Positions 1 through 64,000 of a stretch of 64,000 nucleotides of DNA are shown piece by piece. This DNA comes from Deltaproteobacteria bacterium (lineage in GTDB: Bacteria > Desulfobacterota > SM23-61). Numbering within the stretch: the first letter of the stretch is position 1; every line of letters starts with the position of its first letter. The position numbers and the translations under genes are program-made. Location of the stretch: positions 1 through 64,000 of the forward strand of contig VGSF01000004.1 in the NCBI GenBank assembly GCA_016875165.1, read 5' to 3'. The notes under the pieces are model-generated. The model was not told the DNA's origin, ran no database searches, and saw only the letters and a program-made list of their open reading frames with translations.

Positions 1-660
1 AGGAGGCGAAGGCCAGGGTAGATGGAGGAGGAACAGTCCAGGGGTACAGGAAACAGGGGCATGGCTTGAGACTCTTTGGCACCAGCAGACGAAAGGGCTG
101 GAAACGGAAAGTTCTTAGCCTAAACCTGCTGTGCCTGTGCTTGCTCCATCTGGTCTGTCGGGGTACGGACGGCGGCACGGTGAGAGAGACATGTGGAGTA
201 AATTGGGGAACCTCTCGGTATCCGTTACTATCAGACCGTAGGACAAAGACCCGCCTGGACGAAACAGATAAGCCAGGGGGAGATACCGAGAAGGGCTCAT
301 GAGGCCGTAGTAAGCGAAGACCCGGTGGGACAACATAACCCTCTGGTGAGCCAAGGGCCTCTGGACGGGAGGGTTCATGGCTAACAACTCCGCTAACAGC
401 TTTGCTGTATTGTCTTGGGGAGTCCAAGACTATAGGAGGTGAGGCCTGGACTTTAGCCGCGTATAAGTCTGCTGTGCCTGATGGGATGCGGGTCTTGCGC
501 TTAAGCTCAGGGGGAGCGGACGAAGGTCTCGGTTGAATTCTCGTTTGAAGCCGTACTGGGGAAAACCCACCGTACGGAATTTTAGAGGGGGAGCAGGAAT
601 CGTAAGGGATGATCTGATGGCCATTTGCCACGATATCGGAAACGATGGATACATTGGAAG
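1..660 (+). ncRNA. Group II intron-like RNA relic, no reverse transcriptase
   Basis: No convincing protein is encoded here; the short open frames on either strand have no recognisable domain. At about 547-580 lies a hairpin shaped like group II intron domain V: an AGC triad at 549-551, a CCGTAC/GTACGG lower stem, a two-base CC bulge, a TGGG/CCCA upper stem and a GAAAA-type loop. The G-rich, stem-forming sequence upstream resembles intron domains I-III by eye. A reverse transcriptase would normally sit in domain IV just before domain V, and none is visible, so this looks ORF-less or deleted. The 5' boundary may lie outside the window. A different structured RNA cannot be excluded. Confidence 0.45.
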
Positions 661-718
661 TCATTGATCTGTACCTTTGCGCGCCTGCTCTCTACTCGAA
701 GCGCTCTGTGGCGATTAA

Positions 719-1198
719 TTATTCAAAATAGCGCATGCTCGATTTTTTGTGCTCCCGCCTGGAAGAAAGGAGTTGATAATCCGTAAGCCCGGTTTCCCGG
801 GAAATTTTCTTGGCCACCCGGCGGCAATCCTTCTGCTTCTGCCCGTGAACCATGGTGTAAAAATTAAAGGGCCACTTAGGCTGGGAAGGACGGAGGTAGC
901 AATGACTGACTGCCGGAAAGGCGGCCATGGCCTGGCTAACCCTTAGAATCCGGTCTTCCGGCACTTTCCAGACCACCATGGCGTTCCCCCGGTAACCGGC
1001 CTTTTGATGGCGCAAAATGGCCCCCAAACGACGTATCAGTCCCCGCTTTATGAAAGAGCGAACCCGTTTCAGGAGGTCTTGCTCTTCCCACCCCAACTGT
1101 TGAGCCAGGGGCGCATAAGGGGTGCGGCAGAGGGGAAGGTCTCCTTGAATCTGGCGGATTAATTTTTTCTCTTCCACTGTAAGTTTATTTTTGTTCAT
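719..1198 (-). CDS. AhbB/NirDL-like siroheme decarboxylase (Lrp/AsnC fold)
   Basis: The 159-residue protein has an Lrp/AsnC-type winged helix at about residues 8-60, followed by a RAM-like domain. The block HCYLRPSQPKWPFNFYTMVHG (about 98-118) and the C-terminal SSMRYF are typical of the AhbA/AhbB/NirDLGH family. That family removes the C12 and C18 acetate carboxyls of siroheme in the alternative heme or heme d1 pathway of sulfate reducers and archaea. No partner subunit or other heme gene is adjacent, so AhbA versus AhbB cannot be settled. It is divergent from nuoA across a 500-bp gap holding an operator-like palindrome. A transcriptional regulator is the alternative, but the Trp/Phe/His block favours the enzyme. 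Confidence 0.72.
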   Translation of the reverse strand: MNKNKLTVEEKKLIRQIQGDLPLCRTPYAPLAQQLGWEEQDLLKRVRSFIKRGLIRRLGAILRHQKAGYRGNAMVVWKVPEDRILRVSQAMAAFPAVSHCYLRPSQPKWPFNFYTMVHGQKQKDCRRVAKKISRETGLTDYQLLSSRREHKKSSMRYFE

Positions 1199-1299
1199 GG
1201 ATAGATTTTTTATTACTTATAACACAGGTTCAAGAATAGCGTCAATGTTAACTAAAATCATCCTGCGCATTTTTATTCGAAATAAAATTAAAAAAAAAC

Positions 1300-1360
1300 T
1301 TGACAAGGTTTCTTATTTTTGTTAATCCAATATACTGAATGATGATTCATTCGGTATATT
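1300..1360 (+). promoter_or_regulatory. Operator-like 32-bp palindrome next to a TTGACA box
   Basis: Positions 1329-1360 form a near-perfect dyad (AATATACTGAAT...ATTCGGTATATT), with 14 of 16 positions pairing. It has TGAATGA-type half-sites like those bound by TetR-family regulators of lipid metabolism. A TTGACA hexamer at 1300-1305 lies just upstream and TATACT (1331-1336) lies inside the dyad, although their 25-bp spacing is too long for one sigma-70 promoter. The site is 341 bp upstream of nuoA and 130 bp upstream of the divergent AhbB-like gene. No regulator gene is adjacent. Confidence 0.45.
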
Positions 1361-1402
1361 TACAGTTGCCTTTTTTGCGTAAGCTTTAATTCTAAATCCC
1401 AT

Positions 1403-1594
1403 GAGGCTCTTGCAAAAGTCATCAAAACCGTCATTCCCGCCCCCGCTTTCGCGAGGGTAAACTTCAGCGGGAATCCAGGGCAGCCTGAAAAACCTAAGTC
1501 CGGGTCGCGCTCGCCCTGTACACCAGGGCGGCGCAGGACTTCGCTTGCCCGGCATGACAATTGAGCGACAGATTTTGAGCCTTGCAAGAACCTC
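1403..1594. repeat. Short inverted-repeat element, CTCTTGCAAAAGT ends, CATTCCCGC core
   Basis: The ends are imperfect inverted repeats (GAGGCTCTTGCAAAAGTC at the left, TTGCAAGAACCTC at the right). The inside is a REP-like palindromic core containing GTCATTCCCGC and GCGGGAATCCAGG. The ends match two other elements in this window (27926-28056 and 59541-59671) whose core is different. It separates the operator-like palindrome from nuoA. No coding capacity is credible. Confidence 0.7.
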
Positions 1595-1700
1595 CCATTA
1601 AATAAATTGGTTGGACAATGGGAACCTGGATTTTTCCTGATGTCTAGGTACCTTTTTTTATGTGCCTCCCAACCTGAACTTTTTAGGGGGATAATGAATA

Positions 1701-2057
1701 ATGATTACTGATTACCTGCCCATTTTAATTTTTTTAGTGGTGGCCGTGGGATTTGCCCTGGTCGTCATATTCCTTTCAGCGATTATCGGCAAACGCAAAA
1801 TAACTCCCCAGAAAATGATTCCTTATGAGTGCGGAATGGATCCCATTGGCCAAGCCCGCAAGCCCTTTTCCGTAAAGTTTTACATCATCGCCATGCTCTT
1901 CATCATCTTCGACATTGAAGCTGTTTTTCTCTACCCCTGGGCCGTGATTTTCAAGGAGCTGAAAATCTTCGGTCTGGTGGAGATGGCCGTCTTTATCGCC
2001 ATCCTCCTCGTGGGCTTCATCTACGTCTGGAAAAAAGGAGCCTTGGAATGGGAATAG
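1701..2057 (+). CDS. nuoA: NADH-quinone oxidoreductase subunit A
   Basis: A membrane subunit of complex I that helps form the quinone-tunnel junction between the peripheral and membrane arms. The 118-residue protein has three predicted helices (about 6-28, 62-84 and 91-111). It carries the family's acidic loop with YECGMDP near residue 43, and [12 protein letters not shown] near 74. ATG 1701 follows AGGGGGATAATG; an ATG six bases earlier runs into a stop at once. It overlaps nuoB by 10 bp and opens the operon. Confidence 0.96.
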
Positions 2058-2524
2058 AAACTCATCTGGGAAATAACGTCGCCACCGCTTCTCTGGAAAA
2101 GTTAGTCAACTGGGCCAGGAAATCCTCTCTCTGGCCGGCGGGATTCGGGCTGGCCTGCTGCGCCCTGGAGATGATTAATGTTGCCGCCGCCCGGTATGAC
2201 CTGGCCCGCTTCGGCATGGAAGTTTTCCGTCCCTCTCCCCGGCAGGCCGACCTGTTGATCATCTCCGGAACGGTGACCAAAAAGATGCTGCCGGCAGTGG
2301 TGAGAATATACGAGCAGATGCCCGAGCCCAAATGGGTGATCGCTATGGGGGCCTGCGCTTCCAGCGGCGGGATCTTCGACACATACGCCACGGTCCAGGG
2401 GATCGACCAGTATCTGCCGGTGGATGTCTATATCCCCGGATGCCCTCCCCGTCCCGAGGCCCTGCTCTATGGAATTATAAAACTTCACGAGAAGATCAGC
2501 CAAGAAAAGCTGACGGAAAGGTAA
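2048..2524 (+). CDS. nuoB: NADH-quinone oxidoreductase subunit B (cluster N2)
   Basis: Peripheral-arm subunit that binds [4Fe-4S] cluster N2, the last electron carrier before quinone. The 158-residue product has all four cysteine ligands: the tandem pair in GLACCALEM (about 36-37), one in GACASSGG (about 101), and one in [11 protein letters not shown] (about 131). The start overlaps the end of nuoA, implying translational coupling, and nuoC starts 6 bp after its stop. The length is normal for bacterial NuoB. Confidence 0.97.
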
Positions 2525-2530
2525 TCGACC

Positions 2531-2986
2531 ATGGATCTGGAAGTCCTAACCAGCAAAGTGCAAAAAAAATTCCTGGAATCCGTTCTTGGCGCTTCATCTT
2601 TTAGGGGAGAAAACACCTTAATCCTTCGGGTGGAGGATATTCTCCCCATCTGTCGTTTTTTGCACGATGACCCCGAGCTTTCCTATGATTATCTGACCGA
2701 CCTGTGCGGCGTGGATTTTTATCCCAGCGAGCCCCGTTTCGAGGTCATCTATCATCTATGCGCGATGAAAACCAGAAGCCGGCTGCGCCTGAAAACTTCC
2801 CTGCCCGGAACGGCCCCGCATTTAACTTCCGTTGTATCTGTCTGGAAGGGAGCTGATTGGATGGAGCGCGAAGTTTTTGACATGTTCGGCATCAAGTTCG
2901 ATGGACACCCTGACCTGAGGCGGATCCTGCTTACCCCGGATTGGGAAGGGTACCCTTTACGTAAAGACTATCCGCTCAGAGGGTAA
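2531..2986 (+). CDS. nuoC: NADH-quinone oxidoreductase subunit C
   Basis: A 30-kDa-type subunit that, with NuoD, builds the quinone-reducing module; it binds no cofactor. The 151-residue protein has the Complex1_30kDa region, with YLTDLCGVDFYP near 54 and the signature EREVFDMFGIKF near 114, followed by RRILLTPDWEG. NuoC and NuoD are separate genes here, not fused as in Escherichia coli. The spacing to nuoD is 21-27 bp. Confidence 0.96.
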   Translation: MDLEVLTSKVQKKFLESVLGASSFRGENTLILRVEDILPICRFLHDDPELSYDYLTDLCGVDFYPSEPRFEVIYHLCAMKTRSRLRLKTSLPGTAPHLTSVVSVWKGADWMEREVFDMFGIKFDGHPDLRRILLTPDWEGYPLRKDYPLRG

Positions 2987-3007
2987 AACCCCTGGCGACG
3001 GAGAAAA

Positions 3008-4186
3008 GTGGAAATGGCTAAAACGGACACGATGATCATTAACATGGGGCCCCAGCACCCCAGCACTCACGGCGTTTTGCGGGTCATCCTGGAGCTCGAC
3101 GGCGAAGTAGTGGTCAAGGCCACCCCGGACATCGGCTTTCTCCACCGGGGGCTGGAAAAGCTGGCTGAGAGCAAGACCTACCACCAGTGCATTACCTTAA
3201 CCGACCGCCTGGATTACGTGGCCGGCATGACCAACAACCTGGCCTACGTTCTGGCGGTGGAAAAACTTATCGGGACCGAAGCTCCGCCGCGGGCCCAGGC
3301 TATCCGGGTTTTACTATCTGAATTACAGCGGATTGCCAGCCACCTTTTCTTCTTGGGGACGCATGCCCATGACATTGGAGCCATGACCCCGCTCTTTTAC
3401 GCGCTTAGGGAACGGGACGAAATTATGTTCATGTTCGAAATGGTTTGCGGCTCGCGTCTGACGCCCTCTTACTTTCGGGTTGGGGGTCTTGTTCAGGACT
3501 TGCCGGAAGAATTTGAAGCCAAGTGCCGGGAGTTCATCCGGACCTTTCCTTCCCACGTGGATGAATACGAAACCCTCCTGACCAGGAATAAAATATGGAT
3601 GCGGCGCACCCAGGGGGTCGGAGCCATCTCCGGGGAGGAAGCCATTAATTATGGGTTGAGCGGCCCGATTCTTCGAGCTTCGAACGTGAACTGGGATTTG
3701 CGTAAGGCCATGCCTTACTGTGGATACGAATCCTATGATTTCATCGTTCCCACGGGTAAAAATGGCGATGTGTACGACCGGTACCTGGTAAGACTCATGG
3801 AAATGCGGCAGTCCAACGAAATCATCCGCCAGGTTTTAGACAGAATGCCCGGCGGGAAAGTGCTGGTGGACGACCCCAGAGTGGTTTACCCTCCCAGGGC
3901 AAAAGTCCAGGAAAGTATTGAGGCCATGATTCATCACTTCCACATCGCCAGCGAGGGGTTTCCGGTTCCCCGGGGGGAAGTTTACGCCAGCATCGAATCC
4001 CCCAAGGGGGAATTGGGATTTTATCTGTTAAGCGATGGCAGCAACAAGCCCTTCCGCTTCCGGGTGCGGCCGCCATCTTTTATCAACTTGAGCGCTCTCC
4101 CTACAATGGTTGAAGGGCGGTTGATAGCCGATGTAGTAGCTGTCATCGGGTCCATTGATATTGTCCTGGCTGAAGTAGACCGTTGA
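3008..4186 (+). CDS. nuoD: NADH-quinone oxidoreductase subunit D
   Basis: A 49-kDa-type subunit homologous to [NiFe] hydrogenase large subunits but without the nickel-binding cysteines; it shapes the quinone site together with NuoB. The sequence shows MGPQHPSTHGVLR near residue 13 and the quinone-tunnel His/Tyr region, and ends ...VDR as usual. The frame opens with GTG at 3008, with ATG at 3014 two codons later. Both lie behind GGAG at 3000-3003, and ATG 3014 has the better spacing. The length, 390-392 residues, is typical. Confidence 0.96.
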   Translation: MEMAKTDTMIINMGPQHPSTHGVLRVILELDGEVVVKATPDIGFLHRGLEKLAESKTYHQCITLTDRLDYVAGMTNNLAYVLAVEKLIGTEAPPRAQAIRVLLSELQRIASHLFFLGTHAHDIGAMTPLFYALRERDEIMFMFEMVCGSRLTPSYFRVGGLVQDLPEEFEAKCREFIRTFPSHVDEYETLLTRNKIWMRRTQGVGAISGEEAINYGLSGPILRASNVNWDLRKAMPYCGYESYDFIVPTGKNGDVYDRYLVRLMEMRQSNEIIRQVLDRMPGGKVLVDDPRVVYPPRAKVQESIEAMIHHFHIASEGFPVPRGEVYASIESPKGELGFYLLSDGSNKPFRFRVRPPSFINLSALPTMVEGRLIADVVAVIGSIDIVLAEVDR

Positions 4187-4202
4187 TCTCCGAGGCTCTG
4201 CC

Positions 4203-4547
4203 ATGATGCTTAAGCAAATCGTGGATAAATTAGGGCTTAAACCCCTTTCCGCTCTGTCCAGGCTCTCGGCAGAAATTACGGGCGGTTATGTCAGCGACCT
4301 TTTAAGCGACGTGATGGCCAATGCCAAAGCCGGCGACCTGTGGGTCACCCTGCAAACGCACCAGAACATAGTGGCTGTAGCCAGCCTGAAAGAGATTGCC
4401 GGCATCATTCTCATCGGCGGGAGGGAGCCGGAAAAGCAAACCCTAACCAAGGCGGACGCGGAAAATATTCCCCTTCTTCTCACCGACCTTCCGGCCTTTG
4501 AAGTGGTCGGGAAACTTTACCAGATGGGGATTTCAGGGCGGAGATGA
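4203..4547 (+). CDS. DRTGG-domain protein inside the nuo operon
   Basis: A 114-residue DRTGG-like domain protein with the core ITGGYVSDLLSDVMAN (about 22-37) and LLLTDLPAFEVVGKLY near the C-terminus. DRTGG domains are widespread, have no settled biochemical function, and are known in operons of multimeric [FeFe] hydrogenases beside anti-sigma-like ATPases and PHP proteins. Here it sits between nuoD and the NuoE/F/G module. The next gene probably starts within 14 bp of its stop. A second, diverged DRTGG gene is at 18856. It may help assemble or regulate the input module, but that is inference. Confidence 0.8.
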   Translation: MMLKQIVDKLGLKPLSALSRLSAEITGGYVSDLLSDVMANAKAGDLWVTLQTHQNIVAVASLKEIAGIILIGGREPEKQTLTKADAENIPLLLTDLPAFEVVGKLYQMGISGRR

Positions 4548-4560
4548 GCGGGTTAGCTCT

Positions 4561-5103
4561 GTGCAGGATCTTTCGCTACACATTCTGGACATAGTGGAAA
4601 ATTCCTTGGCAGCAGGAGCGAAACTGGTGGAAATCCGCCTGGAAGAGGATTTGCGGGAAGACCGGATGACCATAGAAATCGTGGATAACGGTTGCGGGAT
4701 GGATGAAGAAATGATCCAGCGCGCCCTTGATCCTTTTTTCACCACCAAAACTGTCCGGCGCGTGGGGCTGGGGCTGCCCTTGCTTAGCGAAGCTTGCCGG
4801 ATCAGCAATGGCCAGCTTTGCCTGCAATCCTCCCCTGGACAGGGCACCAAAGTGCGGGCTACGTTTCAACATAGCCACATCGACCGCCAGCCCCTAGGCA
4901 ATATGGGCGATACTTTAATCACGTTGATCGTGGGGCACCCCGAAGTGGATCTCTTCTATGGGCATCGTAAGGACGGAGCTTCTTTTTCCCTGGACACCAG
5001 GGAGATCAAGGGCGCCCTGGGCGATGTGCCCTTGAATGAACCCCGGGTGGTTTCGGCTTTACGCAGACACATCCTGGCTGGTCTGGAAGAGTTGGCCGCT
5101 TGA
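4561..5103 (+). CDS. GHKL-type ATP-binding protein (histidine-kinase-like ATPase domain)
   Basis: A stand-alone HATPase_c domain of about 180 residues. The N-box helix contains DIVENSLAAGA, the G1 box is DNGCGM, and the G2 box is RVGLGLPLL. No phosphoacceptor His domain or membrane segment is present, so it is not a classical sensor kinase. The frame is open from an ATG at 4498, but that overlaps the DRTGG gene by 50 bp. GTG 4561, just before the conserved VQDLSLHILDIVENS, is a more natural start. Pairing with a DRTGG gene is a known arrangement in hydrogenase operons; the ligand or target is unknown. Confidence 0.75.
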   Translation: MQDLSLHILDIVENSLAAGAKLVEIRLEEDLREDRMTIEIVDNGCGMDEEMIQRALDPFFTTKTVRRVGLGLPLLSEACRISNGQLCLQSSPGQGTKVRATFQHSHIDRQPLGNMGDTLITLIVGHPEVDLFYGHRKDGASFSLDTREIKGALGDVPLNEPRVVSALRRHILAGLEELAA

Positions 5104-5139
5104 GGAAAGAAGGATCATGATCAAGGAGAGGCATAGACT

Positions 5140-5643
5140 ATGAACGAGGAAAAAAGCCGGGCAGAAACTTCCTCCGGCAAGATCCCCCCGGAGCAGTGGA
5201 AGAAGATCGACGCGATCATCGAGAGGTATAAGCATAAACAGGGAACCCTGATCCCTGTTCTCAAGGAGACTCAGGAGATAACCGGGTTTCTGCCGCTGGA
5301 GGTCCAGCACTACATTGCCGAGGGCATGAAGCTGCACCCCAGCCAGATTTACGGGGTGGTCACCTTTTATTCTCTCTTCACCATGACCCCCCGGGGAAAA
5401 CACACCATCCGCGTCTGCCTGGGCACAGCCTGTTATGTGCGCGGCGGGCAAGCGATTCTGGATCTGTTACGCAAAGAATTTAACGTGGATGTGAACCAGA
5501 CCACTCCGGATCTTCGCTACACTCTGGAAGTGATCAACTGCCCGGGAACATGTGGCCTGGCGCCGGTGCTGTGCGTTAACGATGACGTCCATGGCGTTCC
5601 GGAACCAGCCAGGGCCCTGGAAATTATCAAGGATTACACATAA
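5140..5643 (+). CDS. nuoE: NuoE/HndA-like [2Fe-2S] subunit
   Basis: A thioredoxin-fold [2Fe-2S] protein of the 24-kDa family that passes electrons in the NADH module. The cysteine ligands are CLGTAC (about 88-93) and INCPGTCG (about 129-134). It is followed by a HndB-like ferredoxin and a NuoF with extra ferredoxin domains. That order matches NADP-reducing or bifurcating hydrogenases (HndABC, HydCB) as well as complex I. The start at 5140 follows AAGGAGAGGCATAGACT. The length (167 residues) is normal. Confidence 0.92.
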   Translation: MNEEKSRAETSSGKIPPEQWKKIDAIIERYKHKQGTLIPVLKETQEITGFLPLEVQHYIAEGMKLHPSQIYGVVTFYSLFTMTPRGKHTIRVCLGTACYVRGGQAILDLLRKEFNVDVNQTTPDLRYTLEVINCPGTCGLAPVLCVNDDVHGVPEPARALEIIKDYT

Positions 5644-5673
5644 ACCCTCTGCTCCTCAGGGAGGAATTAACCA

Positions 5674-6057
5674 ATGGCTAAGTTATCCATCGAAGATCTG
5701 AAAAAAATCAAAGAATCCGTTCAGGCAGGGGTCACTCTGCGCGAGGGGGGGTACCGGGCCAAGGTCAACATCCACATGGGCACCTGCGGCATCGCTTCCG
5801 GGGCCCGGGCAGTCATGACCACGATCATGGATGAGATCGAAAAACGGGACCTCAAGGATGTCATCCTGACAACCTCCGGATGCGCAGGGCTATGCAGCCG
5901 GGAACCTATGATTACAGTAGAACTCCTTGGGGCTGCACCCGTGAAATATGTCGATCTGACCCCCGAAAAAATGCGGGAGATCTTCTCCGAGCACGTCCTC
6001 GGCGGGAAGATAGTGGAAAAATACGCCCTGGCCGTGGGTAGCGAAACGACGTTTTAA
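5674..6057 (+). CDS. HndB-like thioredoxin-fold [2Fe-2S] ferredoxin
   Basis: A 127-residue protein with GTCGIASGAR near residue 37 and TSGCAGLCSREP near 70, the cysteine pattern of the small [2Fe-2S] subunit HndB of Desulfovibrio NADP-reducing hydrogenase. Standard E. coli-type nuo operons lack it. Its position between nuoE and nuoF supports a hydrogenase-derived electron-input module. RBS GGGAGGAATTAACC precedes the ATG. An extra electron entry or exit site for a soluble partner is plausible but not shown. Confidence 0.85.
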   Translation: MAKLSIEDLKKIKESVQAGVTLREGGYRAKVNIHMGTCGIASGARAVMTTIMDEIEKRDLKDVILTTSGCAGLCSREPMITVELLGAAPVKYVDLTPEKMREIFSEHVLGGKIVEKYALAVGSETTF

Positions 6058-6075
6058 GAGTGCGGGAGGTAATCA

Positions 6076-7869
6076 ATGGCCATGAAAGTTTTTCGGTCCC
6101 ACCTGCTCATCTGCGCAGGGACAGCCTGCGTTTCCTGTGGGGCCTTCAAAGTTCGGGAGCGTCTGGAGAAAGAGCTTAAGGACCGGGGACTCGCCGAAGA
6201 AGTGAAAGTCGTGATCACGGGCTGCAACGGCTTTTGCGCCGAAGGCCCGATCATCGTGGTTTACCCTGAAGGGATATTCTACGGAAAGCTGAAACCGGAA
6301 GACATGCCCCTGCTCGTGGAAGAGCATATCCTCAAAGGCCGCCCGGTTCCCAAGCTTTTTTATAAAGAACCCATCAAAAAAGAAATCGTTCCCCTTCTGA
6401 AAGATATTCCGTTCTTCGGCCTGCAAGTTCTGCGTGTACTGCGCAACCGCGGATTGATCGACCCCGAGAATATCGACGAGTACATCGCCAAGGATGGATA
6501 CGCGGCCCTGCACAAGGCCATAACCCAGATGACCCCGGAGCAGATTATCGCCGAGATGAAAGAATCGGGCCTGCGCGGCCGGGGGGGGGCGGGTTTCCCC
6601 ACAGGAGACAAATGGGAGGAAGCCAGAAGATTCAAGCGCTTGCCCAAGTATGTAATCTGTAACGGCGACGAAGGCGACCCCGGAGCCTTCATGGACCGCT
6701 CCATACTGGAAGCCGATCCCCATGCGGTCCTCGAGGGCATGGCCATCTGCGCCAAAGCCATTGATTCCAACGAAGGTTATCTTTACGTCCGCGCCGAGTA
6801 TCCTCTGGCCATCAAACGTTTGAACCAGGCCATTGAGCAGGCCAGAAGCTATGGCCTGCTGGGAAAGGATATCTTCGGAACGGGGTTTGATTTTGATGCT
6901 TTTGTCTATCCCGGAGCAGGAGCCTTTGTTTGCGGCGAATCAACGGCCCTGATGTTTTCCCTGGAAGGGAAGAGGGGAATGCCCAGGGCCAAACCTCCCC
7001 GCTCGGCCGAAGCCGGCCTCTGGGGCCAGCCCACGGTTTTAAACAACGTGGAAACTTTTGCCAACGTCCCCCAGATCCTCCTGAAAGGGGCCACGTGGTT
7101 CAACAGCCTGGGCACGGAGAAGAGCAAGGGAACCAAGGTTTTTTCCCTGGCCGGGTCTATAAATAATATCGGCCTGGTGGAGGTCCCCATGGGCATTACT
7201 CTCCGTTCGATAGTTTATGACATCGGGGAAGGGATCAAAGACAAGAAAAAGTTCAAGGCTGCCCAACTGGGAGGGCCGTCCGGCGGGTTTGTCCCCGAAA
7301 ACCTTCTGGATACGCCGGTAGATTACGAATCTCTTGAGGCTACAGGAGCGATCATGGGCTCCGGCGGGATAGTCATCTGCGACGAATCCACCTGCATGGT
7401 GGACTCGGCCCGATTCTTCACCAACTTCTGCGTGGAGGAATCCTGCGGGAAATGCGTGCCCTGCCGGATCGGGTTGATGGTCATGCTCCGCAAACTGGAA
7501 GATATCGGCGAGGGAAAAGGCCAGGAAGGAGACGTGGAGTTCATGGAAGACCTGGGCCAGCATATAGTGAGAATGTCCCATTGCGGGCTCGGGCAATCGG
7601 CTCCCAATCCCATCCTCTCCACGATCCGCCATTTCCGTGATGAATATGACGAACACATCCGGGAAAAACGGTGTAGATCCCTGGTCTGCACACACTTGAT
7701 CCGTTTCCAGGTGAACGAGGAGAAGTGCAAGATGTGCGGGCTTTGTTTGAAGGCCTGCCCGGTTAGCGCAATTACCTGGGAAAAAAAGCAGCCGGCCAAA
7801 ATAATCAAAGATCTTTGCACCAAGTGCAAGTCCTGTATCCGGGTTTGCAAGTTCTGGGCGATTGAGTAA
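6076..7869 (+). CDS. nuoF: NuoF/HndC-like flavoprotein with added ferredoxin domains
   Basis: NADH-binding, FMN-containing subunit of 597 residues, about 150 longer than minimal NuoF. The domains in order are: an N-terminal thioredoxin-like [2Fe-2S] domain (CAGTACVSCG near 13, GCNGFCAEGP near 54); the flavin/NADH domain with GLRGRGGAGFPTGDKW near 160 and NGDEGDPGAF near 196; the N3 cluster region ESCGKCVPCRIG near 455; and a C-terminal 2[4Fe-4S] ferredoxin (CKMCGLCLKACP, CTKCKSCIRVC). This is the architecture of HydB/HndC. NAD(H) or NADP(H) as partner cannot be decided by eye. Confidence 0.93.
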   Translation: MAMKVFRSHLLICAGTACVSCGAFKVRERLEKELKDRGLAEEVKVVITGCNGFCAEGPIIVVYPEGIFYGKLKPEDMPLLVEEHILKGRPVPKLFYKEPIKKEIVPLLKDIPFFGLQVLRVLRNRGLIDPENIDEYIAKDGYAALHKAITQMTPEQIIAEMKESGLRGRGGAGFPTGDKWEEARRFKRLPKYVICNGDEGDPGAFMDRSILEADPHAVLEGMAICAKAIDSNEGYLYVRAEYPLAIKRLNQAIEQARSYGLLGKDIFGTGFDFDAFVYPGAGAFVCGESTALMFSLEGKRGMPRAKPPRSAEAGLWGQPTVLNNVETFANVPQILLKGATWFNSLGTEKSKGTKVFSLAGSINNIGLVEVPMGITLRSIVYDIGEGIKDKKKFKAAQLGGPSGGFVPENLLDTPVDYESLEATGAIMGSGGIVICDESTCMVDSARFFTNFCVEESCGKCVPCRIGLMVMLRKLEDIGEGKGQEGDVEFMEDLGQHIVRMSHCGLGQSAPNPILSTIRHFRDEYDEHIREKRCRSLVCTHLIRFQVNEEKCKMCGLCLKACPVSAITWEKKQPAKIIKDLCTKCKSCIRVCKFWAIE

Positions 7870-7874
7870 ATATA

Positions 7875-8008
7875 TTTCACCGCAGAGCACGCGGAGTGCG
7901 CAGAGAAATTAAAAAAATAAAAAGAAGCTTAAAGATCCCGGGAACAATTATTTTTTGGGTTTTAAATTTAATTCTTTCTCCGCGATCTCTGCGCTCTCTA
8001 CGGTGAAA
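7875..8008. repeat. Inverted repeat (TTCACCGCAGAG ends) between nuoF and nuoG
   Basis: TTCACCGCAGAGCACGCGGAG at the left faces CTCTGCGCTCTCTACGGTGAA at the right, around an A/T-rich centre. Related CACCGCAGAG...CTCTGCGGTGAA pieces recur at 31699-31771, 27463-27495 and 28100-28120. It occupies almost the whole nuoF-nuoG gap inside the operon. Confidence 0.65.
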
Positions 8009-8032
8009 TTTTTTGATTAAAACGAGGAAACG

Positions 8033-10666
8033 ATGGTAACGCTTACAATCGATGGCATTCAAGTAACGGTTCCACCCGGCACGATGATTCTGGAGGCGGC
8101 CGCCAAAGCCGGGATTAAAATCCCCACTCTGTGCAACAGCAAGCGCCTTATACCTTTCGGGGCCTGCCGCGTTTGCGTCGTTCAACAGAAAGGCCGCAGA
8201 GGATTGATGCCAGCCTGCTTCAACCCTGTCCGCAATGGGATGGAGATCCTGACCAATACCCCCGATGTCATCAAAGCCCGCAAAATCCAGCTGCAATTGA
8301 TCCTCATCTCCCATCCGCTCGATTGCCCGGTGTGTGATGCCGGGGGGCAGTGCGAGCTGCAGAATCTGGTCTACGAATACGGCGTATCCGAGAATTCTTT
8401 CAAGGGAGAAAAGGCCAACTTGGCCACGGATCATGTCTCCCCGTTTATCGAACGGAACCTGAACCGCTGCATCCTTTGCGGCATGTGCGTCAGGATTTGC
8501 GACGAGGTGGTGGGGGCCAACGAGATTTCCTTTCTTAACCGGGGTTTTAAGATGAAGATCGGCACGGATTTCGACCGGCCGATGAATTGTGAATTCTGCG
8601 GCCAATGTGTGTCCGTATGCCCGGTGGGAGCATTGAACGACCGGATGTTCCTGCACAAAGCCCGACCCTGGGACATAAAAGAAACTCAAACCATCTGCGG
8701 CTACTGCGGGGTAGGCTGTACCCTGACGGTAGGGACGAAAAACGGCCGGATTCTGCGCATGCGCGGAGATGAAAGCCGAGGAGTCAACCAGGGCACTCTC
8801 TGCGTGAAGGGGCGCTTTGGCTGGGAGTATGTCCACAGCCCGGAACGGCTGACTTCTCCCCTGATCAAGAAAAACGGTTCTTTTGTCAAGGCTACCTGGG
8901 AAGAAGCGATCGGTCTGGTGGTTAAGCGCTTAAAAGAAATCAAATCGGAAAAGGGCGGGTCTGCCATAGCCGGCCTGTGCTCTCCCCGCCTTACCAACGA
9001 AGAGCTTTATTCCTATCAGAAACTCATGCGCGGCGTTCTGGGAACGAACCACATAGACCACGCCGGCGGGTACAGTTATGCGGCCCCTCTGGCCCTGAAG
9101 GAATCACTGGGGTATGCCGCCTCGACCAGCTCCATCAACGAGATCCGCAAGGCCGACGTCATCATTGCCCTGCGCTCCGACTTATCCGAAACTCATCCGG
9201 TGATTAAATCCGAGGTGGTCCTTGCTGTGAAGCGCAGGAAGGCCAAACTGATCGTGGTGAACAGCCGAAATATCTATTTAAACAAATTCTCGGCCTTTAA
9301 CCTGCTGGTCAAACCCGGAAGTGAAGTTGCCTTGCTGAACGGCATGATGCAGGCCATCCTTAAGGAAGGCCTGGCCAAAGAAGAATTCATCAGTTCCCGG
9401 ACTGAAGGGATTGAAGCCTTGAAACAGTCCCTCAAAGATTATTCGCCGGAAAAGGTCGAAGCCCTGACGGGTGTTTCCCGGGCCTCCTTTGTTGAAGCAG
9501 CTCGTTTGTTTGCCAAGGCCGCGGCAGGAGTGATCCTGATCTCCACCGGCCAAGCCTCGGAGAAGAAGGACAGAGCCCTGGCCCTGGCGGCCTCGAACCT
9601 AACTTTCCTCACCGGGCAGATCGGGAAAGAAAATTCCGGGATCTTTATTCTGGGAGAAAAAAATAATTCCCAGGGAGCGCTGGATATGGGCGTAACACCC
9701 GGCTGGCTGCCCGGATACGCAAATTTGGGGAGCCCCTCCGAACGGGAGCGGTTCGAGAAGTCGTGGAAACTGTCCATACCGGAACAAGAGGGCATGGGGG
9801 CGCTTTCTATCCTCCAGGCGGCGGAAGAGGGTAAAATTGCCGGATTGTACATTGCCGGGGAAAATCCCCTGGTGGCTTACCCTGATTCATCCCGGACGAA
9901 GAAAGCCCTGGCCGCGGTGGACTTCCTCGTCGTTCAGGATTGTTTTCTTTCGGAGACCGCCTCTTTGGCCCAGGTGGTCCTGCCGGCCGCCTCTTTTGTA
10001 GAGAAGGAAGGGACATTTACCAATGCCGACCGGAGGGTTCAGCAGGTCCGTCCTGTTCTCTCTCCTCCCGGCCAGGCTCGCCCGGACCTGTGGATATTCC
10101 AGCAGCTTTCCAAATCGCTGGGATATAAAGTTAACGACCCATCCGCCAAGGCTGTAATGGATGAAATCAAAAATCTCGTGCCCCTTTACGGGGGAATGGA
10201 TTATGCGCGACTGGATAACCCCCTGGGGCTGCAGTGGCCATGCTCATCGGCAGACCATCCGGGAACGCCTTTCCTTTACGAAAAAGACTTTCCCGCCGGG
10301 AAAGGGAAATTCATCCCGGTTGAATTTGAAGAGGGACCTGTTGAAACAGAATCTCCCTGGTTTTTAATTACGGGCCCGACCATGGTGCATTCCGGGTCTT
10401 TGTCCCTGATGAGCCCTGGATTGACCCGGTTGCAGGGTGAAAGCTACGTACAGGTGCACCCTGAGGACGCCCGCAAGCTTGGCCTGGAAGACAGCCAGAA
10501 GGTCATCCTCAGATCTAAACAGGGCCAGGTAACTGTCAAGACCTTGATTTCCTGGGGCGCTGCTCCGGGTGTTCTATTCGTCCCCGGCCATTTCGGCCAG
10601 GGGGGCGGGAATTATCTGACGGGGCGCGATTTAACTATCACCAAAGTGCAGTTAAAAAAGGTTTAG
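8033..10666 (+). CDS. nuoG: NuoG-like iron-sulfur/molybdopterin-fold subunit
   Basis: The 75-kDa-type subunit that carries electrons from NuoF to NuoI. In order it shows: an N-terminal [2Fe-2S] domain (LCNSKRLIPFGACRVCVV near 35-52); the HPLDCPVCDAGGQCELQ block near 86-102; two ferredoxin clusters (CILCGMCVRIC, CEFCGQCVSVCP); the Fdh-type cluster CGYCGVGC near 223; then a long molybdopterin-oxidoreductase fold with a C-terminal MopB domain. At 877 residues it is close to full-length NuoG. No H-cluster motif is present, so it is not the catalytic subunit of an [FeFe] hydrogenase. Confidence 0.92.
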   Translation: MVTLTIDGIQVTVPPGTMILEAAAKAGIKIPTLCNSKRLIPFGACRVCVVQQKGRRGLMPACFNPVRNGMEILTNTPDVIKARKIQLQLILISHPLDCPVCDAGGQCELQNLVYEYGVSENSFKGEKANLATDHVSPFIERNLNRCILCGMCVRICDEVVGANEISFLNRGFKMKIGTDFDRPMNCEFCGQCVSVCPVGALNDRMFLHKARPWDIKETQTICGYCGVGCTLTVGTKNGRILRMRGDESRGVNQGTLCVKGRFGWEYVHSPERLTSPLIKKNGSFVKATWEEAIGLVVKRLKEIKSEKGGSAIAGLCSPRLTNEELYSYQKLMRGVLGTNHIDHAGGYSYAAPLALKESLGYAASTSSINEIRKADVIIALRSDLSETHPVIKSEVVLAVKRRKAKLIVVNSRNIYLNKFSAFNLLVKPGSEVALLNGMMQAILKEGLAKEEFISSRTEGIEALKQSLKDYSPEKVEALTGVSRASFVEAARLFAKAAAGVILISTGQASEKKDRALALAASNLTFLTGQIGKENSGIFILGEKNNSQGALDMGVTPGWLPGYANLGSPSERERFEKSWKLSIPEQEGMGALSILQAAEEGKIAGLYIAGENPLVAYPDSSRTKKALAAVDFLVVQDCFLSETASLAQVVLPAASFVEKEGTFTNADRRVQQVRPVLSPPGQARPDLWIFQQLSKSLGYKVNDPSAKAVMDEIKNLVPLYGGMDYARLDNPLGLQWPCSSADHPGTPFLYEKDFPAGKGKFIPVEFEEGPVETESPWFLITGPTMVHSGSLSLMSPGLTRLQGESYVQVHPEDARKLGLEDSQKVILRSKQGQVTVKTLISWGAAPGVLFVPGHFGQGGGNYLTGRDLTITKVQLKKV

Positions 10667-10696
10667 CCTCAAACCTCAGCGGAAAGAGGGAAGAAT

Positions 10697-11680
10697 ATGC
10701 TGGCTTTCGTACTCATCGCCATCGTAAAAGTGCTTGTGGTTTTTACGGCCGTGCTTCTCATCGTGGCTTACATGACCTTGATGGAAAGAAAAGTTCTCGG
10801 TCGTATGCAGGTTCGTTTCGGGCCGAACCGCACCGGGCCCTTCGGATTATTACAGCCTATAGCTGACGGGATTAAACTTTTTTTCAAGGAAGACATCATC
10901 GTCCCTCATGCCAACCGCCTCATCTATATCCTGGCCCCCTCCATCATGGTCACTACGGCTTTGGTGAGTTTCGCGGTCATTCCTTTCGGGGACAGTATTA
11001 CCATTCTGGGGCATAAGGTGGATATGGTGGTGGCCGATGTGAACGTGGGTTTGCTTTACCTCTTGGCCATCTCCTCCCTGGGGGTTTATGGATTGGTCAT
11101 GGGCGGGTGGGCTTCCAACAATAAATATTCCCTGTTGGGGTCCATTCGCTCATCGGCGCAGATGATTAGCTATGAACTCTCCCTGGGACTTTCCATCATC
11201 GGGGTGTTGATGATCACGGGATCTTTATCTACGGTGAAGATCGTGGGAGCCCAGTCCCAGGTATGGTTTATCGTTTACCAGCCTCTCGGGTTCCTTATTT
11301 TCCTGATCTCCGCTGTGGCCGAATGTTCCCGCACTCCCTTCGACCTAACGGAGTGTGAAAATGAGCTGGTGGCCGGATACCAGACCGAATACAGCTCGAT
11401 GAAATTCGCTCTTTACTACCTGGCTGAATATGCCCATATTTTGGTGGTCAGTTCTCTGGCCGTTACCCTTTTCTTCGGCGGCTGGCAGGGCCCCTTTTTG
11501 CCGCCGCTGGTCTGGTTCCTGATTAAGGTCTTTTTTTTCATTTTCTTCTTTATCTGGATCCGGGCGACCTTCCCCCGCTTCCGTTACGACCAGCTTATGA
11601 AATTCGGCTGGAAGGTTCTCTTTCCTTTGTCTTTATTGAATATCATGATCACGGGGATAGTAATGTCAGTGATAGGCTGA
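10697..11680 (+). CDS. nuoH: NADH-quinone oxidoreductase subunit H
   Basis: A membrane subunit at the junction with the peripheral arm that forms much of the quinone chamber. The 327-residue protein has about eight helices, with the conserved loop ERKVLGRMQVRFGPNRTGPFG near 30-50 and AECSRTPFDLTECENELVAG near 206-225. RBS GGAAAGAGGGAAGAAT precedes ATG 10697. It starts 30 bp after nuoG. Confidence 0.97.
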   Translation: MLAFVLIAIVKVLVVFTAVLLIVAYMTLMERKVLGRMQVRFGPNRTGPFGLLQPIADGIKLFFKEDIIVPHANRLIYILAPSIMVTTALVSFAVIPFGDSITILGHKVDMVVADVNVGLLYLLAISSLGVYGLVMGGWASNNKYSLLGSIRSSAQMISYELSLGLSIIGVLMITGSLSTVKIVGAQSQVWFIVYQPLGFLIFLISAVAECSRTPFDLTECENELVAGYQTEYSSMKFALYYLAEYAHILVVSSLAVTLFFGGWQGPFLPPLVWFLIKVFFFIFFFIWIRATFPRFRYDQLMKFGWKVLFPLSLLNIMITGIVMSVIG

Positions 11681-11689
11681 GAGGAGTTG

Positions 11690-11885
11690 AAACGAAGGTA
11701 GGGTTTTGAATAAATAAATTCGAGGCACCATCCCGCCAATGCGGGATGAAACAATTTCAAATGACCAAAGTTCAAAAGAGGGAACTTAAGAATGTTTCAG
11801 AAATTTTGAATCTTGAATTTGTTTAATCCCCTGCAGCGGATCGATATTTGGATTTCGGATTTGAGTTTTGCTGTAAGATCGAGGA
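11690..11885. repeat. A/T-rich degenerate repeat between nuoH and nuoI
   Basis: A non-coding insert of about 200 bp in the operon. It carries ATCCCGCCAATGCGGGAT (a small perfect hairpin at about 11731-11748) and AAATTTTGAATCTTGAATTT/GGATTTCGGATTTGAG strings. These recall the TTCGAATTTC-type degenerate repeats at 35925-36105. No gene is seen. Confidence 0.45.
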
Positions 11886-11890
11886 GAACG

Positions 11891-12298
11891 ATGATTATAC
11901 CGTTACTCAAAGGATTAGGATTAACCTTGCGCACCTTCTTCACCCGGCCGGTGACCATCCAGTATCCGGAAGAGAAGATGGTCATGTACCCCCGTTTCCG
12001 CGGCCTGCATGAGCTGACCCGGGATAAAGAAGGCAAAATCATCTGCGTAGCCTGCGAGCTTTGCGCGGCAGTCTGCCCGGCGAATTGCATCCGCGTGGAA
12101 CCGGCTGAAGGACCGACTCACCAGCGCTTTCCCAAGGTCTATGAGATTGACCTCCTGCGCTGTATCTTCTGCGGATTTTGCCAGGAAGCCTGCCCTTACG
12201 AGGCGATTATTCTGCGGGAGAATTACGAAACCGCCAATTACACCCGGAAGGACCTGCTCTACGACCGGGACAAGCTTTTCCACGCTTACCAAAAATAG
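11891..12298 (+). CDS. nuoI: NADH-quinone oxidoreductase subunit I (2[4Fe-4S])
   Basis: A peripheral-arm ferredoxin subunit carrying clusters N6a and N6b. CVACELCAAVCPANC (about 50-64) and CIFCGFCQEACP (about 89-100) supply the eight cysteines. The frame is open further upstream, but ATG 11891 has GAGGAG directly before it and starts the conserved amphipathic helix (TMIIPLLKGLGLTLRTFF), giving 135 residues. nuoJ follows 14 bp later. Confidence 0.95.
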   Translation: MIIPLLKGLGLTLRTFFTRPVTIQYPEEKMVMYPRFRGLHELTRDKEGKIICVACELCAAVCPANCIRVEPAEGPTHQRFPKVYEIDLLRCIFCGFCQEACPYEAIILRENYETANYTRKDLLYDRDKLFHAYQK

Positions 12299-12312
12299 GG
12301 AGGCCCGTGCCC

Positions 12313-12825
12313 ATGTTTGAAACTTTTTTATTTGTTCTGCTGGCTGTGGTGACCACCATTGCGGCCATCCTGGTCATTGTCCAGCGGAACCCCGTGGCCA
12401 GCGTTATCTACCTGATCATCACCCTGTTCTGCCTGGCCGGTATCTACCTCCTGCTGAGCGCCCCATTTATCGCCGTTATCCAGGTTTTGGTCTATGCCGG
12501 GGCCATTATGGTCCTCTTCCTTTTTGTGATCATGCTCCTCAACCTGGAAAAAGAAAAGAAGCTCATTTACCGGAACAGGCTGCAAAAGGTCCTGGGGGTT
12601 TTTCTGGGGGTCGTGCTCCTGGCCCAGATCGGCATGATTTTCAGCTCCGTCCTTCTGGAAGGAAGCAAAGGAAAATTTCCAGCGGAGAAGGTTGCGGCCC
12701 TGGGCAACACCGAAGTGATAGCCCGGCTGCTCTTCACCGATTTTCTATTGCCCTTTGAAATTATTTCGGTCCTTCTGCTGGTGGCCATTGTTGGAGCCAT
12801 CGTTCTGGCCAAGAAACAGATTTGA
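12313..12825 (+). CDS. nuoJ: NADH-quinone oxidoreductase subunit J
   Basis: A membrane subunit of the proton-translocating arm. The 170-residue protein has five hydrophobic helices, with the conserved VLVYAGAIMVLFLFVIMLLN region near 55-74 that includes the pi-bulge helix of ND6-type subunits. ATG 12313 is preceded by GGGAGGCCCGTGCCC; the open frame extends upstream antisense to nothing useful and overlaps nuoI, so it was trimmed. Confidence 0.94.
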   Translation: MFETFLFVLLAVVTTIAAILVIVQRNPVASVIYLIITLFCLAGIYLLLSAPFIAVIQVLVYAGAIMVLFLFVIMLLNLEKEKKLIYRNRLQKVLGVFLGVVLLAQIGMIFSSVLLEGSKGKFPAEKVAALGNTEVIARLLFTDFLLPFEIISVLLLVAIVGAIVLAKKQI

Positions 12826-12833
12826 TAAATACA

Positions 12834-12864
12834 GAGGTCAGAGGTCAGAGGTCAGAGGTCAGAA
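12834..12864 (+). repeat. Tandem AGAGGTC heptamers between nuoJ and nuoK
   Basis: Four consecutive copies of a 7-bp unit (AGAGGTC) immediately follow the nuoJ stop, before the nuoK ribosome-binding site. Tandem heptamers of this type can vary in copy number by slippage. No coding role is apparent. Confidence 0.8.
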
Positions 12865-12915
12865 GAAAAACAATTAATTGCATTTATTCTGGATTCTTTT
12901 TTAGAGGAGTTAAAC

Positions 12916-13218
12916 ATGGTTTCTTTATCCAGTTATTTGATTTTGAGCGCCATTCTCTTCAGTGTGGGGGTGGTGGGATTTTTGCTCCGGCGAAACACTA
13001 TCGTTATTTTCATGTCCATCGAACTTATGCTCAATGCAGCCAACCTGGCTTTCGTGGCCTTCGCCCGTTTTCTGGATTCCATGGACGGCCAGGTCTTTGT
13101 CTTTTTTGTCATGGCCGTGGCTGCGGCCGAGGCCGTGGTCGGTCTGGCCATCATCATGGCCATGTACCGCGCCAAAGAGAACGTCAATGCCGATGAAATG
13201 AATTTGATGAAATGGTAA
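12916..13218 (+). CDS. nuoK: NADH-quinone oxidoreductase subunit K
   Basis: A small membrane subunit (100 residues, three helices) of the antiporter-like arm. The sequence holds the conserved [15 protein letters not shown] helix with its membrane Glu (about residue 36), and [12 protein letters not shown] with the second Glu (about 72), both used in proton transfer. RBS AGAGGAG lies seven bases before the ATG. Confidence 0.96.
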
Positions 13219-13222
13219 GAAT

Positions 13223-13377
13223 GATCATCTCGTAAAAAGTCAAAATTGGGATGGCAAAGTAAAAAGCTCCATATGCAAGGCGCGCAAATACTGAGGAGTG
13301 AGGCGTACTTAGAGGTACGCCGCAACGACCAAGGATGCAGCGCAACGCCGCAGATGGACTTTTTACGAAGCCATCAA
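13223..13377. repeat. TIR1 element (CTCGTAAAAAGTC ends), GCGTAC-type core
   Basis: GATCATCTCGTAAAAAGTC at the left faces GACTTTTTACGAAGCCATC at the right. The core (GGCGTACTTAGAGGTACGCC palindrome plus GCGCAACGCCGCAG) is unlike the cores of the seven other elements sharing these ends. It lies in the nuoK-nuoL gap. Confidence 0.8.
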
Positions 13378-13500
13378 GAATAGAATACAGAATACAGGAG
13401 TCAGAAGTCAGGAGAAAGAATTCGAGGAAAATACCGGATTTTTTTATGCTGAATTATAAGTTCTGAATTCTGGATTCTGTTTCCACAAGGAGATTTTATA

Positions 13501-15432
13501 ATGCTGGACTATGTGGGGTTGATTCCGTTATTCCCGGCAATTGGGTTTGCCATTAACCTTTTCTTCGGAAGGCGGATGCCCAAAGGAGCGGTGGGTTTTA
13601 TCGCCTGCGCGGCCATCGGCCTTTCTTTCCTGGTTTCCCTCCTGGTCTTTGGCGACCTGCTAAAATTGGCGCCAGCCAATCGTTCCGTGGAAAAAATCCT
13701 TTACACCTGGATCCATTCAGGCGAATTTCAGGCCAACATCGGATTCCTGGTCGATCCTCTCTCCATCGTCATGATGCTGGTGGTCTCCGGCGTCTCCTTC
13801 ATCATTCACGTTTACTCCCACGGCTACATGCATGATGACCGGGACTTCCCCCGTTATTTCGCCTATTTGAACCTCTTCGTCTTTTTCATGCTCATCCTGG
13901 TCTCCGCCAACAATTTTCTCCTGATGTTCGTAGGCTGGGAAGGGGTGGGCCTCTGTTCCTACTTCCTGATCGGATTCTGGTACGAAAAAAAATCAGCCTC
14001 GGACGCCGGCAACAAGGCTTTCATCGTCAACCGCATCGGCGATTACGGATTCCTTCTGGCCATCTTCCTTATTTTCGTGACCTTCGGGACCATTGATTTC
14101 AAGGCAGTTTTTGCCGCGGCGCCGGAAAAATTGGCCATCGGCAGCGGGATTATCACTCTGATCACTCTCCTCCTCTTTATGGGGGCCACCGGCAAATCGG
14201 CCCAGATTCCTCTCTACACCTGGCTGCCCGACGCCATGGAGGGCCCGACGCCGGTCAGCGCCCTGATCCACGCCGCCACCATGGTTACTGCCGGGGTTTA
14301 CATGGTGGCCCGCTGCAACCTGCTCTTCCTCATGGCCCCGACTTCTATTTTGGTGGTAGCCGTAATCGGCGCGGCCACGGCCATCTTTGCCGCTTCCATC
14401 GGCCTGGCCCAGAATGACATCAAGAGGGTCCTGGCTTATTCCACCATCAGTCAGTTAGGGTACATGTTCCTGGCCTGCGGCGTAGGGGCCTTTACTGCCG
14501 GCATCTTCCACCTGATGACCCATGCATTCTTCAAAGCCCTGCTCTTTTTAGGGGCGGGCAGCGTGATGCATGCCCTGGCCGGGGAGCTGGACATGCGCAA
14601 AATGGGAGCGCTGAAACCCCACATGCCCCGCACCTACTGGACTTTTTTGATCGCCACCCTGGCCATCTCGGGGATTTTCCCTTTTGCCGGGTTTTTCTCC
14701 AAAGATGAAATCTTGTGGAAGGCCCTGACCGAAGGCGGCCTGGGCTTCTGGCTGATAGGCGCTATCGCCGCCTTCATGACCGCCACTTACATGTTCCGGG
14801 CCGTGTTTATGACCTTCCATGGCCAGTCCCGGGTTAATCATCATGTGGCCCATCATCTCCATGAATCTCCAGGAATGATGACCGTACCCCTGATTATCCT
14901 GGCCGTCCTCTCCGTTATCGGCGGGTTCATCGGCATCCCCATCATCGAGGGCTGGAATAAATTCAACGAATTTCTCTCCCCGGTCTTCAGCCTGCCGGCT
15001 GCCCTCGCGGCCGCCAAAGCATCGGAGGCCGGCCATCATGCCGTAAGTTTCGAAGTAGCCATGATGCTTATTTCCATGGTTATTGCCGGCCTGGGCATCC
15101 TCCTGGCCTACCGGTTGTACATTAAAAACCCGCGTCTGCCGGACCGCCTGGCCGAGAGATACAAAGCCCCTTATGAATTGATTGCTAATAAATACTGGGT
15201 GGACGAAATCTACAATTTCTTTTTTGTCGGCCCCCTTATCCGTTTCTCCGTCTTCCTCTGGAGGATTTTTGACGACATTCTGGTGGACGGCACGGTGAAC
15301 GGCGTGGCCGCGATTGTTCGCGGCGGAAGCGAGATCTTTAAACGTTTGCAGACCGGTTACGTGCAAAATTATGCCCTTTCCATCCTGGTGGGTGTTGTTT
15401 TCATAATCGGGTATTTTGTTTTTGGTAAATAA
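13501..15432 (+). CDS. nuoL: NADH-quinone oxidoreductase subunit L
   Basis: The distal antiporter-like subunit of the proton-pumping arm. Its 643 residues form some 16 helices. Visible signatures are NNFLLMFVGWEGVGLCSYFLIGFW (family Glu near 149), the broken-helix Lys region TGKSAQIPLYTWLPDAMEGPTPVSALIHAAT near 225-255, and the long C-terminal lateral helix. RBS AAGGAG precedes ATG 13501. The 280-bp gap to nuoK is filled by repeat elements. Confidence 0.97.
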   Translation: MLDYVGLIPLFPAIGFAINLFFGRRMPKGAVGFIACAAIGLSFLVSLLVFGDLLKLAPANRSVEKILYTWIHSGEFQANIGFLVDPLSIVMMLVVSGVSFIIHVYSHGYMHDDRDFPRYFAYLNLFVFFMLILVSANNFLLMFVGWEGVGLCSYFLIGFWYEKKSASDAGNKAFIVNRIGDYGFLLAIFLIFVTFGTIDFKAVFAAAPEKLAIGSGIITLITLLLFMGATGKSAQIPLYTWLPDAMEGPTPVSALIHAATMVTAGVYMVARCNLLFLMAPTSILVVAVIGAATAIFAASIGLAQNDIKRVLAYSTISQLGYMFLACGVGAFTAGIFHLMTHAFFKALLFLGAGSVMHALAGELDMRKMGALKPHMPRTYWTFLIATLAISGIFPFAGFFSKDEILWKALTEGGLGFWLIGAIAAFMTATYMFRAVFMTFHGQSRVNHHVAHHLHESPGMMTVPLIILAVLSVIGGFIGIPIIEGWNKFNEFLSPVFSLPAALAAAKASEAGHHAVSFEVAMMLISMVIAGLGILLAYRLYIKNPRLPDRLAERYKAPYELIANKYWVDEIYNFFFVGPLIRFSVFLWRIFDDILVDGTVNGVAAIVRGGSEIFKRLQTGYVQNYALSILVGVVFIIGYFVFGK

Positions 15433-15535
15433 GCAAACAGCGATCAGCTTTCAGCAAAAACAAAAAACGAAAGAGGTCATCATTTATTGCTGATTGCCGA
15501 ACGCTGATCGCTGACAGCTTTTTACGGAAGGAGCT
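15433..15535. repeat. Inverted repeat GCGATCAGC...GCTGATCGC in the nuoL-nuoM gap
   Basis: AACAGCGATCAGCTTTCAGC on the left side is mirrored by AACGCTGATCGCTGACAGCTTT on the right, with an A-rich centre. A fragment of the same type (CAACGGTCAGCTTTCAGC) occurs at 54239-54256. It is non-coding. Confidence 0.55.
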
Positions 15536-15541
15536 TGGTTG

Positions 15542-17104
15542 ATGAGCCAGATGGATTTTCCCTTACTCACCTGGGTCACTTTCTTTCCCCTCCTCGGAGC
15601 GGCGATCCTGCTTTTCTTGAATAAAGAGAAGAAGGAAACCATCCGCTTAGTCACGCTCATCGTGACTCTCCTGGAATTCGCCTTCTCCTTACCCCTGTTC
15701 TTCCAGTTCCGGCTGGATACGCCGGCCATGCAGTTTGTGGAGAAGGTCCCCTGGATCCCGGAGTATGGGATAAGTTATTTCCTGGGGATTGACGGAATTA
15801 GTTTATTCCTGGTTTTGCTGACCACCTTTTTTACTCTGATCTCGGTCATCTATTGCTGGAACGACATCCAGGACAAGGTGAAAGAGTTTATGATCTGTCT
15901 CCTCTTCCTGGAAACGGGCATGATCGGGGTCTTTGTGGCCCTGGATATTTTCCTGTTTTACGTCTTCTGGGAAGTGATGCTCATCCCCATGTATTTGCTG
16001 ATCGGCGTCTGGGGAAACCCCAAGCGCCGCATCTACGCCGCAGTAAAGTTCTTCATCTACACCATGGTCGGAAGCGTGCTGATGCTCGTGGCCATTTTGG
16101 TTCTCTATTTCCAGAACGGGGCGGCCACCGGGATTTACACCTTCGACCTGCTGGAGCTTTACAAGCTACAGGTCCCCCTAAGCGTGCAGTTCTGGTTGTT
16201 CCTGGCTTTCGGCCTGGCTTTTGCCATCAAAGTTCCCATGTTTCCCTTTCATACCTGGTTACCCGATGCTCATACCGAAGCTCCCACGGTAGGATCAGTT
16301 CTCCTGGCCGCGGTTTTATTGAAGATGGGCACCTACGGCTTCCTCAGGTTCAGCATCCCCCTCTTCCCTCATGCCTCCTACCAGTTAGGGCCCCTGGTCT
16401 CCATCCTGGCCATCATCGGTATTATTTACGGAGCCCTGGTCTGCTTAGTGCAGAAGGATCTGAAAAGACTGATCGCCTTCTCTTCGGTTTCCCACTTGGG
16501 ATTCGTCATGCTCGGTATCTTCGCCCTGAACCAGCAGGGAATTGAGGGTGGAATTCTGCAGATGCTCAACCACGGATTTTCTACGGGCGCTCTCTTCCTG
16601 ATCGTAGGGATGATTTACGAACGCCGGCATACCCGTATGATCGAGGACTTCGGCGGTCTCTGGAAACAGATGCCAGTTTTTGCGGCCTTCTTTATGGTGG
16701 TCACCCTTTCTTCCATCGGGCTTCCCGGACTGAACGGGTTCGTTGGCGAATTTTTGATCCTGGTCGGAACCTTCAAAGCCAACAGGGTATTCGCCGTGGT
16801 GGCAGCCACCGGAATCATCCTGGCGGCGGCCTACATGCTCTGGATGTACCAGCGGGTGATGTTTGGAGAGCTGACCAAAGCGGAGAACAAAGTCCTCAAG
16901 GATCTTTCGGCGCGGGAAGTGCTGGTCCTTAGCTTCATAACGTTATTTATCTTCTGGATCGGCGTCTACCCCCAGACCTTCCTCAGCCGCATGGAGCCTA
17001 CAGTAAAAGGTTATTTAACCCAGGTCAATGCTAAATACCAGGCCGGCCTGAAGCTTCCGGAAGGAGAAAAGGTCCGCGTCGTACAGGTGGAGGCCAAAAA
17101 ATAA
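15542..17104 (+). CDS. nuoM: NADH-quinone oxidoreductase subunit M
   Basis: A central antiporter-like membrane subunit of 520 residues and about 14 helices. [20 protein letters not shown] near 140 carries the conserved Glu, and [20 protein letters not shown] near 231 carries the conserved Lys. A TTG in frame at 15539 directly precedes ATG 15542; the latter is better placed behind GGAAGGAG. nuoN follows after a repeat-bearing gap of 128 bp. Confidence 0.97.
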
Positions 17105-17109
17105 GCCAA

Positions 17110-17210
17110 GACAAGATTTGAAAAACAGAAATCAGAATTTAGGAGATAGAAGGAGCTAAAATTCTCTCATCTCTTCTGAACGCTGACTTCTGGATTCTGA
17201 CCCCTTTATT
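17110..17210. repeat. Inverted repeat of CAGAATC/GATTCTG strings in the nuoM-nuoN gap
   Basis: AAACAGAAATCAGAATTTAGGAG on the left is loosely mirrored by CTGACTTCTGGATTCTGACC on the right. The same vocabulary (CAGAATACAGGAGTCAGAAG ... TCTGAATTCTGGATTCTG) occurs at 13384-13480 before nuoL. It is non-coding. Confidence 0.45.
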
Positions 17211-17232
17211 TTGATTTTCCGGAGGAATATTC

Positions 17233-18687
17233 ATGAATCTGGTAATTCCCGAAATAAATTGGAGCGCCATCGGGCCCGAGTTAACCTTAAGCATAACAGC
17301 TATGGTGCTTTTGCTCTTAAGCGTTGTGGCCAGCCCCACTGCCCGAAGAGCGATCCCCTACCTCAGCCTTCTGGGAATCGCTTTCGCTCTGCTCCTCTGC
17401 GTTAGCCTCTGGGGCAAGTCCGCCTATGCCTTCAATCGCATGGTGGTATTGGACAATTACGCCCTCTTCTTCAAAATCATTTTCCTGATCACCACCGCCC
17501 TAACCGTGTTGATGTCCATCCGTTACCTGAAGGAGCAGGGGTACGAGCACGGCGAATACTATGTCCTCATTTTGTTTGCGGCCGTGGGCATGATGTTCAT
17601 GGCTTCCGCCGCCGACCTGATCATCGTCTTCCTGGGCCTGGAGACTTTTTCCCTGGCAATATACGTACTGGCCGGTTTCTTCCGCGCCCAGCCCAAATCC
17701 ATCGAATCCTCCCTTAAATACTTCCTCCTGGGCGCTTTTTCAACGGGATTTTTGCTTTACGGCATCGCTTTGATCTACGGGGCTACGGGAACCACGAACC
17801 TGAAAGGCATCTATGAATTTGTCAGCAAGGCCCCGTCTCTAACCGACCCTCTGTTGCTCATCGGTATGGGGCTGCTGATTGTCGGATTTGGTTTTAAAGT
17901 GGCCTCGGTTCCTTTCCACATGTGGACCCCCGATGTGTACGAAGGGGCGCCAACTTCGATTACGGCTTTCATGTCCGTCGGGCCAAAAGCCGCGGGTTTC
18001 GCCGCTTTTCTGCGGGTATTCCTTTATGCCTTGTCCCCTCTGCAAACGGATTGGATATGGATCCTCTGGGTTTTGGCCGTGCTGACCATGACCCTGGGCA
18101 ATGTCGTGGCCATTGCCCAGAAAAACATTAAACGCATGTTGGCTTATTCAAGCATTGCCCATGCCGGGTACATTCTGGTGGCCATGGTGGCAGCTGACGA
18201 ACTGGGCACGGCGAGCGTCCTTTATTACATGCTGGCCTATGCTTTCATGAATCTGGGGGCTTTCGGGGTTATCATCCTCTTTGGAAGAAAAGGTGAAGAA
18301 AACGTTAACATCAGCGATTATAGTGGCATGGCTGCAAAATACCCGCTGCTGGCGGCGGTTATGGCTATTTTTATGTTCTCCCTGGCAGGAATTCCTCCGA
18401 CGGCCGGCTTTGTTGGTAAATTTTACATCTTCAGCGCGGCGGTCAAGGCGGGCTATATTGGTCTGGCCATCATCGGCGTCCTGAACAGCGCCCTGTCGGT
18501 ATATTTTTACCTGCGCATAACCGTGATGATGTACATGCGCAGCCCGGAGAAGGAATTTGCCAAGCTTAAACCATCTCCAGCCATGGTCATCGCCCTTATC
18601 ATCGCTGTGTTCGGCACCCTGCAGATTGGGATTACCCCCTCCCATTACCTGAATCTGGCCAAGCAATCCATCCTGGCCCTGATGTGA
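17233..18687 (+). CDS. nuoN: NADH-quinone oxidoreductase subunit N
   Basis: The antiporter-like membrane subunit ND2/NuoN, 484 residues and about 14 helices. IIVFLGLETFSLAIYVLAGF near 134-153 carries the conserved Glu, and KVASVPFHMWTPDVYEGAPT near 219-238 carries the conserved Lys. RBS GGAGGAATATTC precedes the ATG. It is the last nuo gene; the second DRTGG cluster starts about 170 bp downstream on the same strand. Confidence 0.97.
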   Translation: MNLVIPEINWSAIGPELTLSITAMVLLLLSVVASPTARRAIPYLSLLGIAFALLLCVSLWGKSAYAFNRMVVLDNYALFFKIIFLITTALTVLMSIRYLKEQGYEHGEYYVLILFAAVGMMFMASAADLIIVFLGLETFSLAIYVLAGFFRAQPKSIESSLKYFLLGAFSTGFLLYGIALIYGATGTTNLKGIYEFVSKAPSLTDPLLLIGMGLLIVGFGFKVASVPFHMWTPDVYEGAPTSITAFMSVGPKAAGFAAFLRVFLYALSPLQTDWIWILWVLAVLTMTLGNVVAIAQKNIKRMLAYSSIAHAGYILVAMVAADELGTASVLYYMLAYAFMNLGAFGVIILFGRKGEENVNISDYSGMAAKYPLLAAVMAIFMFSLAGIPPTAGFVGKFYIFSAAVKAGYIGLAIIGVLNSALSVYFYLRITVMMYMRSPEKEFAKLKPSPAMVIALIIAVFGTLQIGITPSHYLNLAKQSILALM

Positions 18688-18855
18688 TTCATTAGCAGAC
18701 CCCTGCCGTTATGACAAAATATCTCTTAGGGTTGGGTCCGCTGCTCGGTTTGACAGGAGAGGGGATCTGTGCTAATGTTCTACAAATTCATAGACTTTTG
18801 CGCGCCCTGAGGCTTTGAGTTGAACGAGGGACAGGTCAGAATAGGAGTGATAGGG

Positions 18856-19236
18856 ATGACCCTGGAAGAAGTCAAAGAAATCCTTAACGCCCAGGTAATC
18901 TTCGCTCCCCAGGACCTTAAGATGGAAGTAAAGATGGCCTGCGGATGCGACCTGATGAGCGATGTCCTGGCCTTCACCAAAGAAGATTCTCTGCTCCTGA
19001 CCGGCCTGACTAACCTGCAGGTGGTGCGGACGGCGGAGATGGCCAACATCAAAGCTTTGGTCTTTGTGCGGGGGAAGGAGCCGGACCGGGAAACCATTGC
19101 TTTAGCCATGGAAAAAAAGTTTCCCGTGATGCTTACCGACCTGCCCATGTATGAAGCCTGCGGCCGCCTTTACCAGCACGGGCTTCCGGGATGCTCGGAA
19201 GCCGAAGAAGGGAGCTCTTTGGCTGATGGGCGCTGA
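18856..19236 (+). CDS. DRTGG-domain protein, second copy
   Basis: A 126-residue DRTGG-like protein, clearly diverged from the copy at 4203. It shows MACGCDLMSDVLAFT near 31-45 in place of the ITGG core, and VMLTDLPMYEACGRLYQHG near 96. ATG 18856 follows GGAG at spacing 8; a longer TTG start at 18820 is possible. The next gene overlaps it by 11 bp. Adjacent RsbW-like and PHP genes complete a set usually found with [FeFe] hydrogenase subunits; no H-cluster gene is in the window. Confidence 0.8.
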   Translation: MTLEEVKEILNAQVIFAPQDLKMEVKMACGCDLMSDVLAFTKEDSLLLTGLTNLQVVRTAEMANIKALVFVRGKEPDRETIALAMEKKFPVMLTDLPMYEACGRLYQHGLPGCSEAEEGSSLADGR

Positions 19237-19657
19237 GCCCTGCTTTCAAGAAGCTTTCTCCATCAGCGGGGGCGATTTTACCAATGCCGGAGAAGTGTCC
19301 AGCAGAGTAAAAAAAATTTTGCAGGAATTGGGCGTTGACAATAAGATTATCCGCCGGGTAACTATTGCCACCTATGAAGCGGAGATGAACGTAGTGTGGT
19401 ATGCCCGGAAGGGAACTTTGACCCTTTCCGTAACTCCCGACCTGCTGCGCATCAGCGTGCAGGACGAAGGGGAAGGAATTGCCGATATTGAATTAGCCAT
19501 GAGAGAAGGATACTCCACGGCTTCTCCGGAAATCCGGGAGATGGGCTTTGGGGCTGGGATGGGGCTACCCAACATCAAGAAGAACTCTGACGAATTTCAT
19601 GTCTCTTCGGTGGTCGGCCAGGGCACAAACCTTGATATTGTCATCCGCCGGCAATAG
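19226..19657 (+). CDS. Anti-sigma-factor-like (RsbW-type) ATP-binding protein
   Basis: A 143-residue HATPase_c_2 domain protein. A helix with TIATYEAEMNVVWYA (about 58-72) gives the N-box, then QDEGEGI as G1 box and GAGMGLPNIKKNSDEF as G2 box. The size and build match the SpoIIAB/RsbW class. ATG 19226 overlaps the end of the DRTGG gene, implying coupling. In hydrogenase operons the same pair recurs; whether it acts as a protein kinase or a chaperone-like factor is unknown. Confidence 0.8.
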   Translation: MGAEPCFQEAFSISGGDFTNAGEVSSRVKKILQELGVDNKIIRRVTIATYEAEMNVVWYARKGTLTLSVTPDLLRISVQDEGEGIADIELAMREGYSTASPEIREMGFGAGMGLPNIKKNSDEFHVSSVVGQGTNLDIVIRRQ

Positions 19658-19736
19658 GTAAAGCCTTCCTAAGTAAAGCGCTGGCCGTTTGCCTTGAAAA
19701 TTCCGCAAGGGGGCTGCTAACCGAGTTCCAGCAGAA

Positions 19737-20504
19737 ATGTTGAAAGAATACTTCGCGGACCTGCACATCCATACCTGCCTCTCCCCTTGTGCTGACCTGG
19801 ACCTCTCACCCCGGGAGATCGTCGAACGAGCCAAGAAAGAGCGTCTTACAATCATTGCCATCACCGACCACAACACGGCACAGAACGTAAGGGTGGTGAT
19901 GGCCCTGGGAGAACAGCGGGGCCTAAAGGTTATTCCGGGGATGGAGGTGCAGACCAGGGAAGAAATTCATCTCCTCACCCTCTTTCCGGATTGGCCACCG
20001 ACCGCAGCCTGGGAAGAGGAAATTTACCGACGCCTGCCGGATATGCGCAATGATCCCGGGATTTTCGGGGATCAACCCGTGGTGGACGAGGAAGGAAACA
20101 TCCTCAAATTTGAAGAACGGATGCTCCTTACCTCCATAGACCTTTCCCTGGAGGAAGTCAAACAGCGAGTAGAGCAACACGGAGGTTTGATAATTCCTTC
20201 GCATTTCGATAAGGGCTCATTCAGTCTGATCAGTCAATTAGGGTTGATCCCGCAAGATCTGGAATTGGAGGCCCTGGAAATGAGCCGGAAGAGCCCTTTG
20301 CGGAAGCCGGCAGGTATGGCCGAGGCGTCTTCCTCTCTTCCCCGAATTATTTCATCCGATGCCCATCGCCTGGAGGATATCGGCAGCGCCTACACCGTCT
20401 TTCTTTTAGGCGAGCCCAGCCTGGAAGAATTGCGTATGGCTTTCCGCGGCCAGGCCGGGCGGCGAATCGTCAAAAGGGTGGATGGGGGGGTAATTTATCT
20501 TTGA
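19737..20504 (+). CDS. PHP-domain metal-dependent phosphoesterase
   Basis: A 255-residue PHP protein. The first metal motif is ADLHIHTCLSPCADL (about 7-21), the second is TDHN (about 43-46), and further ligands appear in IPSHFDKGSF and SSDAHRLEDIG near the C-terminus. PHP proteins hydrolyse phosphoesters with two or three metals. This subgroup lies beside DRTGG/anti-sigma pairs in hydrogenase operons; the substrate is unknown. The start has only a weak Shine-Dalgarno sequence. Confidence 0.82.
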   Translation: MLKEYFADLHIHTCLSPCADLDLSPREIVERAKKERLTIIAITDHNTAQNVRVVMALGEQRGLKVIPGMEVQTREEIHLLTLFPDWPPTAAWEEEIYRRLPDMRNDPGIFGDQPVVDEEGNILKFEERMLLTSIDLSLEEVKQRVEQHGGLIIPSHFDKGSFSLISQLGLIPQDLELEALEMSRKSPLRKPAGMAEASSSLPRIISSDAHRLEDIGSAYTVFLLGEPSLEELRMAFRGQAGRRIVKRVDGGVIYL

Positions 20505-20547
20505 GGTTTATAGGAGAAAGCCCGGCCTGTATTAAGCGCTAAAAAAT

Positions 20548-20729
20548 GATGGAGTCCTAAAAAGTCTGAAAAGACGTTTTTCTGTCATTCCGGCCCCGAT
20601 TTTCATCGGGATAAACTCCAGCCGGAATCCAGTTATTTTAAGGAGTTATCAGATCTCTGGACTCCGGTTTTCACCCCCGGATTACGACCTTCCGGGGCAG
20701 GCTTAGTGACGACTTTTTAGGAGATCATC
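20548..20729. repeat. TIR1 element (TCCTAAAAAGTC variant), CATTCCGG core
   Basis: GATGGAGTCCTAAAAAGTC at the left pairs with GACTTTTTAGGAGATCATC at the right; both ends carry a compensating C-T-A change relative to the CGTAAAAAGTC consensus. The core includes GTCATTCCGGCCCCGATTTTC and CCGGAATCCAG / CTGGACTCCGG palindromes. It fills the gap before the hydrogenase operon. Confidence 0.8.
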
Positions 20730-20788
20730 AAAAATAAATATGTGCGCAAAAAAATGATCATGAAAGCTAACTGTCAAAGGAGGAAAAG

Positions 20789-21823
20789 ATGACCTTGCGA
20801 ACCATCGAAAAGAAAAACTTCCCGCCTTTCATGGCCAACCTGATGAAGGCTATGGAGGTGGTGGGGGTTCAGGAGAAAGTAGAGGGAAAGTACGAATTTG
20901 CCCCCCTGGAATCACCGGCCCAGCTCTGCCTGGACTATGATGTTACCCTCCTTTCCCCTAAGAAGTATATTCTTCCCCCCCGGGAAACCTTGTTGAAGTT
21001 CACGACCGGCCAGACGGTAAGCTGTGAGCCGGTTATGGAAAGCAAACCCCTGGCGCTCATCGGCGTCCATCCTTATGACGTTAAAGCCATTTCCCAGCTC
21101 GACCGGATCTTCGCCGATGCCAACCAGGATGAGCACTACCAGAAGAAACGGCAGAACACCGTAATCATCGGCACGGACATCAAGAGGGCTTCCCCCTATG
21201 CCTTCTGCAAATCCATGAACTCGGCCACGGTGCAGGAAGGCTTTGACCTCTTGCTCACCGACATCGGCGAGAGTTACACTGTGGCCATAGGTTCGCCGAA
21301 AGGCCAGGACCTTCTGGAAAAGTACGCCGCCTCCAGAGCGGCAACCAAAGAGGAAGCCGCCAAACGGTCCGAGGTCCAGGAAAAAATCCCTTACATGTTT
21401 TCCCTGAACAGCGTGACCACCCCCTACGACCAATTGCCCAGGCTCCTTACAGATCATGCCGAAGATAAGCTCTTTAACGAATTAGCCGAGAAATGCTTTA
21501 GTTGCGGCTCTTGCAATTTGGTCTGCCCTACCTGTTACTGTTTCGACGTGCAGGATGATATGGCTCTGAACCTTACCGCCGGGGAACGTTTCCGCCTGTG
21601 GGACGGGTGCCTGCTGGAGGGTTTTGCGGAGGTGGCTGGAGGAGAGAATTTCCGGGAGGACCGCTCGGAGCGCGTCCGGCACCGGATCTTTCGCAAAGGA
21701 AAATATATTTATGAGAAATACGGGGAACACGGCTGCGTCGGTTGTGGAAGATGCGCTTCCGCTTGTCTTCCGGACATCGCCAACCCCGTGGAGATTTTTA
21801 ACCGGTTAAAGGAGGGCAAGTGA
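20789..21823 (+). CDS. hydB: [NiFe] hydrogenase group 3b beta subunit (iron-sulfur)
   Basis: A 344-residue iron-sulfur protein of the sulfhydrogenase beta / anaerobic sulfite reductase A family. It relays electrons between the NAD(P)-flavin subunit and the hydrogenase dimer. Two ferredoxin-like cysteine sets are visible near the C-terminus: CFSCGSCNLVCPTCYCFD (about 231-248) and CVGCGRCASACLPD (about 316-329). RBS AAAGGAGG precedes ATG 20789. The gene order beta-gamma-delta-alpha matches group 3b operons. Confidence 0.88.
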   Translation: MTLRTIEKKNFPPFMANLMKAMEVVGVQEKVEGKYEFAPLESPAQLCLDYDVTLLSPKKYILPPRETLLKFTTGQTVSCEPVMESKPLALIGVHPYDVKAISQLDRIFADANQDEHYQKKRQNTVIIGTDIKRASPYAFCKSMNSATVQEGFDLLLTDIGESYTVAIGSPKGQDLLEKYAASRAATKEEAAKRSEVQEKIPYMFSLNSVTTPYDQLPRLLTDHAEDKLFNELAEKCFSCGSCNLVCPTCYCFDVQDDMALNLTAGERFRLWDGCLLEGFAEVAGGENFREDRSERVRHRIFRKGKYIYEKYGEHGCVGCGRCASACLPDIANPVEIFNRLKEGK

Positions 21824-22665
21824 TGATGACCGCTGCACAGGTTCAGCCAACATCGATTTACCTGCCCAGCCTGGCAGAGATAGTCAGGGTGGAGCAGTTG
21901 ACCAAGATGGAGAAGCTCTTTGAGATCAAATTCAAAGACGGCCAGGAATTAGGGCATCAGCCCGGGCAGTTCGTCGAAGTTTCCTTATTTGGCATCGGGG
22001 AAGCCCCGATTTCCGTCTCCTCTTCACCCACCAGGAAGGGTTCTTTTGAGCTGGCGGTCAGGGCCGTGGGCAATGTCACCAAGGCTATGCATGCCCTGGA
22101 TCGGGGGGCCACTCTGGGAATCCGGGGGCCCTTCGGCAAAGGATTTCCCATAGAAGAGCTGAAGGGAAAAGACATCCTTTTCGTAGCCGGGGGCATCGGT
22201 CTCGTCCCCCTGCGTTCATTGATCAATTATGTCCTGGATAAGCGCCAGGACTTCGGCCGGGTTCTGGTGTTGTTCGGCGCCAAAACTCCCGCCGAACAGC
22301 TCTTCCTGGATGAACTCTCCAGGTGGCGCCAAAGCAAGAACATGGAATACTTAGAAACCGTTGATCGGTCCGACGGCCAGTGGAAAGGGAATGTAGGGGT
22401 CATTACCACGCTCTTCCCCAAAATCACCATCGATCCCAAGAAGACCGTCGCCGTGATCGTGGGCCCGCCGGTTATGTACCGCTTCGCCATCCTGGAGGCC
22501 CAGGTCAAGGGCATACCCGACGACCAGATCATCGTCTCCCTGGAGCGGCGGATGAAGTGCGGCGTGGGCAAGTGCGGCCACTGCCAGATCAACCACTTGT
22601 ACGTCTGCCAGGAAGGGCCGGTTTTCAGTTACGCCAAGATCAAGGACTTAAAGGAGGCCATTTGA
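21823..22665 (+). CDS. hydG: [NiFe] hydrogenase group 3b gamma subunit (FAD/NAD(P) reductase)
   Basis: A 280-residue ferredoxin-NADP reductase-like subunit. The FAD domain has EAPISVSSSP near 65, the nucleotide domain starts at ILFVAGGIGLVPLRSLI near 107-123, and a C-terminal [2Fe-2S] set KCGVGKCGHC...VCQEGPVF appears near 245-265. It would exchange electrons with NAD(P)H. GTG 21820, ATG 21823 and ATG 21826 are in frame; the ATGs fit the GGAGGG site better. It overlaps both neighbours by a few bases. Confidence 0.88.
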   Translation: MMTAAQVQPTSIYLPSLAEIVRVEQLTKMEKLFEIKFKDGQELGHQPGQFVEVSLFGIGEAPISVSSSPTRKGSFELAVRAVGNVTKAMHALDRGATLGIRGPFGKGFPIEELKGKDILFVAGGIGLVPLRSLINYVLDKRQDFGRVLVLFGAKTPAEQLFLDELSRWRQSKNMEYLETVDRSDGQWKGNVGVITTLFPKITIDPKKTVAVIVGPPVMYRFAILEAQVKGIPDDQIIVSLERRMKCGVGKCGHCQINHLYVCQEGPVFSYAKIKDLKEAI

Positions 22666-23402
22666 TGAAACCCAAAATCGCTTTTTTTGATTTTGCCAGC
22701 TGCGAAGGCTGCCAGCTCCAGGTGGTTAACCTGGAGGCAGAGATGCTCGACGTCGTGGGCGCGGTGGACATCGTCCAGTTCCGTGAAGCCATGACCGAGA
22801 AGAGCGACGATTACGCCATCGCCTTTGTGGAAGGAAGCATCACCCGGGAGAAGGATATCCCCCGTTTAAAGAAGATCCGCGAGCAGGCCGCCATCCTTGT
22901 GGCTCTGGGGGCTTGCGCCACTATCGGCGGGGTGAATTGCCTGAAAAACTTCCAGCCCCTCGAGGAAGTGAGGAAATACGTTTACGGGGACAAGGCCGAT
23001 TGGTATGAAACCTTTCCGACCCGGCCTATCGATGCCGTGGTTCCGGTTGATTATTACATCCACGGGTGTCCCATTCACAAAGATGAATTATTAAAAGTGG
23101 TCAAATCCCTGCTCCTGGGAAAGAAGCCGGAGATCCCCACTTATCCCATCTGCGTGGAATGCAAGCGGGCCGGCAATGTCTGCGTTTTCGAGCTGGGTTC
23201 GACCTGCCTGGGACCGGTAACCCGGGCCGGTTGCGGCGCCTGGTGCCCGACCCACCGGGATAACTGCGCTGGATGCCGCGGCCTGGTTCCGGATCCGAAC
23301 ACCAACGCCGAGAAGGAAGTTCTCAAGAAGTACGGCCTCACTGTGGACCAGGCCGTAGGTCAATTTCGTATTTTCCTGGGATATGCGGAGGTAGCCAAAT
23401 GA
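22665..23402 (+). CDS. hydD: [NiFe] hydrogenase group 3b small (delta) subunit
   Basis: A 245-residue hydrogenase small subunit without a Tat signal, hence cytoplasmic. The proximal cluster ligands are in FASCEGCQLQV (about 10-20), GACATIGG (about 84-91) and HGCPIHKDEL (about 131-140). Further cysteines in CVECKRAGNVC and CAGCRG suggest medial or distal clusters. ATG overlaps the previous stop (TGATG) behind AAGGAGG. Confidence 0.92.
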   Translation: MKPKIAFFDFASCEGCQLQVVNLEAEMLDVVGAVDIVQFREAMTEKSDDYAIAFVEGSITREKDIPRLKKIREQAAILVALGACATIGGVNCLKNFQPLEEVRKYVYGDKADWYETFPTRPIDAVVPVDYYIHGCPIHKDELLKVVKSLLLGKKPEIPTYPICVECKRAGNVCVFELGSTCLGPVTRAGCGAWCPTHRDNCAGCRGLVPDPNTNAEKEVLKKYGLTVDQAVGQFRIFLGYAEVAK

Positions 23403-24688
23403 AAAATATCAATATCAACGTTGACCATGTAACCCGCGTCGAAGGGCATGGCAATATCGTCGTCAATGTAAAAGAAGGAAAGATTGAGGAATGCAAGTGG
23501 GAAGTTGTGGAAGCGCCGCGATTCTTTGAGGCCTTTGTGCGGGGCCGGAGTTACCTGGAACTGGCCCATATCACCTCCCGGATTTGCGGCATCTGCTCCA
23601 TCGGGCACACCCTTTGCTCCCTGCAGGCCACGGAAGCAGCTTTGGGAGTGAAGATTTCCGAGCAGACCAGGCTATTGCGCCGCATCCTCATCCAGGGAGA
23701 AAACCTGCAGAGCCACGTGCTGCACGCTTACTTTTTGGCCGCCCCTGATTTCGTGGGCGCCCCCAGTGTCTTCCCCCTGGTCAAAACCCACCCTGAAGTG
23801 GTTGTCCGGGCCCTGCGCATGAAAAAGCTGGCCAACGACCTTTGCGATGTTTTTGGGGGGCGGACGGTTCATCCCATTACGCCCACGGTAAACGGATTCA
23901 CCAAGCTGCCCGGAATCAAAGAGGTCAGGGAAATTCGCCAAAGATTGGCCGAGGCTGTCCCGGACCTGGAAGCCACCCTGGATCTCTTTAAAACCCTGAA
24001 GATCCCCGACTTCAAACGGGAGACCGAATACATTTCTCTGAAATCCAAGGAAGAGTACGCCCTGTATGATGGGATGATCGCTTCCACGGACGCGGGAACT
24101 ACGCCAGTGGAAAACTACCGCAACTGGACCAATGAATATCTCGTTCCCCATTCAACGGCCAAATACACCAAGCACGTCCGGGATACCTACATGGTGGGGG
24201 CGTTGGCCCGGTTCAACAACAACCATGACCAGCTTTCCCCTCAGGCCAAGAAAGCCGCTGAAGAATTAGGTTTGCAAGCCCCCTGTTATAACCCCTTCAT
24301 GATCACCGTAGCCCAGGTGGTGGAGGCAGTTCATGCTGTTTTCGAGATCATCCGCCTGATCGATGAAGTCCTGGATAAGGGGTTGAAGGAAGAAGACCGG
24401 CGGATTTTGCTTAAAGCCGGAAAGGGCGTGGGAGCGGTGGACGTGCCCCGGGGCATCCTTTTCCACGATTACACTTACGACAAGAACGGAATTTGTATGG
24501 AGGCGAACTGCATAATTCCCACAAACCAAAATCATGCCAATATCCAGAAAGACATGGAAGCTTTGCTTCCCCAGATTCTGGATCGGCCTCAGGAGGAGAT
24601 TCGCCTGTCCCTGGAAATGCTGGTCAGAGCTTATGACCCGTGCATTTCATGTTCCACCCACTTATTAAAAGTGGAGTTTGTAACTTAG
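23399..24688 (+). CDS. hydA: [NiFe] hydrogenase group 3b large (alpha) subunit
   Basis: Catalytic subunit, 429 residues, binding the NiFe(CN)2CO centre. The L1 motif is SRICGICSIGH (about 60-70) and the L2 motif DPCISCSTH lies at the C-terminus. Only eight residues (LLKVEFVT) follow the His after which the maturation protease cuts, a short tail as in known sulfhydrogenase alpha subunits. ATG overlaps the small-subunit stop (ATGA). The protease and HypF gene starts 10 bp downstream. Confidence 0.94.
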   Translation: MKNININVDHVTRVEGHGNIVVNVKEGKIEECKWEVVEAPRFFEAFVRGRSYLELAHITSRICGICSIGHTLCSLQATEAALGVKISEQTRLLRRILIQGENLQSHVLHAYFLAAPDFVGAPSVFPLVKTHPEVVVRALRMKKLANDLCDVFGGRTVHPITPTVNGFTKLPGIKEVREIRQRLAEAVPDLEATLDLFKTLKIPDFKRETEYISLKSKEEYALYDGMIASTDAGTTPVENYRNWTNEYLVPHSTAKYTKHVRDTYMVGALARFNNNHDQLSPQAKKAAEELGLQAPCYNPFMITVAQVVEAVHAVFEIIRLIDEVLDKGLKEEDRRILLKAGKGVGAVDVPRGILFHDYTYDKNGICMEANCIIPTNQNHANIQKDMEALLPQILDRPQEEIRLSLEMLVRAYDPCISCSTHLLKVEFVT

Positions 24689-24697
24689 GATTTTTAA

Positions 24698-27454
24698 GTG
24701 ACTGAGAAAGTTCTAGTCATAGGAGTGGGTAACCTCTTACTTAAAGATGAAGGGGTGGGAGTCCACGTAATTAAGGAACTGCAAAAGAGAGAACTTCCTC
24801 CAGGGGTAGAAGTTTTAGACGGCGGAGTTGCCGGTTGGGGACTTCTCGATCTCTTTTCTAAAGCCAGCAAGGTTTTGGTGATTGACGCCGCCGATATGGA
24901 ATTGCCTCCGGGATCGATGGCGCGATTTACGCCGGCAGAGGTTGAGCTGCCCTCAGGAGAGTTGAAGCTTTCGGCCCACGGGGTGGGTCTTCCAGAAGTT
25001 CTGGAATTGGCCAGGGCGTTAGGCCATAATCCTCCCCAAGTAATTATTTTTGGTATTCAGCCCAAAGAAATTTCCTGGGGAATGGATCTAACCCCGGAAG
25101 TTGCGGCCACCGTTCCCAAGGTGATAGCTGCCGTGCTTAAAGAACTTATTTCTTTTGCAGAGAAGAGAGATATCGAAGATTTTGGGTCTCCAATCCGCCG
25201 CCGCTTCTCTTTGAAGGGGGTGGTCCAAGGAGTGGGATTCCGTCCCTTTGTATATGGACTGGCTTTAAAGTATGGTTTGAAAGGATGGGTAAACAATTCT
25301 TCGTCGGGTGTGTCCATTGAAGTAGAAGGAAAATTGGAAGCAATTGCGAATTTAATGGCGGATTTAAAGCAAAAAGCTCCTCCCCGGGCGAAGGTGGAAT
25401 CTTTGGAATTTGAAGACTTTTCTCCATGTGGTTATGATTTTTTTGAAATTCGCGAAAGTTTAGAAGAGGATGGCCAGTACCAGCTAATCTCTCCGGACAT
25501 CGCCACCTGCGCGGCTTGCCGTAAGGAGATTTTTGACCCGCAAGACCGCAGGCGCCGCTATCCTTTTACCAACTGCACCAATTGCGGGCCCCGGTTTACC
25601 ATCATTCAGGACATTCCCTACGATCGGCCTAAAACCACCATGGCCGGGTTCCGCATGTGCCCGCTTTGTCAGGTTGAATACGAAAACCCGGCCAACCGCC
25701 GGTTCCACGCTCAACCGAACGCCTGCCCGCTCTGCGGGCCAAAGATAGCGCTTTGCGGGAAGCAGGGAGAAACCCTGGAGGCAAATGACCCCATCTCTTC
25801 CGCTATTGTTATGCTGCGAGAGGGAAAAATTCTCGCCATTAAAGGATTGGGCGGATTCCTCCTGGCCTGTAATGCTTTGGACTCTTCGGTTGTTGAAAGA
25901 CTTCGCCAGCGGAAACGGAGGCCGGATAAACCATTTGCCGTCATGCTGGCAGATTTGCCGGCGGTGAAAGAGCACTGCTTACTCGAAAGGGAAGAGGAAA
26001 AACTGCTGCTGGCTCCAGAGAGTCCCATTGTTCTTTTGCGATGGAAAGAGGATTCTTCCATCGAAAAAGGGGTAGCCCCGCAGCAGAAATACTTAGGGGT
26101 CATGCTTCCCTACACTCCGCTTCATCACCTTTTGTTTGAGGAATCCCGGATGGCTTTAATCATGACCAGCGGAAACCTGAGCGAGGAGCCCATTGCCAGA
26201 GACAATGAGGAAGCCTTTTCCCGGCTCTGCGGCATTGCCGATGCCTTGCTCATCCATGACCGGGATATCTACGTTCAGTATGACGACAGCGTTGCTGCGG
26301 TCGTCTCCGGAAAACCGGTCATTCTCCGCCGGGCCCGGGGATACGCCCCCTTTCCCATCCGCCTCCCTTTTTCCTTAAAGTCGATCCTGGCCTGCGGGGC
26401 AGAATTGAAAAATACGTTTTGCCTGACCAGGGACCACTATGCCTTCCTCAGCCAGCATATAGGCGACATGGAGAACCTGGAAACCCTGAACCATTTCCAG
26501 CGGACCGTGGAGATTTACCAAAAAATGTTCCGCATCCAGCCGGAGATGATCGCCTATGACCTCCATCCAGAGTATCTTCCCACGAAATATGCCTTTAAGC
26601 TACCCGGTAAAAAAGTCGGGGTGCAACACCATTTTGCCCATCTGGCCAGTTGCCTGGCGGAAAACGGGGCCGAGGGGCCGGTGATCGGGGTGACTTTCGA
26701 CGGGTTAGGATATGGCTCGGACGGGAACCTCTGGGGCGGCGAAATTCTGGTAGGAGATTACCGCTTCTTCGAAAGAAAGGCTCAGTTTGAATATATACCC
26801 ATGCCGGGGGGAACGGCGGCCATCCAGCATCCCTGGAGGATGGCTTTGAGCTATGTTTATTCACTTTTGGGCAAAGAAGAACTGATGAAGCATCAACCCT
26901 TCTTTGCCCTCCACAAGGGCGAGAAGGTCCGGATCATTCTGCAGCAGATTGATAAAAAGATTCATTCTCCCCTGACGTCTTCCTGCGGCCGCCTCTTTGA
27001 CGGCGTATCGGCTCTTCTGGGGCTTTGCCCTTCTGTCTCTTATGAAGGGCAGGCGGCTATGGCGCTGGAAATGATAGCCGACCCGGAAGAAGGAGGAGCC
27101 TACGATTTTTTTACGGAGGAAGAAGGAGGGAAAGAGGTCATCCGCCTTAGGCCAATCATCGCCGGCATTTTGCAGGATATGGAAAAGGGAATCGAACACT
27201 CGGCGATTTCGGGCAAATTTCATAACACCCTGGTAAACGTCGGCGTATCCACCTGCCGGAAGATCGGCGAGCGCGGAGGGCTAAGTAAAGTTGCCTTGAG
27301 CGGAGGGGTCTTCCAGAATCGTCTTCTTTTGGAGCGGATGAAGGCGGCCCTGGAGAAGGCGGGATTCGAGGTTCTAATCCATCGCCTGGTGCCGTGCAAT
27401 GACGGCGGCCTTTCCTTAGGCCAGGCGGTCATCGCCAATTTCGTTTCTTTCTAA
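24698..27454 (+). CDS. hypF: Fused hydrogenase maturation protease - HypF carbamoyltransferase
   Basis: A 918-residue single chain with two maturation activities. Residues about 1-155 are a HyaD/HycI-type endopeptidase (IGVGNLLLKDEGVGVHV, VLVIDAADM, SAHGVGLPE, giving the Asp/Asp/His nickel-sensing ligands). Residues about 168-918 are complete HypF: acylphosphatase domain (KGVVQGVGFRPFVYG), two zinc fingers (CAACRKEI...CTNCG, CPLCQVEY...CPLCG), a YrdC-like domain and a Kae1-like domain (HHFAHLASC, GVTFDGLGYGSDG). HypF transfers the carbamoyl of carbamoyl phosphate to HypE for CN ligand synthesis; the protease trims the large subunit. GTG start. The first 800 bp look more A/T-rich than the rest. 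Confidence 0.93.
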   Translation: MTEKVLVIGVGNLLLKDEGVGVHVIKELQKRELPPGVEVLDGGVAGWGLLDLFSKASKVLVIDAADMELPPGSMARFTPAEVELPSGELKLSAHGVGLPEVLELARALGHNPPQVIIFGIQPKEISWGMDLTPEVAATVPKVIAAVLKELISFAEKRDIEDFGSPIRRRFSLKGVVQGVGFRPFVYGLALKYGLKGWVNNSSSGVSIEVEGKLEAIANLMADLKQKAPPRAKVESLEFEDFSPCGYDFFEIRESLEEDGQYQLISPDIATCAACRKEIFDPQDRRRRYPFTNCTNCGPRFTIIQDIPYDRPKTTMAGFRMCPLCQVEYENPANRRFHAQPNACPLCGPKIALCGKQGETLEANDPISSAIVMLREGKILAIKGLGGFLLACNALDSSVVERLRQRKRRPDKPFAVMLADLPAVKEHCLLEREEEKLLLAPESPIVLLRWKEDSSIEKGVAPQQKYLGVMLPYTPLHHLLFEESRMALIMTSGNLSEEPIARDNEEAFSRLCGIADALLIHDRDIYVQYDDSVAAVVSGKPVILRRARGYAPFPIRLPFSLKSILACGAELKNTFCLTRDHYAFLSQHIGDMENLETLNHFQRTVEIYQKMFRIQPEMIAYDLHPEYLPTKYAFKLPGKKVGVQHHFAHLASCLAENGAEGPVIGVTFDGLGYGSDGNLWGGEILVGDYRFFERKAQFEYIPMPGGTAAIQHPWRMALSYVYSLLGKEELMKHQPFFALHKGEKVRIILQQIDKKIHSPLTSSCGRLFDGVSALLGLCPSVSYEGQAAMALEMIADPEEGGAYDFFTEEEGGKEVIRLRPIIAGILQDMEKGIEHSAISGKFHNTLVNVGVSTCRKIGERGGLSKVALSGGVFQNRLLLERMKAALEKAGFEVLIHRLVPCNDGGLSLGQAVIANFVSF

Positions 27455-27462
27455 TTCTTGGA

Positions 27463-27640
27463 TGCACCGCAGAGAGCGCTGAGAACGCAGAGATATAAAG
27501 AAAGATTTTAAAAAATAAAATTTAGAAAACAGATAACCACTGATAAGCACAAATAATATTAAAATATGCTTAATAAAATTTTCAGAAATTGAACGTTAGT
27601 AGTACAGAGTACACAGAGAAAGACTTAAAATAATATAGGC
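27463..27640. repeat. CACCGCAGAGAGCGC-type repeat fragment and A/T-rich spacer
   Basis: Directly after hypF, GCACCGCAGAGAGCGCTGAGAACGCAGAG resembles the ends of the elements at 7875-8008 and 31699-31771. The rest, to about 27640, is A/T-rich with no gene. Confidence 0.45.
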
Positions 27641-27651
27641 AGTTTAAGAGT

Positions 27652-27847
27652 GATGAACTCGTAAAAAGTCGGAAAATGCCCTTTTCCGTCATTCCGGCCC
27701 CGATTTTCATCGGGATAAACTCCAGCCGGAATCCAGTCCCGCTCAGAGCGGGATTCAAATGCTTATAAATACCCTGGACTCCGGTTTTCACCCCCGGATT
27801 AAGACATGCCGGGGCAGGCTTAGTGGACACTTTTTACGAGATCATCA
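27652..27847. repeat. TIR1 element (CTCGTAAAAAGTC ends), CATTCCGG core
   Basis: GATGAACTCGTAAAAAGTC at the left faces CACTTTTTACGAGATCATC at the right. The core is closely related to that at 20548-20729 (GTCATTCCGGCCCCGATTTTC and CTGGACTCCGGTTTTCACC). Confidence 0.85.
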
Positions 27848-27905
27848 AGAGTAAATTAAAAACAAGGGTTTTAGGAACGGAAGAGAAACTTTTAATTGAA
27901 GTCTA

Positions 27906-28076
27906 ACGTGAATAAGCATTTAGGGGAGCCTCTTGCAAAAGTATTTTTTTGTGGTTCGACAAGCTCACCACGAACGGAAAAACTAAATAATTTCAACCTA
28001 AGCCCGTTCACCCTGAGCCTGTCGAAGGGTAAATTACGGACTTTTGCAAGAAGCTCACGTGAATAAGCATTTAGGG
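27906..28076. mobile_element. 131-bp MITE-like element with 20-bp flanking direct repeat
   Basis: The element at 27926-28056 has GAGCCTCTTGCAAAAGT at one end and ACTTTTGCAAGAAGCTC at the other. Its core is TGGTTCGACAAGCTCACCA ... TGAGCCTGTCGAAGGG. It is flanked by a perfect 20-bp direct repeat, ACGTGAATAAGCATTTAGGG, at 27906-27925 and 28057-28076. A copy that appears identical over 131 bp lies at 59541-59671. Confidence 0.85.
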
Positions 28077-28126
28077 TTGTGGATTATTTTTCGTTTTCGG
28101 CGATCTCTGCGGTAAAAGGGAATTTT

Positions 28127-28351
28127 ATGTGCTTGGCTATCCCGGCAAGGGTCAAATCGATTGAAGGAATCATGGCCGAGGTTGAAGTGGGCGGGGTCTT
28201 CCGAAAAGTGAGCCTGCAATTAACCCCCGAAGTCAAAAAAGACGATTATGTCCTGGTGCATGCCGGCTTCGCCATCCATGTCATCGACGAGCAAGAGGCA
28301 AAGGAGACTCTGAAACTTTTCCAGGAGCTGGACGGCTTGGAACCTAAGTAA
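28127..28351 (+). CDS. hypC: Hydrogenase maturation chaperone HypC
   Basis: A 74-residue HypC/HupF family protein. The N-terminal MCLAIP carries the essential Cys2 that binds the Fe(CN)2CO unit together with HypD; VEVGGVFRKVSLQLTPEVKKDDYVLVHAGFAIHVID follows the family pattern. The frame is open upstream, but MCLAIP must be the N-terminus since Cys2 is functional. hypD follows after a repeat-filled gap of about 300 bp. Confidence 0.95.
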   Translation: MCLAIPARVKSIEGIMAEVEVGGVFRKVSLQLTPEVKKDDYVLVHAGFAIHVIDEQEAKETLKLFQELDGLEPK

Positions 28352-28451
28352 AATAGGGTTCAAGGGGTCCAGTGAACAATAAAAAATCATTGCAAAATGT
28401 TCAATTAGCAATAAACAATTCCCATAACAAAGACATTTTTCATTGATCATT

Positions 28452-28605
28452 GATGGTTTCGTAAAAAGTCAGCAGAAGAGTCATTGCGAGCGAAAGCGAA
28501 GCAATCTCGTTTTTATAAGTCCTTGAAAATACGGGATTGCTTCGTCGTCCCGCATTGGCGGAACTCCTCGCAATGACGAAAACGGGACTTTTTACGATAT
28601 CATCA
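28452..28605. repeat. TIR1 element, CATTGCGAG core
   Basis: GATGGTTTCGTAAAAAGTC at the left faces GACTTTTTACGATATCATC at the right (28586-28605). The core is the widespread TCATTGCGAGCGAAAGCGAAG ... CCTCGCAATGACG palindrome, different from the CATTCCGG core. The surrounding hypC-hypD gap also has TCATTGATCATTGATGG/CATTGACCATTGGTAA strings. Confidence 0.85.
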
Positions 28606-28654
28606 TCATTGACCATTGGTAATTTGGCAATGAACCCTGAATTTTGGAGCACGA

Positions 28655-29737
28655 TTGAAGTTTATCGATGAATACCGGGATGGAGAAAAGGCCCGGCAAG
28701 TGATCGAAGAGATCCATCGTCAGGCTGTCGCACCCATGAGGTTAATGGAGGTCTGTGGAACCCACACTGTCTCCATCGCCCGCTGCGGCCTGCGCAAAGT
28801 TCTCCCGGAAACCGTCGAGCTCATCTCCGGCCCCGGCTGTCCCGTATGCGTAACCGGGAACAGGGACCTGGACAGGGCCATTGCCCTAACTGGTATCCCG
28901 GATGCGCTCGTGGCCACTTTTGGGGATATGATGCGCGTCCCCGGCTCCGCTTCCACCCTGGCCATGGAAAAAGCCTCCGGGCGGGATGTACGGGTGGTCT
29001 ATTCTCCGCTGGATGGCCTGAAGATGGCCGAAGAAAAACCGAAGCGGAAAATTATTTTTCTGGGCGTAGGGTTTGAAACCACGGCGCCAACTGTGGCGGC
29101 AACAGTCCTGGAAGCCAGGAAAGGCGGGGTGAAGAATTTTTGGGTCTTTTCCATGCATAAAACCGTGCCGCTCGCTTTAAAAACCTTGCTTGACCTGGGG
29201 GAAATAAAACTGGATGGGTTCTTGCTGCCTGGGCATGTAAGCGCCATCATCGGCAGCCATCCTTACGAATTTCTGGCCAAAGAATACGGCCTGGCCTGCG
29301 TGATTTCCGGGTTTGAGCCCCTGGATATTCTTCAGTCTATCCTGATGCTGGTCCGGCAGGGAAGGAGCCGGAGCCCGCGCGTGGAAATTCAGTACAGGCG
29401 GGGAGTAAACCCGGAGGGAAACCTAAGGGCCCTTCAGGTCATGCGCCAGGTTTTTGAGCCAAGCGACGCGGAATGGCGCGGGTTGGGAATTATTCCCGGA
29501 ACCGGCCTTACTTTTCGCCGGGATCTGGCAGAGTTTGATGCCTGCGGAAACTTCGAGCTTACTGTTCCCCCGGCCCAGGAAAACCGGGCATGTCGTTGCG
29601 GCGATGTCCTTCGCGGCCTGATCCGTCCGCAGGAATGCCCTCTCTATGCCGGGGCTTGTGCGCCTAAGAATCCGGTGGGTCCATGCATGGTATCTTCCGA
29701 AGGTTCCTGCGCAGCAGCTTACAAATATGATTCATGA
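28655..29737 (+). CDS. hypD: Hydrogenase maturation factor HypD
   Basis: An iron-sulfur scaffold protein of 360 residues that, with HypC, holds the iron while CN and CO ligands are attached. The motifs visible are MEVCGTHTVSIARCG near 30-44, SGPGCPVCVT near 61-70, GVGFETTAPT near 133, and the C-terminal [4Fe-4S] cysteine set around ACRCGDVLRG...CPLYAGAC. TTG 28655 is used as start, five bases after GGAG. It overlaps hypE by 11 bp. Confidence 0.94.
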   Translation: MKFIDEYRDGEKARQVIEEIHRQAVAPMRLMEVCGTHTVSIARCGLRKVLPETVELISGPGCPVCVTGNRDLDRAIALTGIPDALVATFGDMMRVPGSASTLAMEKASGRDVRVVYSPLDGLKMAEEKPKRKIIFLGVGFETTAPTVAATVLEARKGGVKNFWVFSMHKTVPLALKTLLDLGEIKLDGFLLPGHVSAIIGSHPYEFLAKEYGLACVISGFEPLDILQSILMLVRQGRSRSPRVEIQYRRGVNPEGNLRALQVMRQVFEPSDAEWRGLGIIPGTGLTFRRDLAEFDACGNFELTVPPAQENRACRCGDVLRGLIRPQECPLYAGACAPKNPVGPCMVSSEGSCAAAYKYDS

Positions 29738-30767
29738 AGCCGGATCGACAGTTTATTCCGAGAAGGACAAAATCCTACTGGCTCACGGCAGCGGCGGTGA
29801 GCTCAGCCATGAGCTGGTCGCCTCGCTCTTTGTAAAAGCATTTGCCAACCCCATCCTCGACCCCTTAAACGACATGGCCGTCCTTAGGGTTGGAGAAAAC
29901 AGATTGGCCTTTACCACGGACTGCTACGTAGTAACCCCAGTTTTTTTCCCGGGCGGTGATATAGGCAAACTGGCGGTTTGCGGAACGGTGAATGACCTGG
30001 CTATGGGCGGGGCCACGCCGCTTTTCCTTAGCGCGGGGTTCATCATCGAGGAAGGCTTTCCCCTGTCATCCCTGGAGAAGATCGTATTCGCCATGCAAAA
30101 GACCGCTGCCGAAGCCGGCGTAAAAATCGTTACCGGAGACACGAAGGTGGTCAACCGCGGCGCAGCCGATCAGATATTCATCAATACTGCCGGGATTGGC
30201 ATCATCCCTCCGGGCGTGGAAATCTTGGGCAGGAATGCTAAGGCAGGGGACCTGGTTCTTTTAAGCGGCAGCATCGGAGACCACGGCGTGGCCATTCTTA
30301 GTTCGCGAGAAGGCCTGGAATTTTCCACTACGCTTATGAGCGATTGCGCCCCCTTAAACGAGCTGGTGGCCGTTATGCTAAGAGCATCGCCCAGGATTCA
30401 TTGCCTAAGGGACCCGACCCGGGGTGGACTTTCCAGCGCGCTTAATGAACTGGCCCGGCAGTCGGGGGTGGGCGTCTGGGTGGAAGAAGACCGGATTCCC
30501 ATCAAGGAAGAAGTGCGCGGAGCATGTGAACTCCTGGGCATCGACCCTTTGATCCTGGCCAACGAAGGCAAGCTCGTAGCCATTGCCGCCGAGGATGCCG
30601 CAGAAAAAATTCTAAAGAGAATGCAAGCCCACCCTCTGGGAAAAGATGCGGCCATTATCGGGGAGGTGCGCGAGGAACCGAAGGCCAAAGTTGTCCTGCG
30701 CACGCAGATTGGATCCACCCGCATTATGGACATGATGGTCGGGGAACAACTCCCCCGAATATGTTAA
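29727..30767 (+). CDS. hypE: Hydrogenase maturation protein HypE
   Basis: A 346-residue PurM-like ATPase that dehydrates its own C-terminal thiocarbamate to thiocyanate, the CN donor. It shows LLAHGSGGELSHEL near 17-30, MGGATPLFLSAGFIIEEGFP near 93, RDPTRGGLSSALNELA near 230, and the essential C-terminal PRIC ending in the acceptor Cys. ATG 29727 lies inside the end of hypD; the longer open frame upstream is just hypD in another frame. No hypA or hypB is in the window. Confidence 0.95.
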   Translation: MIHEAGSTVYSEKDKILLAHGSGGELSHELVASLFVKAFANPILDPLNDMAVLRVGENRLAFTTDCYVVTPVFFPGGDIGKLAVCGTVNDLAMGGATPLFLSAGFIIEEGFPLSSLEKIVFAMQKTAAEAGVKIVTGDTKVVNRGAADQIFINTAGIGIIPPGVEILGRNAKAGDLVLLSGSIGDHGVAILSSREGLEFSTTLMSDCAPLNELVAVMLRASPRIHCLRDPTRGGLSSALNELARQSGVGVWVEEDRIPIKEEVRGACELLGIDPLILANEGKLVAIAAEDAAEKILKRMQAHPLGKDAAIIGEVREEPKAKVVLRTQIGSTRIMDMMVGEQLPRIC

Positions 30768-30814
30768 TCTGCTTTTTCATCTGACTCATGTTGTTGTTAA
30801 ACACAGCTTATATC

Positions 30815-31005
30815 GTGGCTCGGGGGCCAGGGGGCTGAGTCCGCCTTAGGCGGAGCAGCATCGGTTGGGAGAAAACCTTGAAGGAAGGGATTGGCTAAGT
30901 TTCCGCAAATTGAGGCGGGGGTTCTTTCCCGCCTGATCCATGGAAAGCCGAGCGCCTCATGATGCCAAGCGAAGCGCCCTGGCCCCCGAGCCTGAGAAAG
31001 CCACC
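30815..31005. repeat. Long imperfect palindrome with CTCGGGGGCCAGGG ends
   Basis: GGCTCGGGGGCCAGGG at the left faces CCCTGGCCCCCGAGCC at the right. Inside are GCATCGGTTGGG, GGCGGGGGTTCTTTCCCGCC and CTCATGATGCCAAGCG, the same building blocks as the elements at 33526, 46215 and 53916. It lacks the GTAACANTTTAGC outer ends of that family. No gene is seen. Confidence 0.65.
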
Positions 31006-31063
31006 GGTAACGGTAACTTTCAAACAAACTGATTCCTAAAATACAGGTTAACGTGAGTCAAAT

Positions 31064-31197
31064 GATGGTCTCGTAAAAAGTCGTAATTTGTGCTCTTTCG
31101 TCATTCCGGCGAAAGCCGGAATCCAGTCTTTTCAATATGTTCCGACATCTCTGGACACCGGTTTTCACCGGTGTGACGACTTTTTACGAAACCATCA
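31064..31197. repeat. TIR1 element, short CATTCCGG core
   Basis: GATGGTCTCGTAAAAAGTC at the left faces GACTTTTTACGAAACCATC at the right. The core is GTCATTCCGGCGAAAGCCGG ... CACCGGTTTTCACCGGTGTG, two compact hairpins. The element is 134 bp. Confidence 0.85.
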
Positions 31198-31285
31198 AAG
31201 GGAAAAGCCCATATGTTAATTTACCCCATTTGATTTATTTTTTTGAGTATGCTATCAAAAAGCAATTCTCCGAGGAGGAAAATCT

Positions 31286-31693
31286 ATGGAAGAAGTCAAG
31301 ATCTTGATCGTTGACGATGATCCGGACATCGTAGAAGCCCTGAAGATGACCCTGGAGGCCAACCATTATAAAGTGCACACGGCGGCCAATGGCACAGAGG
31401 GACTGAAACAGGTGAAAGCGGTAAACCCGGACCTGATCATTCTGGACGTGATGATGGACACCATCACCGAAGGATTCCAGGTGTCCTACCAGCTCCGCAA
31501 CCCGGACCCCAATTCCGAGTATGCCAAATATTCCAAGATTCCCATCCTGATGCTCACGGCCATCGTGGAAAAGAAGCGGATGAAGTTTTCCACTAAGGCC
31601 GATGGCGACTTTTTGCCGGTGGATGACTTCGTGGAAAAGCCCATTCGTCCCCAGGTGCTTCTGGAAAAAGTGAAGAAGTTGCTGAACAAATGA
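31286..31693 (+). CDS. Single-domain CheY-like response regulator
   Basis: A 135-residue receiver domain with no output domain. The acidic pocket is VDDDPD (about 9-14), the phosphoacceptor Asp is in LIILDVMMD (about 53), and the conserved Thr/Lys are in LMLTAIVEKK and FVEKPIRP. An insert between beta3 and beta4 (NPDPNSEYAKYSKI) and a hydrophilic loop (STKADGDFLPVDD) are typical of a deltaproteobacterial subgroup. No sensor kinase is adjacent. RBS GAGGAGG precedes the ATG. Confidence 0.88.
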   Translation: MEEVKILIVDDDPDIVEALKMTLEANHYKVHTAANGTEGLKQVKAVNPDLIILDVMMDTITEGFQVSYQLRNPDPNSEYAKYSKIPILMLTAIVEKKRMKFSTKADGDFLPVDDFVEKPIRPQVLLEKVKKLLNK

Positions 31694-31698
31694 CGGCT

Positions 31699-31771
31699 TT
31701 TCACCGCAGAGAAATTGAAGAACCGCTTAGCGCTATGCGCATAGCGTTTTCTTTTTTAGCTCTGCGGTGAA
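31699..31771 (+). terminator. CACCGCAGAG inverted repeat, possible terminator
   Basis: TTTTCACCGCAGAG faces CTCTGCGGTGAA, with an inner GCGCTATGCGCATAGCG hairpin, immediately after the response regulator stop. A TTTTCTTTTTT tract lies inside. It may terminate transcription, or be a short relative of the element at 7875. Confidence 0.45.
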
Positions 31772-31797
31772 GGGCCCCTTTTTAAAAGGAGGGAAAA

Positions 31798-33462
31798 ATG
31801 GACTCCAATTTGCGAAGTAAAGGTTTGAGCCCAGATGTGCCTCAGTATTATATTCGCAGGGCCCTGTTCAAATCCATGGGCTACACGGACCGGGATCTGG
31901 AAAAACCGCTGGTGGCCATTGCCAACACCTGGAACGAAATCCTTCCCGGGTCTTATCATCTGGATCGGATTGCCCAGGCAGTCAAACGCGGGATCCAGGA
32001 AGCAGGCGGCCTGGCCACGATTTTCAACGTCATGGCTCCCTGCGATGGACAGGGGGCCGGGAACGTGGGATTTAAGTATCTCCTGCCCAGCCGGGAGCTG
32101 GTAGCCTCTTCTGTGGAAATGATGATCGAACACGCCAGTTACGACGCAGCGGTGATGATTGGAACCTGTGACAAGATCATTCCTGGCCTGATCATTGCCG
32201 CTGCCCGCTGTAACCTCCCCACTGTGCTGGTCACCGGCGGGTGGATGCCGGTGGGCCATTATAAGGGAGACCGCCTGGACATCTCCTCGATGGGTAAATA
32301 TTTTGTCATGCACAAACAGGGGAAGATTACCAGGGAAGAATTAAACGTGGTGGAAAGCTTAGCCTGTCCTGGCCCAGGAGCCTGCTGCGTCATGGGAACG
32401 GCCAATAGTATGGGCATCGCCGCCGAGGCCTTCGGGCTGTCTCTGCCCGGAAACTCCGGGCTCTGTGCTACGGATGCAGCCCTGGAGAGACTGGCTGAAG
32501 AGGCCGGGCGAAAGGTCCTGGAGCACTTGCAGAACAACCTCCGCGTCAGAGACATAATGAACCAGGCGGCTTTCCATAATGGAGTCAAAGTCGCCTGCGC
32601 CACCAGCGGCTCCACCAACCTGGCCATCCACTTCCCGGCCATCGCTCACGAGCTGGGGTATCCTTTTACCCTGGACGACTTCGAACGCATCAGCCGCCAG
32701 ACCCCCTCGATCATGGAGATCAAACCTTCGGATCCAGCTTACCTGATGGATGACTTCGGGCGGGCCGGAGGACTCCAGGCGGTCATGAAATCGATGGAAA
32801 GCCTTCTGGATACCAGCGTCATGACCGCCAGCGGCCAAACCCTAAGGGAAAATCTAAAGCAAGCGGAAATCAGGGACACGCAAGTCATCCGTCCGCTTCA
32901 CAATCCCCGGAACAAGGAAGGGGGTTTTGCCATATTGAAGGGTAACCTGGGCATTTCCGTGGTCAAACAGACTGCGGTCCGGCCGGAGATGCACAACCAC
33001 CGCGGGCCGGCCCGTGTTTTTGAGCAGGAAGAAGATTGTATTGAGGCCTTGTTAACAGGCAAGGTGAAACCAGGGGAGATATTAGTCATTCGCTATGAAG
33101 GCCCCAGAGGGGGACCGGGGATGCGGGAGATGGTTATGGCCACCTACCTCATCGTCGAGATGGAATTGGACCGATCCGTGGCTCTGGTAACGGACGGAAG
33201 GTTTTCGGGAACATCCGGAGGCCCGTGTATCGGACATCTTGCTCCGGAAGCCATGGTCGGGGGGCCGATCGCCATACTCCGTGACGGGGACGTCATCGAC
33301 ATCGACATCCCGGGCCGCCGCTTAAACGTGGAATTGAGCGCTGAGGAGATCAACCGCAGAACAGCAACCTGGAAGCCTCCCCAGCCCAAAGTTACCCACG
33401 GCTGGTTAGCTCATTTCGCCAATCATGCCACCAGTGCGGATAAAGGCGCTTATCTGGAATAA
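31798..33462 (+). CDS. ilvD: Dihydroxy-acid dehydratase
   Basis: A 554-residue IlvD/Edd family enzyme that dehydrates 2,3-dihydroxy-isovalerate or -methylvalerate in valine/isoleucine synthesis, using an Fe-S cluster. Cluster cysteines are seen in APCDGQG near 79, GTCDKIIPG near 121 and GPGACCVMGTANSMG near 192. C-terminal GRFSGTSGGPCIGHLAPEA is the family signature. The length is typical of IlvD rather than Edd. RBS AAAAGGAGG. It is probably a single-gene unit. Confidence 0.95.
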   Translation: MDSNLRSKGLSPDVPQYYIRRALFKSMGYTDRDLEKPLVAIANTWNEILPGSYHLDRIAQAVKRGIQEAGGLATIFNVMAPCDGQGAGNVGFKYLLPSRELVASSVEMMIEHASYDAAVMIGTCDKIIPGLIIAAARCNLPTVLVTGGWMPVGHYKGDRLDISSMGKYFVMHKQGKITREELNVVESLACPGPGACCVMGTANSMGIAAEAFGLSLPGNSGLCATDAALERLAEEAGRKVLEHLQNNLRVRDIMNQAAFHNGVKVACATSGSTNLAIHFPAIAHELGYPFTLDDFERISRQTPSIMEIKPSDPAYLMDDFGRAGGLQAVMKSMESLLDTSVMTASGQTLRENLKQAEIRDTQVIRPLHNPRNKEGGFAILKGNLGISVVKQTAVRPEMHNHRGPARVFEQEEDCIEALLTGKVKPGEILVIRYEGPRGGPGMREMVMATYLIVEMELDRSVALVTDGRFSGTSGGPCIGHLAPEAMVGGPIAILRDGDVIDIDIPGRRLNVELSAEEINRRTATWKPPQPKVTHGWLAHFANHATSADKGAYLE

Positions 33463-33500
33463 AAGTGCGGGAGAAAATTTCTTGCACCCCTTTTAAGTTC

Positions 33501-33785
33501 ATTGTATAGGAATTTCTTTTTTTTCGTAACAGGTTAGCGATTTTTAAAAATGGTATTAAAGCCTTTGTTGAGGGCCGGGGGTTAGAGCGGAACGCGCCGG
33601 AAGCATCGGTTGGGTTTCCGCTTGGCCACGAAGGCAGAAGATCTTTTCCTCCGGAGGAGGCGGGGGTTCTTGCCCGCCCCATATGCGGAGATATAAGCGC
33701 CTTATGATTCCAAGCGTTCCGCTCTGGCCCCCGGCCCCTGGAATCCCTTGGCCTTTACAACACACCTTTTTTTAACTTTAGTGTA
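33501..33785. repeat. TIR2 element (GTAACA-TTAGC ends), GGCCGGGGG core, inverted copy
   Basis: The outer end GTAACAGGTTAGCGATTTTT starts at 33526, and the other end (CCTTTTTTTAACTTTAGTGTA) closes near 33785 with a deletion. The core GGGCCGGGGGTTAGAGCGGA ... TCCGCTCTGGCCCCCGGCCC matches 53916-54181 in opposite orientation. Just before it (33501-33515) is ATTGTATAGGAATTT, the end of a different element seen at 43535 and 53762, suggesting a junction of two repeats. It occupies the ilvD-rubrerythrin gap. Confidence 0.75.
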
Positions 33786-33914
33786 GTCTGCATCTGGATC
33801 ACTTTAGACGTTTGACATATTCTTTACTTTTTCTTAATCATGGTTTTAAGGCTCTGTGATCTCTGTGCCCTCTGTGGCTAAATTTAATTTAATCTTACGA
33901 AAGGAGATACTGAA

Positions 33915-34421
33915 ATGGCCCTAACCGGTTCACAGACGGAAAAAAATCTGCAAGAGGCCTTTGCCGGGGAGTCTCAGGCCAACCGGAAATATTTGGCCTT
34001 CGCCAGGAAAGCGGAACAGGAAGGTTTTAAACAAGCAGCCAAATTGTTCAGGGCTGCCGCCGAGGCGGAAACAGTCCACGCCCATGCCCATTTGCGTGTT
34101 CTGGGAGGGATTAAATCCACGAAGGAAAACCTTAAGGAGGCCATTGCCGGCGAAACTCACGAATTTAAGAAGATGTATCCGGAGATGCTGGCCAAAGCTA
34201 AAGATGAAGGGCAGAAACAAGCTGAGATCAGCTTTGACTATGCCAACCAGGTGGAAAAAATCCATGCGGCCTTATATGAAAACGCCCTGGCCAACCTGGG
34301 AAAGAATAAAGAAACAGACTACTACGTTTGTCCGGTGTGCGGGTTAACAGCAGAAGGGAAAGCCCCGGATACTTGCCCCATTTGCAAGACTCTTGGCTCC
34401 AAGTTCATCAAAATATCCTGA
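33915..34421 (+). CDS. Rubrerythrin
   Basis: A 168-residue non-heme di-iron peroxidase of oxygen-defence in anaerobes. The ferritin-like four-helix domain (about 1-130) holds the iron-binding Glu/His residues (AFAGESQANRKY, AAEAETVHAHAH, AIAGETHEFKKMYPEM, ANQVEKIHAALY). The C-terminal rubredoxin domain has CPVCG (about 138-142) and CPICK (about 154-158). RBS AAAGGAG. A strong hairpin follows the stop. Confidence 0.95.
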   Translation: MALTGSQTEKNLQEAFAGESQANRKYLAFARKAEQEGFKQAAKLFRAAAEAETVHAHAHLRVLGGIKSTKENLKEAIAGETHEFKKMYPEMLAKAKDEGQKQAEISFDYANQVEKIHAALYENALANLGKNKETDYYVCPVCGLTAEGKAPDTCPICKTLGSKFIKIS

Positions 34422-34442
34422 CGTTTCTTGTTTACCCTTTGC

Positions 34443-34476
34443 GGAAGACCTTTCCCGGAGAGGGGAAAGGTCTTCC
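34443..34476 (+). terminator. Hairpin after rubrerythrin
   Basis: GGAAGACCTTTCCC and GGGAAAGGTCTTCC form a perfect 14-bp stem with a six-base GGAGAG loop, 21 bp after the rubrerythrin stop. It is followed by ATTTAAG, not a full U-tract, so termination strength is uncertain. Confidence 0.65.
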
Positions 34477-34543
34477 ATTTAAGGGGCGTCCCCTTTTCCA
34501 ATCGTTTTTACCAACATGTTGGTATTAGTTGCGCAGTAAGCGT

Positions 34544-35845
34544 CTAATTCTCCGCAAAAATCGGATACGTGTTGGCGCCGAAGGGCATGACCGTGATCTT
34601 GGGCCGGGCGATACCGCATTTCTGGTAAGCCAGCTTCAGAGCTTCGTCCATGGAAAAAACCGGCTGAACTCTGGCCTGGCGAGCGTAGTCGGCATTTTCC
34701 GGCCGGGTCAATAAAAGGACCTGATAATCCCGGCAGTGCTCGGCTTGCCTGAGGGCCACCCAGCCGGGCAGCTCGAAATTCTCCCGCAGGGCCTTCTCAT
34801 GCTCGAAGGCATTGGGGTATTTAAACCACTCGAAGAATTCCCGCGGCTCAGTTATATCCGGGCATTCGGCAAGGATCACGGCTACACCGCCTGGTTTTAT
34901 GGCGTAACGGGCGTTATCAAGGGTTTTCTGGGATTGGTAAAGATTGATGTCTTTTGGATAGCCGCCGGCCGAGGCGATGACCATGTCGGCTTTTTCCTGG
35001 ATCATGACTCCGTAAATTTGATCCACGAGAACTGTGGCCTCCTGCCAGGCCGAGACCCAGTTGCCGGCGAAGACGCCGGTGATTCCACCTTCAAAATTGG
35101 GGACAACGTTGACCATGAAGTCCGGCTTAAGGAAGGCGGCGATTTCCATCATGTCCTCGTGCTGGGGGTTGCCTTTGGTAATTTTGTTGGCGCAAAGGGG
35201 GCTGGGTCCGGAACCCAGAGTCGGCCCCAGGCCCCACAGATGATTTTGCTGGATTGTTTTTAAGGCCGCCACGCCGGGCAGCACGCTTTTGCGGCCGCCG
35301 CCATAACCGACCATGTAATGATAGATCACGCCGCCGGTGAGGATGACCTTGTCCGCCTCCAGCACCAGACGATTTAAGGCCACTTCGGTTCCCCGGCTGG
35401 TTTTACCGAGGTAAACCATATTAGCCGTGTCCCGGGCATCGTGATTAACCACCCTGACCCGATGGCAAACTTCCTGGCCGCAGATTTCCGCAAACTCAGC
35501 AGCGGTATTCTGGCGATGGGCCCCCACGGCAATGAGCACTGTTATGTTTTGATCCGGGACGCCGGCCCGGTTTAGGTAATCGACTAACAGGCCTAAGGTG
35601 TCAGAATTCCTCTGCCAGGCCCGGGTTATATCGCTTACGGTGATGGCCAGCGTGTCCTTGGGTTTTACTATTTCCTGCAAGGGCGGCGCATCGATTGGAT
35701 GATCGAGGGCGTGGCGGTATGTGCCGGGCAAATCCGAAAGGGCCGGACGGTTGTTACCTACGATTTCGTAAAGGACATCCTCCTCCGGAATCTGAAATTT
35801 CACGCTCCCCTTGCCAAACCGCAAAGAAAATTTCTTAAGTCCCAT
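34544..35845 (-). CDS. larA: LarA-family nickel-pincer racemase/epimerase
   Basis: A 433-residue LarA family protein. Members racemise or epimerise 2-hydroxyacids with a nickel-pincer nucleotide. Seen are the N-terminal Rossmann-like region with AVGAHRQNTAAEFAEICG, the lysine-attachment block GYGGGRKSVLPGVA, and AGNWVSAWQ. LarB, LarC and LarE, which make the cofactor, are not in the window. ATG 35845 follows AGGAGCGCCC; the open frame upstream is repeat-derived. LarA-like proteins act on several 2-hydroxyacids, so lactate is not certain. Confidence 0.88.
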   Translation of the reverse strand: MGLKKFSLRFGKGSVKFQIPEEDVLYEIVGNNRPALSDLPGTYRHALDHPIDAPPLQEIVKPKDTLAITVSDITRAWQRNSDTLGLLVDYLNRAGVPDQNITVLIAVGAHRQNTAAEFAEICGQEVCHRVRVVNHDARDTANMVYLGKTSRGTEVALNRLVLEADKVILTGGVIYHYMVGYGGGRKSVLPGVAALKTIQQNHLWGLGPTLGSGPSPLCANKITKGNPQHEDMMEIAAFLKPDFMVNVVPNFEGGITGVFAGNWVSAWQEATVLVDQIYGVMIQEKADMVIASAGGYPKDINLYQSQKTLDNARYAIKPGGVAVILAECPDITEPREFFEWFKYPNAFEHEKALRENFELPGWVALRQAEHCRDYQVLLLTRPENADYARQARVQPVFSMDEALKLAYQKCGIARPKITVMPFGANTYPIFAEN

Positions 35846-35924
35846 GGGCGCTCCTAGGGCCACGTCATTTAAAGAGGTAACCCTTTTGTGTAGTAAATTA
35901 ACCCCCTTAACCAATTTTTGGAAA

Positions 35925-36105
35925 ATCCGAAGCTCGAAGCACCAAATCCGAAACAAACACGAATGTTCCAAATCATAAATTCAAAACAACGATTAACTTT
36001 AAAACTTTTAAATAGGTATTGGAAATGTTTTGGTCATTTGATATTCGGATTTTGAGAATGTTTCGAATTTCGATATTCTGATTTCGAATTTAAATTACTT
36101 GCATA
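35925..36105. repeat. Degenerate TTCGAATTTC-type repeat
   Basis: An A/T-rich stretch of strings such as GGAAAATCCGAAGCTCGAAG, AATCCGAAACAAACACGAAT and TTTCGAATTTCGATATTCTG, forming a loose inverted repeat between larA and panB. Fragments recur at 42190-42225, 43678-43720, 46170-46215, 46483-46570 and 11745-11880. No gene is visible between 35846 and 36158. Confidence 0.5.
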
Positions 36106-36158
36106 TGCCTTTGATTTAGCAAACTATCATCAACTTTGACGGGGACTTATGGGTACTC

Positions 36159-37007
36159 CTATTTCCCTTCCAGCATTTCTTTAAGTTTCTGGACTTCTGC
36201 TTCCGGCATTTTATAACAATGCTCGGGTCCAGGGAAACCCCCTTTATACACATCCTCCTTAAACGCTTCCAAGGCTTTAACTATCTGCTCCCCGATATTC
36301 GCATATTTCTTGACGAACTTCGGGGTAAAGGCTTCAAACATCCCCAGCATATCGTGAACAATCAAACATTGACCATCGGTATGGGGACCTGCACCGATTC
36401 CGATTATGGGTATCTGCGCCCTCTCGGTGATGATTTTGCCCACCTCAGGAGGAATGCCTTCGAGGAGAATCATGAAAACACCGGCTTCTTCCAGGGCCTT
36501 CGCATCCTCAATAATTCGGAGAGCTGTGGCGGCATCGCGGCCCTGGGCTTTAAAGCCCCCGAACATGGCAATGGATTGCGGGGTAAGGCCTAAATGCCCA
36601 ACGACCGGGATCGTAGCCTTAATCAGGGCCTTTACGGTGTCGAGGATTTCCCTCCCGCCTTCAAGTTTAATGGCGTCACAGCCGCACTCAGCCATGAATC
36701 GCCCGGCATTCCGCACAGCCTCCTTATTGCTTATCTGGTAAGTCATGTAAGGCATGTCCCCGATCAGGAAGGTATTAGGGGCCCCTTTGCGCACAGCCTG
36801 GGTATGGGGGATGATGAGATCCATGGTTACTGGAAGCGTGGAGTCGAACCCAAAAGTGGTCATGCCGATCGAGTCCCCCACCAGGATAATGTCGATGCCG
36901 GCTTTCTCCTCCAGTTGGGCTGTGGGGTAATCATAGGCCGTCAGCCAGGTAATCAGTTGCTTGTTTTTTTTCTTTTCCATTAACGTATGAATGGTTACCT
37001 TTTTCAT
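36159..37007 (-). CDS. panB: 3-methyl-2-oxobutanoate hydroxymethyltransferase
   Basis: Ketopantoate hydroxymethyltransferase, first step of pantothenate and CoA synthesis. The 282-residue TIM-barrel protein has LTAYDYPTAQLEEKAG near 22-37, VGDSIGMTTFGFDST near 42-56, IKLEGG near 113 (catalytic lysine/metal site) and GIGAGPHTDGQCLIVHDMLG near 198-217. RBS AAAGGAGAATAG. No other pan gene is adjacent. A ~98-bp sequence upstream is duplicated beside tRNA-Phe. Confidence 0.96.
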   Translation of the reverse strand: MKKVTIHTLMEKKKNKQLITWLTAYDYPTAQLEEKAGIDIILVGDSIGMTTFGFDSTLPVTMDLIIPHTQAVRKGAPNTFLIGDMPYMTYQISNKEAVRNAGRFMAECGCDAIKLEGGREILDTVKALIKATIPVVGHLGLTPQSIAMFGGFKAQGRDAATALRIIEDAKALEEAGVFMILLEGIPPEVGKIITERAQIPIIGIGAGPHTDGQCLIVHDMLGMFEAFTPKFVKKYANIGEQIVKALEAFKEDVYKGGFPGPEHCYKMPEAEVQKLKEMLEGK

Positions 37008-37025
37008 CTATTCTCCTTTCCTTAT

Positions 37026-37124
37026 ATTCGTTGCCAGCAGGTTCATGGCAATTTACTTACACAATTTTGCCCACAGCCAAACAAAAAAAGGGGGCACAAA
37101 AATAAATTGTAACCCCTCAATTTT
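37026..37124. repeat. 98-bp direct repeat, left copy (upstream of panB)
   Basis: ATTCGTTGCCAGCAGGTTC opens a segment of about 98 bp that is about 90% identical, in the same orientation, to 50088-50185. It includes the hairpin AGGGGTTACAA/TTGTGCCCCC with a T-run on the minus strand. A TIR1 element begins at the next base. The right copy abuts the 3' end of tRNA-Phe. Confidence 0.85.
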
Positions 37125-37279
37125 GATAATCTCGTAAAAAGTCGGCAGAAGATTCATTGCGAGCGAAAGCGAAGCAATCTCGTTTTTATAAGTCCTTGAA
37201 AATACGGGATTGCTTCGCCGTCCCGCATTGGCGGAACTCCTCGCAATGACGAAAACAGGACTTTTTACGAAGCCATCAA
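37125..37279. repeat. TIR1 element, CATTGCGAG core
   Basis: GATAATCTCGTAAAAAGTC at the left faces GACTTTTTACGAAGCCATC at the right. The core is nearly identical to that at 28452-28605 (CATTGCGAGCGAAAGCGAAG). Confidence 0.85.
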
Positions 37280-37337
37280 ATTTAGAACAGTAGGACTCGG
37301 TGTTCCATTCCGAGGGTCATTCCCGTACCTTAAGTCT

Positions 37338-37637
37338 CTACTTCTTCCCCGGTACAATCGCATCCTTAGCTGCTTTGGCAATTCTCATCTTGACTACGGT
37401 CTTAGCAGGAATTTTGAGTGGCTCCCCAGTAGCGGGATTGCGACCCATACGAGCTTTCCTCTTCACCAGGACCAGTTTTCCGATTCCAGGAAGGGTAAAT
37501 GAACCAGCTTTCTTGGTCTCGGAGGTGGCCAGCGCCGCTACCTCGTCAATAATCCCGGAGGCAGTCTTTTTAGTGAGCTCAAATTTACCTGCAAAGTGGG
37601 ATACGATCTGGGCTTTGGTCATGGGTTTCTTAGCCAT
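37338..37637 (-). CDS. HU/IHF-family DNA-binding protein
   Basis: A 99-residue histone-like protein. The N-terminal helices contain MTKAQIVSHFAGKFELTKK and the DNA-binding arm has the family signature GSFTLPGIGKLVLVKRKARM followed by GRNPATGEPLKIPAKTVVK. HU bends DNA non-specifically. The Lys-rich ends and the Gly-Arg-Asn-Pro arm tip are intact. RBS AGGAGGAAAC. It lies inside the segment bounded by the 98-bp repeats. Confidence 0.93.
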   Translation of the reverse strand: MAKKPMTKAQIVSHFAGKFELTKKTASGIIDEVAALATSETKKAGSFTLPGIGKLVLVKRKARMGRNPATGEPLKIPAKTVVKMRIAKAAKDAIVPGKK

Positions 37638-37778
37638 TGTTTCCTCCTGTTGGTATGGAATTTAAAGCTGGATAGTGGGAGTATATTAGAAAGGGGATCG
37701 GGAAGCAAGTTTAATCCTGCTCGGAAAATTGTAGTAGGGGACGTTGTCTCCTGCGTTGCTTTATAATCCCTGTTTAAA

Positions 37779-38195
37779 TCATCCCTCTTCTTCCGATCTT
37801 GCAACCGCCCGTGCGAGGCTGGACGTGGCGACTCCAACGTGACGCGCGATCTCTGCCATAGATAATCCCAATTCATCCAGGCCGCGTTTCGCTATCGTTG
37901 CCCGAAGGGTACTTACCTTCCTCCGACAACCGCCCCCTTTGAGCTCCTTCGGGCTTATTCGTCCTTTCTGGCACTCTTCTTCGATAATCTTGGTTATGGT
38001 CTTGCCGGTCCGTCGAAGCTTTAACTGACATCTTGTTTTCTCCTCGGCTTCTTGGAGAATGGCGTTGACAAAATCGTCGCTTCCGAGGATGCGTTCGTCT
38101 GTTTCTTCTTTTTGGCCGTTTCTCCGGGCTGATAGGACTTGGGACCACCCACCCTTGCTTCTGATCAGCCCCCCTCCGGTGAATTCATCCGGCGA
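37779..38195 (-). pseudogene. REP-associated (RAYT/Y1-type) transposase, C-terminal remnant
   Basis: Minus-strand translation right after the carbamoyltransferase stop, without a start codon, gives GGLIRSKGGWSQVLSAR, then TDERILGSDDFVNAILQEAE, and ends with LGLSMAEIARHVGVATSSLA before a TGA at 37779-37781. These blocks match the C-terminal region of TnpA-REP proteins: the GGWS segment, the DERILG segment and a helix-turn-helix. The catalytic HUH/Tyr domain expected upstream is absent, cut off at the neighbouring gene. It is therefore a broken transposase. The relic is notable because REP-like palindromes abound here. Confidence 0.72.
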
Positions 38196-38198
38196 GCG

Positions 38199-39146
38199 TT
38201 AGTCAACTGGTACTCCGAGCACCAGGCATAGTAGACCCATGCGCAGGAATTGTCCGTATTTGATCTGGTCAAAGTACACCGCCCGGGGGTCCTGGTCCAC
38301 TTCCGGGGAAAGTTCATAGTCGCGGGGGAAAGGGTGCATGATGTAGGTATCCTTCTTTAAAACCTTCAGTATCTCCTGATTGATTCTGAAGATTTCCTTA
38401 GACCGGTCATAATCATCGATCTGATTCTTAAAACGATCTTTGGGGATCTGGGTGATGTAGAGAATATCCGCTTTCGAAACTATCTCCTTAAATTCTTCGG
38501 CATTGTCCAGGGATTCGCTGTAGGGGATTCTGTTTTCGGCCAGATATTCTTTCATGTCATCCTGAATCTTCAGGACCCGCGGGGAGGCAAAATAGATTTT
38601 AATGCCCGAGTATTTCGCCAGGAAATAGGCCAGGGAGCGAATAGTGCGGCTGTTCATCAAATCGCCGATAAAGGCGATGGAGACGCCGTCAATCCCCCCC
38701 TTCAGCTTTTCAATACAGTAAAGATCTATTAAGGCCTGGGTTGGATGCTGGGCCGGCCCATCCCCGCCGTTGATGATGGGAACGAGAGAAATTTCGGCAG
38801 CCCGTTTGGCTGAACCGCTCCGGTAATGGCGCAGGACAATCACGTCAACGAGGGAGCCCACTACCCGCACTGTATCTTCAAAGTTACCCCCGGCAAGTTC
38901 GGAAGAGAAAGTTTCCGGGAAGTCAATATGGGTTACCTCCCCTCCCAGGCGCTTCATGGCGCTGTCAAAGGAAAGATTCGTGCGCATGGATTTTACGTAA
39001 AAAAGATTGCCTAAGATTTTCCCCCTCAGAAGGTCCAGAGGCAAATTTCGCTCTGTCCGTTCTTTTATGTGGTCGGCGGCGCCGAGGATCTCTTGCAGGG
39101 CTTTTTTGTTAAATTGCTGCGCTTCTATTATATGGCCATGCTTCAT
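38199..39146 (-). CDS. Aspartate/ornithine carbamoyltransferase-family protein, substrate uncertain
   Basis: A 315-residue ATCase-like protein. Carbamoyl-phosphate residues are conserved: SMRTNLSF (STRT loop, Thr replaced by Met), LRH, AQHPTQALIDLY and GDLMNSRTIRSLAYF. Residues that grip aspartate in E. coli PyrB are not: the TRVQ segment (Arg229, Gln231) reads TQIPKDR, and the 80s-loop Lys83-Lys84 reads LA in SSELAGGNFEDT. It directly follows carbamate kinase in a ureide-type operon, without pyrI or other pyrimidine genes. I infer a carbamoyltransferase for another acceptor, or a catabolic phosphorolytic enzyme. A diverged PyrB is the alternative. Confidence 0.7.
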   Translation of the reverse strand: MKHGHIIEAQQFNKKALQEILGAADHIKERTERNLPLDLLRGKILGNLFYVKSMRTNLSFDSAMKRLGGEVTHIDFPETFSSELAGGNFEDTVRVVGSLVDVIVLRHYRSGSAKRAAEISLVPIINGGDGPAQHPTQALIDLYCIEKLKGGIDGVSIAFIGDLMNSRTIRSLAYFLAKYSGIKIYFASPRVLKIQDDMKEYLAENRIPYSESLDNAEEFKEIVSKADILYITQIPKDRFKNQIDDYDRSKEIFRINQEILKVLKKDTYIMHPFPRDYELSPEVDQDPRAVYFDQIKYGQFLRMGLLCLVLGVPVD

Positions 39147-39158
39147 GGTTTACTCCCT

Positions 39159-40118
39159 TCAGGGGACGATATGGGTTCCCTCTTGATTTTGCAATGCCAA
39201 CCAGGCACGGTCCAGGGAAGTAATAATTGCTTCCTCGCCCCCATATTCGATAAAGCGGATGCAGGCCAAAACCTTGGGAGCCATGGAGCCGGCCAGGAAT
39301 TGTCCTTCCTGAAGATATTTTTTAGCCTGTCTTATGTCCAGGCGCTCTACCTCTCGCTCTTCCGGGGTGCCGAATCCGAGTTTTACCCTGGGCACATCAG
39401 TGAGGATCACGAAGAAGTCCGCAGCCACGGCCTCAGCCAACTTTTCCCCGGCCAAATCCTTGTCGATTACCCCTTCGATCCCTTCAAACTCCCCCCGCTC
39501 ATTCAGGACTACCGGAACGCCGCCTCCTCCGGCTGCAATGGCGATCATTCCGGCATCGACGACCTTCTTCAAAGCACTCACTTCTAAAATCCGGATCGGG
39601 TCAGGCGAAGGGACGACACGGCGGAAAGGCGTTTCCCCGCCGGGCAAGACCTGCTTGATTTTATAGCCCCTTTCAGATTCAAGTTTCTCTTTGGTCCTGC
39701 GGTCATAAAAGGGACCCACCGGTTTGCCGGGATGCGCAAAGGCCGGGTCTTTCCGATCTACCAGCACCTGCGTAATCATGGTCACCACGTTAAAATTCAG
39801 ATTAAGGGATTTGAGTTCATTCATAAGAGCTTGCTGCAACACATATCCTAATTGCCCCTGGGTCATGGCATTGCAGATGTCCATGGGTTGGGGCGGAAGC
39901 TGAGAAGCCGCGGCCTCTTGCTGCACCAGAAGGTTTCCTACCTGGGGGCCGTTCCCATGGGTGATAACCACTTCAAATCCCCTTTTGATGAATTCCAAAA
40001 TGTGCAGGGAGGCGGCCTGAATGCTGGTCCGCTGCTCTTCGTAGGTCCCCTTTTGGCGCGGAAGCTTGATGGCGTTGCCCCCCAAGGCGATCACAATTCT
40101 CTTACGATCTCTTTTCAT
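39159..40118 (-). CDS. arcC: Carbamate kinase
   Basis: A 319-residue amino-acid kinase that transfers phosphate from carbamoyl phosphate to ADP, giving ATP, ammonia and CO2. Family blocks: RIVIALGGNAIKLP near the start, VITHGNGPQVGNLLVQQEAA near 50, AAGGGGVPVV near 205, and DKDLAGEKLAEAVAADFFVILTDV near 225. A GTG four codons upstream (40130) is in frame. It ends 12 bp before the carbamoyltransferase gene. In this cluster it would conserve the energy of carbamoyl phosphate made by the AllFGH-like proteins. Confidence 0.94.
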   Translation of the reverse strand: MKRDRKRIVIALGGNAIKLPRQKGTYEEQRTSIQAASLHILEFIKRGFEVVITHGNGPQVGNLLVQQEAAASQLPPQPMDICNAMTQGQLGYVLQQALMNELKSLNLNFNVVTMITQVLVDRKDPAFAHPGKPVGPFYDRRTKEKLESERGYKIKQVLPGGETPFRRVVPSPDPIRILEVSALKKVVDAGMIAIAAGGGGVPVVLNERGEFEGIEGVIDKDLAGEKLAEAVAADFFVILTDVPRVKLGFGTPEEREVERLDIRQAKKYLQEGQFLAGSMAPKVLACIRFIEYGGEEAIITSLDRAWLALQNQEGTHIVP

Positions 40119-40156
40119 GTTTTCTCTCACCGAGGCCCTCTACCACATCACTGATT

Positions 40157-40291
40157 GTGTCCCGTATTTTTTGCTGGACACAGGGAAGATAATCACTTAT
40201 GTCGTGGCCCTCCCGCCTGGGCCTGGGAAGCTTTTAAAATCAAAGACCTATTCCCATCCCCCCCTTGTGTCCAGCAAAAAATGCGGGACAC
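40157..40291. repeat. 135-bp element with 25-bp inverted ends (GTGTCCCG...)
   Basis: The segment 40157-40181 (GTGTCCCGTATTTTTTGC...) and the segment 40267-40291 are inverted copies over 25 bp with one mismatch. About 85 bp lie between, without coding capacity. It is in the gap upstream of the carbamate kinase gene. It could be a tiny mobile element or a large hairpin in the operon mRNA. Confidence 0.7.
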
Positions 40292-40430
40292 GGCCAGACC
40301 CCACCAAGGGAGTTAAATCTATTTTCCATCTTGGGAACCCCGATTTTTCCCCTCCCCCCAGCCCTCTCCAGCCGGGTAGAACAAGTTTTCGGATGGAAAC
40401 TAACTAAAAAATTTCTGTTGGCGTTGGGGA

Positions 40431-40604
40431 TTACAACAGTTTATCGAGAAGGTCAATCATCTCCAGATCACCGCCTGCTGGGGGGACCCAATTTACCTGA
40501 ACAACTTCCACTCCTTGAATTTGCAGGCTTTCGGCAAAATCCTGCACTCCGATATTGACGGCCTTCGGGCCGTTTTGCAGGAGCTCATTTAATTTATTGG
40601 ACAT
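40431..40604 (-). CDS. Small FdrA-associated protein (57 aa)
   Basis: An ORF below usual size cut-offs. It starts ATG 40604 behind an excellent AAGGAGGATACTG site, overlaps the fdrA end by 11 bp, and ends TAA at 40431. The protein begins MSNKLNELLQNGPKAVNIGV and has VEVVQVNWVPPAGGD followed by LEMIDLLDKLL. The VNIG and V-W-x-PPAGGD blocks recall short proteins I associate with fdrA operons. No function is established. Coupled translation with fdrA suggests a subunit or accessory of the oxamate carbamoyltransferase-like complex. Confidence 0.75.
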   Translation of the reverse strand: MSNKLNELLQNGPKAVNIGVQDFAESLQIQGVEVVQVNWVPPAGGDLEMIDLLDKLL

Positions 40605-42159
40605 CAGTATCCTCCTTAAGACGGGCTACCATAAGCGCGCAGAATTGAGCCGCTTGGGAACTGCTGAGAAAAACGGCTACCCCTTCGTCCTCGAGGCGGG
40701 CGACCTGTTGCCGCAGGCCCTGGGGATCTTCGTCCGTTCCGCATACCGAAGCAACCACGGAGAGATACCCTCCTAGTTTTTTAGCCTCGCGCTTGGCCTC
40801 GGCGATTGCCGGAGCAAGTTCGCCCGCGGGGTCGGGGGAAGAATTAAAGCCCAGGATAAAATCTAAGAGGATAGTGGCCACTTGCGGATCCTGCGCCTCA
40901 GCGATGAGACGTTCCCGGCGCAGGCGGGAATCCATCATCGGGTGGGGCCGTCCAGCCGTGAATTCATCTGCGCCCATATCCACCAGAGTGTGTTCTTTAC
41001 TCCTTAGCGGATCAGGCAATTTGGAATTTCCTTCTATGGGGGCATTGGAGTATGCGGCTAACCCTGCTTCCTTAAGGACTTGCTGGGCCTGATAGCAAAA
41101 AGTGCCGCCGGCAAAAATTCCGCGGATGTATTGTTGGTCGGGATTCATGCCGGTTCGTTCTTTTAAGATGAGCGCCTGGAACCGGGAGCTGTTGGCGCTG
41201 AATGAGGACTTTAGGTTGCCGGTAACGGCTTGAACGGCCAGGGCCGCAGCTTCGTCCAGAGTGCGGGCAATTTGATAGCGGATATTGGCATGGGCAAGTT
41301 CTTTTTTCAATCCCAGAAAACAAACGACCACTGGCTTTGGGCATTTAAGGATTCTCGGAACGAGGTTGGCCAGAGCCATCGGGCCCGGCGGTTTGGATAT
41401 AATGGCGATGGCTTTTGTCGGCAAGTCAGCATCGAGAGCATCGAGGGCTGACAGCATGGAAATGCCCCCCAGGGCATCCGCAAGATCCCGGCTGCCGGTT
41501 CCGATAGCATGGGATATGCCTGAACCAGCCCGGTGCACAAGCGTGGTGAATTCCTGGATTCCAGTGCCGGAAGCGCCGATGACCCCGATAGGTCCTCGCC
41601 TAACGACATTGGCAAAGCCGACGCCCACCCCGCCGATAATGGCCGTGCCGCAATCGGGCCCCATGACGATGAGGCCGCGCTTACGGGCATATTCTTTGAG
41701 GGAGCGTTCGCTCTCTACCGGGACATTGTCGCTGAAGAGGAATACGTTTAAACCGCGTTCCAGAGCTTTCTCCGCTTCGCGGGCCGCATACGCCCCGGGT
41801 ACGGATATCACCGCCAGATTGGAAAGGGGCTGGCGGGCCAGAGCTTCGTCAAGGTTACGGATGGCTGATGCCGTTCCACCGCCTGCCTCGGCGTGCAGCC
41901 ACTGGTTAATATTTTCCAGAACGGCGGATAAATTCTGCTGACGGTCTGCCTTAACCGCCAGGATCAGATCGCTGGGCGTGGCCGCTGCAATCTCGGCGCT
42001 CGTAAAGCCGACTTCGGCAAGCACCCCCTTGTTTTTCTCCGTGCCCATGAAAAGCACGGCCTGCAGGATGCCCTTTTGCTCCGAGATGCGCTTGGCCACC
42101 CGCATCAAAAAAACAGAATCGTGGTATTCGTTTTTACGGAGGACATAACCCGTTATCAT
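40594..42159 (-). CDS. fdrA: FdrA/AllF-family oxamate carbamoyltransferase component
   Basis: A 521-residue protein of the succinyl-CoA synthetase-alpha-like FdrA family. A CoA-binding-like segment (VIGASGTGIQEFTTLVHRAG near 198) and GPDCGTAIIGGVGVGFANVV near 172 are seen. FdrA (AllF), YlbE (AllG) and YlbF (AllH) have been reported as the E. coli oxamate carbamoyltransferase, which forms carbamoyl phosphate plus oxamate from oxalurate in allantoin breakdown. All three homologues and carbamate kinase are present here. Confidence 0.88.
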   Translation of the reverse strand: MITGYVLRKNEYHDSVFLMRVAKRISEQKGILQAVLFMGTEKNKGVLAEVGFTSAEIAAATPSDLILAVKADRQQNLSAVLENINQWLHAEAGGGTASAIRNLDEALARQPLSNLAVISVPGAYAAREAEKALERGLNVFLFSDNVPVESERSLKEYARKRGLIVMGPDCGTAIIGGVGVGFANVVRRGPIGVIGASGTGIQEFTTLVHRAGSGISHAIGTGSRDLADALGGISMLSALDALDADLPTKAIAIISKPPGPMALANLVPRILKCPKPVVVCFLGLKKELAHANIRYQIARTLDEAAALAVQAVTGNLKSSFSANSSRFQALILKERTGMNPDQQYIRGIFAGGTFCYQAQQVLKEAGLAAYSNAPIEGNSKLPDPLRSKEHTLVDMGADEFTAGRPHPMMDSRLRRERLIAEAQDPQVATILLDFILGFNSSPDPAGELAPAIAEAKREAKKLGGYLSVVASVCGTDEDPQGLRQQVARLEDEGVAVFLSSSQAAQFCALMVARLKEDTDVQ

Positions 42160-42242
42160 CTAATCTCTCGATAAAGGGAGGCCCCTTCGATAAATTTGAA
42201 ATCCGAATTTCGAATATCGATATTTTTCCCTGCTTCCGGCAG

Positions 42243-43499
42243 TTAGGACCGTCCCAATCCATATTTTCGCCCAAAAGCGGTCAGGGCCTTTTTAAAGCAC
42301 TCCATGGGAGCGCGGACGAGTCCGGCGCCGATAATAGAGTAACCAGGATTCCGGTGGGCGATGGCCGTATCGATGATGGGAACGATGCCTGTCTGGACCA
42401 CTTTGCGGATGTCGATACCTACCGGAGCGCCCTGAAATCCCATTATAGGCATGCGGTAATTCGGACTGGCGGTCACGGTGATCTGCCGCATATCTTTACT
42501 GTAGACCATGGCTTCCTCCGGCGTTCCCCCTACCAGGGCGAGGATTCCGGTTGCCCCAGCCAGAACGAACCCGCCCCAGCCGACGGTCTCAGTGATGGCC
42601 GAATCTCCTATATCCGCACCTGCGTCCTCCCCGCCATAACCGGGGAAATAAAGCCCATTAACCCTGGGCGCAGGAGCAGTGAACCACTCTTCCCCAAGGC
42701 CGCTGACCCTGATGCCAAACTCGGTGCCGTTGCGGGCCATGGCCACGACAACCGTGCTGTACTCGATGCCGGCCGCCGGGTCAGCCGAAGCCTTGCCGGC
42801 GGCCATGGCCAGGGCCAGAAAAATCAGTTCATGGTTGGTGATGTATTTAAGCGTGCCTATGAGGTTATCTTTGGCGACGCCGGCCTCAATCATCGGGCAG
42901 GCCATGGCATTGGCGAAAAGGCTGGAGGCGGCGACCGGGCGGTTGTGCAGTTCATCGCCCATCTGCAGAGCTTTGGCAATGATGGGCTTCAAGCTGAGGC
43001 CTCCCATCTGGAGAAGGCCTTTTCTGAGCGCTGGCGCCCAAACATCCCGCCATTGGCGCAAGCCTTGCAAAGCTCCGTCACTATAGTCGCCAAACTGCTG
43101 GCGCCCTTCCACCTGGCGGCAAAAGGCGCGATTGCCAAAGGTTTTGTTCTCCACGACCCAAACCGGCATGGAAGCGGAGATGGTCCCGGCCATGGGACCG
43201 ACAGCCTGGTGAGGATGATTGGGTTCAAACCGGATCGCTCCGCTCTCTAAAAGCTTACCGGCCTCATCAACACTTCCGGCCCAGCCTTCAAAAATGGCCG
43301 CACCCATCATGGCGCCCCGCTGCGCTCCGCACATACGTTGCCAATCAACTGGCGGGCCGGAATGTAAAAGCATTCGGTCTGTAAGGCCCGGGATGACTTG
43401 TCCCGCAGGGGCGATGTCAATCAACACGGGATCTGCGGCATTTATGCGCTTTACCGCTTCCGCATTGGCCGCTTCAATCTTCTGTTTGATATCATCCAT
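42243..43499 (-). CDS. DUF1116 (YlbE/AllG) protein
   Basis: A 418-residue DUF1116 protein. N-terminal KIEAANAEAVKRINAADPVLIDIAPAG is typical, as are GPPVDWQRMCGAQRGA near 48 and NPGYSIIGAGLVRAPMECF near the end. It is an essential partner of FdrA in oxamate carbamoyltransferase. Several glycine-rich, highly conserved loops suggest a catalytic role, but no cofactor motif is evident. Upstream of it on the operon strand, a 567-bp gap holds three repeat elements, so it may be separately transcribed from the AllH-like gene. Confidence 0.85.
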   Translation of the reverse strand: MDDIKQKIEAANAEAVKRINAADPVLIDIAPAGQVIPGLTDRMLLHSGPPVDWQRMCGAQRGAMMGAAIFEGWAGSVDEAGKLLESGAIRFEPNHPHQAVGPMAGTISASMPVWVVENKTFGNRAFCRQVEGRQQFGDYSDGALQGLRQWRDVWAPALRKGLLQMGGLSLKPIIAKALQMGDELHNRPVAASSLFANAMACPMIEAGVAKDNLIGTLKYITNHELIFLALAMAAGKASADPAAGIEYSTVVVAMARNGTEFGIRVSGLGEEWFTAPAPRVNGLYFPGYGGEDAGADIGDSAITETVGWGGFVLAGATGILALVGGTPEEAMVYSKDMRQITVTASPNYRMPIMGFQGAPVGIDIRKVVQTGIVPIIDTAIAHRNPGYSIIGAGLVRAPMECFKKALTAFGRKYGLGRS

Positions 43500-43534
43500 G
43501 GATCATATTCTCCTCTCTACCCCGGCGTAGCTGG

Positions 43535-43665
43535 ATTGTATAGGAATTTGCTTTTTTATCCCCCTCCCCCCATCCCCCTCCCGCCAAGGGAGGGGAGATA
43601 CTGGGGGATCCAAAATTCCCTCCCCCTGGATGGGGGAGGGTTAGGGTGGGGGTGTTAATAACTTG
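43535..43665. repeat. 131-bp C/G-tract palindromic element, copy 1
   Basis: It begins ATTGTATAGGAATTTGC and ends GTGTTAATAACTTG. Inside, a C-rich half (CCCCCTCCCCCCATCCCCC) faces a G-rich half (CTGGATGGGGGAGGGTTAGG). It is nearly identical to 53762-53892 over 131 bp, with one mismatch noted (CGCCAAGGG versus CGCCAGGGG). Confidence 0.85.
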
Positions 43666-43728
43666 ATTATAAAAGGTGTATTTGAAAAATCCGAAATCCG
43701 CATATCTAAATCCTAAACAACTTTTCTT

Positions 43729-43890
43729 GATGATCTCGTAAAAAGTCGCGAAAGGGTCATTGCGAGTCACGCCATGGGCGTGACGAAGCAATCTCGTTTT
43801 TATAAGCGCCCGAAAAGACAAGATTGCTTCGTCGTCCCGCCAATGCGGAACTCCTCGCAATGACAGGAACAGGACTTTTTGCGAATCCAT
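43729..43890. repeat. TIR1 element, CATTGCGAG core
   Basis: GATGATCTCGTAAAAAGTC at the left and GACTTTTTGCGAATCCAT at the right enclose a CATTGCGAG-type core carrying TCACGCCATGGGCGTGA and CTCGCAATGACAG. Another TIR1 element starts eight bases later. Confidence 0.8.
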
Positions 43891-43897
43891 CTTTCTT

Positions 43898-44029
43898 GAC
43901 GATCTCGTAAAAAGTCTGAAAATACGTTTTTCTGTCATTCCGGCGAAAGCCGGAATCCAGTAAATTCAGGCAGTTCTGGACTCCTGCTTTCGCAGGAGTG
44001 ACAGTTTTACGACTTTTTACGGGATCATC
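43898..44029. repeat. TIR1 element, CATTCCGG core, tandem with the previous one
   Basis: GACGATCTCGTAAAAAGTC at the left and GACTTTTTACGGGATCATC at the right. The core is GTCATTCCGGCGAAAGCCGG ... CTCCTGCTTTCGCAGGAGTG. This core differs from that of the neighbour eight bases away, though the ends are the same family. Confidence 0.85.
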
Positions 44030-44066
44030 TTTCTTGTATTATCTTAAATTTCCTCTGTGGTTAATT

Positions 44067-45053
44067 TTAATTTAATTTTCCATCAACGGAGAGCATCCCG
44101 GTTAGCGCCCCGGCCAGCATATACCAGCCAGTCGTATGCCCAACCCTTAACAAACGATTGATGCCGGCCATAACCTGTCCAGGATCTTCGCCTTTCAATA
44201 GCATCATTACCAGGTCATGCAGCGGCTCAGGGCCTTGACCTTTGGCCAGATCGCCGAGGATGGCATGGCTTATGGGATGGGTGCGAGTCCGCGCCCAGTC
44301 GATAAGGTCGAAAATGGGCTGCTGCTCCCAACGGAATTCTTCGGGGTATGCTTTGTTAAGCCAGTGAGCAGTAAAGAGCAAACCTCCCAGAAAATCATCC
44401 CCGAAAGGGGTCAGGCCCGGGCCCAGTCCAACCAGTTCCCGGCCCCTCGTCCCGACCTGGGCCAGGCCCTCGCTTAGCCAAAGTCTTACTAGGTCAAGAA
44501 TCGGAGAGAGGATCTGGTTCGACCATGACCCTGGTGGGAAAGGCGCTAAATCCCGGCCGTTTACTATCGAGGAAATCATCGGGATTATTCGGCCAGACCC
44601 ATCATCGCTGATAGCTGCGGAGATGTCCTCCAGCAACTGCCTGGCCAAATCATGCATCTTGGGGAGCGGCCTTGTCTTTGCCGGTCGGAGTTGGTCCGGC
44701 TTCCATTCCGCTGCCTGGCTCAGATCAACGGCAAGGTCTCTCCCAATTCGTAAGGATCTCCCTTCCACGAAAAAATTCTGGCCAAGGCAAAGGGAGCGCG
44801 GCAGGAAGGAGATCAGGATGCCGCGCCTATGCAGCGGCGCCCCTTCTCGAACTAACCACAGTATCTCTCCATCTCTTCCGGATAAGTAGGCAACATCGGA
44901 GAGAGCTGCCAACACTTGGCCAGAGAACCCTGGCGTAACCAGCAGGCTTTTGGCTTTTGCGCCGACGCATATTGCCTGCCAGGTAAAAAGGTCAGACTTA
45001 TCCCGCCGGTTGAAGATTTCCTCAGGGCGACCTGTTTTACTTGGGCTGACCAA
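44067..45053 (-). CDS. DUF2877 (YlbF/AllH) protein
   Basis: A 328-residue DUF2877 protein, third component of the FdrA/YlbE/YlbF system. The conserved GLGPGLTPFGDDFLGGLLFTAHW (about 217-239) is the family hallmark, and RTRTHPISHAILGDLAKGQ follows near 254. The GTG start at 45053 overlaps the upstream BMP gene by 17 bp; a later start would lose conserved sequence only if beyond residue 30, so the N-terminus is uncertain. Overlap with the importer gene ties the enzyme to the transporter. Confidence 0.85.
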   Translation of the reverse strand: MVSPSKTGRPEEIFNRRDKSDLFTWQAICVGAKAKSLLVTPGFSGQVLAALSDVAYLSGRDGEILWLVREGAPLHRRGILISFLPRSLCLGQNFFVEGRSLRIGRDLAVDLSQAAEWKPDQLRPAKTRPLPKMHDLARQLLEDISAAISDDGSGRIIPMISSIVNGRDLAPFPPGSWSNQILSPILDLVRLWLSEGLAQVGTRGRELVGLGPGLTPFGDDFLGGLLFTAHWLNKAYPEEFRWEQQPIFDLIDWARTRTHPISHAILGDLAKGQGPEPLHDLVMMLLKGEDPGQVMAGINRLLRVGHTTGWYMLAGALTGMLSVDGKLN

Positions 45054-46137
45054 TCACGCCCTCAACCAGCCAATCCATTCTCCCTATGTTTGTAAGCGGC
45101 CAGAATTCGCCGGCTTTCACCCGATCAGCGCCTTTATTGTCTTTGATCGGGCCCTGGAAGGTGTTTTTCTTGGCGGCAATAAATTCCTGCTTGGTTTCAT
45201 TTACTAATTTGATGGCATCCGCCGGGACAGCAGGGCCAAATGGGGCTATCGTCAGATAGTCGCTGGCTAGATTTCCCAAGAGGGCCTCGCTCTTCCAGGT
45301 GCCGTCCATGACCTGCCTGGCAAAACGGGTGTAGAGTTCACCCCAGGTAAAGGCGATGCCGCTGACCCAGCCTTTTGGGGCAAATTTCTGCACGCCCAGG
45401 TAATGGTAGCCAACAGAGTAAACGCCGCGCTTTTCCGCAGCCTGCACCACTGTAATGGGGGAATCCACGATTACCCCCATGACGTCTACGCCCTGATCCA
45501 GGAGGGCATTGGCAGCGGTGGCCTCCTTGGGGGCGTCGAGGAAGGTTCCCATGAAAACCACTCTCGTTTCCATTTGGGGGTTTACAGAACGGGCGCCGAG
45601 ATGAAAGGCATTAATGTTGGCTAAGAAAAAGCTTATGGGAAGGGCGACCACATAACCGGCCTTGTTTGTTTTTGTCGTTTTACCTGCGGCAATGCCCATC
45701 AGATAGAAGGCATCCGGCGTGCTGGCCCAGTAGGTGCCCAGGTTTGGCGCAAGTTTGTATCCGCCGGGATGGACAAATTTGACATCCGGGTATTTTTTGG
45801 CCACTCTTAAGGCTGGGTCAAGGTAGCCGAAACTCGCGGGAATGATAAGTTTGGCTCCCTGCCTGATCATGTTCTCCATGACCCTTTCGGCGTCAGCCCC
45901 CTCCGGGACATTCTCGACCTGGATCACCTCAATGTTCGGCAGGTTCTTTTTCATGAGGTGCACGCCTTCAGAATGGGCCTGATTATAACCGGCATCGGTG
46001 ATGGACCCAATATGAATGATGCCCACCTTCAGTTTCATCTGGGCCATAGCTTCCGGTAACCCCAAGGACAGGATCAGAGCGAGGCCGGCCACAACAGAAA
46101 GGACCTTAAACATCGCTTTCGAAATTTTCTTATTCAT
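45037..46137 (-). CDS. BMP-family periplasmic substrate-binding protein
   Basis: A 366-residue ABC solute-binding protein of the basic membrane protein (PnrA/Med) family, which typically binds purine nucleosides or related heterocycles. The N-terminus is a signal peptide (about 1-33, ending PEAMA), with no lipobox Cys, so it is a soluble periplasmic form. Family motifs: GIIHIGSITDAGYNQAHSEG near 39, and VMGVIVDSPITVVQAAEKRG near 210. ATG 46137 lies behind GGAGGAGATGAA. The following AllH-like gene overlaps it. Confidence 0.9.
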   Translation of the reverse strand: MNKKISKAMFKVLSVVAGLALILSLGLPEAMAQMKLKVGIIHIGSITDAGYNQAHSEGVHLMKKNLPNIEVIQVENVPEGADAERVMENMIRQGAKLIIPASFGYLDPALRVAKKYPDVKFVHPGGYKLAPNLGTYWASTPDAFYLMGIAAGKTTKTNKAGYVVALPISFFLANINAFHLGARSVNPQMETRVVFMGTFLDAPKEATAANALLDQGVDVMGVIVDSPITVVQAAEKRGVYSVGYHYLGVQKFAPKGWVSGIAFTWGELYTRFARQVMDGTWKSEALLGNLASDYLTIAPFGPAVPADAIKLVNETKQEFIAAKKNTFQGPIKDNKGADRVKAGEFWPLTNIGRMDWLVEGVIGQPK

Positions 46138-46214
46138 TTCATCTCCTCCTTTGTTCTTGATAAACTCCAAAATCCGCTTATCGAATGCCGAAATCCAAAA
46201 CAATATCAAAATCC

Positions 46215-46482
46215 GTAACACTTTAGCCCTTTGAAAAGAGGTGTAGCGTAAGGTCAGAGGATATTCAAGGTCCGGGGGCCTGGGTGGCCCGCTTGGAATC
46301 ATAAGGCGCTGATTTCTTCGCAGGTGGGGCGGGGAAAACACCCCCCGCCTCCTCCGGCAGAAACGAGCGGGGTTCTTCGTAGCCAAGCGGAAACCCGGCC
46401 GATGCTTCCGGCGCGTTCCACCCAGGCCCCCGGACCTCAACAAAGGTGGTAAAACCACTTTTTCAAACCGCTAAATTGATAC
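46215..46482. repeat. TIR2 element (GTAACACTTTAGC ends), GGTCCGGGGGCC core
   Basis: GTAACACTTTAGCCCTTTG at the left faces TTTCAAACCGCTAAATTG at the right. The core holds GGGGCGGGGAAAACACCCC and GCCGATGCTTCCGGCGCGTT, collinear with 53916-54181. It splits the importer operon between the second permease and the binding protein, so those two are 440 bp apart. Confidence 0.8.
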
Positions 46483-46575
46483 CAAAATCCAAATACCAAA
46501 TGTGCAAAACAATGCCTTTCCAGTTTAAAACTTTGGTCATTGGTCCATTTGAATTTTTTTCGAATTTGTTTTTAT

Positions 46576-47493
46576 CTATTCCGTTCCTTGAAAGACCCGC
46601 CCTAAACTGCCCGGGGCAGCCTGCCGGCGAGTGCCGCCCCAGATGGCCAGGACTGCCAGGCTCAAAACGTAAGGAAGCATGTCCAGCAAAAAGGACGAGA
46701 CCGGCACTCCCCGGGCTTGCATCTGTAGCTGCAGGGAAATTGCCCCGCCAAAGAGCAGGGCTCCGGCGATCGCCCGCAGGGGGTGCCATTTGGAAAAGAT
46801 AACCAGGGCAACCGCTATGAAGCCTCGTCCGGCCGTCATCCATTCCGCCCAGGTCTTGGCCACGGCGAGGGAAAGATGGGCCCCGGCGATACCCCCCAAA
46901 ATCCCGGCGATGAATAGGGCCTGATATTGCAGCCTGTGGGGATTCTTACCCGCAGCAAAGGCCGCTGTAGGGTTTTCCCCTACGGCCCTCAGGCTTAACC
47001 CCCAGCGGGTTCTGAAGAGAAACCACCATACAAGAACCGCAATCGGGATTACCAGGTACACAAGTATATCGTAATTGAAAAAGGCCCGGCCAATGAAGGG
47101 AATAGTGGAAAGAAAAGGGATCTGGATCTCGTTGAGTCCCTGAATCCGGCTGCCGATGTAGGAGGCGCCTATGAGAGCGCTGAGGCCCACGCCGCAGAAC
47201 ATTAGCGCCAGTCCGCTGGCCAATTGATTGGCCCGGCGGGTGATCACCAGGAACCCAAATACCATATTGAAGAGACCCCCGGCCAGCGCTCCAGCCAAAA
47301 TACCCAGGACAGGATTGCCCGTCTGGACCGTCGTCGTAAAACCCACCACCGCCCCCATGAGCATAACACCTTCCAAACCAAGGTTGACGATGCCGACCCG
47401 TTCCCCTACAGCCTCAGCAAGGGTAGCATAAAGCAAAGGCGCGCCGGAATGAATCGCTCCGGACAGGATACTTATTAAAAATGATCCGATCAT
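46576..47493 (-). CDS. ABC transporter permease (BMP/nucleoside type), second subunit
   Basis: A 305-residue BPD_transp_2 permease (YufQ/NupC-like) with about nine helices. Seen are GVMLMGAVVGFTTTV near 41 and the conserved RTRWGLSLRAVGENPTAAFAAG near 166-187, the cytoplasmic coupling loop. It overlaps the upstream permease by 4 bp. With its partner it forms the channel of the importer. Confidence 0.9.
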   Translation of the reverse strand: MIGSFLISILSGAIHSGAPLLYATLAEAVGERVGIVNLGLEGVMLMGAVVGFTTTVQTGNPVLGILAGALAGGLFNMVFGFLVITRRANQLASGLALMFCGVGLSALIGASYIGSRIQGLNEIQIPFLSTIPFIGRAFFNYDILVYLVIPIAVLVWWFLFRTRWGLSLRAVGENPTAAFAAGKNPHRLQYQALFIAGILGGIAGAHLSLAVAKTWAEWMTAGRGFIAVALVIFSKWHPLRAIAGALLFGGAISLQLQMQARGVPVSSFLLDMLPYVLSLAVLAIWGGTRRQAAPGSLGRVFQGTE

Positions 47494-48548
47494 TTTCCCC
47501 CCACTTTACCGGCACGCCGGGCAAGCACGACAAATAATACCAGAGCCATAAGGATGTGCACCGCCGCGCCTGGAATCCTGTGGGTCATCTGGAGAATATC
47601 CCCGCCGGCCGTAATTACGGAAATCAGGAAGGCCGCAGCCACGATACCCAGCGGGTTGCCCATGGCCATCCAGCTAATCAAGAACCCGGTGTATCCCAGG
47701 CCCGGAGAGAGGCTCGGGCGGAGCTGCCCATGAATCGCCGAGACTTCGCCCATACCGGCCAGCCCGGCCATTCCGCCGCCGATAAACATAAGGAGGATGA
47801 TATAACGGTAGGTGGATATCCCATTGCGGCGCGCCGCTTCCTGATTGATGCCGATAGCGCGCATTTCCAAACCCCAGCGTGTCCGGGACAGAACGAAATG
47901 GAACAGGATGAGGCCGACAATTGCCAGGACGGCCCCCAGGTGGACCCGCGACCCGAAAAAAGAAGGCAGGATGGCTGCATCCGGAAAAGGTATGCTTTGC
48001 GGATAATTGGCGCTTTCCGGGTCTTTCCAGGGGCCGAAGACGAAGAAGTTTACCAGCAGGATGGCCACATAGTTCATAAGCAGGGTGGAAATTGTTTCAC
48101 TGGCCCAGCCTTTGGCCCGCAGGAACCCTGAGATTGAGGCCCATAGCCCGCCGCCGAGAAACCCCAGGATGGAAATCCAGGGCAAAAATAGCCATGCGGG
48201 CAGGTTGCTGAAATTGATGGCTCCCCAGGTGGCGAATAATGCTCCAATGAAGAGCTGACCTTCCCCGCCCACGTTGATCAGCCAGATTCTGGATGGTATA
48301 GCCACGGCCAGAGCGGTTAGGGCGAGCGGAATCATTTTTACCAGCACTTCCGAGAACCCGTAGGAGCTGCCGAGCGTGGCCGAGAAAATATCCACATAAG
48401 CCCGGATGGGGTTTTTCCCAAACACCAGCAAAACCACAGCAAAGACTAAAAGGGCTATCCCGAAGAGTCCGCTGAAGCGAATAACGCTGGCCACCCTTTT
48501 ATTCCGAAAAAGGTCAATTCCGGCAGTGACTTTATCCACTCCGCCCAT
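47490..48548 (-). CDS. ABC transporter permease (BMP/nucleoside type), first subunit
   Basis: A 352-residue BPD_transp_2 permease (YufP-like), about ten helices. The coupling loop is RTRWGLEMRAIGINQEAARRNG near 222-243, and WLINVGGEGQLFIGALFATW near 88-107 is the conserved membrane region. The start lies 17 bp inside the end of the ATPase gene, so the operon is translationally linked. The heterodimeric permease plus double ATPase is standard for this importer class. Confidence 0.9.
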   Translation of the reverse strand: MGGVDKVTAGIDLFRNKRVASVIRFSGLFGIALLVFAVVLLVFGKNPIRAYVDIFSATLGSSYGFSEVLVKMIPLALTALAVAIPSRIWLINVGGEGQLFIGALFATWGAINFSNLPAWLFLPWISILGFLGGGLWASISGFLRAKGWASETISTLLMNYVAILLVNFFVFGPWKDPESANYPQSIPFPDAAILPSFFGSRVHLGAVLAIVGLILFHFVLSRTRWGLEMRAIGINQEAARRNGISTYRYIILLMFIGGGMAGLAGMGEVSAIHGQLRPSLSPGLGYTGFLISWMAMGNPLGIVAAAFLISVITAGGDILQMTHRIPGAAVHILMALVLFVVLARRAGKVGGK

Positions 48549-50073
48549 ATTCTCCTTTCGACCCGGTCATCAGGTAGCCCACATCTTTCATGCTGATGTC
48601 CTTTGGGGTGCTCGTAGCCACAATCCTCCCGCGGAACATGACTACCAGGCGATCACTTAAAGCAAACAGTTCACCCAGGTCTTCCGAAATCAGGAGGATG
48701 CCTGCTCCTGAGTCCCGGGAGGCCACGAGCACCTTCCGTGCGGCAACTGCGCTTTGTACATCGAGGCCTCGGGTAGGGTAAAAAGCAATGATCAATTTGG
48801 GGTTGTGAGCCATCTCCCGGGCCAGGATCATTCGCTGGATATTTCCGCCGGAGAGGATTCCCAGAGGAACATAAAACGGTGGAATATTGAACCCCAAACG
48901 TTTAAGGGAAGCCTGCAGGTCGGAACGAACGGCTTCCCAGTCCATGGACAAGCCCCTTTGCCGGGAGTACATGTGTGTATTGGCCATGGCCATATTTTCC
49001 TGCACGCTCAGCCAGGGGAAAGCGGCCATGCTAAGCGGGTCTTCAGGAATGAAGGCCACTCCTCTGCCGCGGACCCGGGCAACTGACCAGTGGGTTGCAT
49101 CCTGTCCCCCCAGGTTTTTAGCTCCCCCGGAACATTTCTCGATCCCCAGGACGACATCGCCGAGCTCCTTCTGGCCGTTGCCCGAAACCCCGGCGACCCC
49201 GACAATTTCACCAGGCTTAATTGTCAGATTTATATCCTTAAGACCCCAACCAGTTCCTTCAGGCTGGGTACTGACCATTTTCAATTCGAGGAAGGGATTT
49301 CGCCCTTCTAACGGCGTTTCGCTCCGCTTTCGGGAAAACTCATCGATCGTTTTGCCGAACATCAGGGAAATAAGCGCGCTTTCCGTCGCTTCGGAGCCTG
49401 GGAGGGTGCCGGCGACTTTACCGCGGCGCATTACGGTAATGCGGTCTGCGCAGACCAGGACCTCTTTCAGCTTGTGGGTAATAAAGGCCACGGCGTATCC
49501 ATCCCGGCGCAGGTTGGTGAACACCTGGAATAATCCTTCCACTTCGTGGGGCGCGAGGCTCCTCGTCGGCTCATCGAGAATCAGAATCTTAGCGTCTGCC
49601 AGGAGCAATTTCAGCACCTCCACTTTCTGGCGTTCCCCGACAGAGAGTCGCCAGACCAGGGCCTTAGGATTCACCTGAAGACCGTAGCGCTCTGAAATTT
49701 CCTCGATGCGGTTGACTATGGAAGCATTATCCAGGATAAAGGGCAAGTTGGGCAAAAAGAGGGCGATATTCTCGGCCACTGTCAGGGCCGGAATCAGAAT
49801 GAAGTCCTGAAAAACCATGCCGATACGGTATCCTCGAGCATCGTGGGGCGAGCGAATTTGCACCGGCTTACCGCTCAGCAGAATTTCCCCCGAGTCCGCC
49901 CGGTAAAAACCGTACAAAATCTTCATCAGCGTACTTTTCCCGGCTCCGTTCTCCCCCAAAAGGGCATGGACTTCGCCGCTGAAAATATCAAGATCAACGT
50001 GATCATTGGCCAAAACGGCCGGGAATGCCTTGGTAATACCACGCAAGGAAAGAAGAGGGGATGAGCTCATCAT
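48532..50073 (-). CDS. ABC transporter ATP-binding protein (tandem NBD)
   Basis: A 513-residue protein with two nucleotide-binding domains. NBD1: Walker A GENGAGKSTLM near 38, signature LSVGERQKVEV near 145, Walker B ILILDEPT near 164. NBD2 is degenerate at Walker A (GVSGNGQKELG near 296) but keeps the signature LSGGNIQRMILARE near 405, with IIAFYPTRGLDV. That asymmetry is normal for sugar/nucleoside importers (RbsA/YufO type). It heads the operon. A 98-bp sequence duplicated upstream of panB lies just before its start. Confidence 0.92.
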   Translation of the reverse strand: MMSSSPLLSLRGITKAFPAVLANDHVDLDIFSGEVHALLGENGAGKSTLMKILYGFYRADSGEILLSGKPVQIRSPHDARGYRIGMVFQDFILIPALTVAENIALFLPNLPFILDNASIVNRIEEISERYGLQVNPKALVWRLSVGERQKVEVLKLLLADAKILILDEPTRSLAPHEVEGLFQVFTNLRRDGYAVAFITHKLKEVLVCADRITVMRRGKVAGTLPGSEATESALISLMFGKTIDEFSRKRSETPLEGRNPFLELKMVSTQPEGTGWGLKDINLTIKPGEIVGVAGVSGNGQKELGDVVLGIEKCSGGAKNLGGQDATHWSVARVRGRGVAFIPEDPLSMAAFPWLSVQENMAMANTHMYSRQRGLSMDWEAVRSDLQASLKRLGFNIPPFYVPLGILSGGNIQRMILAREMAHNPKLIIAFYPTRGLDVQSAVAARKVLVASRDSGAGILLISEDLGELFALSDRLVVMFRGRIVATSTPKDISMKDVGYLMTGSKGEYGRSG

Positions 50074-50087
50074 TTGATCAGTTTTCC

Positions 50088-50185
50088 ATTCGTTGCCAGC
50101 AGGTTCATGGCGATTTACTCACACAAATTTGCCTATAACTAAACAAAAAAAGGGGTCACAAAAAAAAATTGTAACCCCTCATTTT
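50088..50185. repeat. 98-bp direct repeat, right copy (between ABC ATPase and tRNA-Phe)
   Basis: About 90% identical and in the same orientation as 37026-37124. It spans from near the ABC ATPase start to five bases before the tRNA-Phe CCA end and includes the tRNA terminator. The tRNA sequence itself is not part of the repeat. Confidence 0.85.
50145..50179 (-). terminator. Rho-independent terminator of tRNA-Phe
   Basis: On the minus strand AGGGGTTACAA and TTGTGACCCCT pair around a T-rich loop, followed by a TTTTTTT tract. It begins 11 bp after the CCA end of tRNA-Phe. The left copy of the direct repeat carries a slightly mismatched version at 37083-37118. Confidence 0.8.
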
Positions 50186-50189
50186 TAGG

Positions 50190-50265
<76 letters not shown>

Positions 50266-50557
50266 TTTTAAAGATAATCTTTCTCCGATTAAAAAGATAT
50301 AATTATAATGCCTTCGTCTATGTTGTCAAGTATTTTTTTCTTTAGGTTGAAATTCCGCCATAAGGGCGACAGGAGGGATGAGGGGAGGGGGTTTTAAAAG
50401 TTTTGAAAAACAGCGGCGTGCTTCTTATGGAAAAAGGAATACCCGTTCGTTTTTCTCAGGGGATTTGAAGGAGAAGAGGGGGCAAGAGTCGGGTCTCTTG
50501 CGAATTGAAGAAAAAGTTATCCCTTTAGCTTTTGGGAGACAAAAGCTGCCTGTTGGT

Positions 50558-51442
50558 TTATTCGATCTCCCTCCGGAACCGTTTAATCTTAAGCCGATAG
50601 AGCTCCTTGGGAGTCATATCCATCAGATAAAACAGTTCTTCTACGTCGACGATCCCATAGATGCCCTCATAGTAAACGATCATTTTATGGATGCTCTGGC
50701 CCATCTGCTTTCCTCTTAAGCGGCGAATCCCCAGATGGGCCAAACGCTGGCCTCGCTGGCTCTTATAAGCGTTGACTAAGCTATAAATGATCAGGGTTAG
50801 AATCGCATGCGCCCGGACGGCCGAGCCCGTCTTCTGGGGATACTTCAATAAATGATAACCCTGCTTGAGCTCCCGGAAACCCTGATTTTCAATCTCGGAG
50901 CGCAAATCGTACTGCTCCAACACCCTCAAGGGCCGAGAGACCGAAAGGCTGGTCAAAAAAATCTTCTCCTCCCCAACCTCATACTCCCTCTCCTTCCAAC
51001 GTACCACCATGATCCCATTGATCGGATTCGCCCTAAAATCCTTCCGGCCTCTTTTCCTCTTATGCTCCTCCTCTCCAAATTGATCATAAGATAAAAGCCC
51101 CCGCACCCCCAAAACCTTGACCTCTTTCGTCTCCTCCCAAAAGACCCTTTCCCCATCGGCCTTCTCCGACCGAAACCCCCGAAGGTCCTGGCTGACATCC
51201 ATATTGGTCCGGGCCGGGATGACAAAATGGATCTTCATCTTCTTCCATAACCACCAAAGCAAAACCCCATCGATGAACCCCCGATCCACCAATAAAACCC
51301 TCACCGCCCCGCCCGTCCGCTCCTGCGCCTCCCGCACCAACCTCTTCGTAAAGCGCTTCTCATGCTCATTAATTTTCACCATCCGCGCCGCCGCCACCAG
51401 CTTGTGCCTCGCCTCCTGAGACATTGACGCTCTTTGTCGCAC
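50558..51442 (-). pseudogene. IS4-type DDE transposase, N-terminally truncated
   Basis: A 294-residue open frame with the DDE transposase middle and end: RVLLVDRGFIDGVLLWWL near 47-64 (second Asp) and YDLRSEIENQGFRELKQGYH near 190-209 (Glu). The N-terminal helix-turn-helix and first catalytic Asp expected of an IS4-family enzyme are missing, and the frame ends abruptly against an oppositely oriented integrase fragment. No clear terminal inverted repeats were found. It is probably inactive. Confidence 0.7.
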
Positions 51443-51973
51443 TCATGGAAAAGCGAACCGTTCCTTCTATCTATTCAGCACAATTTCTACAAGAAATGGC
51501 TGCGGTATTACTTGGATTTCTGCGCCAAATACCGCCTTCCCGATTCCTCCTCTAAAAGCCTGACACAGTTCCTCACCAAGCTGCGGGAAAAGAAACAGAC
51601 TGACGAGCAGATCAAGCAAGCGGATCATGCCGTATCAGTTTATCTCGATATGACGCGACCATCCAAAACGGCGCCGGCCTCAGCGCCGGCAATATCGGCC
51701 CCATCTGCAGCGGAGCAGGCGCCACCTCGGTCTCGGCCGTTATCGATGGCTTCCGGCATGCCATCTCCGGCTTTGGCCGTCTCCGATCCGTCGTCATCTG
51801 ACGTGCAGACCGCATGGAAGCAGGCCATCACCGATATGGCAGTGGTTATAAAGACCAGGCATTATTCTCCGTCAGAGGTGACCTTGTTTCTGAGTGAACT
51901 TCCGAGTATTTTCCCATTTCCGGCAAATCATCATAAAGGCGGGATAGGGGATGTTCGTGCAGAACATGCTTAG
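51434..51973 (+). pseudogene. Tyrosine-recombinase (integrase) N-terminal fragment
   Basis: The 179-residue frame begins with a core-binding-like segment (NFYKKWLRYYLDFCAKY, then SLTQFLTKLREKKQTDEQI and AVSVYLDM). A Pro/Ala/Ser-rich linker follows, then a second start of the core-binding pattern (WKQAITDMAVVIKTRHYSPS). The frame then ends within 40 residues. The catalytic domain with Arg, His and Tyr is absent. It probably derives from an integron- or phage-type integrase broken by the adjacent transposase relic. Confidence 0.6.
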
Positions 51974-51989
51974 TTCTTTACTTGCTCCC

Positions 51990-52175
51990 TTAAGCTATTT
52001 CCGATTCATTCAATAACTTTTTCCACAAAGGGGCCACGTCTAATGTTTTGGCCCAAAGCTCAAGATAGTTCATGGCTGACTTTCCACGCTGGACTTCATA
52101 CACTCGAAGGGCGTCGGTAAATGGGGAGAGAGCTTTGAGGAGTATATGCGCTTGGGATTTTTCTTGAGGTTCATG
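51990..52175 (-). other. Possible short relic reading frame
   Basis: One minus-strand frame reads EKSQAHILLKALSPFTDALR, then VYEVQRGKSAMNYLELW, and ends KKLLNESEIA before TAA at 51990. It has natural-looking amino-acid composition but no good start codon after an upstream in-frame stop. It may be the tail of a decayed gene. I do not recognise a family. Confidence 0.3.
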
Positions 52176-52190
52176 GCGTCGAGCCCCTCC

Positions 52191-53720
52191 TCATAACAAT
52201 GTCCGGTCCAGGCTACGGTACTGGATGGCTTCGGAGATGTGCGGGGCAGTGATGTTTTCCACCCCTTCCAGATCCGCAATGGTGCGGGCGATCTTGAGGA
52301 TGCGCGTGTAGGCGCGGGCGGAAAGACCGAGTTTGTCGATGGCCTGTTCCAGGAGGGCTTTAGAGTCCTCCCCGATCTGACAATATTTTTTCAAGTATCT
52401 GGAGGTCATCAGGGCGTTACAATAAATGCGTTTGCCGGCAAAGCGGTCACGCTGGATCTCCCTTGCCCGGTTGACGCGCACTTTGATGGTCTCAGAGTCT
52501 TCTCCGGAGGCTTCTCCCGTAAGATCCCGGTAACGCACAGCCGGAACTTCGATGTGGATGTCGATGCGGTCCATCAACGGCCCGGAAATCTTGGAGCGGT
52601 AGCGCAGGATCTGCGGCAATGTGCATGTGCATTCCCGGTTGGGGTCGGTATAAAAACCGCAGGGGCACGGATTCATAGCGGCCACGAGCATGAAAGAAGA
52701 GGGGAAGGTAAGGGAAGAAAGGGCCCGGGAGATGGTCACCTTACCGTCTTCCAGCGGTTGGCGCAGGACTTCCAGGACATTTTTTTTAAACTCCGGCAGT
52801 TCATCCAAAAAGAGAACGCCATTGTGCGAAAGACTCACTTCTCCCGGCTTGGGAATCTGACCCCCACCGATGAGGCCGGCGTCGGAAATCGTATGGTGAG
52901 GGGAGCGGAAAGGACGCGTAGCAACCAAGGCGCTGTGGGGTGGAAGCAGGCCCAAGACACTGTAAATTCGGGTTACTTCGATGGCCTCTAAAAATGAAAG
53001 GTCGGGTAGAACCGTTGAAATTCGTTTAGCCAGCATGGTTTTGCCCGCCCCGGGCGGGCCGACCATGATGAGGTTATGTCCACCGGCTGCGGCGATCTCC
53101 ATGGCTCGCTTAACGTGCTCCTGGCCTTTGACTTCGTTGAAGTCTTCGGTGTAATGCTTATCCCGGCTAAAGATTTCCTGGAGGTCCACAAAGGTAGGAA
53201 GGATCGCCTTTTGGCCGTTTAAACAATCTACCACCTCGGAAAGGACGTCCACCCCCAAAACTTCTATTCCCTGAACCACAGCCGCTTCCTCAGCGTTTTC
53301 TTTGGGAAGAAGAACCCCGCGTTTGCCGTTACTCTTTGCCGCCATGGCCAAAGAGAGGGCGCCCCGGATGGATTTAACCCGCCCGTCAAGAGAAAGTTCT
53401 CCGAGAAGGAGATATTCATTAAGAAGCCTGGGAGAGACGATTTCGAGGGCGGTGAGGATGCCCACGGCAATGGGCAGGTCAAAGCCGGCGCCTTCTTTCT
53501 TCACATCTGCAGGAGCGAGATTGACGGTGATGCGTTTGGGCGGAAAGTCATAGCCGGAATTCTTGATGGCCGACTTCACCCGTTCCTTCGATTCTTTGAC
53601 CGCCCCATCCGGAAGCCCAACCGTGGCAAAAACAGGAAGGCCTTGAGCAATATCAACTTCTACTTCCACGATGTAAGCATCAATTCCCAAAATGGCGCCG
53701 CTTAGAACTTTGGCCAGCAT
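52191..53720 (-). CDS. YifB/ComM-family Mg-chelatase-like AAA+ ATPase
   Basis: A 509-residue protein. The N-terminal Lon-protease-like domain starts [20 protein letters not shown]. The AAA+ core has Walker [14 protein letters not shown] near 221, Walker [12 protein letters not shown] near 302 and an Mg-chelatase C-domain. Cysteines [15 protein letters not shown] near 358-372 are conserved in the family. ComM homologues act as branch-migration helicases in natural transformation. No competence gene is adjacent. The start lacks a strong RBS but matches the family N-terminus. Confidence 0.92.
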
Positions 53721-53761
53721 GGAGAACTCCTCTCCTTGGGCAGAAAGGCGGGTTTAATTTA

Positions 53762-53892
53762 ATTGTATAGGAATTTGCTTTTTTATCCCCCTCCCCCCAT
53801 CCCCCTCCCGCCAGGGGAGGGGAGATACTGGGGGATCCAAAATTCCCTCCCCCTGGATGGGGGAGGGTTAGGGTGGGGGTGTTAATAACTTG
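53762..53892. repeat. 131-bp C/G-tract palindromic element, copy 2
   Basis: Same boundaries (ATTGTATAGGAATTTGC ... GTGTTAATAACTTG) and nearly identical sequence as 43535-43665. It lies between the YifB gene and a TIR2 element that starts 24 bp later. Confidence 0.85.
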
Positions 53893-53915
53893 TATTGACG
53901 GGGGATAAATTTTTT

Positions 53916-54181
53916 GTAACACTTTAGCTCTTTGAAAAAAGGTGTATTGTAAGGGCCAAGGGATCCCCGGGGCCGGGGGCCAGAGCGGAACGCTTGGAAT
54001 CATGAGGCGCTGATTTCTCCGCATATGGGGCGGGCAAGAACCCCCGCCTCCTCCAGAGGAAACGATCTTTTGTCCTCGTGGCCAAGCGGAAACCCAACCG
54101 ATGCTTCCGGCGCGTTCCGCTCTAACCCCCGGCCCTCAACCAAGGCTTTAATACCATTTTTTCAAATCGCTAAACTGATAC
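53916..54181. repeat. TIR2 element (GTAACACTTTAGC ends), GGGGCCGGGGGCC core
   Basis: GTAACACTTTAGCTCTTTG at the left faces TTCAAATCGCTAAACTGATAC at the right. The core (GCCAGAGCGGAACGC ... GCGTTCCGCTCTAACCCCC) matches the element at 33526 in inverse orientation and 46215 in the same orientation. Confidence 0.82.
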
Positions 54182-54342
54182 AATTTTTTATACTTATAAC
54201 AAAAGGATTTAAGCAAGGCAAGACATAAATACAGCTTTCAACGGTCAGCTTTCAGCAAAAAAAAGATTGGGTGCTCATTGGGAGGAGATTTTGTTTTAAA
54301 GGTTGCTATTATAGAACTGTCTTTGACGGAGGAGGGAAGGGA

Positions 54343-54828
54343 GTGGCCAGATTAAGTCATTTCGACCAGGAAGGGCGGGCGCGGATGGTGGACGTGAGCG
54401 CCAAGAGAGCGACCCATAGAACGGCTGTGGTCACAGGACGGGTTATCATGAAAGCCGAGACCCTGCGGCGAATCATAGATAAAGAAATTGAAAAAGGGGA
54501 CGTCTTAGGAGTGGCCCGGGTGGCCGGGATCATGGCCGCCAAACGCGCAGGAGAAATCATCCCCATGTGCCATCCCCTGGGCCTCGACAGCGTGGAGATT
54601 CATTTCCAGCCGGAGGCTAAGCGTTCCGCAATACACATCCAGAGCAGGGTAAAATCCACAGGGAAGACAGGGGTAGAGATGGAAGCATTGCTGGCAACAG
54701 CTACGTCCGCCCTGACGATTTATGACATGTGCAAAGCCGTCGACCGGAGTATGATCATCTCGGACATCAAACTCATGAAAAAGTCAGGCGGGAAGAGCGG
54801 GACCTATCTGCGGATAGATGAAGAATAG
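54343..54828 (+). CDS. moaC: Cyclic pyranopterin monophosphate synthase MoaC
   Basis: A molybdenum-cofactor enzyme that, after MoaA, rearranges the GTP-derived intermediate to cPMP. GTG 54343 follows GGAGGAGGGAAG and gives the usual length of 161 residues; the open frame extends 24 codons further upstream without support. Motifs: MVDVSAKRATHRTAVV near 16, IPMCHPLGLDSVEI near 71, VEMEALLATATSALTIYDMCKAVD near 110, and DIKLMKKSGGKSG near 144. The cofactor would serve molybdo- or tungsto-enzymes elsewhere. Confidence 0.94.
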   Translation: MARLSHFDQEGRARMVDVSAKRATHRTAVVTGRVIMKAETLRRIIDKEIEKGDVLGVARVAGIMAAKRAGEIIPMCHPLGLDSVEIHFQPEAKRSAIHIQSRVKSTGKTGVEMEALLATATSALTIYDMCKAVDRSMIISDIKLMKKSGGKSGTYLRIDEE

Positions 54829-54917
54829 GAAGATTCGGGAAGCAGGGAAAACTTCTTTACTCTTATTCTAAGATATGGTATATGTTTCTATATTTTATGG
54901 ACTCTTGGGGGAAAGAG

Positions 54918-55286
54918 ATGAAAAAAGAGAGGCTCGCTTATTTCAAGGAGCTTCTGACAGAACGTTTAGAGGTTCTGCTCAATGAGGCGGAAAAGACTGT
55001 CACCGGCATGACCAATGACAAAAATACTTTCCCCGACCCCACTGATCGCGCCAACTTAGAGACCGACCGTAATTTTTTGCTGCGCATCCGCGACCGGGAA
55101 AGAAAACTGATTCTGAAGATCAAAGAAGCTTTGGCCAGGATCGAGGACAGGACCTTTGGCATCTGCGAAGACTGCGGAGAGGAGATCTCCGAAGAGAGAT
55201 TGAAAGCCCGCCCCGTGACCACGCTTTGCATCGAATGCAAGACTAAAGCTGAAGCCGAAGAAAAGAAAAAAATTACCCTCGGCTGA
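54918..55286 (+). CDS. DksA/TraR-family zinc-finger protein
   Basis: A 122-residue DksA-type RNA polymerase regulator. It has a coiled-coil N-half with the DPTDRANLETD tip (the two acidic residues used by DksA) and a C4 zinc finger CEDCGEEI...CIECK (about 88-111). ATG 54918 lies behind GGGGGAAAGAG; an upstream ATG at 54882 gives an unlikely extension. The gene follows moaC by 89 bp and precedes the MBL hydrolase by 16 bp. Confidence 0.88.
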   Translation: MKKERLAYFKELLTERLEVLLNEAEKTVTGMTNDKNTFPDPTDRANLETDRNFLLRIRDRERKLILKIKEALARIEDRTFGICEDCGEEISEERLKARPVTTLCIECKTKAEAEEKKKITLG

Positions 55287-55302
55287 GAAAGGAACCCAGG
55301 CA

Positions 55303-55959
55303 ATGAAAGTAAAATGGTATGGCCATGCAGCTTTTTTGCTTACCTCTGACCAAGGGTTCAAGGTCATCACCGACCCCTACGAACCCGGGGGGTTCGGCGG
55401 GGCAATCGCCTATGGCCGAATTCCAGATGAGGCCGATGTAGTTCTGGTAAGTCACGATCATGCCGATCATAATTACGCTAAGGGCCTTCCGGGGAAACCG
55501 CAAGTTATCCAAGGCTCGGGCACCCACCGGTTCAAAGACTTAGAAGTCCGGGGGATTGCCTCCTATCATGATGAAGGCCAGGGCTCTCAGAGGGGGAAAA
55601 ATACCATTTTCTGCTTCACTCTCGATGGCCTTCAGGTATGCCACCTGGGCGACCTTGGACACATACCCACAGAACAACAGGTTAAACAAATCGGCCCGGT
55701 GGAGCTGCTTCTTATGCCCATCGGTGGCGTTTACACCATAGATTCCTCCCAGGCCGCCTTAACAGCTCAGAAATTGAATCCCCGGGTGATCATCCCCATG
55801 CATTTTAAAACTCCCCAATGCGGTTTTCCCCTGGCGAAAGTAGAAGAATTCACCAAAGGGAAGGCATCAGTTAAAGATATTGGGGCCAGTGAATTTAAGA
55901 TCGAGAAGGAAAATCTTCCCCCAACACCTGAGATTATCGTTTTGCAACCAGCCCTTTAA
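55303..55959 (+). CDS. UlaG/YtkL-like metallo-beta-lactamase-fold hydrolase
   Basis: A 218-residue MBL-fold protein. Metal motif SHDHADHNY near 47-55, further ligands in CHLGDLGH near 107-114 and IPMHFKTP near 164-171, and an N-terminal WYGHAAFLL typical of the YtkL/UlaG group. Such enzymes hydrolyse phosphoester or lactone bonds; the substrate is unknown here. It is cytoplasmic, without a signal peptide. Confidence 0.88.
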   Translation: MKVKWYGHAAFLLTSDQGFKVITDPYEPGGFGGAIAYGRIPDEADVVLVSHDHADHNYAKGLPGKPQVIQGSGTHRFKDLEVRGIASYHDEGQGSQRGKNTIFCFTLDGLQVCHLGDLGHIPTEQQVKQIGPVELLLMPIGGVYTIDSSQAALTAQKLNPRVIIPMHFKTPQCGFPLAKVEEFTKGKASVKDIGASEFKIEKENLPPTPEIIVLQPAL

Positions 55960-55977
55960 CAGCGGAGGTTTGGTTTG

Positions 55978-57063
55978 ATGAAGCGCAAACACCCCCTAAG
56001 GCACACCCTTTTGGGCCTTTTTATCCTTTCCGTCCCTTTGCTTTTTAACCCCTTGAACGCCGATGAAGCGCAGCTCGTCCGGGTGCGCAAAGGGGACACC
56101 ATCAGCTACCTCTCTTTCAAGATATACGGAATGTACGACATAAGAATGGTCGAACTTCTGCGGCGAGAAAATCCCCAGATTAAAGACATCAATTTAATCT
56201 ACGCCGGCCAGCAGCTCCGCTTCCCGAAACCCGCGGTCATGAAAAAATGGGTGAGTGAAAAAACCCTGAAGCCCGGAGAGCCAACACCGCTCCCTACTCC
56301 CAAGGAAACCCGTCCAGCCAAAGAAGAGCCAACGAAAGAGGAGATCCTGCTCGGGATGAAAGTTCGAGCGAACAAAGGAGTTGTCACTTATCTTGATGGG
56401 CAAGCACAGGTGAAAAAAAGCGAGGGGCCCCAGTGGTCTCCAGCTCGCCCCAACTATATTTTATATGAAAAAGACCAGATCAAGGTTCTGGCCAAATCGC
56501 GAGCTGAGTTAATTTTAGACAATCAGAGCGTCATGAGGCTTTCGGAAAACACCCTGCTGACCATTCACAAACTCGAGGAAGAACCGGCAACCCTTAAAGA
56601 AACAACCGGCATGGGTCTTTCCCTGGGAAAGTTATGGACGCGCACCTCCAAGCTTTTCAATCCCGCCTCCCGGCTCGAGGTAAGAACACCCACGGCCATT
56701 GCCGGCGTGCAGGGGACGGTATACCAGGTGAGCGTGGCCAATGACAAATCCACGAGAATCCAAGTCTTTGAAGGGGCGGTGAATGTTTATAACCCCTTTC
56801 CGGCATCCAAGCCTTCTCAGCCTGACCGGGCATTGGGCGAGCCCCAGGAAGTAAAGGGTCCTGAAGAAGTTCCAGGACCGACAGCTGTTTCCCGGGAAGA
56901 ATGGACCCAGATTGTCTTACGCCAGTTCCAGCAGATTACCGTAACCGACCGGGATATTTCCCGGCCCACCTCTTTCGATATCAGTAAAGAGCGGCAAAGC
57001 GAGTGGATTCGATGGAACGAAGAAAGAGACTTGGATTTCCAGCCGCCGGAAAGGCCCCGTTGA
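55978..57063 (+). CDS. LysM-FecR domain envelope protein
   Basis: A 361-residue secreted or anchored protein. A signal peptide or anchor spans about 8-28, then a LysM domain (VRVRKGDTISYLSFKIYG ... INLIYAGQQLRFP, about 34-82), a Pro/Glu/Lys-rich linker, and a FecR-type domain (about 120-260, with VMRLSENTLLTIHKL and TPTAIAGVQGTVYQVSV). LysM suggests peptidoglycan binding. TTG 55975 precedes ATG 55978; the ATG fits GGAGG better. It is 20 bp upstream of the CHASE2 kinase, and FecR/LysM plus CHASE2 pairs are a recurring arrangement. Confidence 0.85.
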   Translation: MKRKHPLRHTLLGLFILSVPLLFNPLNADEAQLVRVRKGDTISYLSFKIYGMYDIRMVELLRRENPQIKDINLIYAGQQLRFPKPAVMKKWVSEKTLKPGEPTPLPTPKETRPAKEEPTKEEILLGMKVRANKGVVTYLDGQAQVKKSEGPQWSPARPNYILYEKDQIKVLAKSRAELILDNQSVMRLSENTLLTIHKLEEEPATLKETTGMGLSLGKLWTRTSKLFNPASRLEVRTPTAIAGVQGTVYQVSVANDKSTRIQVFEGAVNVYNPFPASKPSQPDRALGEPQEVKGPEEVPGPTAVSREEWTQIVLRQFQQITVTDRDISRPTSFDISKERQSEWIRWNEERDLDFQPPERPR

Positions 57064-57082
57064 TGGCCGGGGATAAATTCTC

Positions 57083-59287
57083 ATGAGTCCTCCTTTCCGC
57101 ACTCCAGGGAAGAAAATCAGGTTTTTGGATATTCTTCTGGGATTGGGCCTAACCGTCTTCGTGGCCTTTCTTTTTTTTGTCCCTTTTAATTTTTTCGAAA
57201 CCGCCCATTGTAAGCTTTATGACCTTAGCTTAAAAATGCGGGGCTCCCTTACTCCTCTCCCAGGGTTGGCCATTGTGGCCATCGATGACGCCTCCCTGGC
57301 TAAGGTGGGCAGGTGGCCCTGGCCCCGGGGCAAAATCGCCGATTTGATTGATCGCCTGTCGGAAGCCGGGGCCGAGATAATCGCCGTGGATATTGTCTTC
57401 CTTGCGGGGCACGAAGAAAAAGCCGGCGGGAGCGATCAGTTGTTCGGAGAAGCGGCCCGCCGGGCTGGAAATGTCATTTTCCCTTTTTACTTTACCCTGG
57501 GAAAATCCAAGGAAGGAGCAACGAAAGCCGATATGGCCTCTCCCATCGCTGCTGCCTCCTTTTTATTATTCGATGACCCCAAGAAATTTATTGACTTTCC
57601 CCCTCCGCCAGCCAAAGAGATTTTTGCCCCCCCTCTGGAAATCGCTCAAGGGGCCAGAGCCCTTGGACACATAAATGTCCTTCCAGATAAGGACGGCAAG
57701 GCGCGCTGGGATCCATTGATCATTGAGTATGACGGGCATTACTACCCTTCCTTCAGCTTGCAAATCGCGGCCTCGGTCCTGAAGGTGTCAAGAGGGGACA
57801 TCACTGTTCGCGTAGGCCATTCCATCCGCTTAGGGAAGGAAAAAATTCCCACCAACACCCAGGGGATGATGCTCATTAATTATTATGGAGGCAATCAAAC
57901 TTTCCCTTACCATTCCGCTGCCGATGTCCTTGCCGGGAAATCCCCTGCTGGCACTTTTAAGGGGAAAATCGTTTTGGTGGGAGTTACTGCTGCCGGGACG
58001 TCCGCCGGAGCCCATGACCTTATGGCCACTCCCTTCTCTAACCAGTTTCCCGGCGTAGAAAAGCATGCCCATGAAGTCGCTTCCGTTCTCCAGGGCCGCT
58101 TTATTTCCCGTCCAACCTGGGTTTCTTTCGGGGAGTTTGGGCTGATCCTGGGGATCGGGCTTCTGCTCACTTTTTTATTGCCGAAGGTCCGGCCGATTTA
58201 TCAGCTCGCCGTCAGCCTTATCGTTCTTGGGGCGTTAGGCGGGTTGATGATCGCGGCCATTTTCCAGGGAACGTGGGTCAAAATCTTTTTTCCCGGCCTG
58301 CTGGTAATTCTCCAGTATGTCGCAGTTACGGCTCGCCCCGCTCCCCTGGCGCAAAAGGAAACGACTCGCGCAACTGATATAACGGGCATCGTCCAGGGCG
58401 AAGGTGAACTGTCTGCGGCGGCCAATGGGACGAGCCGTCCCGAAGTCCCTAGCTTAATGCAAAAAATTGGCAGATATGAAATCCTGGGAGAGCTTGGGCG
58501 TGGGGCGATGGGAGTGGTGTATAAAGGAAGGGATCCCATCATTGACCGCTTGGTGGCGATCAAAACCATTCGTTTCGACCGCTTCTATGAAGAACAAGAG
58601 ATTCAAAACCTGAAGGAACGATTTTTTAAAGAAGCCCAAGCTGCGGGCAAGCTTATCCACCCCAACATCGTCACGATCTTTGACGTGGGCGAAGACAAAG
58701 GCTTTTCTTTCATGGCCATGGAATACGTCGAAGGGGAGAGTCTCGCCAAATTTACGGCGCGAGACCGCCTGCTGCCTTCGGGAAAAGTTGTGACGTTAAT
58801 CATCGAAGCAGCCGAAGCCCTGGATTTTGCCCACCGTCGGGGGATCGTCCATCGCGATGTGAAACCTGCCAATATTATGCTCGCCCCCACAGGGCAAGTA
58901 AAGGTAATGGACTTCGGCATTGCCAAACTCCCCACTTCCACGCTCACCCAAACCGGGTCTATTCTGGGCACGCCGGCTTACATGTCGCCGGAACAAATCA
59001 ATGGCCAGGAGATTGACGGACGATCTGACCTTTTCTCCCTGGGCAGCGTTCTTTATGAACTTCTCACCGGGACAAAGCCCTTTAAAGGGGAGACGCTCTC
59101 TGCTTTATCTTATCAAATTACTCAGGGAACTCCCCTGCCGGTTTCGCGGCTGAATCCCGCCATTCCCCCATCTTGCGATGAGGTCCTTCTCCAGGCCCTG
59201 GCCAAGGCGCAGCAAGATCGTTTCCAGAGTGGAAAAGATATGGCCGAGGCCTTGAAAAAGATTGTTAAAAAAACAGGAAAAACTTAA
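57083..59287 (+). CDS. CHASE2-domain membrane Ser/Thr protein kinase
   Basis: A 734-residue sensor kinase. A first TM helix (about 14-34) precedes a periplasmic CHASE2 domain (about 40-345), followed by three TM helices (about 350-415) and a cytoplasmic Hanks-type kinase (about 465-730). The kinase has glycine loop LGRGAMGVVYKG, AIKTI lysine, HRDVKPANI catalytic loop (about 590), DFGIAK and SPEQ. All catalytic residues are present, so it should be active. A T6SS-like locus starts downstream, where PpkA-type kinases often act, making the ETxxxSP protein a candidate substrate. This is inference. Confidence 0.92.
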   Translation: MSPPFRTPGKKIRFLDILLGLGLTVFVAFLFFVPFNFFETAHCKLYDLSLKMRGSLTPLPGLAIVAIDDASLAKVGRWPWPRGKIADLIDRLSEAGAEIIAVDIVFLAGHEEKAGGSDQLFGEAARRAGNVIFPFYFTLGKSKEGATKADMASPIAAASFLLFDDPKKFIDFPPPPAKEIFAPPLEIAQGARALGHINVLPDKDGKARWDPLIIEYDGHYYPSFSLQIAASVLKVSRGDITVRVGHSIRLGKEKIPTNTQGMMLINYYGGNQTFPYHSAADVLAGKSPAGTFKGKIVLVGVTAAGTSAGAHDLMATPFSNQFPGVEKHAHEVASVLQGRFISRPTWVSFGEFGLILGIGLLLTFLLPKVRPIYQLAVSLIVLGALGGLMIAAIFQGTWVKIFFPGLLVILQYVAVTARPAPLAQKETTRATDITGIVQGEGELSAAANGTSRPEVPSLMQKIGRYEILGELGRGAMGVVYKGRDPIIDRLVAIKTIRFDRFYEEQEIQNLKERFFKEAQAAGKLIHPNIVTIFDVGEDKGFSFMAMEYVEGESLAKFTARDRLLPSGKVVTLIIEAAEALDFAHRRGIVHRDVKPANIMLAPTGQVKVMDFGIAKLPTSTLTQTGSILGTPAYMSPEQINGQEIDGRSDLFSLGSVLYELLTGTKPFKGETLSALSYQITQGTPLPVSRLNPAIPPSCDEVLLQALAKAQQDRFQSGKDMAEALKKIVKKTGKT

Positions 59288-59351
59288 CGGCGCCCTTATT
59301 TACTACCCTATTCCTATTTGACTTTTTAGGCTTAATTCAGTTATATTATTC

Positions 59352-59531
59352 GTAACAGTTTAGCCGTTTGAAAAGCTGTCAAACTCCCCTTTTCCAAAGG
59401 GGGAAAAGGCTGAATATTTTATCAAATTCCATTAAAAAACCTCTCCTCCCTTTGTAAAAGCCTGCCTGCGGTAGGCAGGGGAGGTCGGGAGGGATTTCTG
59501 GGAAGGCCTTTTCAAACCGCTAAATTGTTAC
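59352..59531. repeat. TIR2 element with a different core (AAAGGGGG type)
   Basis: GTAACAGTTTAGCCGTTTG at the left faces CAAACCGCTAAATTGTTAC at the right, the cleanest pair of TIR2 ends in the window. The core (AACTCCCCTTTTCCAAAGGGG ... CCTCTCCTCCCTTTGTAAAAG plus GCCTGCCTGCGGTAGGCAGG) is unrelated to the GGCCGGGGG core of the other TIR2 elements. Confidence 0.82.
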
Positions 59532-59540
59532 TATTATATG

Positions 59541-59671
59541 GAGCCTCTTGCAAAAGTATTTTTTTGTGGTTCGACAAGCTCACCACGAACGGAAAAACTA
59601 AATAATTTCAACCTAAGCCCGTTCACCCTGAGCCTGTCGAAGGGTAAATTACGGACTTTTGCAAGAAGCTC
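59541..59671. mobile_element. 131-bp MITE-like element, second apparently identical copy
   Basis: Sequence from GAGCCTCTTGCAAAAGT to TTTTGCAAGAAGCTC, apparently identical to 27926-28056 throughout its 131 bp. ATATG flanks both sides (59536-59540 and 59672-59676), a possible short target duplication. It starts ten bases after a TIR2 element ends. Confidence 0.85.
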
Positions 59672-59791
59672 ATATGGAGTCCAATAAAATGGTTGACATT
59701 AGAACCGTAGACAGAAGCCGATTGCCTTAGGCACATGGGGGGTAGTAGCTTGGATCATATGTAAACACATTTACTGGTTTGCATATATTCA

Positions 59792-59951
59792 AAATTGGGC
59801 TATCTCCTTGACTTCCCCACAAAGAGGCTATCTACATGATAATAAAGATTTTTTCTATATTTTGCTGTACATACATAAAAAATATCGAAAATATTATAAA
59901 ATCCAATATGTTATAGATAATTTGGGGGAGTCAAGGAGATAGCCCCAATTC
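59792..59951. mobile_element. 160-bp MITE-like element with 27-bp inverted ends
   Basis: AATTGGGCTATCTCCTTGAC at the left is mirrored by GTCAAGGAGATAGCCCCAATT at the right, continuing to about 27 bp with two differences. The centre is very A/T-rich with no ORF. It is a single copy in this window. Confidence 0.75.
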
Positions 59952-60041
59952 AAAATTCCAAACCGCCACAGTATCCAGCAGAAACCTTTATGGAGAAATT
60001 CCCAATTTAGGGGATGTGAACAGGACGGGGAGGATTTACAG

Positions 60042-62171
60042 GTGAACAATCATAGCCGTACCCCTTCTTTATGGACTTACCTGAATCCTGACCAGGGTAA
60101 TTTTAAATTAAAGATTTCCCTTACTACGAAAGACGTCGCAACTGTCGAAAAAACTTCTTTTCCTTTCCTTTTGTTAACCGACTCCGATCCTCTCGCCCAC
60201 TTACTGGAGGGAAAATTTATAACCGATGCCGGAAGCGAGATCAAGAAAGTATTTCTTTTGCTGCAAAGAGACCAATATTCCCTGACCAGGGATGACTTAT
60301 GGCCTCTGAACAACAAAGATATTAATTATTCCTGGCAAAAAGCCTTTTCTTTTCACGCCGCCCAAAAGGCAAATGGTTCTTTCATCATTCTTGGCCAAGT
60401 TGATCAAAAGGAAGGACTGCAACCCTTCCAATCGTTATTCTTTTGTAAAGTTAGGGAGCTTTATTTCCATCCGCTCTGTCCCCAATGCGGCCTTGAATTA
60501 CATGAATGCCAGGATGACGCCCTTCTCCTTCGCTCTGGACTCCAGGCCTATTCCGCCTCCTTGAAACGTTATCTTTTTTGCCCTTCCTGTTTTAGCGGGG
60601 GAAAAACTGATTTTTATGCCTCGGCTTTGGATAATTTCGACCCGCCCACGCTAAAAGACCGATTCACTTTAATTAAAGAATTTGGGAGGCTGGTGGAAAG
60701 GGGAAAACCTGCCAATCTATTTCCTTGCCTGGATTGCGCAAATCACCCGGATTGTTACGGACCAAATTTTTTAGCTCTTTTAAGAATCGTTCCCTTCTCT
60801 TTTTACCCCTTTTTCATGTTCATCTTCGAAGCTATGTCCTTAAGCGCCAAAGATTTTTTACCCATCCTCTCCGGCGCCACCTTTGAGGAAATCCAGACTA
60901 AGCTTGAAGCCGGGCGGGAATTAGGCAGGGAAAATTGCTTAAGGTCTCTTCAACAAGACTCGCTGACCAGGCCGGTTTACCTTTTCGACCGCACTGAACG
61001 GTATTTTCTGGAAGTTTTTTATTTGAAGCTCTCTTTTTTACACGAAGTTTTAAGAAGCCTCTTATCAGAAGGGGGCTTTTATGAAAACCCGCACCTGCGC
61101 TTCTCTCTGGAGCGCATCTGGGTAAAACTGGCTGCAGAAGGAAATTTGCTTCCTTCTTTCTGGAATTTTAAAATCCAGCTCATGGATATCCATAGAAACT
61201 GTAAGGAGACCCAACCCTTCCCTAAAATACCTCAAGCTGATGGTTTATATTTTCTAGGCCAACTCTGGTTTTACACTCTTTTAGTCAACAAGAAACAAAA
61301 TATCTCGGAGATTTATCCGGCCCTGGGCAAGGCCATAGATCGGGCTTTTTCCGGGGATTTGGCTTCTTTCGGGGAAGGTTCTCCGGCCTTTTATCCTGAA
61401 AATATTTTCTGGAATCCGCAAAGGCAGGCCGTAAGAAAAATTTACCTTCCTCTCTGGGAAAAGGCCCTGGGTTTGGGATGTTCCTTAATAAAATTTAGTC
61501 TGAAGCAAGACGGGCAATGGTCGCCAGAAATTTTTTTTCAACAATTAGAAGCCTTACGGGAAGAAGCCAAAGAAAACCTCTTCCGGGAAAGGCCGGGGAA
61601 AGAAGAAAAGGAATTTTTGCCGGAAAAGCAGGCCATTCATAAAATTTTAGAAAAGCTTCTTAGAAAATGGCAGATGGAAGTTGAACCAGCCCGGGAAGAA
61701 TTGATGGAAACGATCATCCTCGGCCCGGAAAAATACAAAAAAGATGCGCCTGCGCCTTCAATCCGGGAATGGCCAATAAAAGAGGAAGCCCCGGAGACAG
61801 TGATGATCTCTCCCGGGGGCATTCCCAAAATGGCCCCGGCAGCTCCCTGCCAGGAAAGGAAAGAGCCAGAAGATATTTCCGAGACCGTAATTATTTCCCC
61901 TTCCCAGGCCAAAGGCCAAGAGGAGCCTCTTGAAACCATTATCGTCTCTCCCGCCAAAGCCCCTGCGGGAGTTGGCCGGGTTTCAACGGCATTCCCGCCG
62001 GAAGACGCAAGCGTCTTAGGCGGAAAAGTTCCTGCCCTGGATGTTGAAAAAGCTGTTTCTTATAAGAAACAAAGCGAAGAACCTAAGGAAGAGGATTTTC
62101 TATCCGAGACTGTGATCCTTAGTCCCAAAGAGGTTCGAGAGAAAAAAGAAAAACATGGGAGCAAAAGATAA
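60042..62171 (+). CDS. T6SS-locus Cys-rich protein with five ETxxxSP-like motifs
   Basis: A 709-residue protein I cannot assign to a family. The N-half has cysteine pairs that could bind zinc (CPQCGLELHEC near 146, CPSC near 186, CLDCANHPDC near 228). After about residue 540 the chain is Lys/Glu/Pro-rich and bears METIILGP, PETVMISP, SETVIISP, LETIIVSP and SETVILSP, with the threonine near residues 557, 586, 615, 632 and 690. In each the +3 residue is I, V or L, as in FHA-binding pThr-x-x-(I/V/L) sites. GTG start behind GGGGAGG. It lies between a Ser/Thr kinase and a TagH-like protein. No signal peptide or TM helix. Confidence 0.65.
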   Translation: MNNHSRTPSLWTYLNPDQGNFKLKISLTTKDVATVEKTSFPFLLLTDSDPLAHLLEGKFITDAGSEIKKVFLLLQRDQYSLTRDDLWPLNNKDINYSWQKAFSFHAAQKANGSFIILGQVDQKEGLQPFQSLFFCKVRELYFHPLCPQCGLELHECQDDALLLRSGLQAYSASLKRYLFCPSCFSGGKTDFYASALDNFDPPTLKDRFTLIKEFGRLVERGKPANLFPCLDCANHPDCYGPNFLALLRIVPFSFYPFFMFIFEAMSLSAKDFLPILSGATFEEIQTKLEAGRELGRENCLRSLQQDSLTRPVYLFDRTERYFLEVFYLKLSFLHEVLRSLLSEGGFYENPHLRFSLERIWVKLAAEGNLLPSFWNFKIQLMDIHRNCKETQPFPKIPQADGLYFLGQLWFYTLLVNKKQNISEIYPALGKAIDRAFSGDLASFGEGSPAFYPENIFWNPQRQAVRKIYLPLWEKALGLGCSLIKFSLKQDGQWSPEIFFQQLEALREEAKENLFRERPGKEEKEFLPEKQAIHKILEKLLRKWQMEVEPAREELMETIILGPEKYKKDAPAPSIREWPIKEEAPETVMISPGGIPKMAPAAPCQERKEPEDISETVIISPSQAKGQEEPLETIIVSPAKAPAGVGRVSTAFPPEDASVLGGKVPALDVEKAVSYKKQSEEPKEEDFLSETVILSPKEVREKKEKHGSKR

Positions 62172-62916
62172 TTCCATGGAGAAATTAGCCGCCGAAATCA
62201 GGACGGTTTATGAAGCAGATTCTGAGCAATCGGAAGTTATCATCGAAACCTTCCTGAAAAAGAAATGGAAAGACTACCCTCATCTGGAGCGGTTAAACCT
62301 TCTCCAGAAACTTAGCAAGCAATTTGAGGTTTCCGCATCAGGCCATGCCCCGCAAGGGACCGGAGCAGGGGAGACTGCGCGCCTGCTCTCCTTGCTTTTA
62401 GGGAAAAGAGTCTCCATGCTCGACCTCTCCTCCGAAGAATTTTTGGAAAAGTTGGCCCGTTCCTTGAATACCGTCTTTGACACCTTAAACCAGATCATTG
62501 GCGTGATCCATTCTACCCTTTGGGGCAAGCAGGCCCAGATGGAAACGATCCGCTTGATCCTTGGCTCTAACCTGGAAGGAAAAGGGCAGGCGGACTCTTT
62601 GCAAAATTATCTCGATCAGATTAAAGATGCCTTTTTAGTCTCCCACCGGGCTTTTCGTCTTGCCGCCCATACCAAAGTTGGGGAAGTATTGAAAGAAATA
62701 GATCCGAAGCGGATTGCCGCCGAGGCCGAGGGGGGGCTGGAGTTTGGCCCCTTGCGCAAGGCCAAGCTTTTCGACATTTATAAAGAAAAATTCCTGAAGT
62801 GCAAAAGCTGGCACGAATCAGGCCGTTTTTTGGAGGACCTCTTAAGAGAATTTGAGAAAGATTGTCAAAAATTATATATGGCAGTCCAGAGAGGTGAACA
62901 TGAAAAAATTTCTTGA
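62155..62916 (+). CDS. TagH/Fha C-terminal-domain-like T6SS protein lacking FHA
   Basis: A 253-residue protein that resembles the C-terminal domain of T6SS FHA proteins (TagH/Fha). Similar features are a helix run RLILGSNLEGKGQADSLQ near 135, a central DAFLVSHRAFRLAAHTKVGEVLKEIDPKRI, and KLFDIYKEKFL near 206 before the end. The N-terminal FHA domain of TagH is not present. It overlaps the upstream gene by 17 bp and the TssJ gene by 17 bp, so all are co-translated. The family call is by pattern only. Confidence 0.5.
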   Translation: MGAKDNSMEKLAAEIRTVYEADSEQSEVIIETFLKKKWKDYPHLERLNLLQKLSKQFEVSASGHAPQGTGAGETARLLSLLLGKRVSMLDLSSEEFLEKLARSLNTVFDTLNQIIGVIHSTLWGKQAQMETIRLILGSNLEGKGQADSLQNYLDQIKDAFLVSHRAFRLAAHTKVGEVLKEIDPKRIAAEAEGGLEFGPLRKAKLFDIYKEKFLKCKSWHESGRFLEDLLREFEKDCQKLYMAVQRGEHEKIS

Positions 62917-63454
62917 AAAGTTTTTTCTTTTGTGCTTTTTATTACTGATTGTTTGCTGCGCTTCCAAACCGGCGATTTTGCCAACGCCGGAATGGCGTTA
63001 TGAAAAAGACGCCATCAGGCTGCAGATGAAAAGTGATCCCAAGTTAAATCTTTTCGACGGCAGCCCCCACACCCTTCTTGTCTGCGTCTATCAACTGGGG
63101 GACCCCAACGCCTTTAATCAGCTGAAGGAAGAAAAAGAAGGGCTGACCAAACTTTTGGAGTGCGGCCGCTTTGACCCGGCAGTGGTCAGTTCAAAGAGAT
63201 TGGTGGTTCAGCCCGGGCAGGATGCGACTCTGTTATTAGACCGGGCGGAGAACGCCAAATACGTAGGGATTGTCGCCGGCTATTACCTCCTCCAAAAAGA
63301 TCGGGTAATCCGGCTGCAGCAGATTCCTGTTCTGGAAGAAGTAACCGGCTGGCTTAGTAAAACGAGAACGGTCAAACCGGGAACGCTCAACATGGAGCTT
63401 TATCTGGGCCCGCAAGAAATTTTAGGCGTCAAAGGGGAAATAAAGGGAAAATAA
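62900..63454 (+). CDS. tssJ: Type VI secretion lipoprotein TssJ
   Basis: Outer-membrane lipoprotein of the T6SS membrane complex (TssJLM). The 184-residue protein has a basic, hydrophobic leader (MKKFLEKFFLLC, then LLLIVCCASKP), with a lipid-acceptor Cys near 20-21; the lipobox is unusual because V or C precedes the Cys. The mature part has LNLFDGSPHTLLVCVYQLGD near 50, typical of TssJ, and PGTLNMELYLGP near the end. ATG 62900 follows GAGAGGTG. Its stop overlaps the tssK start by one base. Confidence 0.85.
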   Translation: MKKFLEKFFLLCFLLLIVCCASKPAILPTPEWRYEKDAIRLQMKSDPKLNLFDGSPHTLLVCVYQLGDPNAFNQLKEEKEGLTKLLECGRFDPAVVSSKRLVVQPGQDATLLLDRAENAKYVGIVAGYYLLQKDRVIRLQQIPVLEEVTGWLSKTRTVKPGTLNMELYLGPQEILGVKGEIKGK

Positions 63455-64000
63455 TGGATATCCAAAGACCTCTGTTTTGGCATCAAGGCCTGTTTTTACA
63501 GCCGCAACACTTTCAGTTGCTTGAGTTGTCTTTTCAATCCCTTCTGACCCCTTTTTATGATTTTCTCCAGCCCCATTTTTGGGGGGTGGGGGCGTCGGAA
63601 ATCCAGAAGGGAGCATTGGCCAACCGCGCCTTCAATCCTCTGCGGGGTGAATTTTTATTCACCGATGGGACTTATGCGGTCTTGCCCGGCAACGCCCTCA
63701 TTGAAGCCCGCTCTTTTAACGAAGCCTGGGTGGAAGGAGGGAAGCCTTTTACCGTCTATATCGGTCTTAAAAAATTTACGCAAACCGGGGAAAACGTAAC
63801 GATCCTCCCCAAATTTGAAAATATTGCGGAAGTGCCCACCCGTTTCGTCGCCATTGCTGATCCGGACGAGGTGAAGGACCTGCATGCCGGCGGGCCCGAG
63901 GGCCGGGTGAAAAGGCTTTATTACGCCCTCAAAATATTCTGGGAGACCGAATCGGCTCAATTGGGTGATTATGTACTGATTCCCTTCGCTCAACTGGAAA
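63454..64000 (+). CDS. tssK: Type VI secretion baseplate protein TssK (5' part)
   Basis: The frame starts ATG 63454 and is still open at the window end (182 residues visible of about 440 expected). The N-terminus MDIQRPLFWHQGLFLQPQHF is diagnostic of TssK, which links the baseplate to the TssJLM complex. RLYYALKIFWETE appears near 150. It is a truncated view, not a broken gene. Together with tssJ it shows that a T6SS locus continues to the right. Confidence 0.9.
   Translation, partial: MDIQRPLFWHQGLFLQPQHFQLLELSFQSLLTPFYDFLQPHFWGVGASEIQKGALANRAFNPLRGEFLFTDGTYAVLPGNALIEARSFNEAWVEGGKPFTVYIGLKKFTQTGENVTILPKFENIAEVPTRFVAIADPDEVKDLHAGGPEGRVKRLYYALKIFWETESAQLGDYVLIPFAQLE

Follow-up and report, generated by a model that had tools for sequence, protein, structure and literature searches.

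A carbamoyltransferase encoded next to carbamate kinase apparently lacks the residues that hold the aspartate side chain

Aspartate carbamoyltransferases (ATCases) anchor the beta-carboxylate of aspartate through the motif RxQxER (PMC4581275). Barba et al. (2013) described pseudo-ATCases, which are annotated as ATCases but have lost R-x-Q and occur alongside a true PyrB encoded elsewhere, and which fall into groups defined by the motifs AIA with HPLA, GX[SC] with H[ST]LP, and VXP with HSLP (PMC4016543). The ureidoglycine carbamoyltransferase (UGTCase) Rxyl_2847 is an ATCase-like protein encoded beside carbamate kinase, for which both arsenolysis and phosphorolysis of allantoate have been shown (PMC4016543). 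A set of transporter, AllFGH and kinase genes is also known from nitrifier genomes (PMC12625717).

We compared these systems with a carbamoyltransferase gene (hereafter TCase) in the window, that is, the whole 64,000-nucleotide stretch of DNA analyzed. The gene is the last of a minus-strand row that runs from an ABC transporter ATPase through permeases, a BMP-type protein, AllH, AllG and AllF to carbamate kinase (Table 1). It encodes 315 amino acids from an ATG start with an AGGGAG ribosome-binding site and, as the first-pass annotation had stated, lies directly behind carbamate kinase, with 12 bp separating it from the kinase stop codon. For the kinase, the ORF caller placed the start at 40130, although the Met codon at 40118 is likely, while the open frame of the BMP/PnrA-like gene extends to 46458, with the likely start at 46137 inferred from the signal-peptide-like MNKKISKAMFK. 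Since AllF, AllG, AllH and carbamate kinase genes occur together in the window, the row can be called an oxamate transcarbamylase operon.

Table 1. Genes of the minus-strand row ending with the TCase gene, and the evidence for each assignment
Feature	Position	Strand	Evidence
TCase, ATCase fold, Q-x-P replacing the aspartate motif R-x-Q	38199..39146	minus	ORF, alignment, model
Carbamate kinase (ArcC/AllK type)	39159..40118	minus	TIGR00746 379.8 bits, cut-off 358
AllF (FdrA), oxamate transcarbamylase subunit	40594..42159	minus	NF004760 469.8 bits, cut-off 433
AllG (YlbE), oxamate transcarbamylase subunit	42243..43499	minus	PF06545, E 3.9e-74
AllH (YlbF), oxamate transcarbamylase subunit	44067..45053	minus	PF11392, E 7.5e-18
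BMP/PnrA-like substrate-binding protein	45037..46137	minus	PF02608, E 4.1e-42
ABC permease, BMP-type importer	46576..47493	minus	NF047928-like, below cut-off
ABC permease, BMP-type importer	47490..48548	minus	NF047929-like, below cut-off
ABC transporter ATPase, first gene of the operon	48532..50073	minus	NF047930-like, below cut-off

Alignment to E. coli PyrB, whose numbering is used throughout and whose sequence was confirmed against PDB 1q95, showed that the carbamoyl-phosphate residues S52, R54, T55, R105, H134 and Q137 are kept in the TCase; S80 is present and position 53 is Met instead of T53. On the acceptor side, R167, P268, R269 and E272 are kept, whereas K83, K84, R229, Q231 and L267 are replaced by L, A, Q, P and F, respectively. 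The protein accordingly reads Q229 I230 P231 (within QIPKDR) and HPFPR with E272, and the RxQxER motif is absent. This residue mapping upholds the intact carbamoyl-phosphate site of the first-pass annotation as well as the changes it listed at Arg229/Gln231 (TRVQ to TQIP) and Lys83/Lys84 (to Leu and Ala), all of which are correct. Judged from its sequence, the TCase is without the residues that hold the aspartate side chain. It nevertheless scores 267.7 bits against the TIGR00670 (PyrB) profile, above the curated cut-off of 236.95, so TIGR00670 calls it an aspartate carbamoyltransferase at equivalog level and genomes that carry it are misannotated; a genome without a real pyrB would appear complete if it carried this gene. 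Against TIGR00658 (ornithine carbamoyltransferase, OTCase) it reached 134.7 bits (cut-off 280.85), with the DxxxSMG and HCLP motifs absent, and against TIGR03316 (YgeW type) 27.2 bits (cut-off 500).

How unusual these substitutions are was apparent from a collection of carbamoyltransferases drawn from relatives of the window, a pattern-limited scan of 84,980 species genomes, and Actinomycetota. R229 and Q231 are kept together in 105 of the 128 non-redundant ATCase-class proteins, every one of which (105/105) also has K84, and the exceptions belong to a small number of clades, so the residue loss in the TCase is not a chance effect. QIP is found in the window, in loci L057, L058, L059 and L060 and in the remnant L038, and the partial L147 has QLS. 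Throughout this clade R229 and Q231 are lost, the carbamoyl-phosphate residues are intact and R167 is kept; position 84 is A, V, S or V in the four closest members and Lys in the two most basal ones, L060 and L147.

The first-pass annotation had also proposed overlaying a predicted structure on PyrB. An AlphaFold2 model of the TCase built from a 35-sequence alignment (mean pLDDT 92.5, pTM 0.91) matched Arabidopsis ATCase with bound PALA (6ypo) over its full length at Z 41.5 and 44% identity, and the E. coli ATCase R105A mutant at Z 41.0 with an rmsd of 1.5 over 304 residues. Since the sequence alignment through the 240s motif is gap-free and the model matches PALA-bound ATCases along its entire length, no other Arg or Lys is expected to replace R229 or Q231. 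By analogy with its family, the TCase is probably trimeric.

Whether the TCase is simply the PyrB of its genome depends on what else its relatives encode. In the MAG that contains the window, ArgF was the only other carbamoyltransferase found, with no second PyrB. PyrB of the congeners G001-G003 lies in a conserved block, lepB-pyrR-pyrB-pyrC-...-greA-NtrC-type regulator. This block was not recovered from the window's MAG except for repeats and paralogous regulator segments, and no dihydroorotase (DHOase) there reached its family cut-off. Because the whole block is missing, an assembly or binning gap is the simplest reason for the missing PyrB. The search for a separate pyrB that the first-pass annotation had suggested was productive in the relatives: G395 (L057) and G396 (L058), which carry the same operon, have three carbamoyltransferases each, namely ArgF, a canonical PyrB with R229, Q231, K84 and HPGP, and the QIP enzyme. 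The presence of a normal PyrB beside it in the two closest same-operon relatives indicates that the QIP enzyme is an extra one.

We asked whether an amidohydrolase gene on contig C161 of the window's genome (G000; L143:4139-6714) could be a pyrC lying next to a contig break, and rejected this because the gene resembles allantoinase/ErtD and has an AllC/ErtE-like hydrolase gene as its partner. The pair possibly serves ergothioneine- or allantoin-derived hydantoins.

The Q-x-P/S proteins formed one small clade of six loci in each of two trees (97 and 69 rows), with SH-aLRT values of 98 and 99. It falls within ATC II (ATC I/II names are applied by analogy with PMC4016543), close to Arabidopsis ATCase and to R-x-Q enzymes from other bacteria, while PyrB of the host genomes and their congeners belongs to the other branch, ATC I. 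Clustering within true PyrB by a protein that is the only ATCase of its genome, which the first-pass annotation would have taken as evidence against its reading, was therefore not what we found: although the clade lies inside ATC II, it is separate from its hosts' own PyrB, and PyrB coexists with the TCase in the closest relatives. The clade is under strong purifying selection, with a dN/dS of 0.08 for the TCase against L057 and L058; for L059, synonymous sites were saturated.

The kinase-TCase pair recurs outside the oxamate context. Carbamate kinase adjoins the TCase in 4/4 complete loci outside the window, and the pair sits in three operon types, only one of which contains AllFGH. The first type, ABC-AllH-AllG-AllF-kinase-TCase, is that of the window, L057 and L058. 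In L059 the pair lies among genes for a GABA-aminotransferase-like protein, an OTCase and an arginine deiminase/DDAH-like hydrolase, with a TRAP transporter and a 2,4-diaminopentanoate dehydrogenase-like gene further on, and in L060 (G005) it follows an OTCase, a D-hydantoinase-like protein and an R-x-Q ATCase. TCase and kinase diverge in step over the three contexts, with identities to the window's proteins of 87/85, 80/82, 74/69 and 54/57 percent (TCase/kinase). AllG, which is rare in the phylum sample (5/395 genomes), is absent from the genomes of L059 and L060, and G236 has ABC-AllHGF genes without an adjacent kinase-TCase pair. These distributions indicate that the pair can be separated, as a unit, from the oxamate genes, and we rejected the view that the TCase is an obligate component of the oxamate pathway. 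The first-pass annotation's "oxamate-type operon" thus holds for the window but describes only one of the three contexts of the pair.

Two other genomes contain only pieces of the operon. G002 (L038) has disjoint AllF, kinase and TCase fragments, with internal deletions that fuse a kinase piece to a TCase piece, and G006 (L017) has a 300-bp TCase remnant; both look degenerate, although this may be a MAG artefact. Clusters with an OTCase, a D-hydantoinase-like protein and an R-x-Q ATCase were also seen in L036 and L037 (G014, G051), L148 (G143) and L035/L060 (G005), with carbamate kinase too where the stretch covers it and, in G051, xanthine-dehydrogenase-type subunits. The cluster ATCase and OTCase are the only ones found in G014 and G051, so one set of enzymes may serve both biosynthesis and catabolism there.

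The TCase resembles UGTCase and the pseudo-ATCases in being annotated as an ATCase, in its S-x-RT/HPTQ site, in the loss of R-x-Q and, in its relatives, in coexisting with a true PyrB. A carbamate kinase neighbor is shared with pseudo-ATCase subgroup 1; however, when compared by published motifs alone, the TCase has QIP and HPFP where subgroup 1 and UGTCase have AIA/AIS/SIA and HPLA, and its operon has no allantoinase gene, the allantoinase/ErtD-like gene being on another contig. QIP/HPFP likewise differs from the GX[SC] and H[ST]LP of subgroup 2, and only P231 is in common with subgroup 3 (VXP and HSLP). Subgroup-2-like GCS/HTLP sequences recovered in Actinomycetota (L201, L203-L206) differ from the window clade and were not joined to it in the tree, although the AU test did not reject a joint clade (p 0.251). 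The AU p value was 0.063 for the window clade constrained to join the PVT group alone and 0.049 for it constrained to join the GCS and PVT groups together, leaving a common origin of all three unsupported. By its motifs, QxP with HP(F/L)P lies outside the three published groups and appears to be a fourth pseudo-ATCase motif group, one tied to carbamate kinase.

With the ATC II ATCases (E. coli PyrB and Arabidopsis ATCase), the TCase shares the whole fold, the carbamoyl-phosphate site, R167 and HPxPR, but it differs in R229>Q, Q231>P and K84>A, is not encoded with pyrC or pyrI, and in relatives is extra to PyrB. The window operon resembles the AllFGH-AllK system and the nitrifier bmpA-nupABC-allFGHK loci, as excerpted from PMC11326118 and PMC12625717, in its transporter, AllF/G/H and kinase genes, whereas those excerpts name no additional gene of the ATCase fold for the allFGHK loci. 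AllFGH shows no sequence relationship to the transcarbamylase family. YgeW of the reductive urate pathway, which carries out phosphorolytic cleavage of an alpha-ureido group beside the carbamate kinase YqeA (PMC12507026), is comparable to the TCase in this respect but belongs to the knotted, AOTCase-like branch.

The first-pass annotation had proposed that the enzyme uses another acceptor or runs in the catabolic direction. An acceptor other than aspartate is well supported by the aligned residues, those for the beta-carboxylate being gone clade-wide while relatives have a separate PyrB; the catabolic direction is plausible given the fixed kinase partner and an operon that also encodes a transporter and oxamate transcarbamylase. 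We lean slightly toward the TCase phosphorolyzing a non-aspartate alpha-ureido acid and passing carbamoyl phosphate to the kinase for ATP formation, where we infer the direction, the ATP gain and the substrate class. The carbamoyl-phosphate half-site would work as in ATCase, and the acceptor pocket would no longer recognize the aspartate beta-carboxylate. Since the TCase keeps R167, the residue by which ATCase positions the alpha-carboxylate, its partner would most likely be an alpha-ureido acid whose side chain is neutral or small; our leading guess, a tentative one, would be a purine-derived ureido acid such as allantoate. Most likely, ureido acid and Pi would yield carbamoyl phosphate together with the acid or amine left after decarbamoylation; the neighboring kinase would convert carbamoyl phosphate and ADP to ATP, CO2 and NH3. 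The window would then encode two steps that yield carbamoyl phosphate, one by oxamate transcarbamylase AllFGH and the other by the TCase.

Phosphorolysis with ATP formation is suggested by the fixed kinase neighbor and the transporter, with UGTCase Rxyl_2847 and YgeW as precedents. Several observations count against it. The four closest members lack K84, a loss that should be harmful in a true ATCase; the oxamate, arginine-like and hydantoin/pyrimidine-like contexts point to no single substrate; and G236 has the ABC-AllHGF genes without the adjacent pair. Moreover, each operon already has another carbamoyl-phosphate-making enzyme, so the role of the TCase may not be catalytic supply. More doubtfully, the acceptor could be one never described, with kinase and TCase forming a portable two-gene ATP-yielding module placed on varied carbamoyl-phosphate pathways (oxamate, arginine-like and hydantoin-like) in anaerobic Desulfobacterota-type bacteria.

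It is unlikely, we think, that the TCase is specifically a convergent or divergent UGTCase (allantoate + Pi to ureidoglycine + carbamoyl phosphate). This would be a specific case of the phosphorolytic reading in which, together with AllFGH and the kinase, the route from allantoin to oxamate would yield two carbamoyl phosphates. AllFGH performs the last step of anaerobic allantoin use, and the known UGTCase is ATCase-like and beside carbamate kinase, but the TCase motif is unlike that of subgroup 1 (AIA/HPLA), and the sibling loci L059 and L060 lie in genomes without AllG and in contexts that do not point to allantoate. A neutral Gln at position 229 would fit a side group of amide- or ureido-like character. 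The C161 amidohydrolase next to an allantoate-amidohydrolase-like gene offers a possible allantoinase in the same genome, yet it matches best with ErtD (hydantoin-5-propionate), the scores listed for it fall short of the curated cut-offs, and its AllC-like partner would already cleave allantoate.

The main mechanistic rival, to which we also assign a low probability, holds that the TCase is a non- or weakly catalytic partner of the kinase that holds, hands over or senses labile carbamoyl phosphate made by AllFGH or by the OTCase/ATCase of the same operon. The kinase is constant while the carbamoyl-phosphate source varies by context, the carbamoyl-phosphate site is kept while K84 is lost in the crown group, and the remnants in G002 and G006 suggest that the TCase is dispensable. 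However, acceptor-side R167, P268, R269 and E272 remain conserved, strong purifying selection extends across the whole protein, and other transcarbamoylases without K84 are active (Table 1 of PMC4581275). It is quite improbable that the TCase instead runs forward, carbamoylating a non-aspartate amine or amino acid with the operon's carbamoyl phosphate: carbamoylation is thermodynamically favored, but the gene shares its operon with carbamate kinase, an importer and oxamate transcarbamylase, and no biosynthetic gene is found in the operon. We rejected as the main reading, and consider very unlikely, a biosynthetic ATCase with a rewired aspartate site, since despite the TIGR00670 score (267.7 against 237), the nesting in ATC II and the lack of another ATCase in the window's MAG, canonical PyrB coexists with the TCase in G395 and G396, the congeners' pyrR-pyrB-pyrC block and a DHOase at family cut-off are missing from that MAG, and the TCase lacks the aspartate motif shared by all known ATCases.

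If the phosphorolytic, catabolic reading is true, it would provide another substrate for the few transcarbamoylases known in substrate-level phosphorylation, and an ATCase pocket would have been repurposed through very few residue changes.

Other ATCase-like proteins with altered acceptor residues were also encountered. A group without R229/Q231 in Actinomycetota (L191-L199) has P at 229, HSLP and Tyr at 84 and fits none of the published pseudo-ATCase groups in the alignment; in at least six genomes it lies beside an OTCase-like gene that has the motif SSW. A single relative in Ignavibacteria (L061:9995-10918) reads R229-I-D231 with Gln at 84 and is encoded behind OTCase and carbamate kinase genes and before a class-III aminotransferase gene; from its sequence, it possibly represents another acceptor change.

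A tRNA-Phe gene (50190-50265, minus), the only hit of an RNA-family search of the operon, immediately precedes the operon, and a perfect TTGACA-16-TATAAT promoter upstream (50302-50329, minus) is probably that of the tRNA. A DDE transposase gene lies upstream of the operon (50558-51442, minus), and directly behind the TCase (about 37800-38180, minus) is an apparent C-terminal transposase remnant that by eye resembles the protein of L059:14188-15048. Given the transposase upstream and the transposase-like remnant behind the TCase, the operon may have moved horizontally.

Follow-up and report, generated by a model that had tools for sequence, protein, structure and literature searches.

A putative threonine-phosphorylation switch for type VI secretion with Fha/TagH split in trans

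How a phosphothreonine (pThr)/FHA switch starts the assembly of a type VI secretion system (T6SS) is still disputed: different reports name Fha, the kinase or TssL as the phosphorylated partner, and condensates have been proposed. In A. tumefaciens, Fha binds the TssL peptide DLPpTVVEI, but not its unphosphorylated form (PMC3953482). In the TssW-PpkA-Fha axis of A. citrulli, the kinase and Fha form condensates (PMC12607579). FHA ligands are selected at the +3 position, as in Bdellovibrio DgcB (PMC6733907). The locus described here resembles the PpkA-PppA-Fha1/TagH pathway of the P. aeruginosa H1-T6SS and its relatives, because a Ser/Thr kinase, a PP2C phosphatase, an FHA reader, a TagH C-domain homologue and TagF occur in both, all linked to a T6SS. 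We propose that it is nevertheless arranged differently, with the FHA domain, its putative ligand and the TagH C-domain on three separate proteins. In the literature that we searched, which was incomplete, neither a split system nor a scaffold of this kind was described, and no paper joined Desulfobacterota, type VI secretion and the FHA domain.

The locus and its gene order

We analysed a stretch of 64,000 nucleotides, called the window below, that comprises positions 1-64,000 of the forward strand of contig VGSF01000004.1 from a Deltaproteobacteria bacterium (Desulfobacterota; SM23-61; assembly GCA_016875165.1). The features that concern us are as follows.

57083-59287, + strand: CHASE2-Ser/Thr kinase gene (Pfam CHASE2 and Pkinase), the candidate kinase for the scaffold tail
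60042-62171, + strand: scaffold gene, 709 aa, with a folded N-domain, a helix and a disordered tail with five pThr-type motifs
60042-61619, + strand: N-domain of the scaffold, residues 1-526 (invariant Cys, AF2 model, Foldseek)
61620-61694, + strand: helix, residues 527-551 (AIxxILxKIxxKW; DSSP), kept even in tail-only homologues
61707-61727, + strand: motif 1, ETIILGP, T557
61794-61814, + strand: motif 2, ETVMISP, T586
61881-61901, + strand: motif 3, ETVIISP, T615
61932-61952, + strand: motif 4, ETIIVSP, T632
62106-62126, + strand: motif 5, ETVILSP, T690
62155-62916, + strand: gene for an FHA-less TagH/Fha C-domain homologue (TagH-C), 253 aa, all-helical
62900-63454, + strand: tssJ lipoprotein gene (PF12790, TIGR03352)
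63454-64000, + strand: tssK, of which only the 5' part lies in the window (PF05936)

The scaffold ORF has a GTG start preceded by GGGGAGG, and the start of the TagH-C gene overlaps its end. Beyond the window, the same contig (G000:C4, 110.6 kb) encodes TssL, which is DotU in this cluster, followed by TssM, TagF, ImpE/TagJ, TssA, TssB, TssC, TssE, TssF, ClpV and VgrG. The T6SS components present are therefore the TssJ-L-M membrane complex, TssK, TssA/B/C/E/F, ClpV and VgrG. Two genes near VgrG encode candidate T6SS cargo, namely a Peptidase C70-like protein (L006:5924-6382; G000:C4 ~82.9 kb) and a full protein-arginine deiminase with PAD and PAD_M domains (L006:12303-14288; G000:C4 ~89.3-91.3 kb).

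The gap between the kinase and scaffold genes (59288-60041) carries an insertion of ~600 bp relative to the sister genome G003, in which the gap is 155 nt. The insertion is built from short repetitive elements that contain inverted repeats, and one unit of ~133 bp occurs in ~40 copies in the genome. It is possible that the insertion uncouples transcription of the kinase and the scaffold here.

The repeated threonine motif and the scaffold that carries it

The tail of the 709-aa protein contains five heptamers of the form ET[IV][IM][ILV][SG]P, with threonines at residues 557, 586, 615, 632 and 690 (codons at 61710, 61797, 61884, 61935 and 62109) and intervals of 29, 29, 17 and 58 residues. When the 169-aa tail was shuffled 20,000 times, the heptamer occurred 0.0001 times on average and never more than once. 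A peptide of this motif type is DDFLSETVILSPK.

Scaffold orthologues were found in G003 (91%) and G010 (41%), and in G014 a 126-aa protein made of the helix and tail only stands at the scaffold's place. A scan of 84,980 species for loci with a TagH-C-like neighbour returned 55 loci from Desulfobacterota, Nitrospirota and Candidatus Brocadia. Forty-nine were usable. ORF calls that were misassigned or missing (L056, L059, L066 and L163) were excluded from the counts. Directly 5' of TagH-C, 48 of the 49 loci have a gene whose product has a disordered C-terminal tail bearing T[VI][VIM][ILV] one or more times; in 43 loci the tail bears it at least twice. The last 220 residues of these 49 tails hold 146 copies, compared with 2.1 expected by shuffling, and the density in the tails is 67-fold that of the N-terminal part. 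The consensus is acidic at -6 to -4, L/I/M at -3 and E/K/Q at -1, followed by T, V(I), I(V), L/I, S and P (+5). Some degenerate copies lack the hydrophobic residue at +3 (EATRIETP, AATLIETP). At the motif position itself, threonine occurs in 146 cases and serine in none, with alanine, valine and tyrosine found once each. Judged from sequence alone, threonine without replacement by serine is what would be expected of pThr-specific FHA recognition.

The number of copies ranges from 1 to 8 per scaffold, and copies and linkers vary freely among homologues. In 40 of 48 homologues, a final motif is kept 6-21 residues before the C-terminus. The two claims of the initial annotation that concern the tail were borne out. 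Its five motifs held exactly, with their positions and spacing, on recounting and shuffling. Its premise that the threonines should be conserved among homologues held for the motif as a class in ~50 genomes, whereas number and spacing vary.

The motif appears to be particular to the scaffold, where its density is 4.4 per 1000 aa versus 0-0.6 in other T6SS genes. It is practically absent from the remaining T6SS and TPP genes, the PP2C signature apart: the TssL proteins of the split system have none (0 in 48), dFHA (the FHA reader described below) has none, and the kinases have one single copy only. The match in PP2C (DNITVVL; DNxTVVL) was rejected as a docking site, as it is the enzyme's own core signature.

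Five genomes (L011, L028, L030, L034 and L080) lack the N-domain of ~520 aa and keep the helix and tail, in proteins of 124-164 aa. The helix and tail, rather than all 709 residues, make up the minimal conserved scaffold. Where the N-domain is present, nine of its cysteines (135, 146, 149, 156, 180, 183, 229, 232 and 238) are invariant in 37 homologues; in the AlphaFold (AF2) model (pLDDT 82.9, pTM 0.83) they fit a predicted zinc-ribbon-like insertion. A search of the 709-aa protein with Pfam and NCBIfam gave Ku_C alone, at chance level, and the N-domain has no sequence relative in Pfam or the PDB. Protein kinases top the Foldseek ranks for the N-domain, the best at only E 0.05 and probability 0.47. 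No kinase match was obtained by hhalign, and no Pfam kinase was found in the 37 members. A degenerate kinase-like (pseudokinase) fold is therefore a possibility that profiles do not support, and we treat it as a weak lead rather than a result.

The split TagH, the kinases and the FHA reader

The 253-aa protein scores 17.6 bits against PF20232 (T6SS_FHA_C), under the curated cut-off of 23.7, and PF20232 is matched by 41 of 47 members of its family. In hhalign, the TagH-C family matched classical fused TagH with a probability of 83 (E 1e-6), whereas unrelated non-TagH controls reached at most 0.2. A fold search with the TagH-C model gave no match. No FHA domain is present in the 253-aa protein, and PF20232 is absent from dFHA. 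Because of the family matches to PF20232 and the profile match to fused TagH, we conclude that the 253-aa family is a remote homologue of the TagH C-domain and that TagH is genuinely split here.

The CHASE2 kinase scores 211 and 176 bits for CHASE2 and Pkinase, respectively, and has all of the catalytic motifs (GRGAMGVVYKG, VAIK, HRDVKPAN, DFG and SPE). We infer from these motifs that it is catalytically complete. In this genus, as in L032, L035, L038, L045, L047, L071 and L078, the gene directly 5' of the scaffold gene encodes a kinase. Since most genomes have no kinase gene directly next to the scaffold gene, the identity of the responsible kinase is uncertain. One family of ~550-aa kinases lies next to the scaffold in some genomes and next to the PP2C of the dFHA locus in others. 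Its members (L143, L144, L147, L149, L137, L032, L035, L047 and L078) have an N-terminal membrane sensor domain, which is sCache-like in L143.

There is no FHA domain in the T6SS stretch of the contig, and every FHA match of the genome is on other contigs. The genome encodes two double-FHA proteins, one of which, on contig C54, belongs to the T6SS-associated family that we call dFHA. The other, paired with a PP2C (L023:8551-10087; G000:C41), lies outside this family. In the 23 dFHAs, the pThr-contact residues of FHA1 (R34, S50, R51, H53, N71 and T73) are invariant, and FHA2 is degenerate, its pThr-contact residues being gone. The dFHA locus on C54 is conserved and includes a divergent PP2C, a trypsin-like protease, a PEGA kinase, a TPR protein and a CsgG-like lipoprotein; in most genomes, the PP2C and dFHA genes point away from each other. 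A gene for a fusion of VipA and VipB sheath domains comes next after dFHA in 8 of 23 genomes, and a ninth case, that of this genome, is cut by the contig end. The fusion-like gene directly after dFHA is found at L025:10618-12183, with similar genes in L132, L134, L135, L136, L141, L148 and L150. Such a partner could possibly connect the FHA adaptor to the sheath or baseplate. The contig that contains the window encodes a second VipA-VipB fusion protein in its T6SS effector region (L006:4337-5911; G000:C4 ~81.3-82.9 kb).

Points against the reading proposed below are that the dFHA of this genome is on a different contig, and that the genome bin is 7% contaminated. The distance between the dFHA and scaffold genes is ~5 kb in two relatives (L138 and L146) and 25-55 kb, on a single contig, in at least seven more. 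In L080, the scaffold gene has the protease, kinase, TPR and CsgG genes as neighbours. We found TagH-C in 19 of 297 genomes of the phylum and dFHA (called at E at most 1e-30) in 17, all of them within the 19 (Fisher 9e-26). Among the 31 T6SS genomes, marked by TssK, none of the 12 without TagH-C has dFHA (Fisher 6e-7). The genomes are not independent, though they span eight families. The two TagH-C genomes in which full-length dFHA is not recognisable are G003 and G279, of which at least G003 is a fragmented bin. A full-length dFHA is also present in 22 of 25 scaffold genomes that were reached independently, including Brocadia and a Thermodesulfovibrionia genome, and is not recognisable in the other three (G043, G044 and G049).

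Three of the 12 T6SS genomes without TagH-C (G164, G168 and G187) encode the classical fused FHA-TagH. In all three, TssL has an N-terminal extension, containing ATRTVIRPNPG in two and STVFDFSP in the third, whereas the TssL of the split system lacks one. In two genomes (G031 and G173), TssK is closely similar to the one studied here, yet scaffold, TagH-C and dFHA are all missing. Thus, the three are gained or lost together. In a mirror-tree comparison, the distances of dFHA and TagH-C correlated with rho 0.71, no better than with TssK, and this therefore gives no extra evidence for direct contact.

The initial annotation had placed an active-looking CHASE2 kinase upstream of the scaffold and a TagH C-terminus-like protein without FHA downstream. 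The latter held, on family profiles and the absence of an FHA domain; the former held by motifs, but the adjacent kinase is not always CHASE2. It had also taken the lack of an FHA protein in the locus as grounds for refutation. None is present in the T6SS cluster here, and a second locus of the same genome has one; the result is close to favourable, given the almost perfect co-occurrence of dFHA with the FHA-less TagH in the 297 genomes. Its broader suggestion of rearranged T6SS parts, with phospho-sites on a separate multivalent scaffold, is supported as to arrangement, while phosphorylation and binding remain inferred.

A proposed switch and its relation to known systems

We believe that these genes are likely to encode a T6SS threonine-phosphorylation switch with Fha/TagH split in trans. 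The motifs, their conservation, the co-occurrence, the gene order, the intact FHA1 and kinase residues and the TagH C-domain homology are seen directly; phosphorylation, binding by FHA1 and the effect on the T6SS are inferred. In our model, the repeated [DE]xxT-V-I-L threonines in the disordered scaffold tail would be phosphorylated by a Ser/Thr kinase in the membrane, of the CHASE2 type here and of PEGA or sensor-domain types in other genomes. The scaffold gene stands together with that of the FHA-less TagH C-domain. FHA1 of the separately encoded dFHA would then bind the pThr sites, perhaps more than one at a time. In this way the adaptor, perhaps with its VipA/VipB-like partner, would be brought to the T6SS membrane complex and the TagH C-domain. 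Recruitment of the adaptor may license T6SS assembly, and the PP2C phosphatase would reset the switch.

A bolder reading is that the scaffold is a multivalent pThr platform with up to eight FHA sites per chain and a zinc-ribbon-bearing, possibly pseudokinase N-domain. It would act in trans with an adaptor that has one active FHA, as a counting or condensate-forming T6SS switch that evolved beside or before the fused Fha/TagH. We put this forward tentatively and would not, on balance, bet on it.

Other explanations can be considered. The motifs might be unphosphorylated beta-strand docking peptides for a T6SS component (the TagH C-domain, a chaperone or the sheath), with the threonine structural and dFHA regulating something else in the same pathway. 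The VI[LI] core at +1 to +3 does resemble a beta-augmentation peptide, and the affinity of FHA for pTssL in A. tumefaciens, by ITC, is only 0.5-1.6 mM (PMC3953482). However, serine never and valine almost never replaces the threonine, though valine would fit a plain beta peptide, the motif and an FHA1 with an invariant pThr pocket co-occur almost exactly, and kinase and PP2C genes are neighbours. We consider this explanation unlikely. Less likely still is a purely classical TPP, in which dFHA binds a phosphorylated kinase or TssL and the tail has no scaffold role but serves as a kinase substrate or as a decoy. In its favour, the known phosphorylated partners are PpkA, Fha and TssL pThr14 (PMC12607579, PMC3953482), and the dFHA locus has many kinases. 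Against it, the motif is enriched in the scaffold, absent from TssL and dFHA and present as a single copy among the kinases, and TssL here has no N-terminal extension.

It is also conceivable that the motifs are a functionless, low-complexity repeat expansion, coincidental and confined to one lineage. The recurrent spacings of 24-31 and 58-59 residues are what tandem duplication of linkers could leave. But although the linkers differ, the motifs persist throughout Desulfobacterota, Nitrospirota and Brocadia, and the tail stays where the 520-aa N-domain is missing. This explanation is all but excluded.

If the proposed split switch is correct, the reader, the ligand and the TagH C-domain are three proteins and the ligand is a repeated 7-residue peptide, so that the steps could be tested separately with synthetic peptides. 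The motif would also provide an FHA ligand that can be read from sequence in the T6SSs of Desulfobacterota, Nitrospirota and Brocadia; our sample includes ethane- and ANME-associated sulfate reducers (Eth-SRB).

Several described systems share parts of this arrangement. The A. tumefaciens PpkA-TssL pThr14-Fha pathway is close in its ligand, as DLPpTVVEI resembles the DxLxETVIxx motif found here and recognition is pThr-specific; there, however, a single site lies on the TssL N-terminus, whereas here 1 to 8 lie on a separate scaffold (PMC3953482). In the A. citrulli axis, as proposed here, kinase and Fha organise T6SS assembly, but no multi-site pThr scaffold has been described and Fha is itself the phosphorylated partner (PMC12607579). 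By analogy, a multi-site scaffold would favour condensates such as those formed by the A. citrulli kinase and Fha. In GarA/OdhI and Bdellovibrio DgcB, too, an FHA domain reads the +3 residue of a short Thr motif; in these cases motif and FHA are in one protein (intramolecular or self), whereas here they would act in trans and the motif is multivalent (PMC6733907). Compared with the P. aeruginosa-type TPP, the FHA and the TagH C-domain are encoded by two genes that are usually unlinked, the putative phospho-sites are on an extra scaffold that was not seen in the classical clusters examined, and the kinases are CHASE2, PEGA or sensor-domain types. Because the FHA and TagH-C are separate, no single protein here fits the Fha/TagH family. 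Membership of that family thus fails for each of them, whereas the claim that the system works like a TPP is strong.
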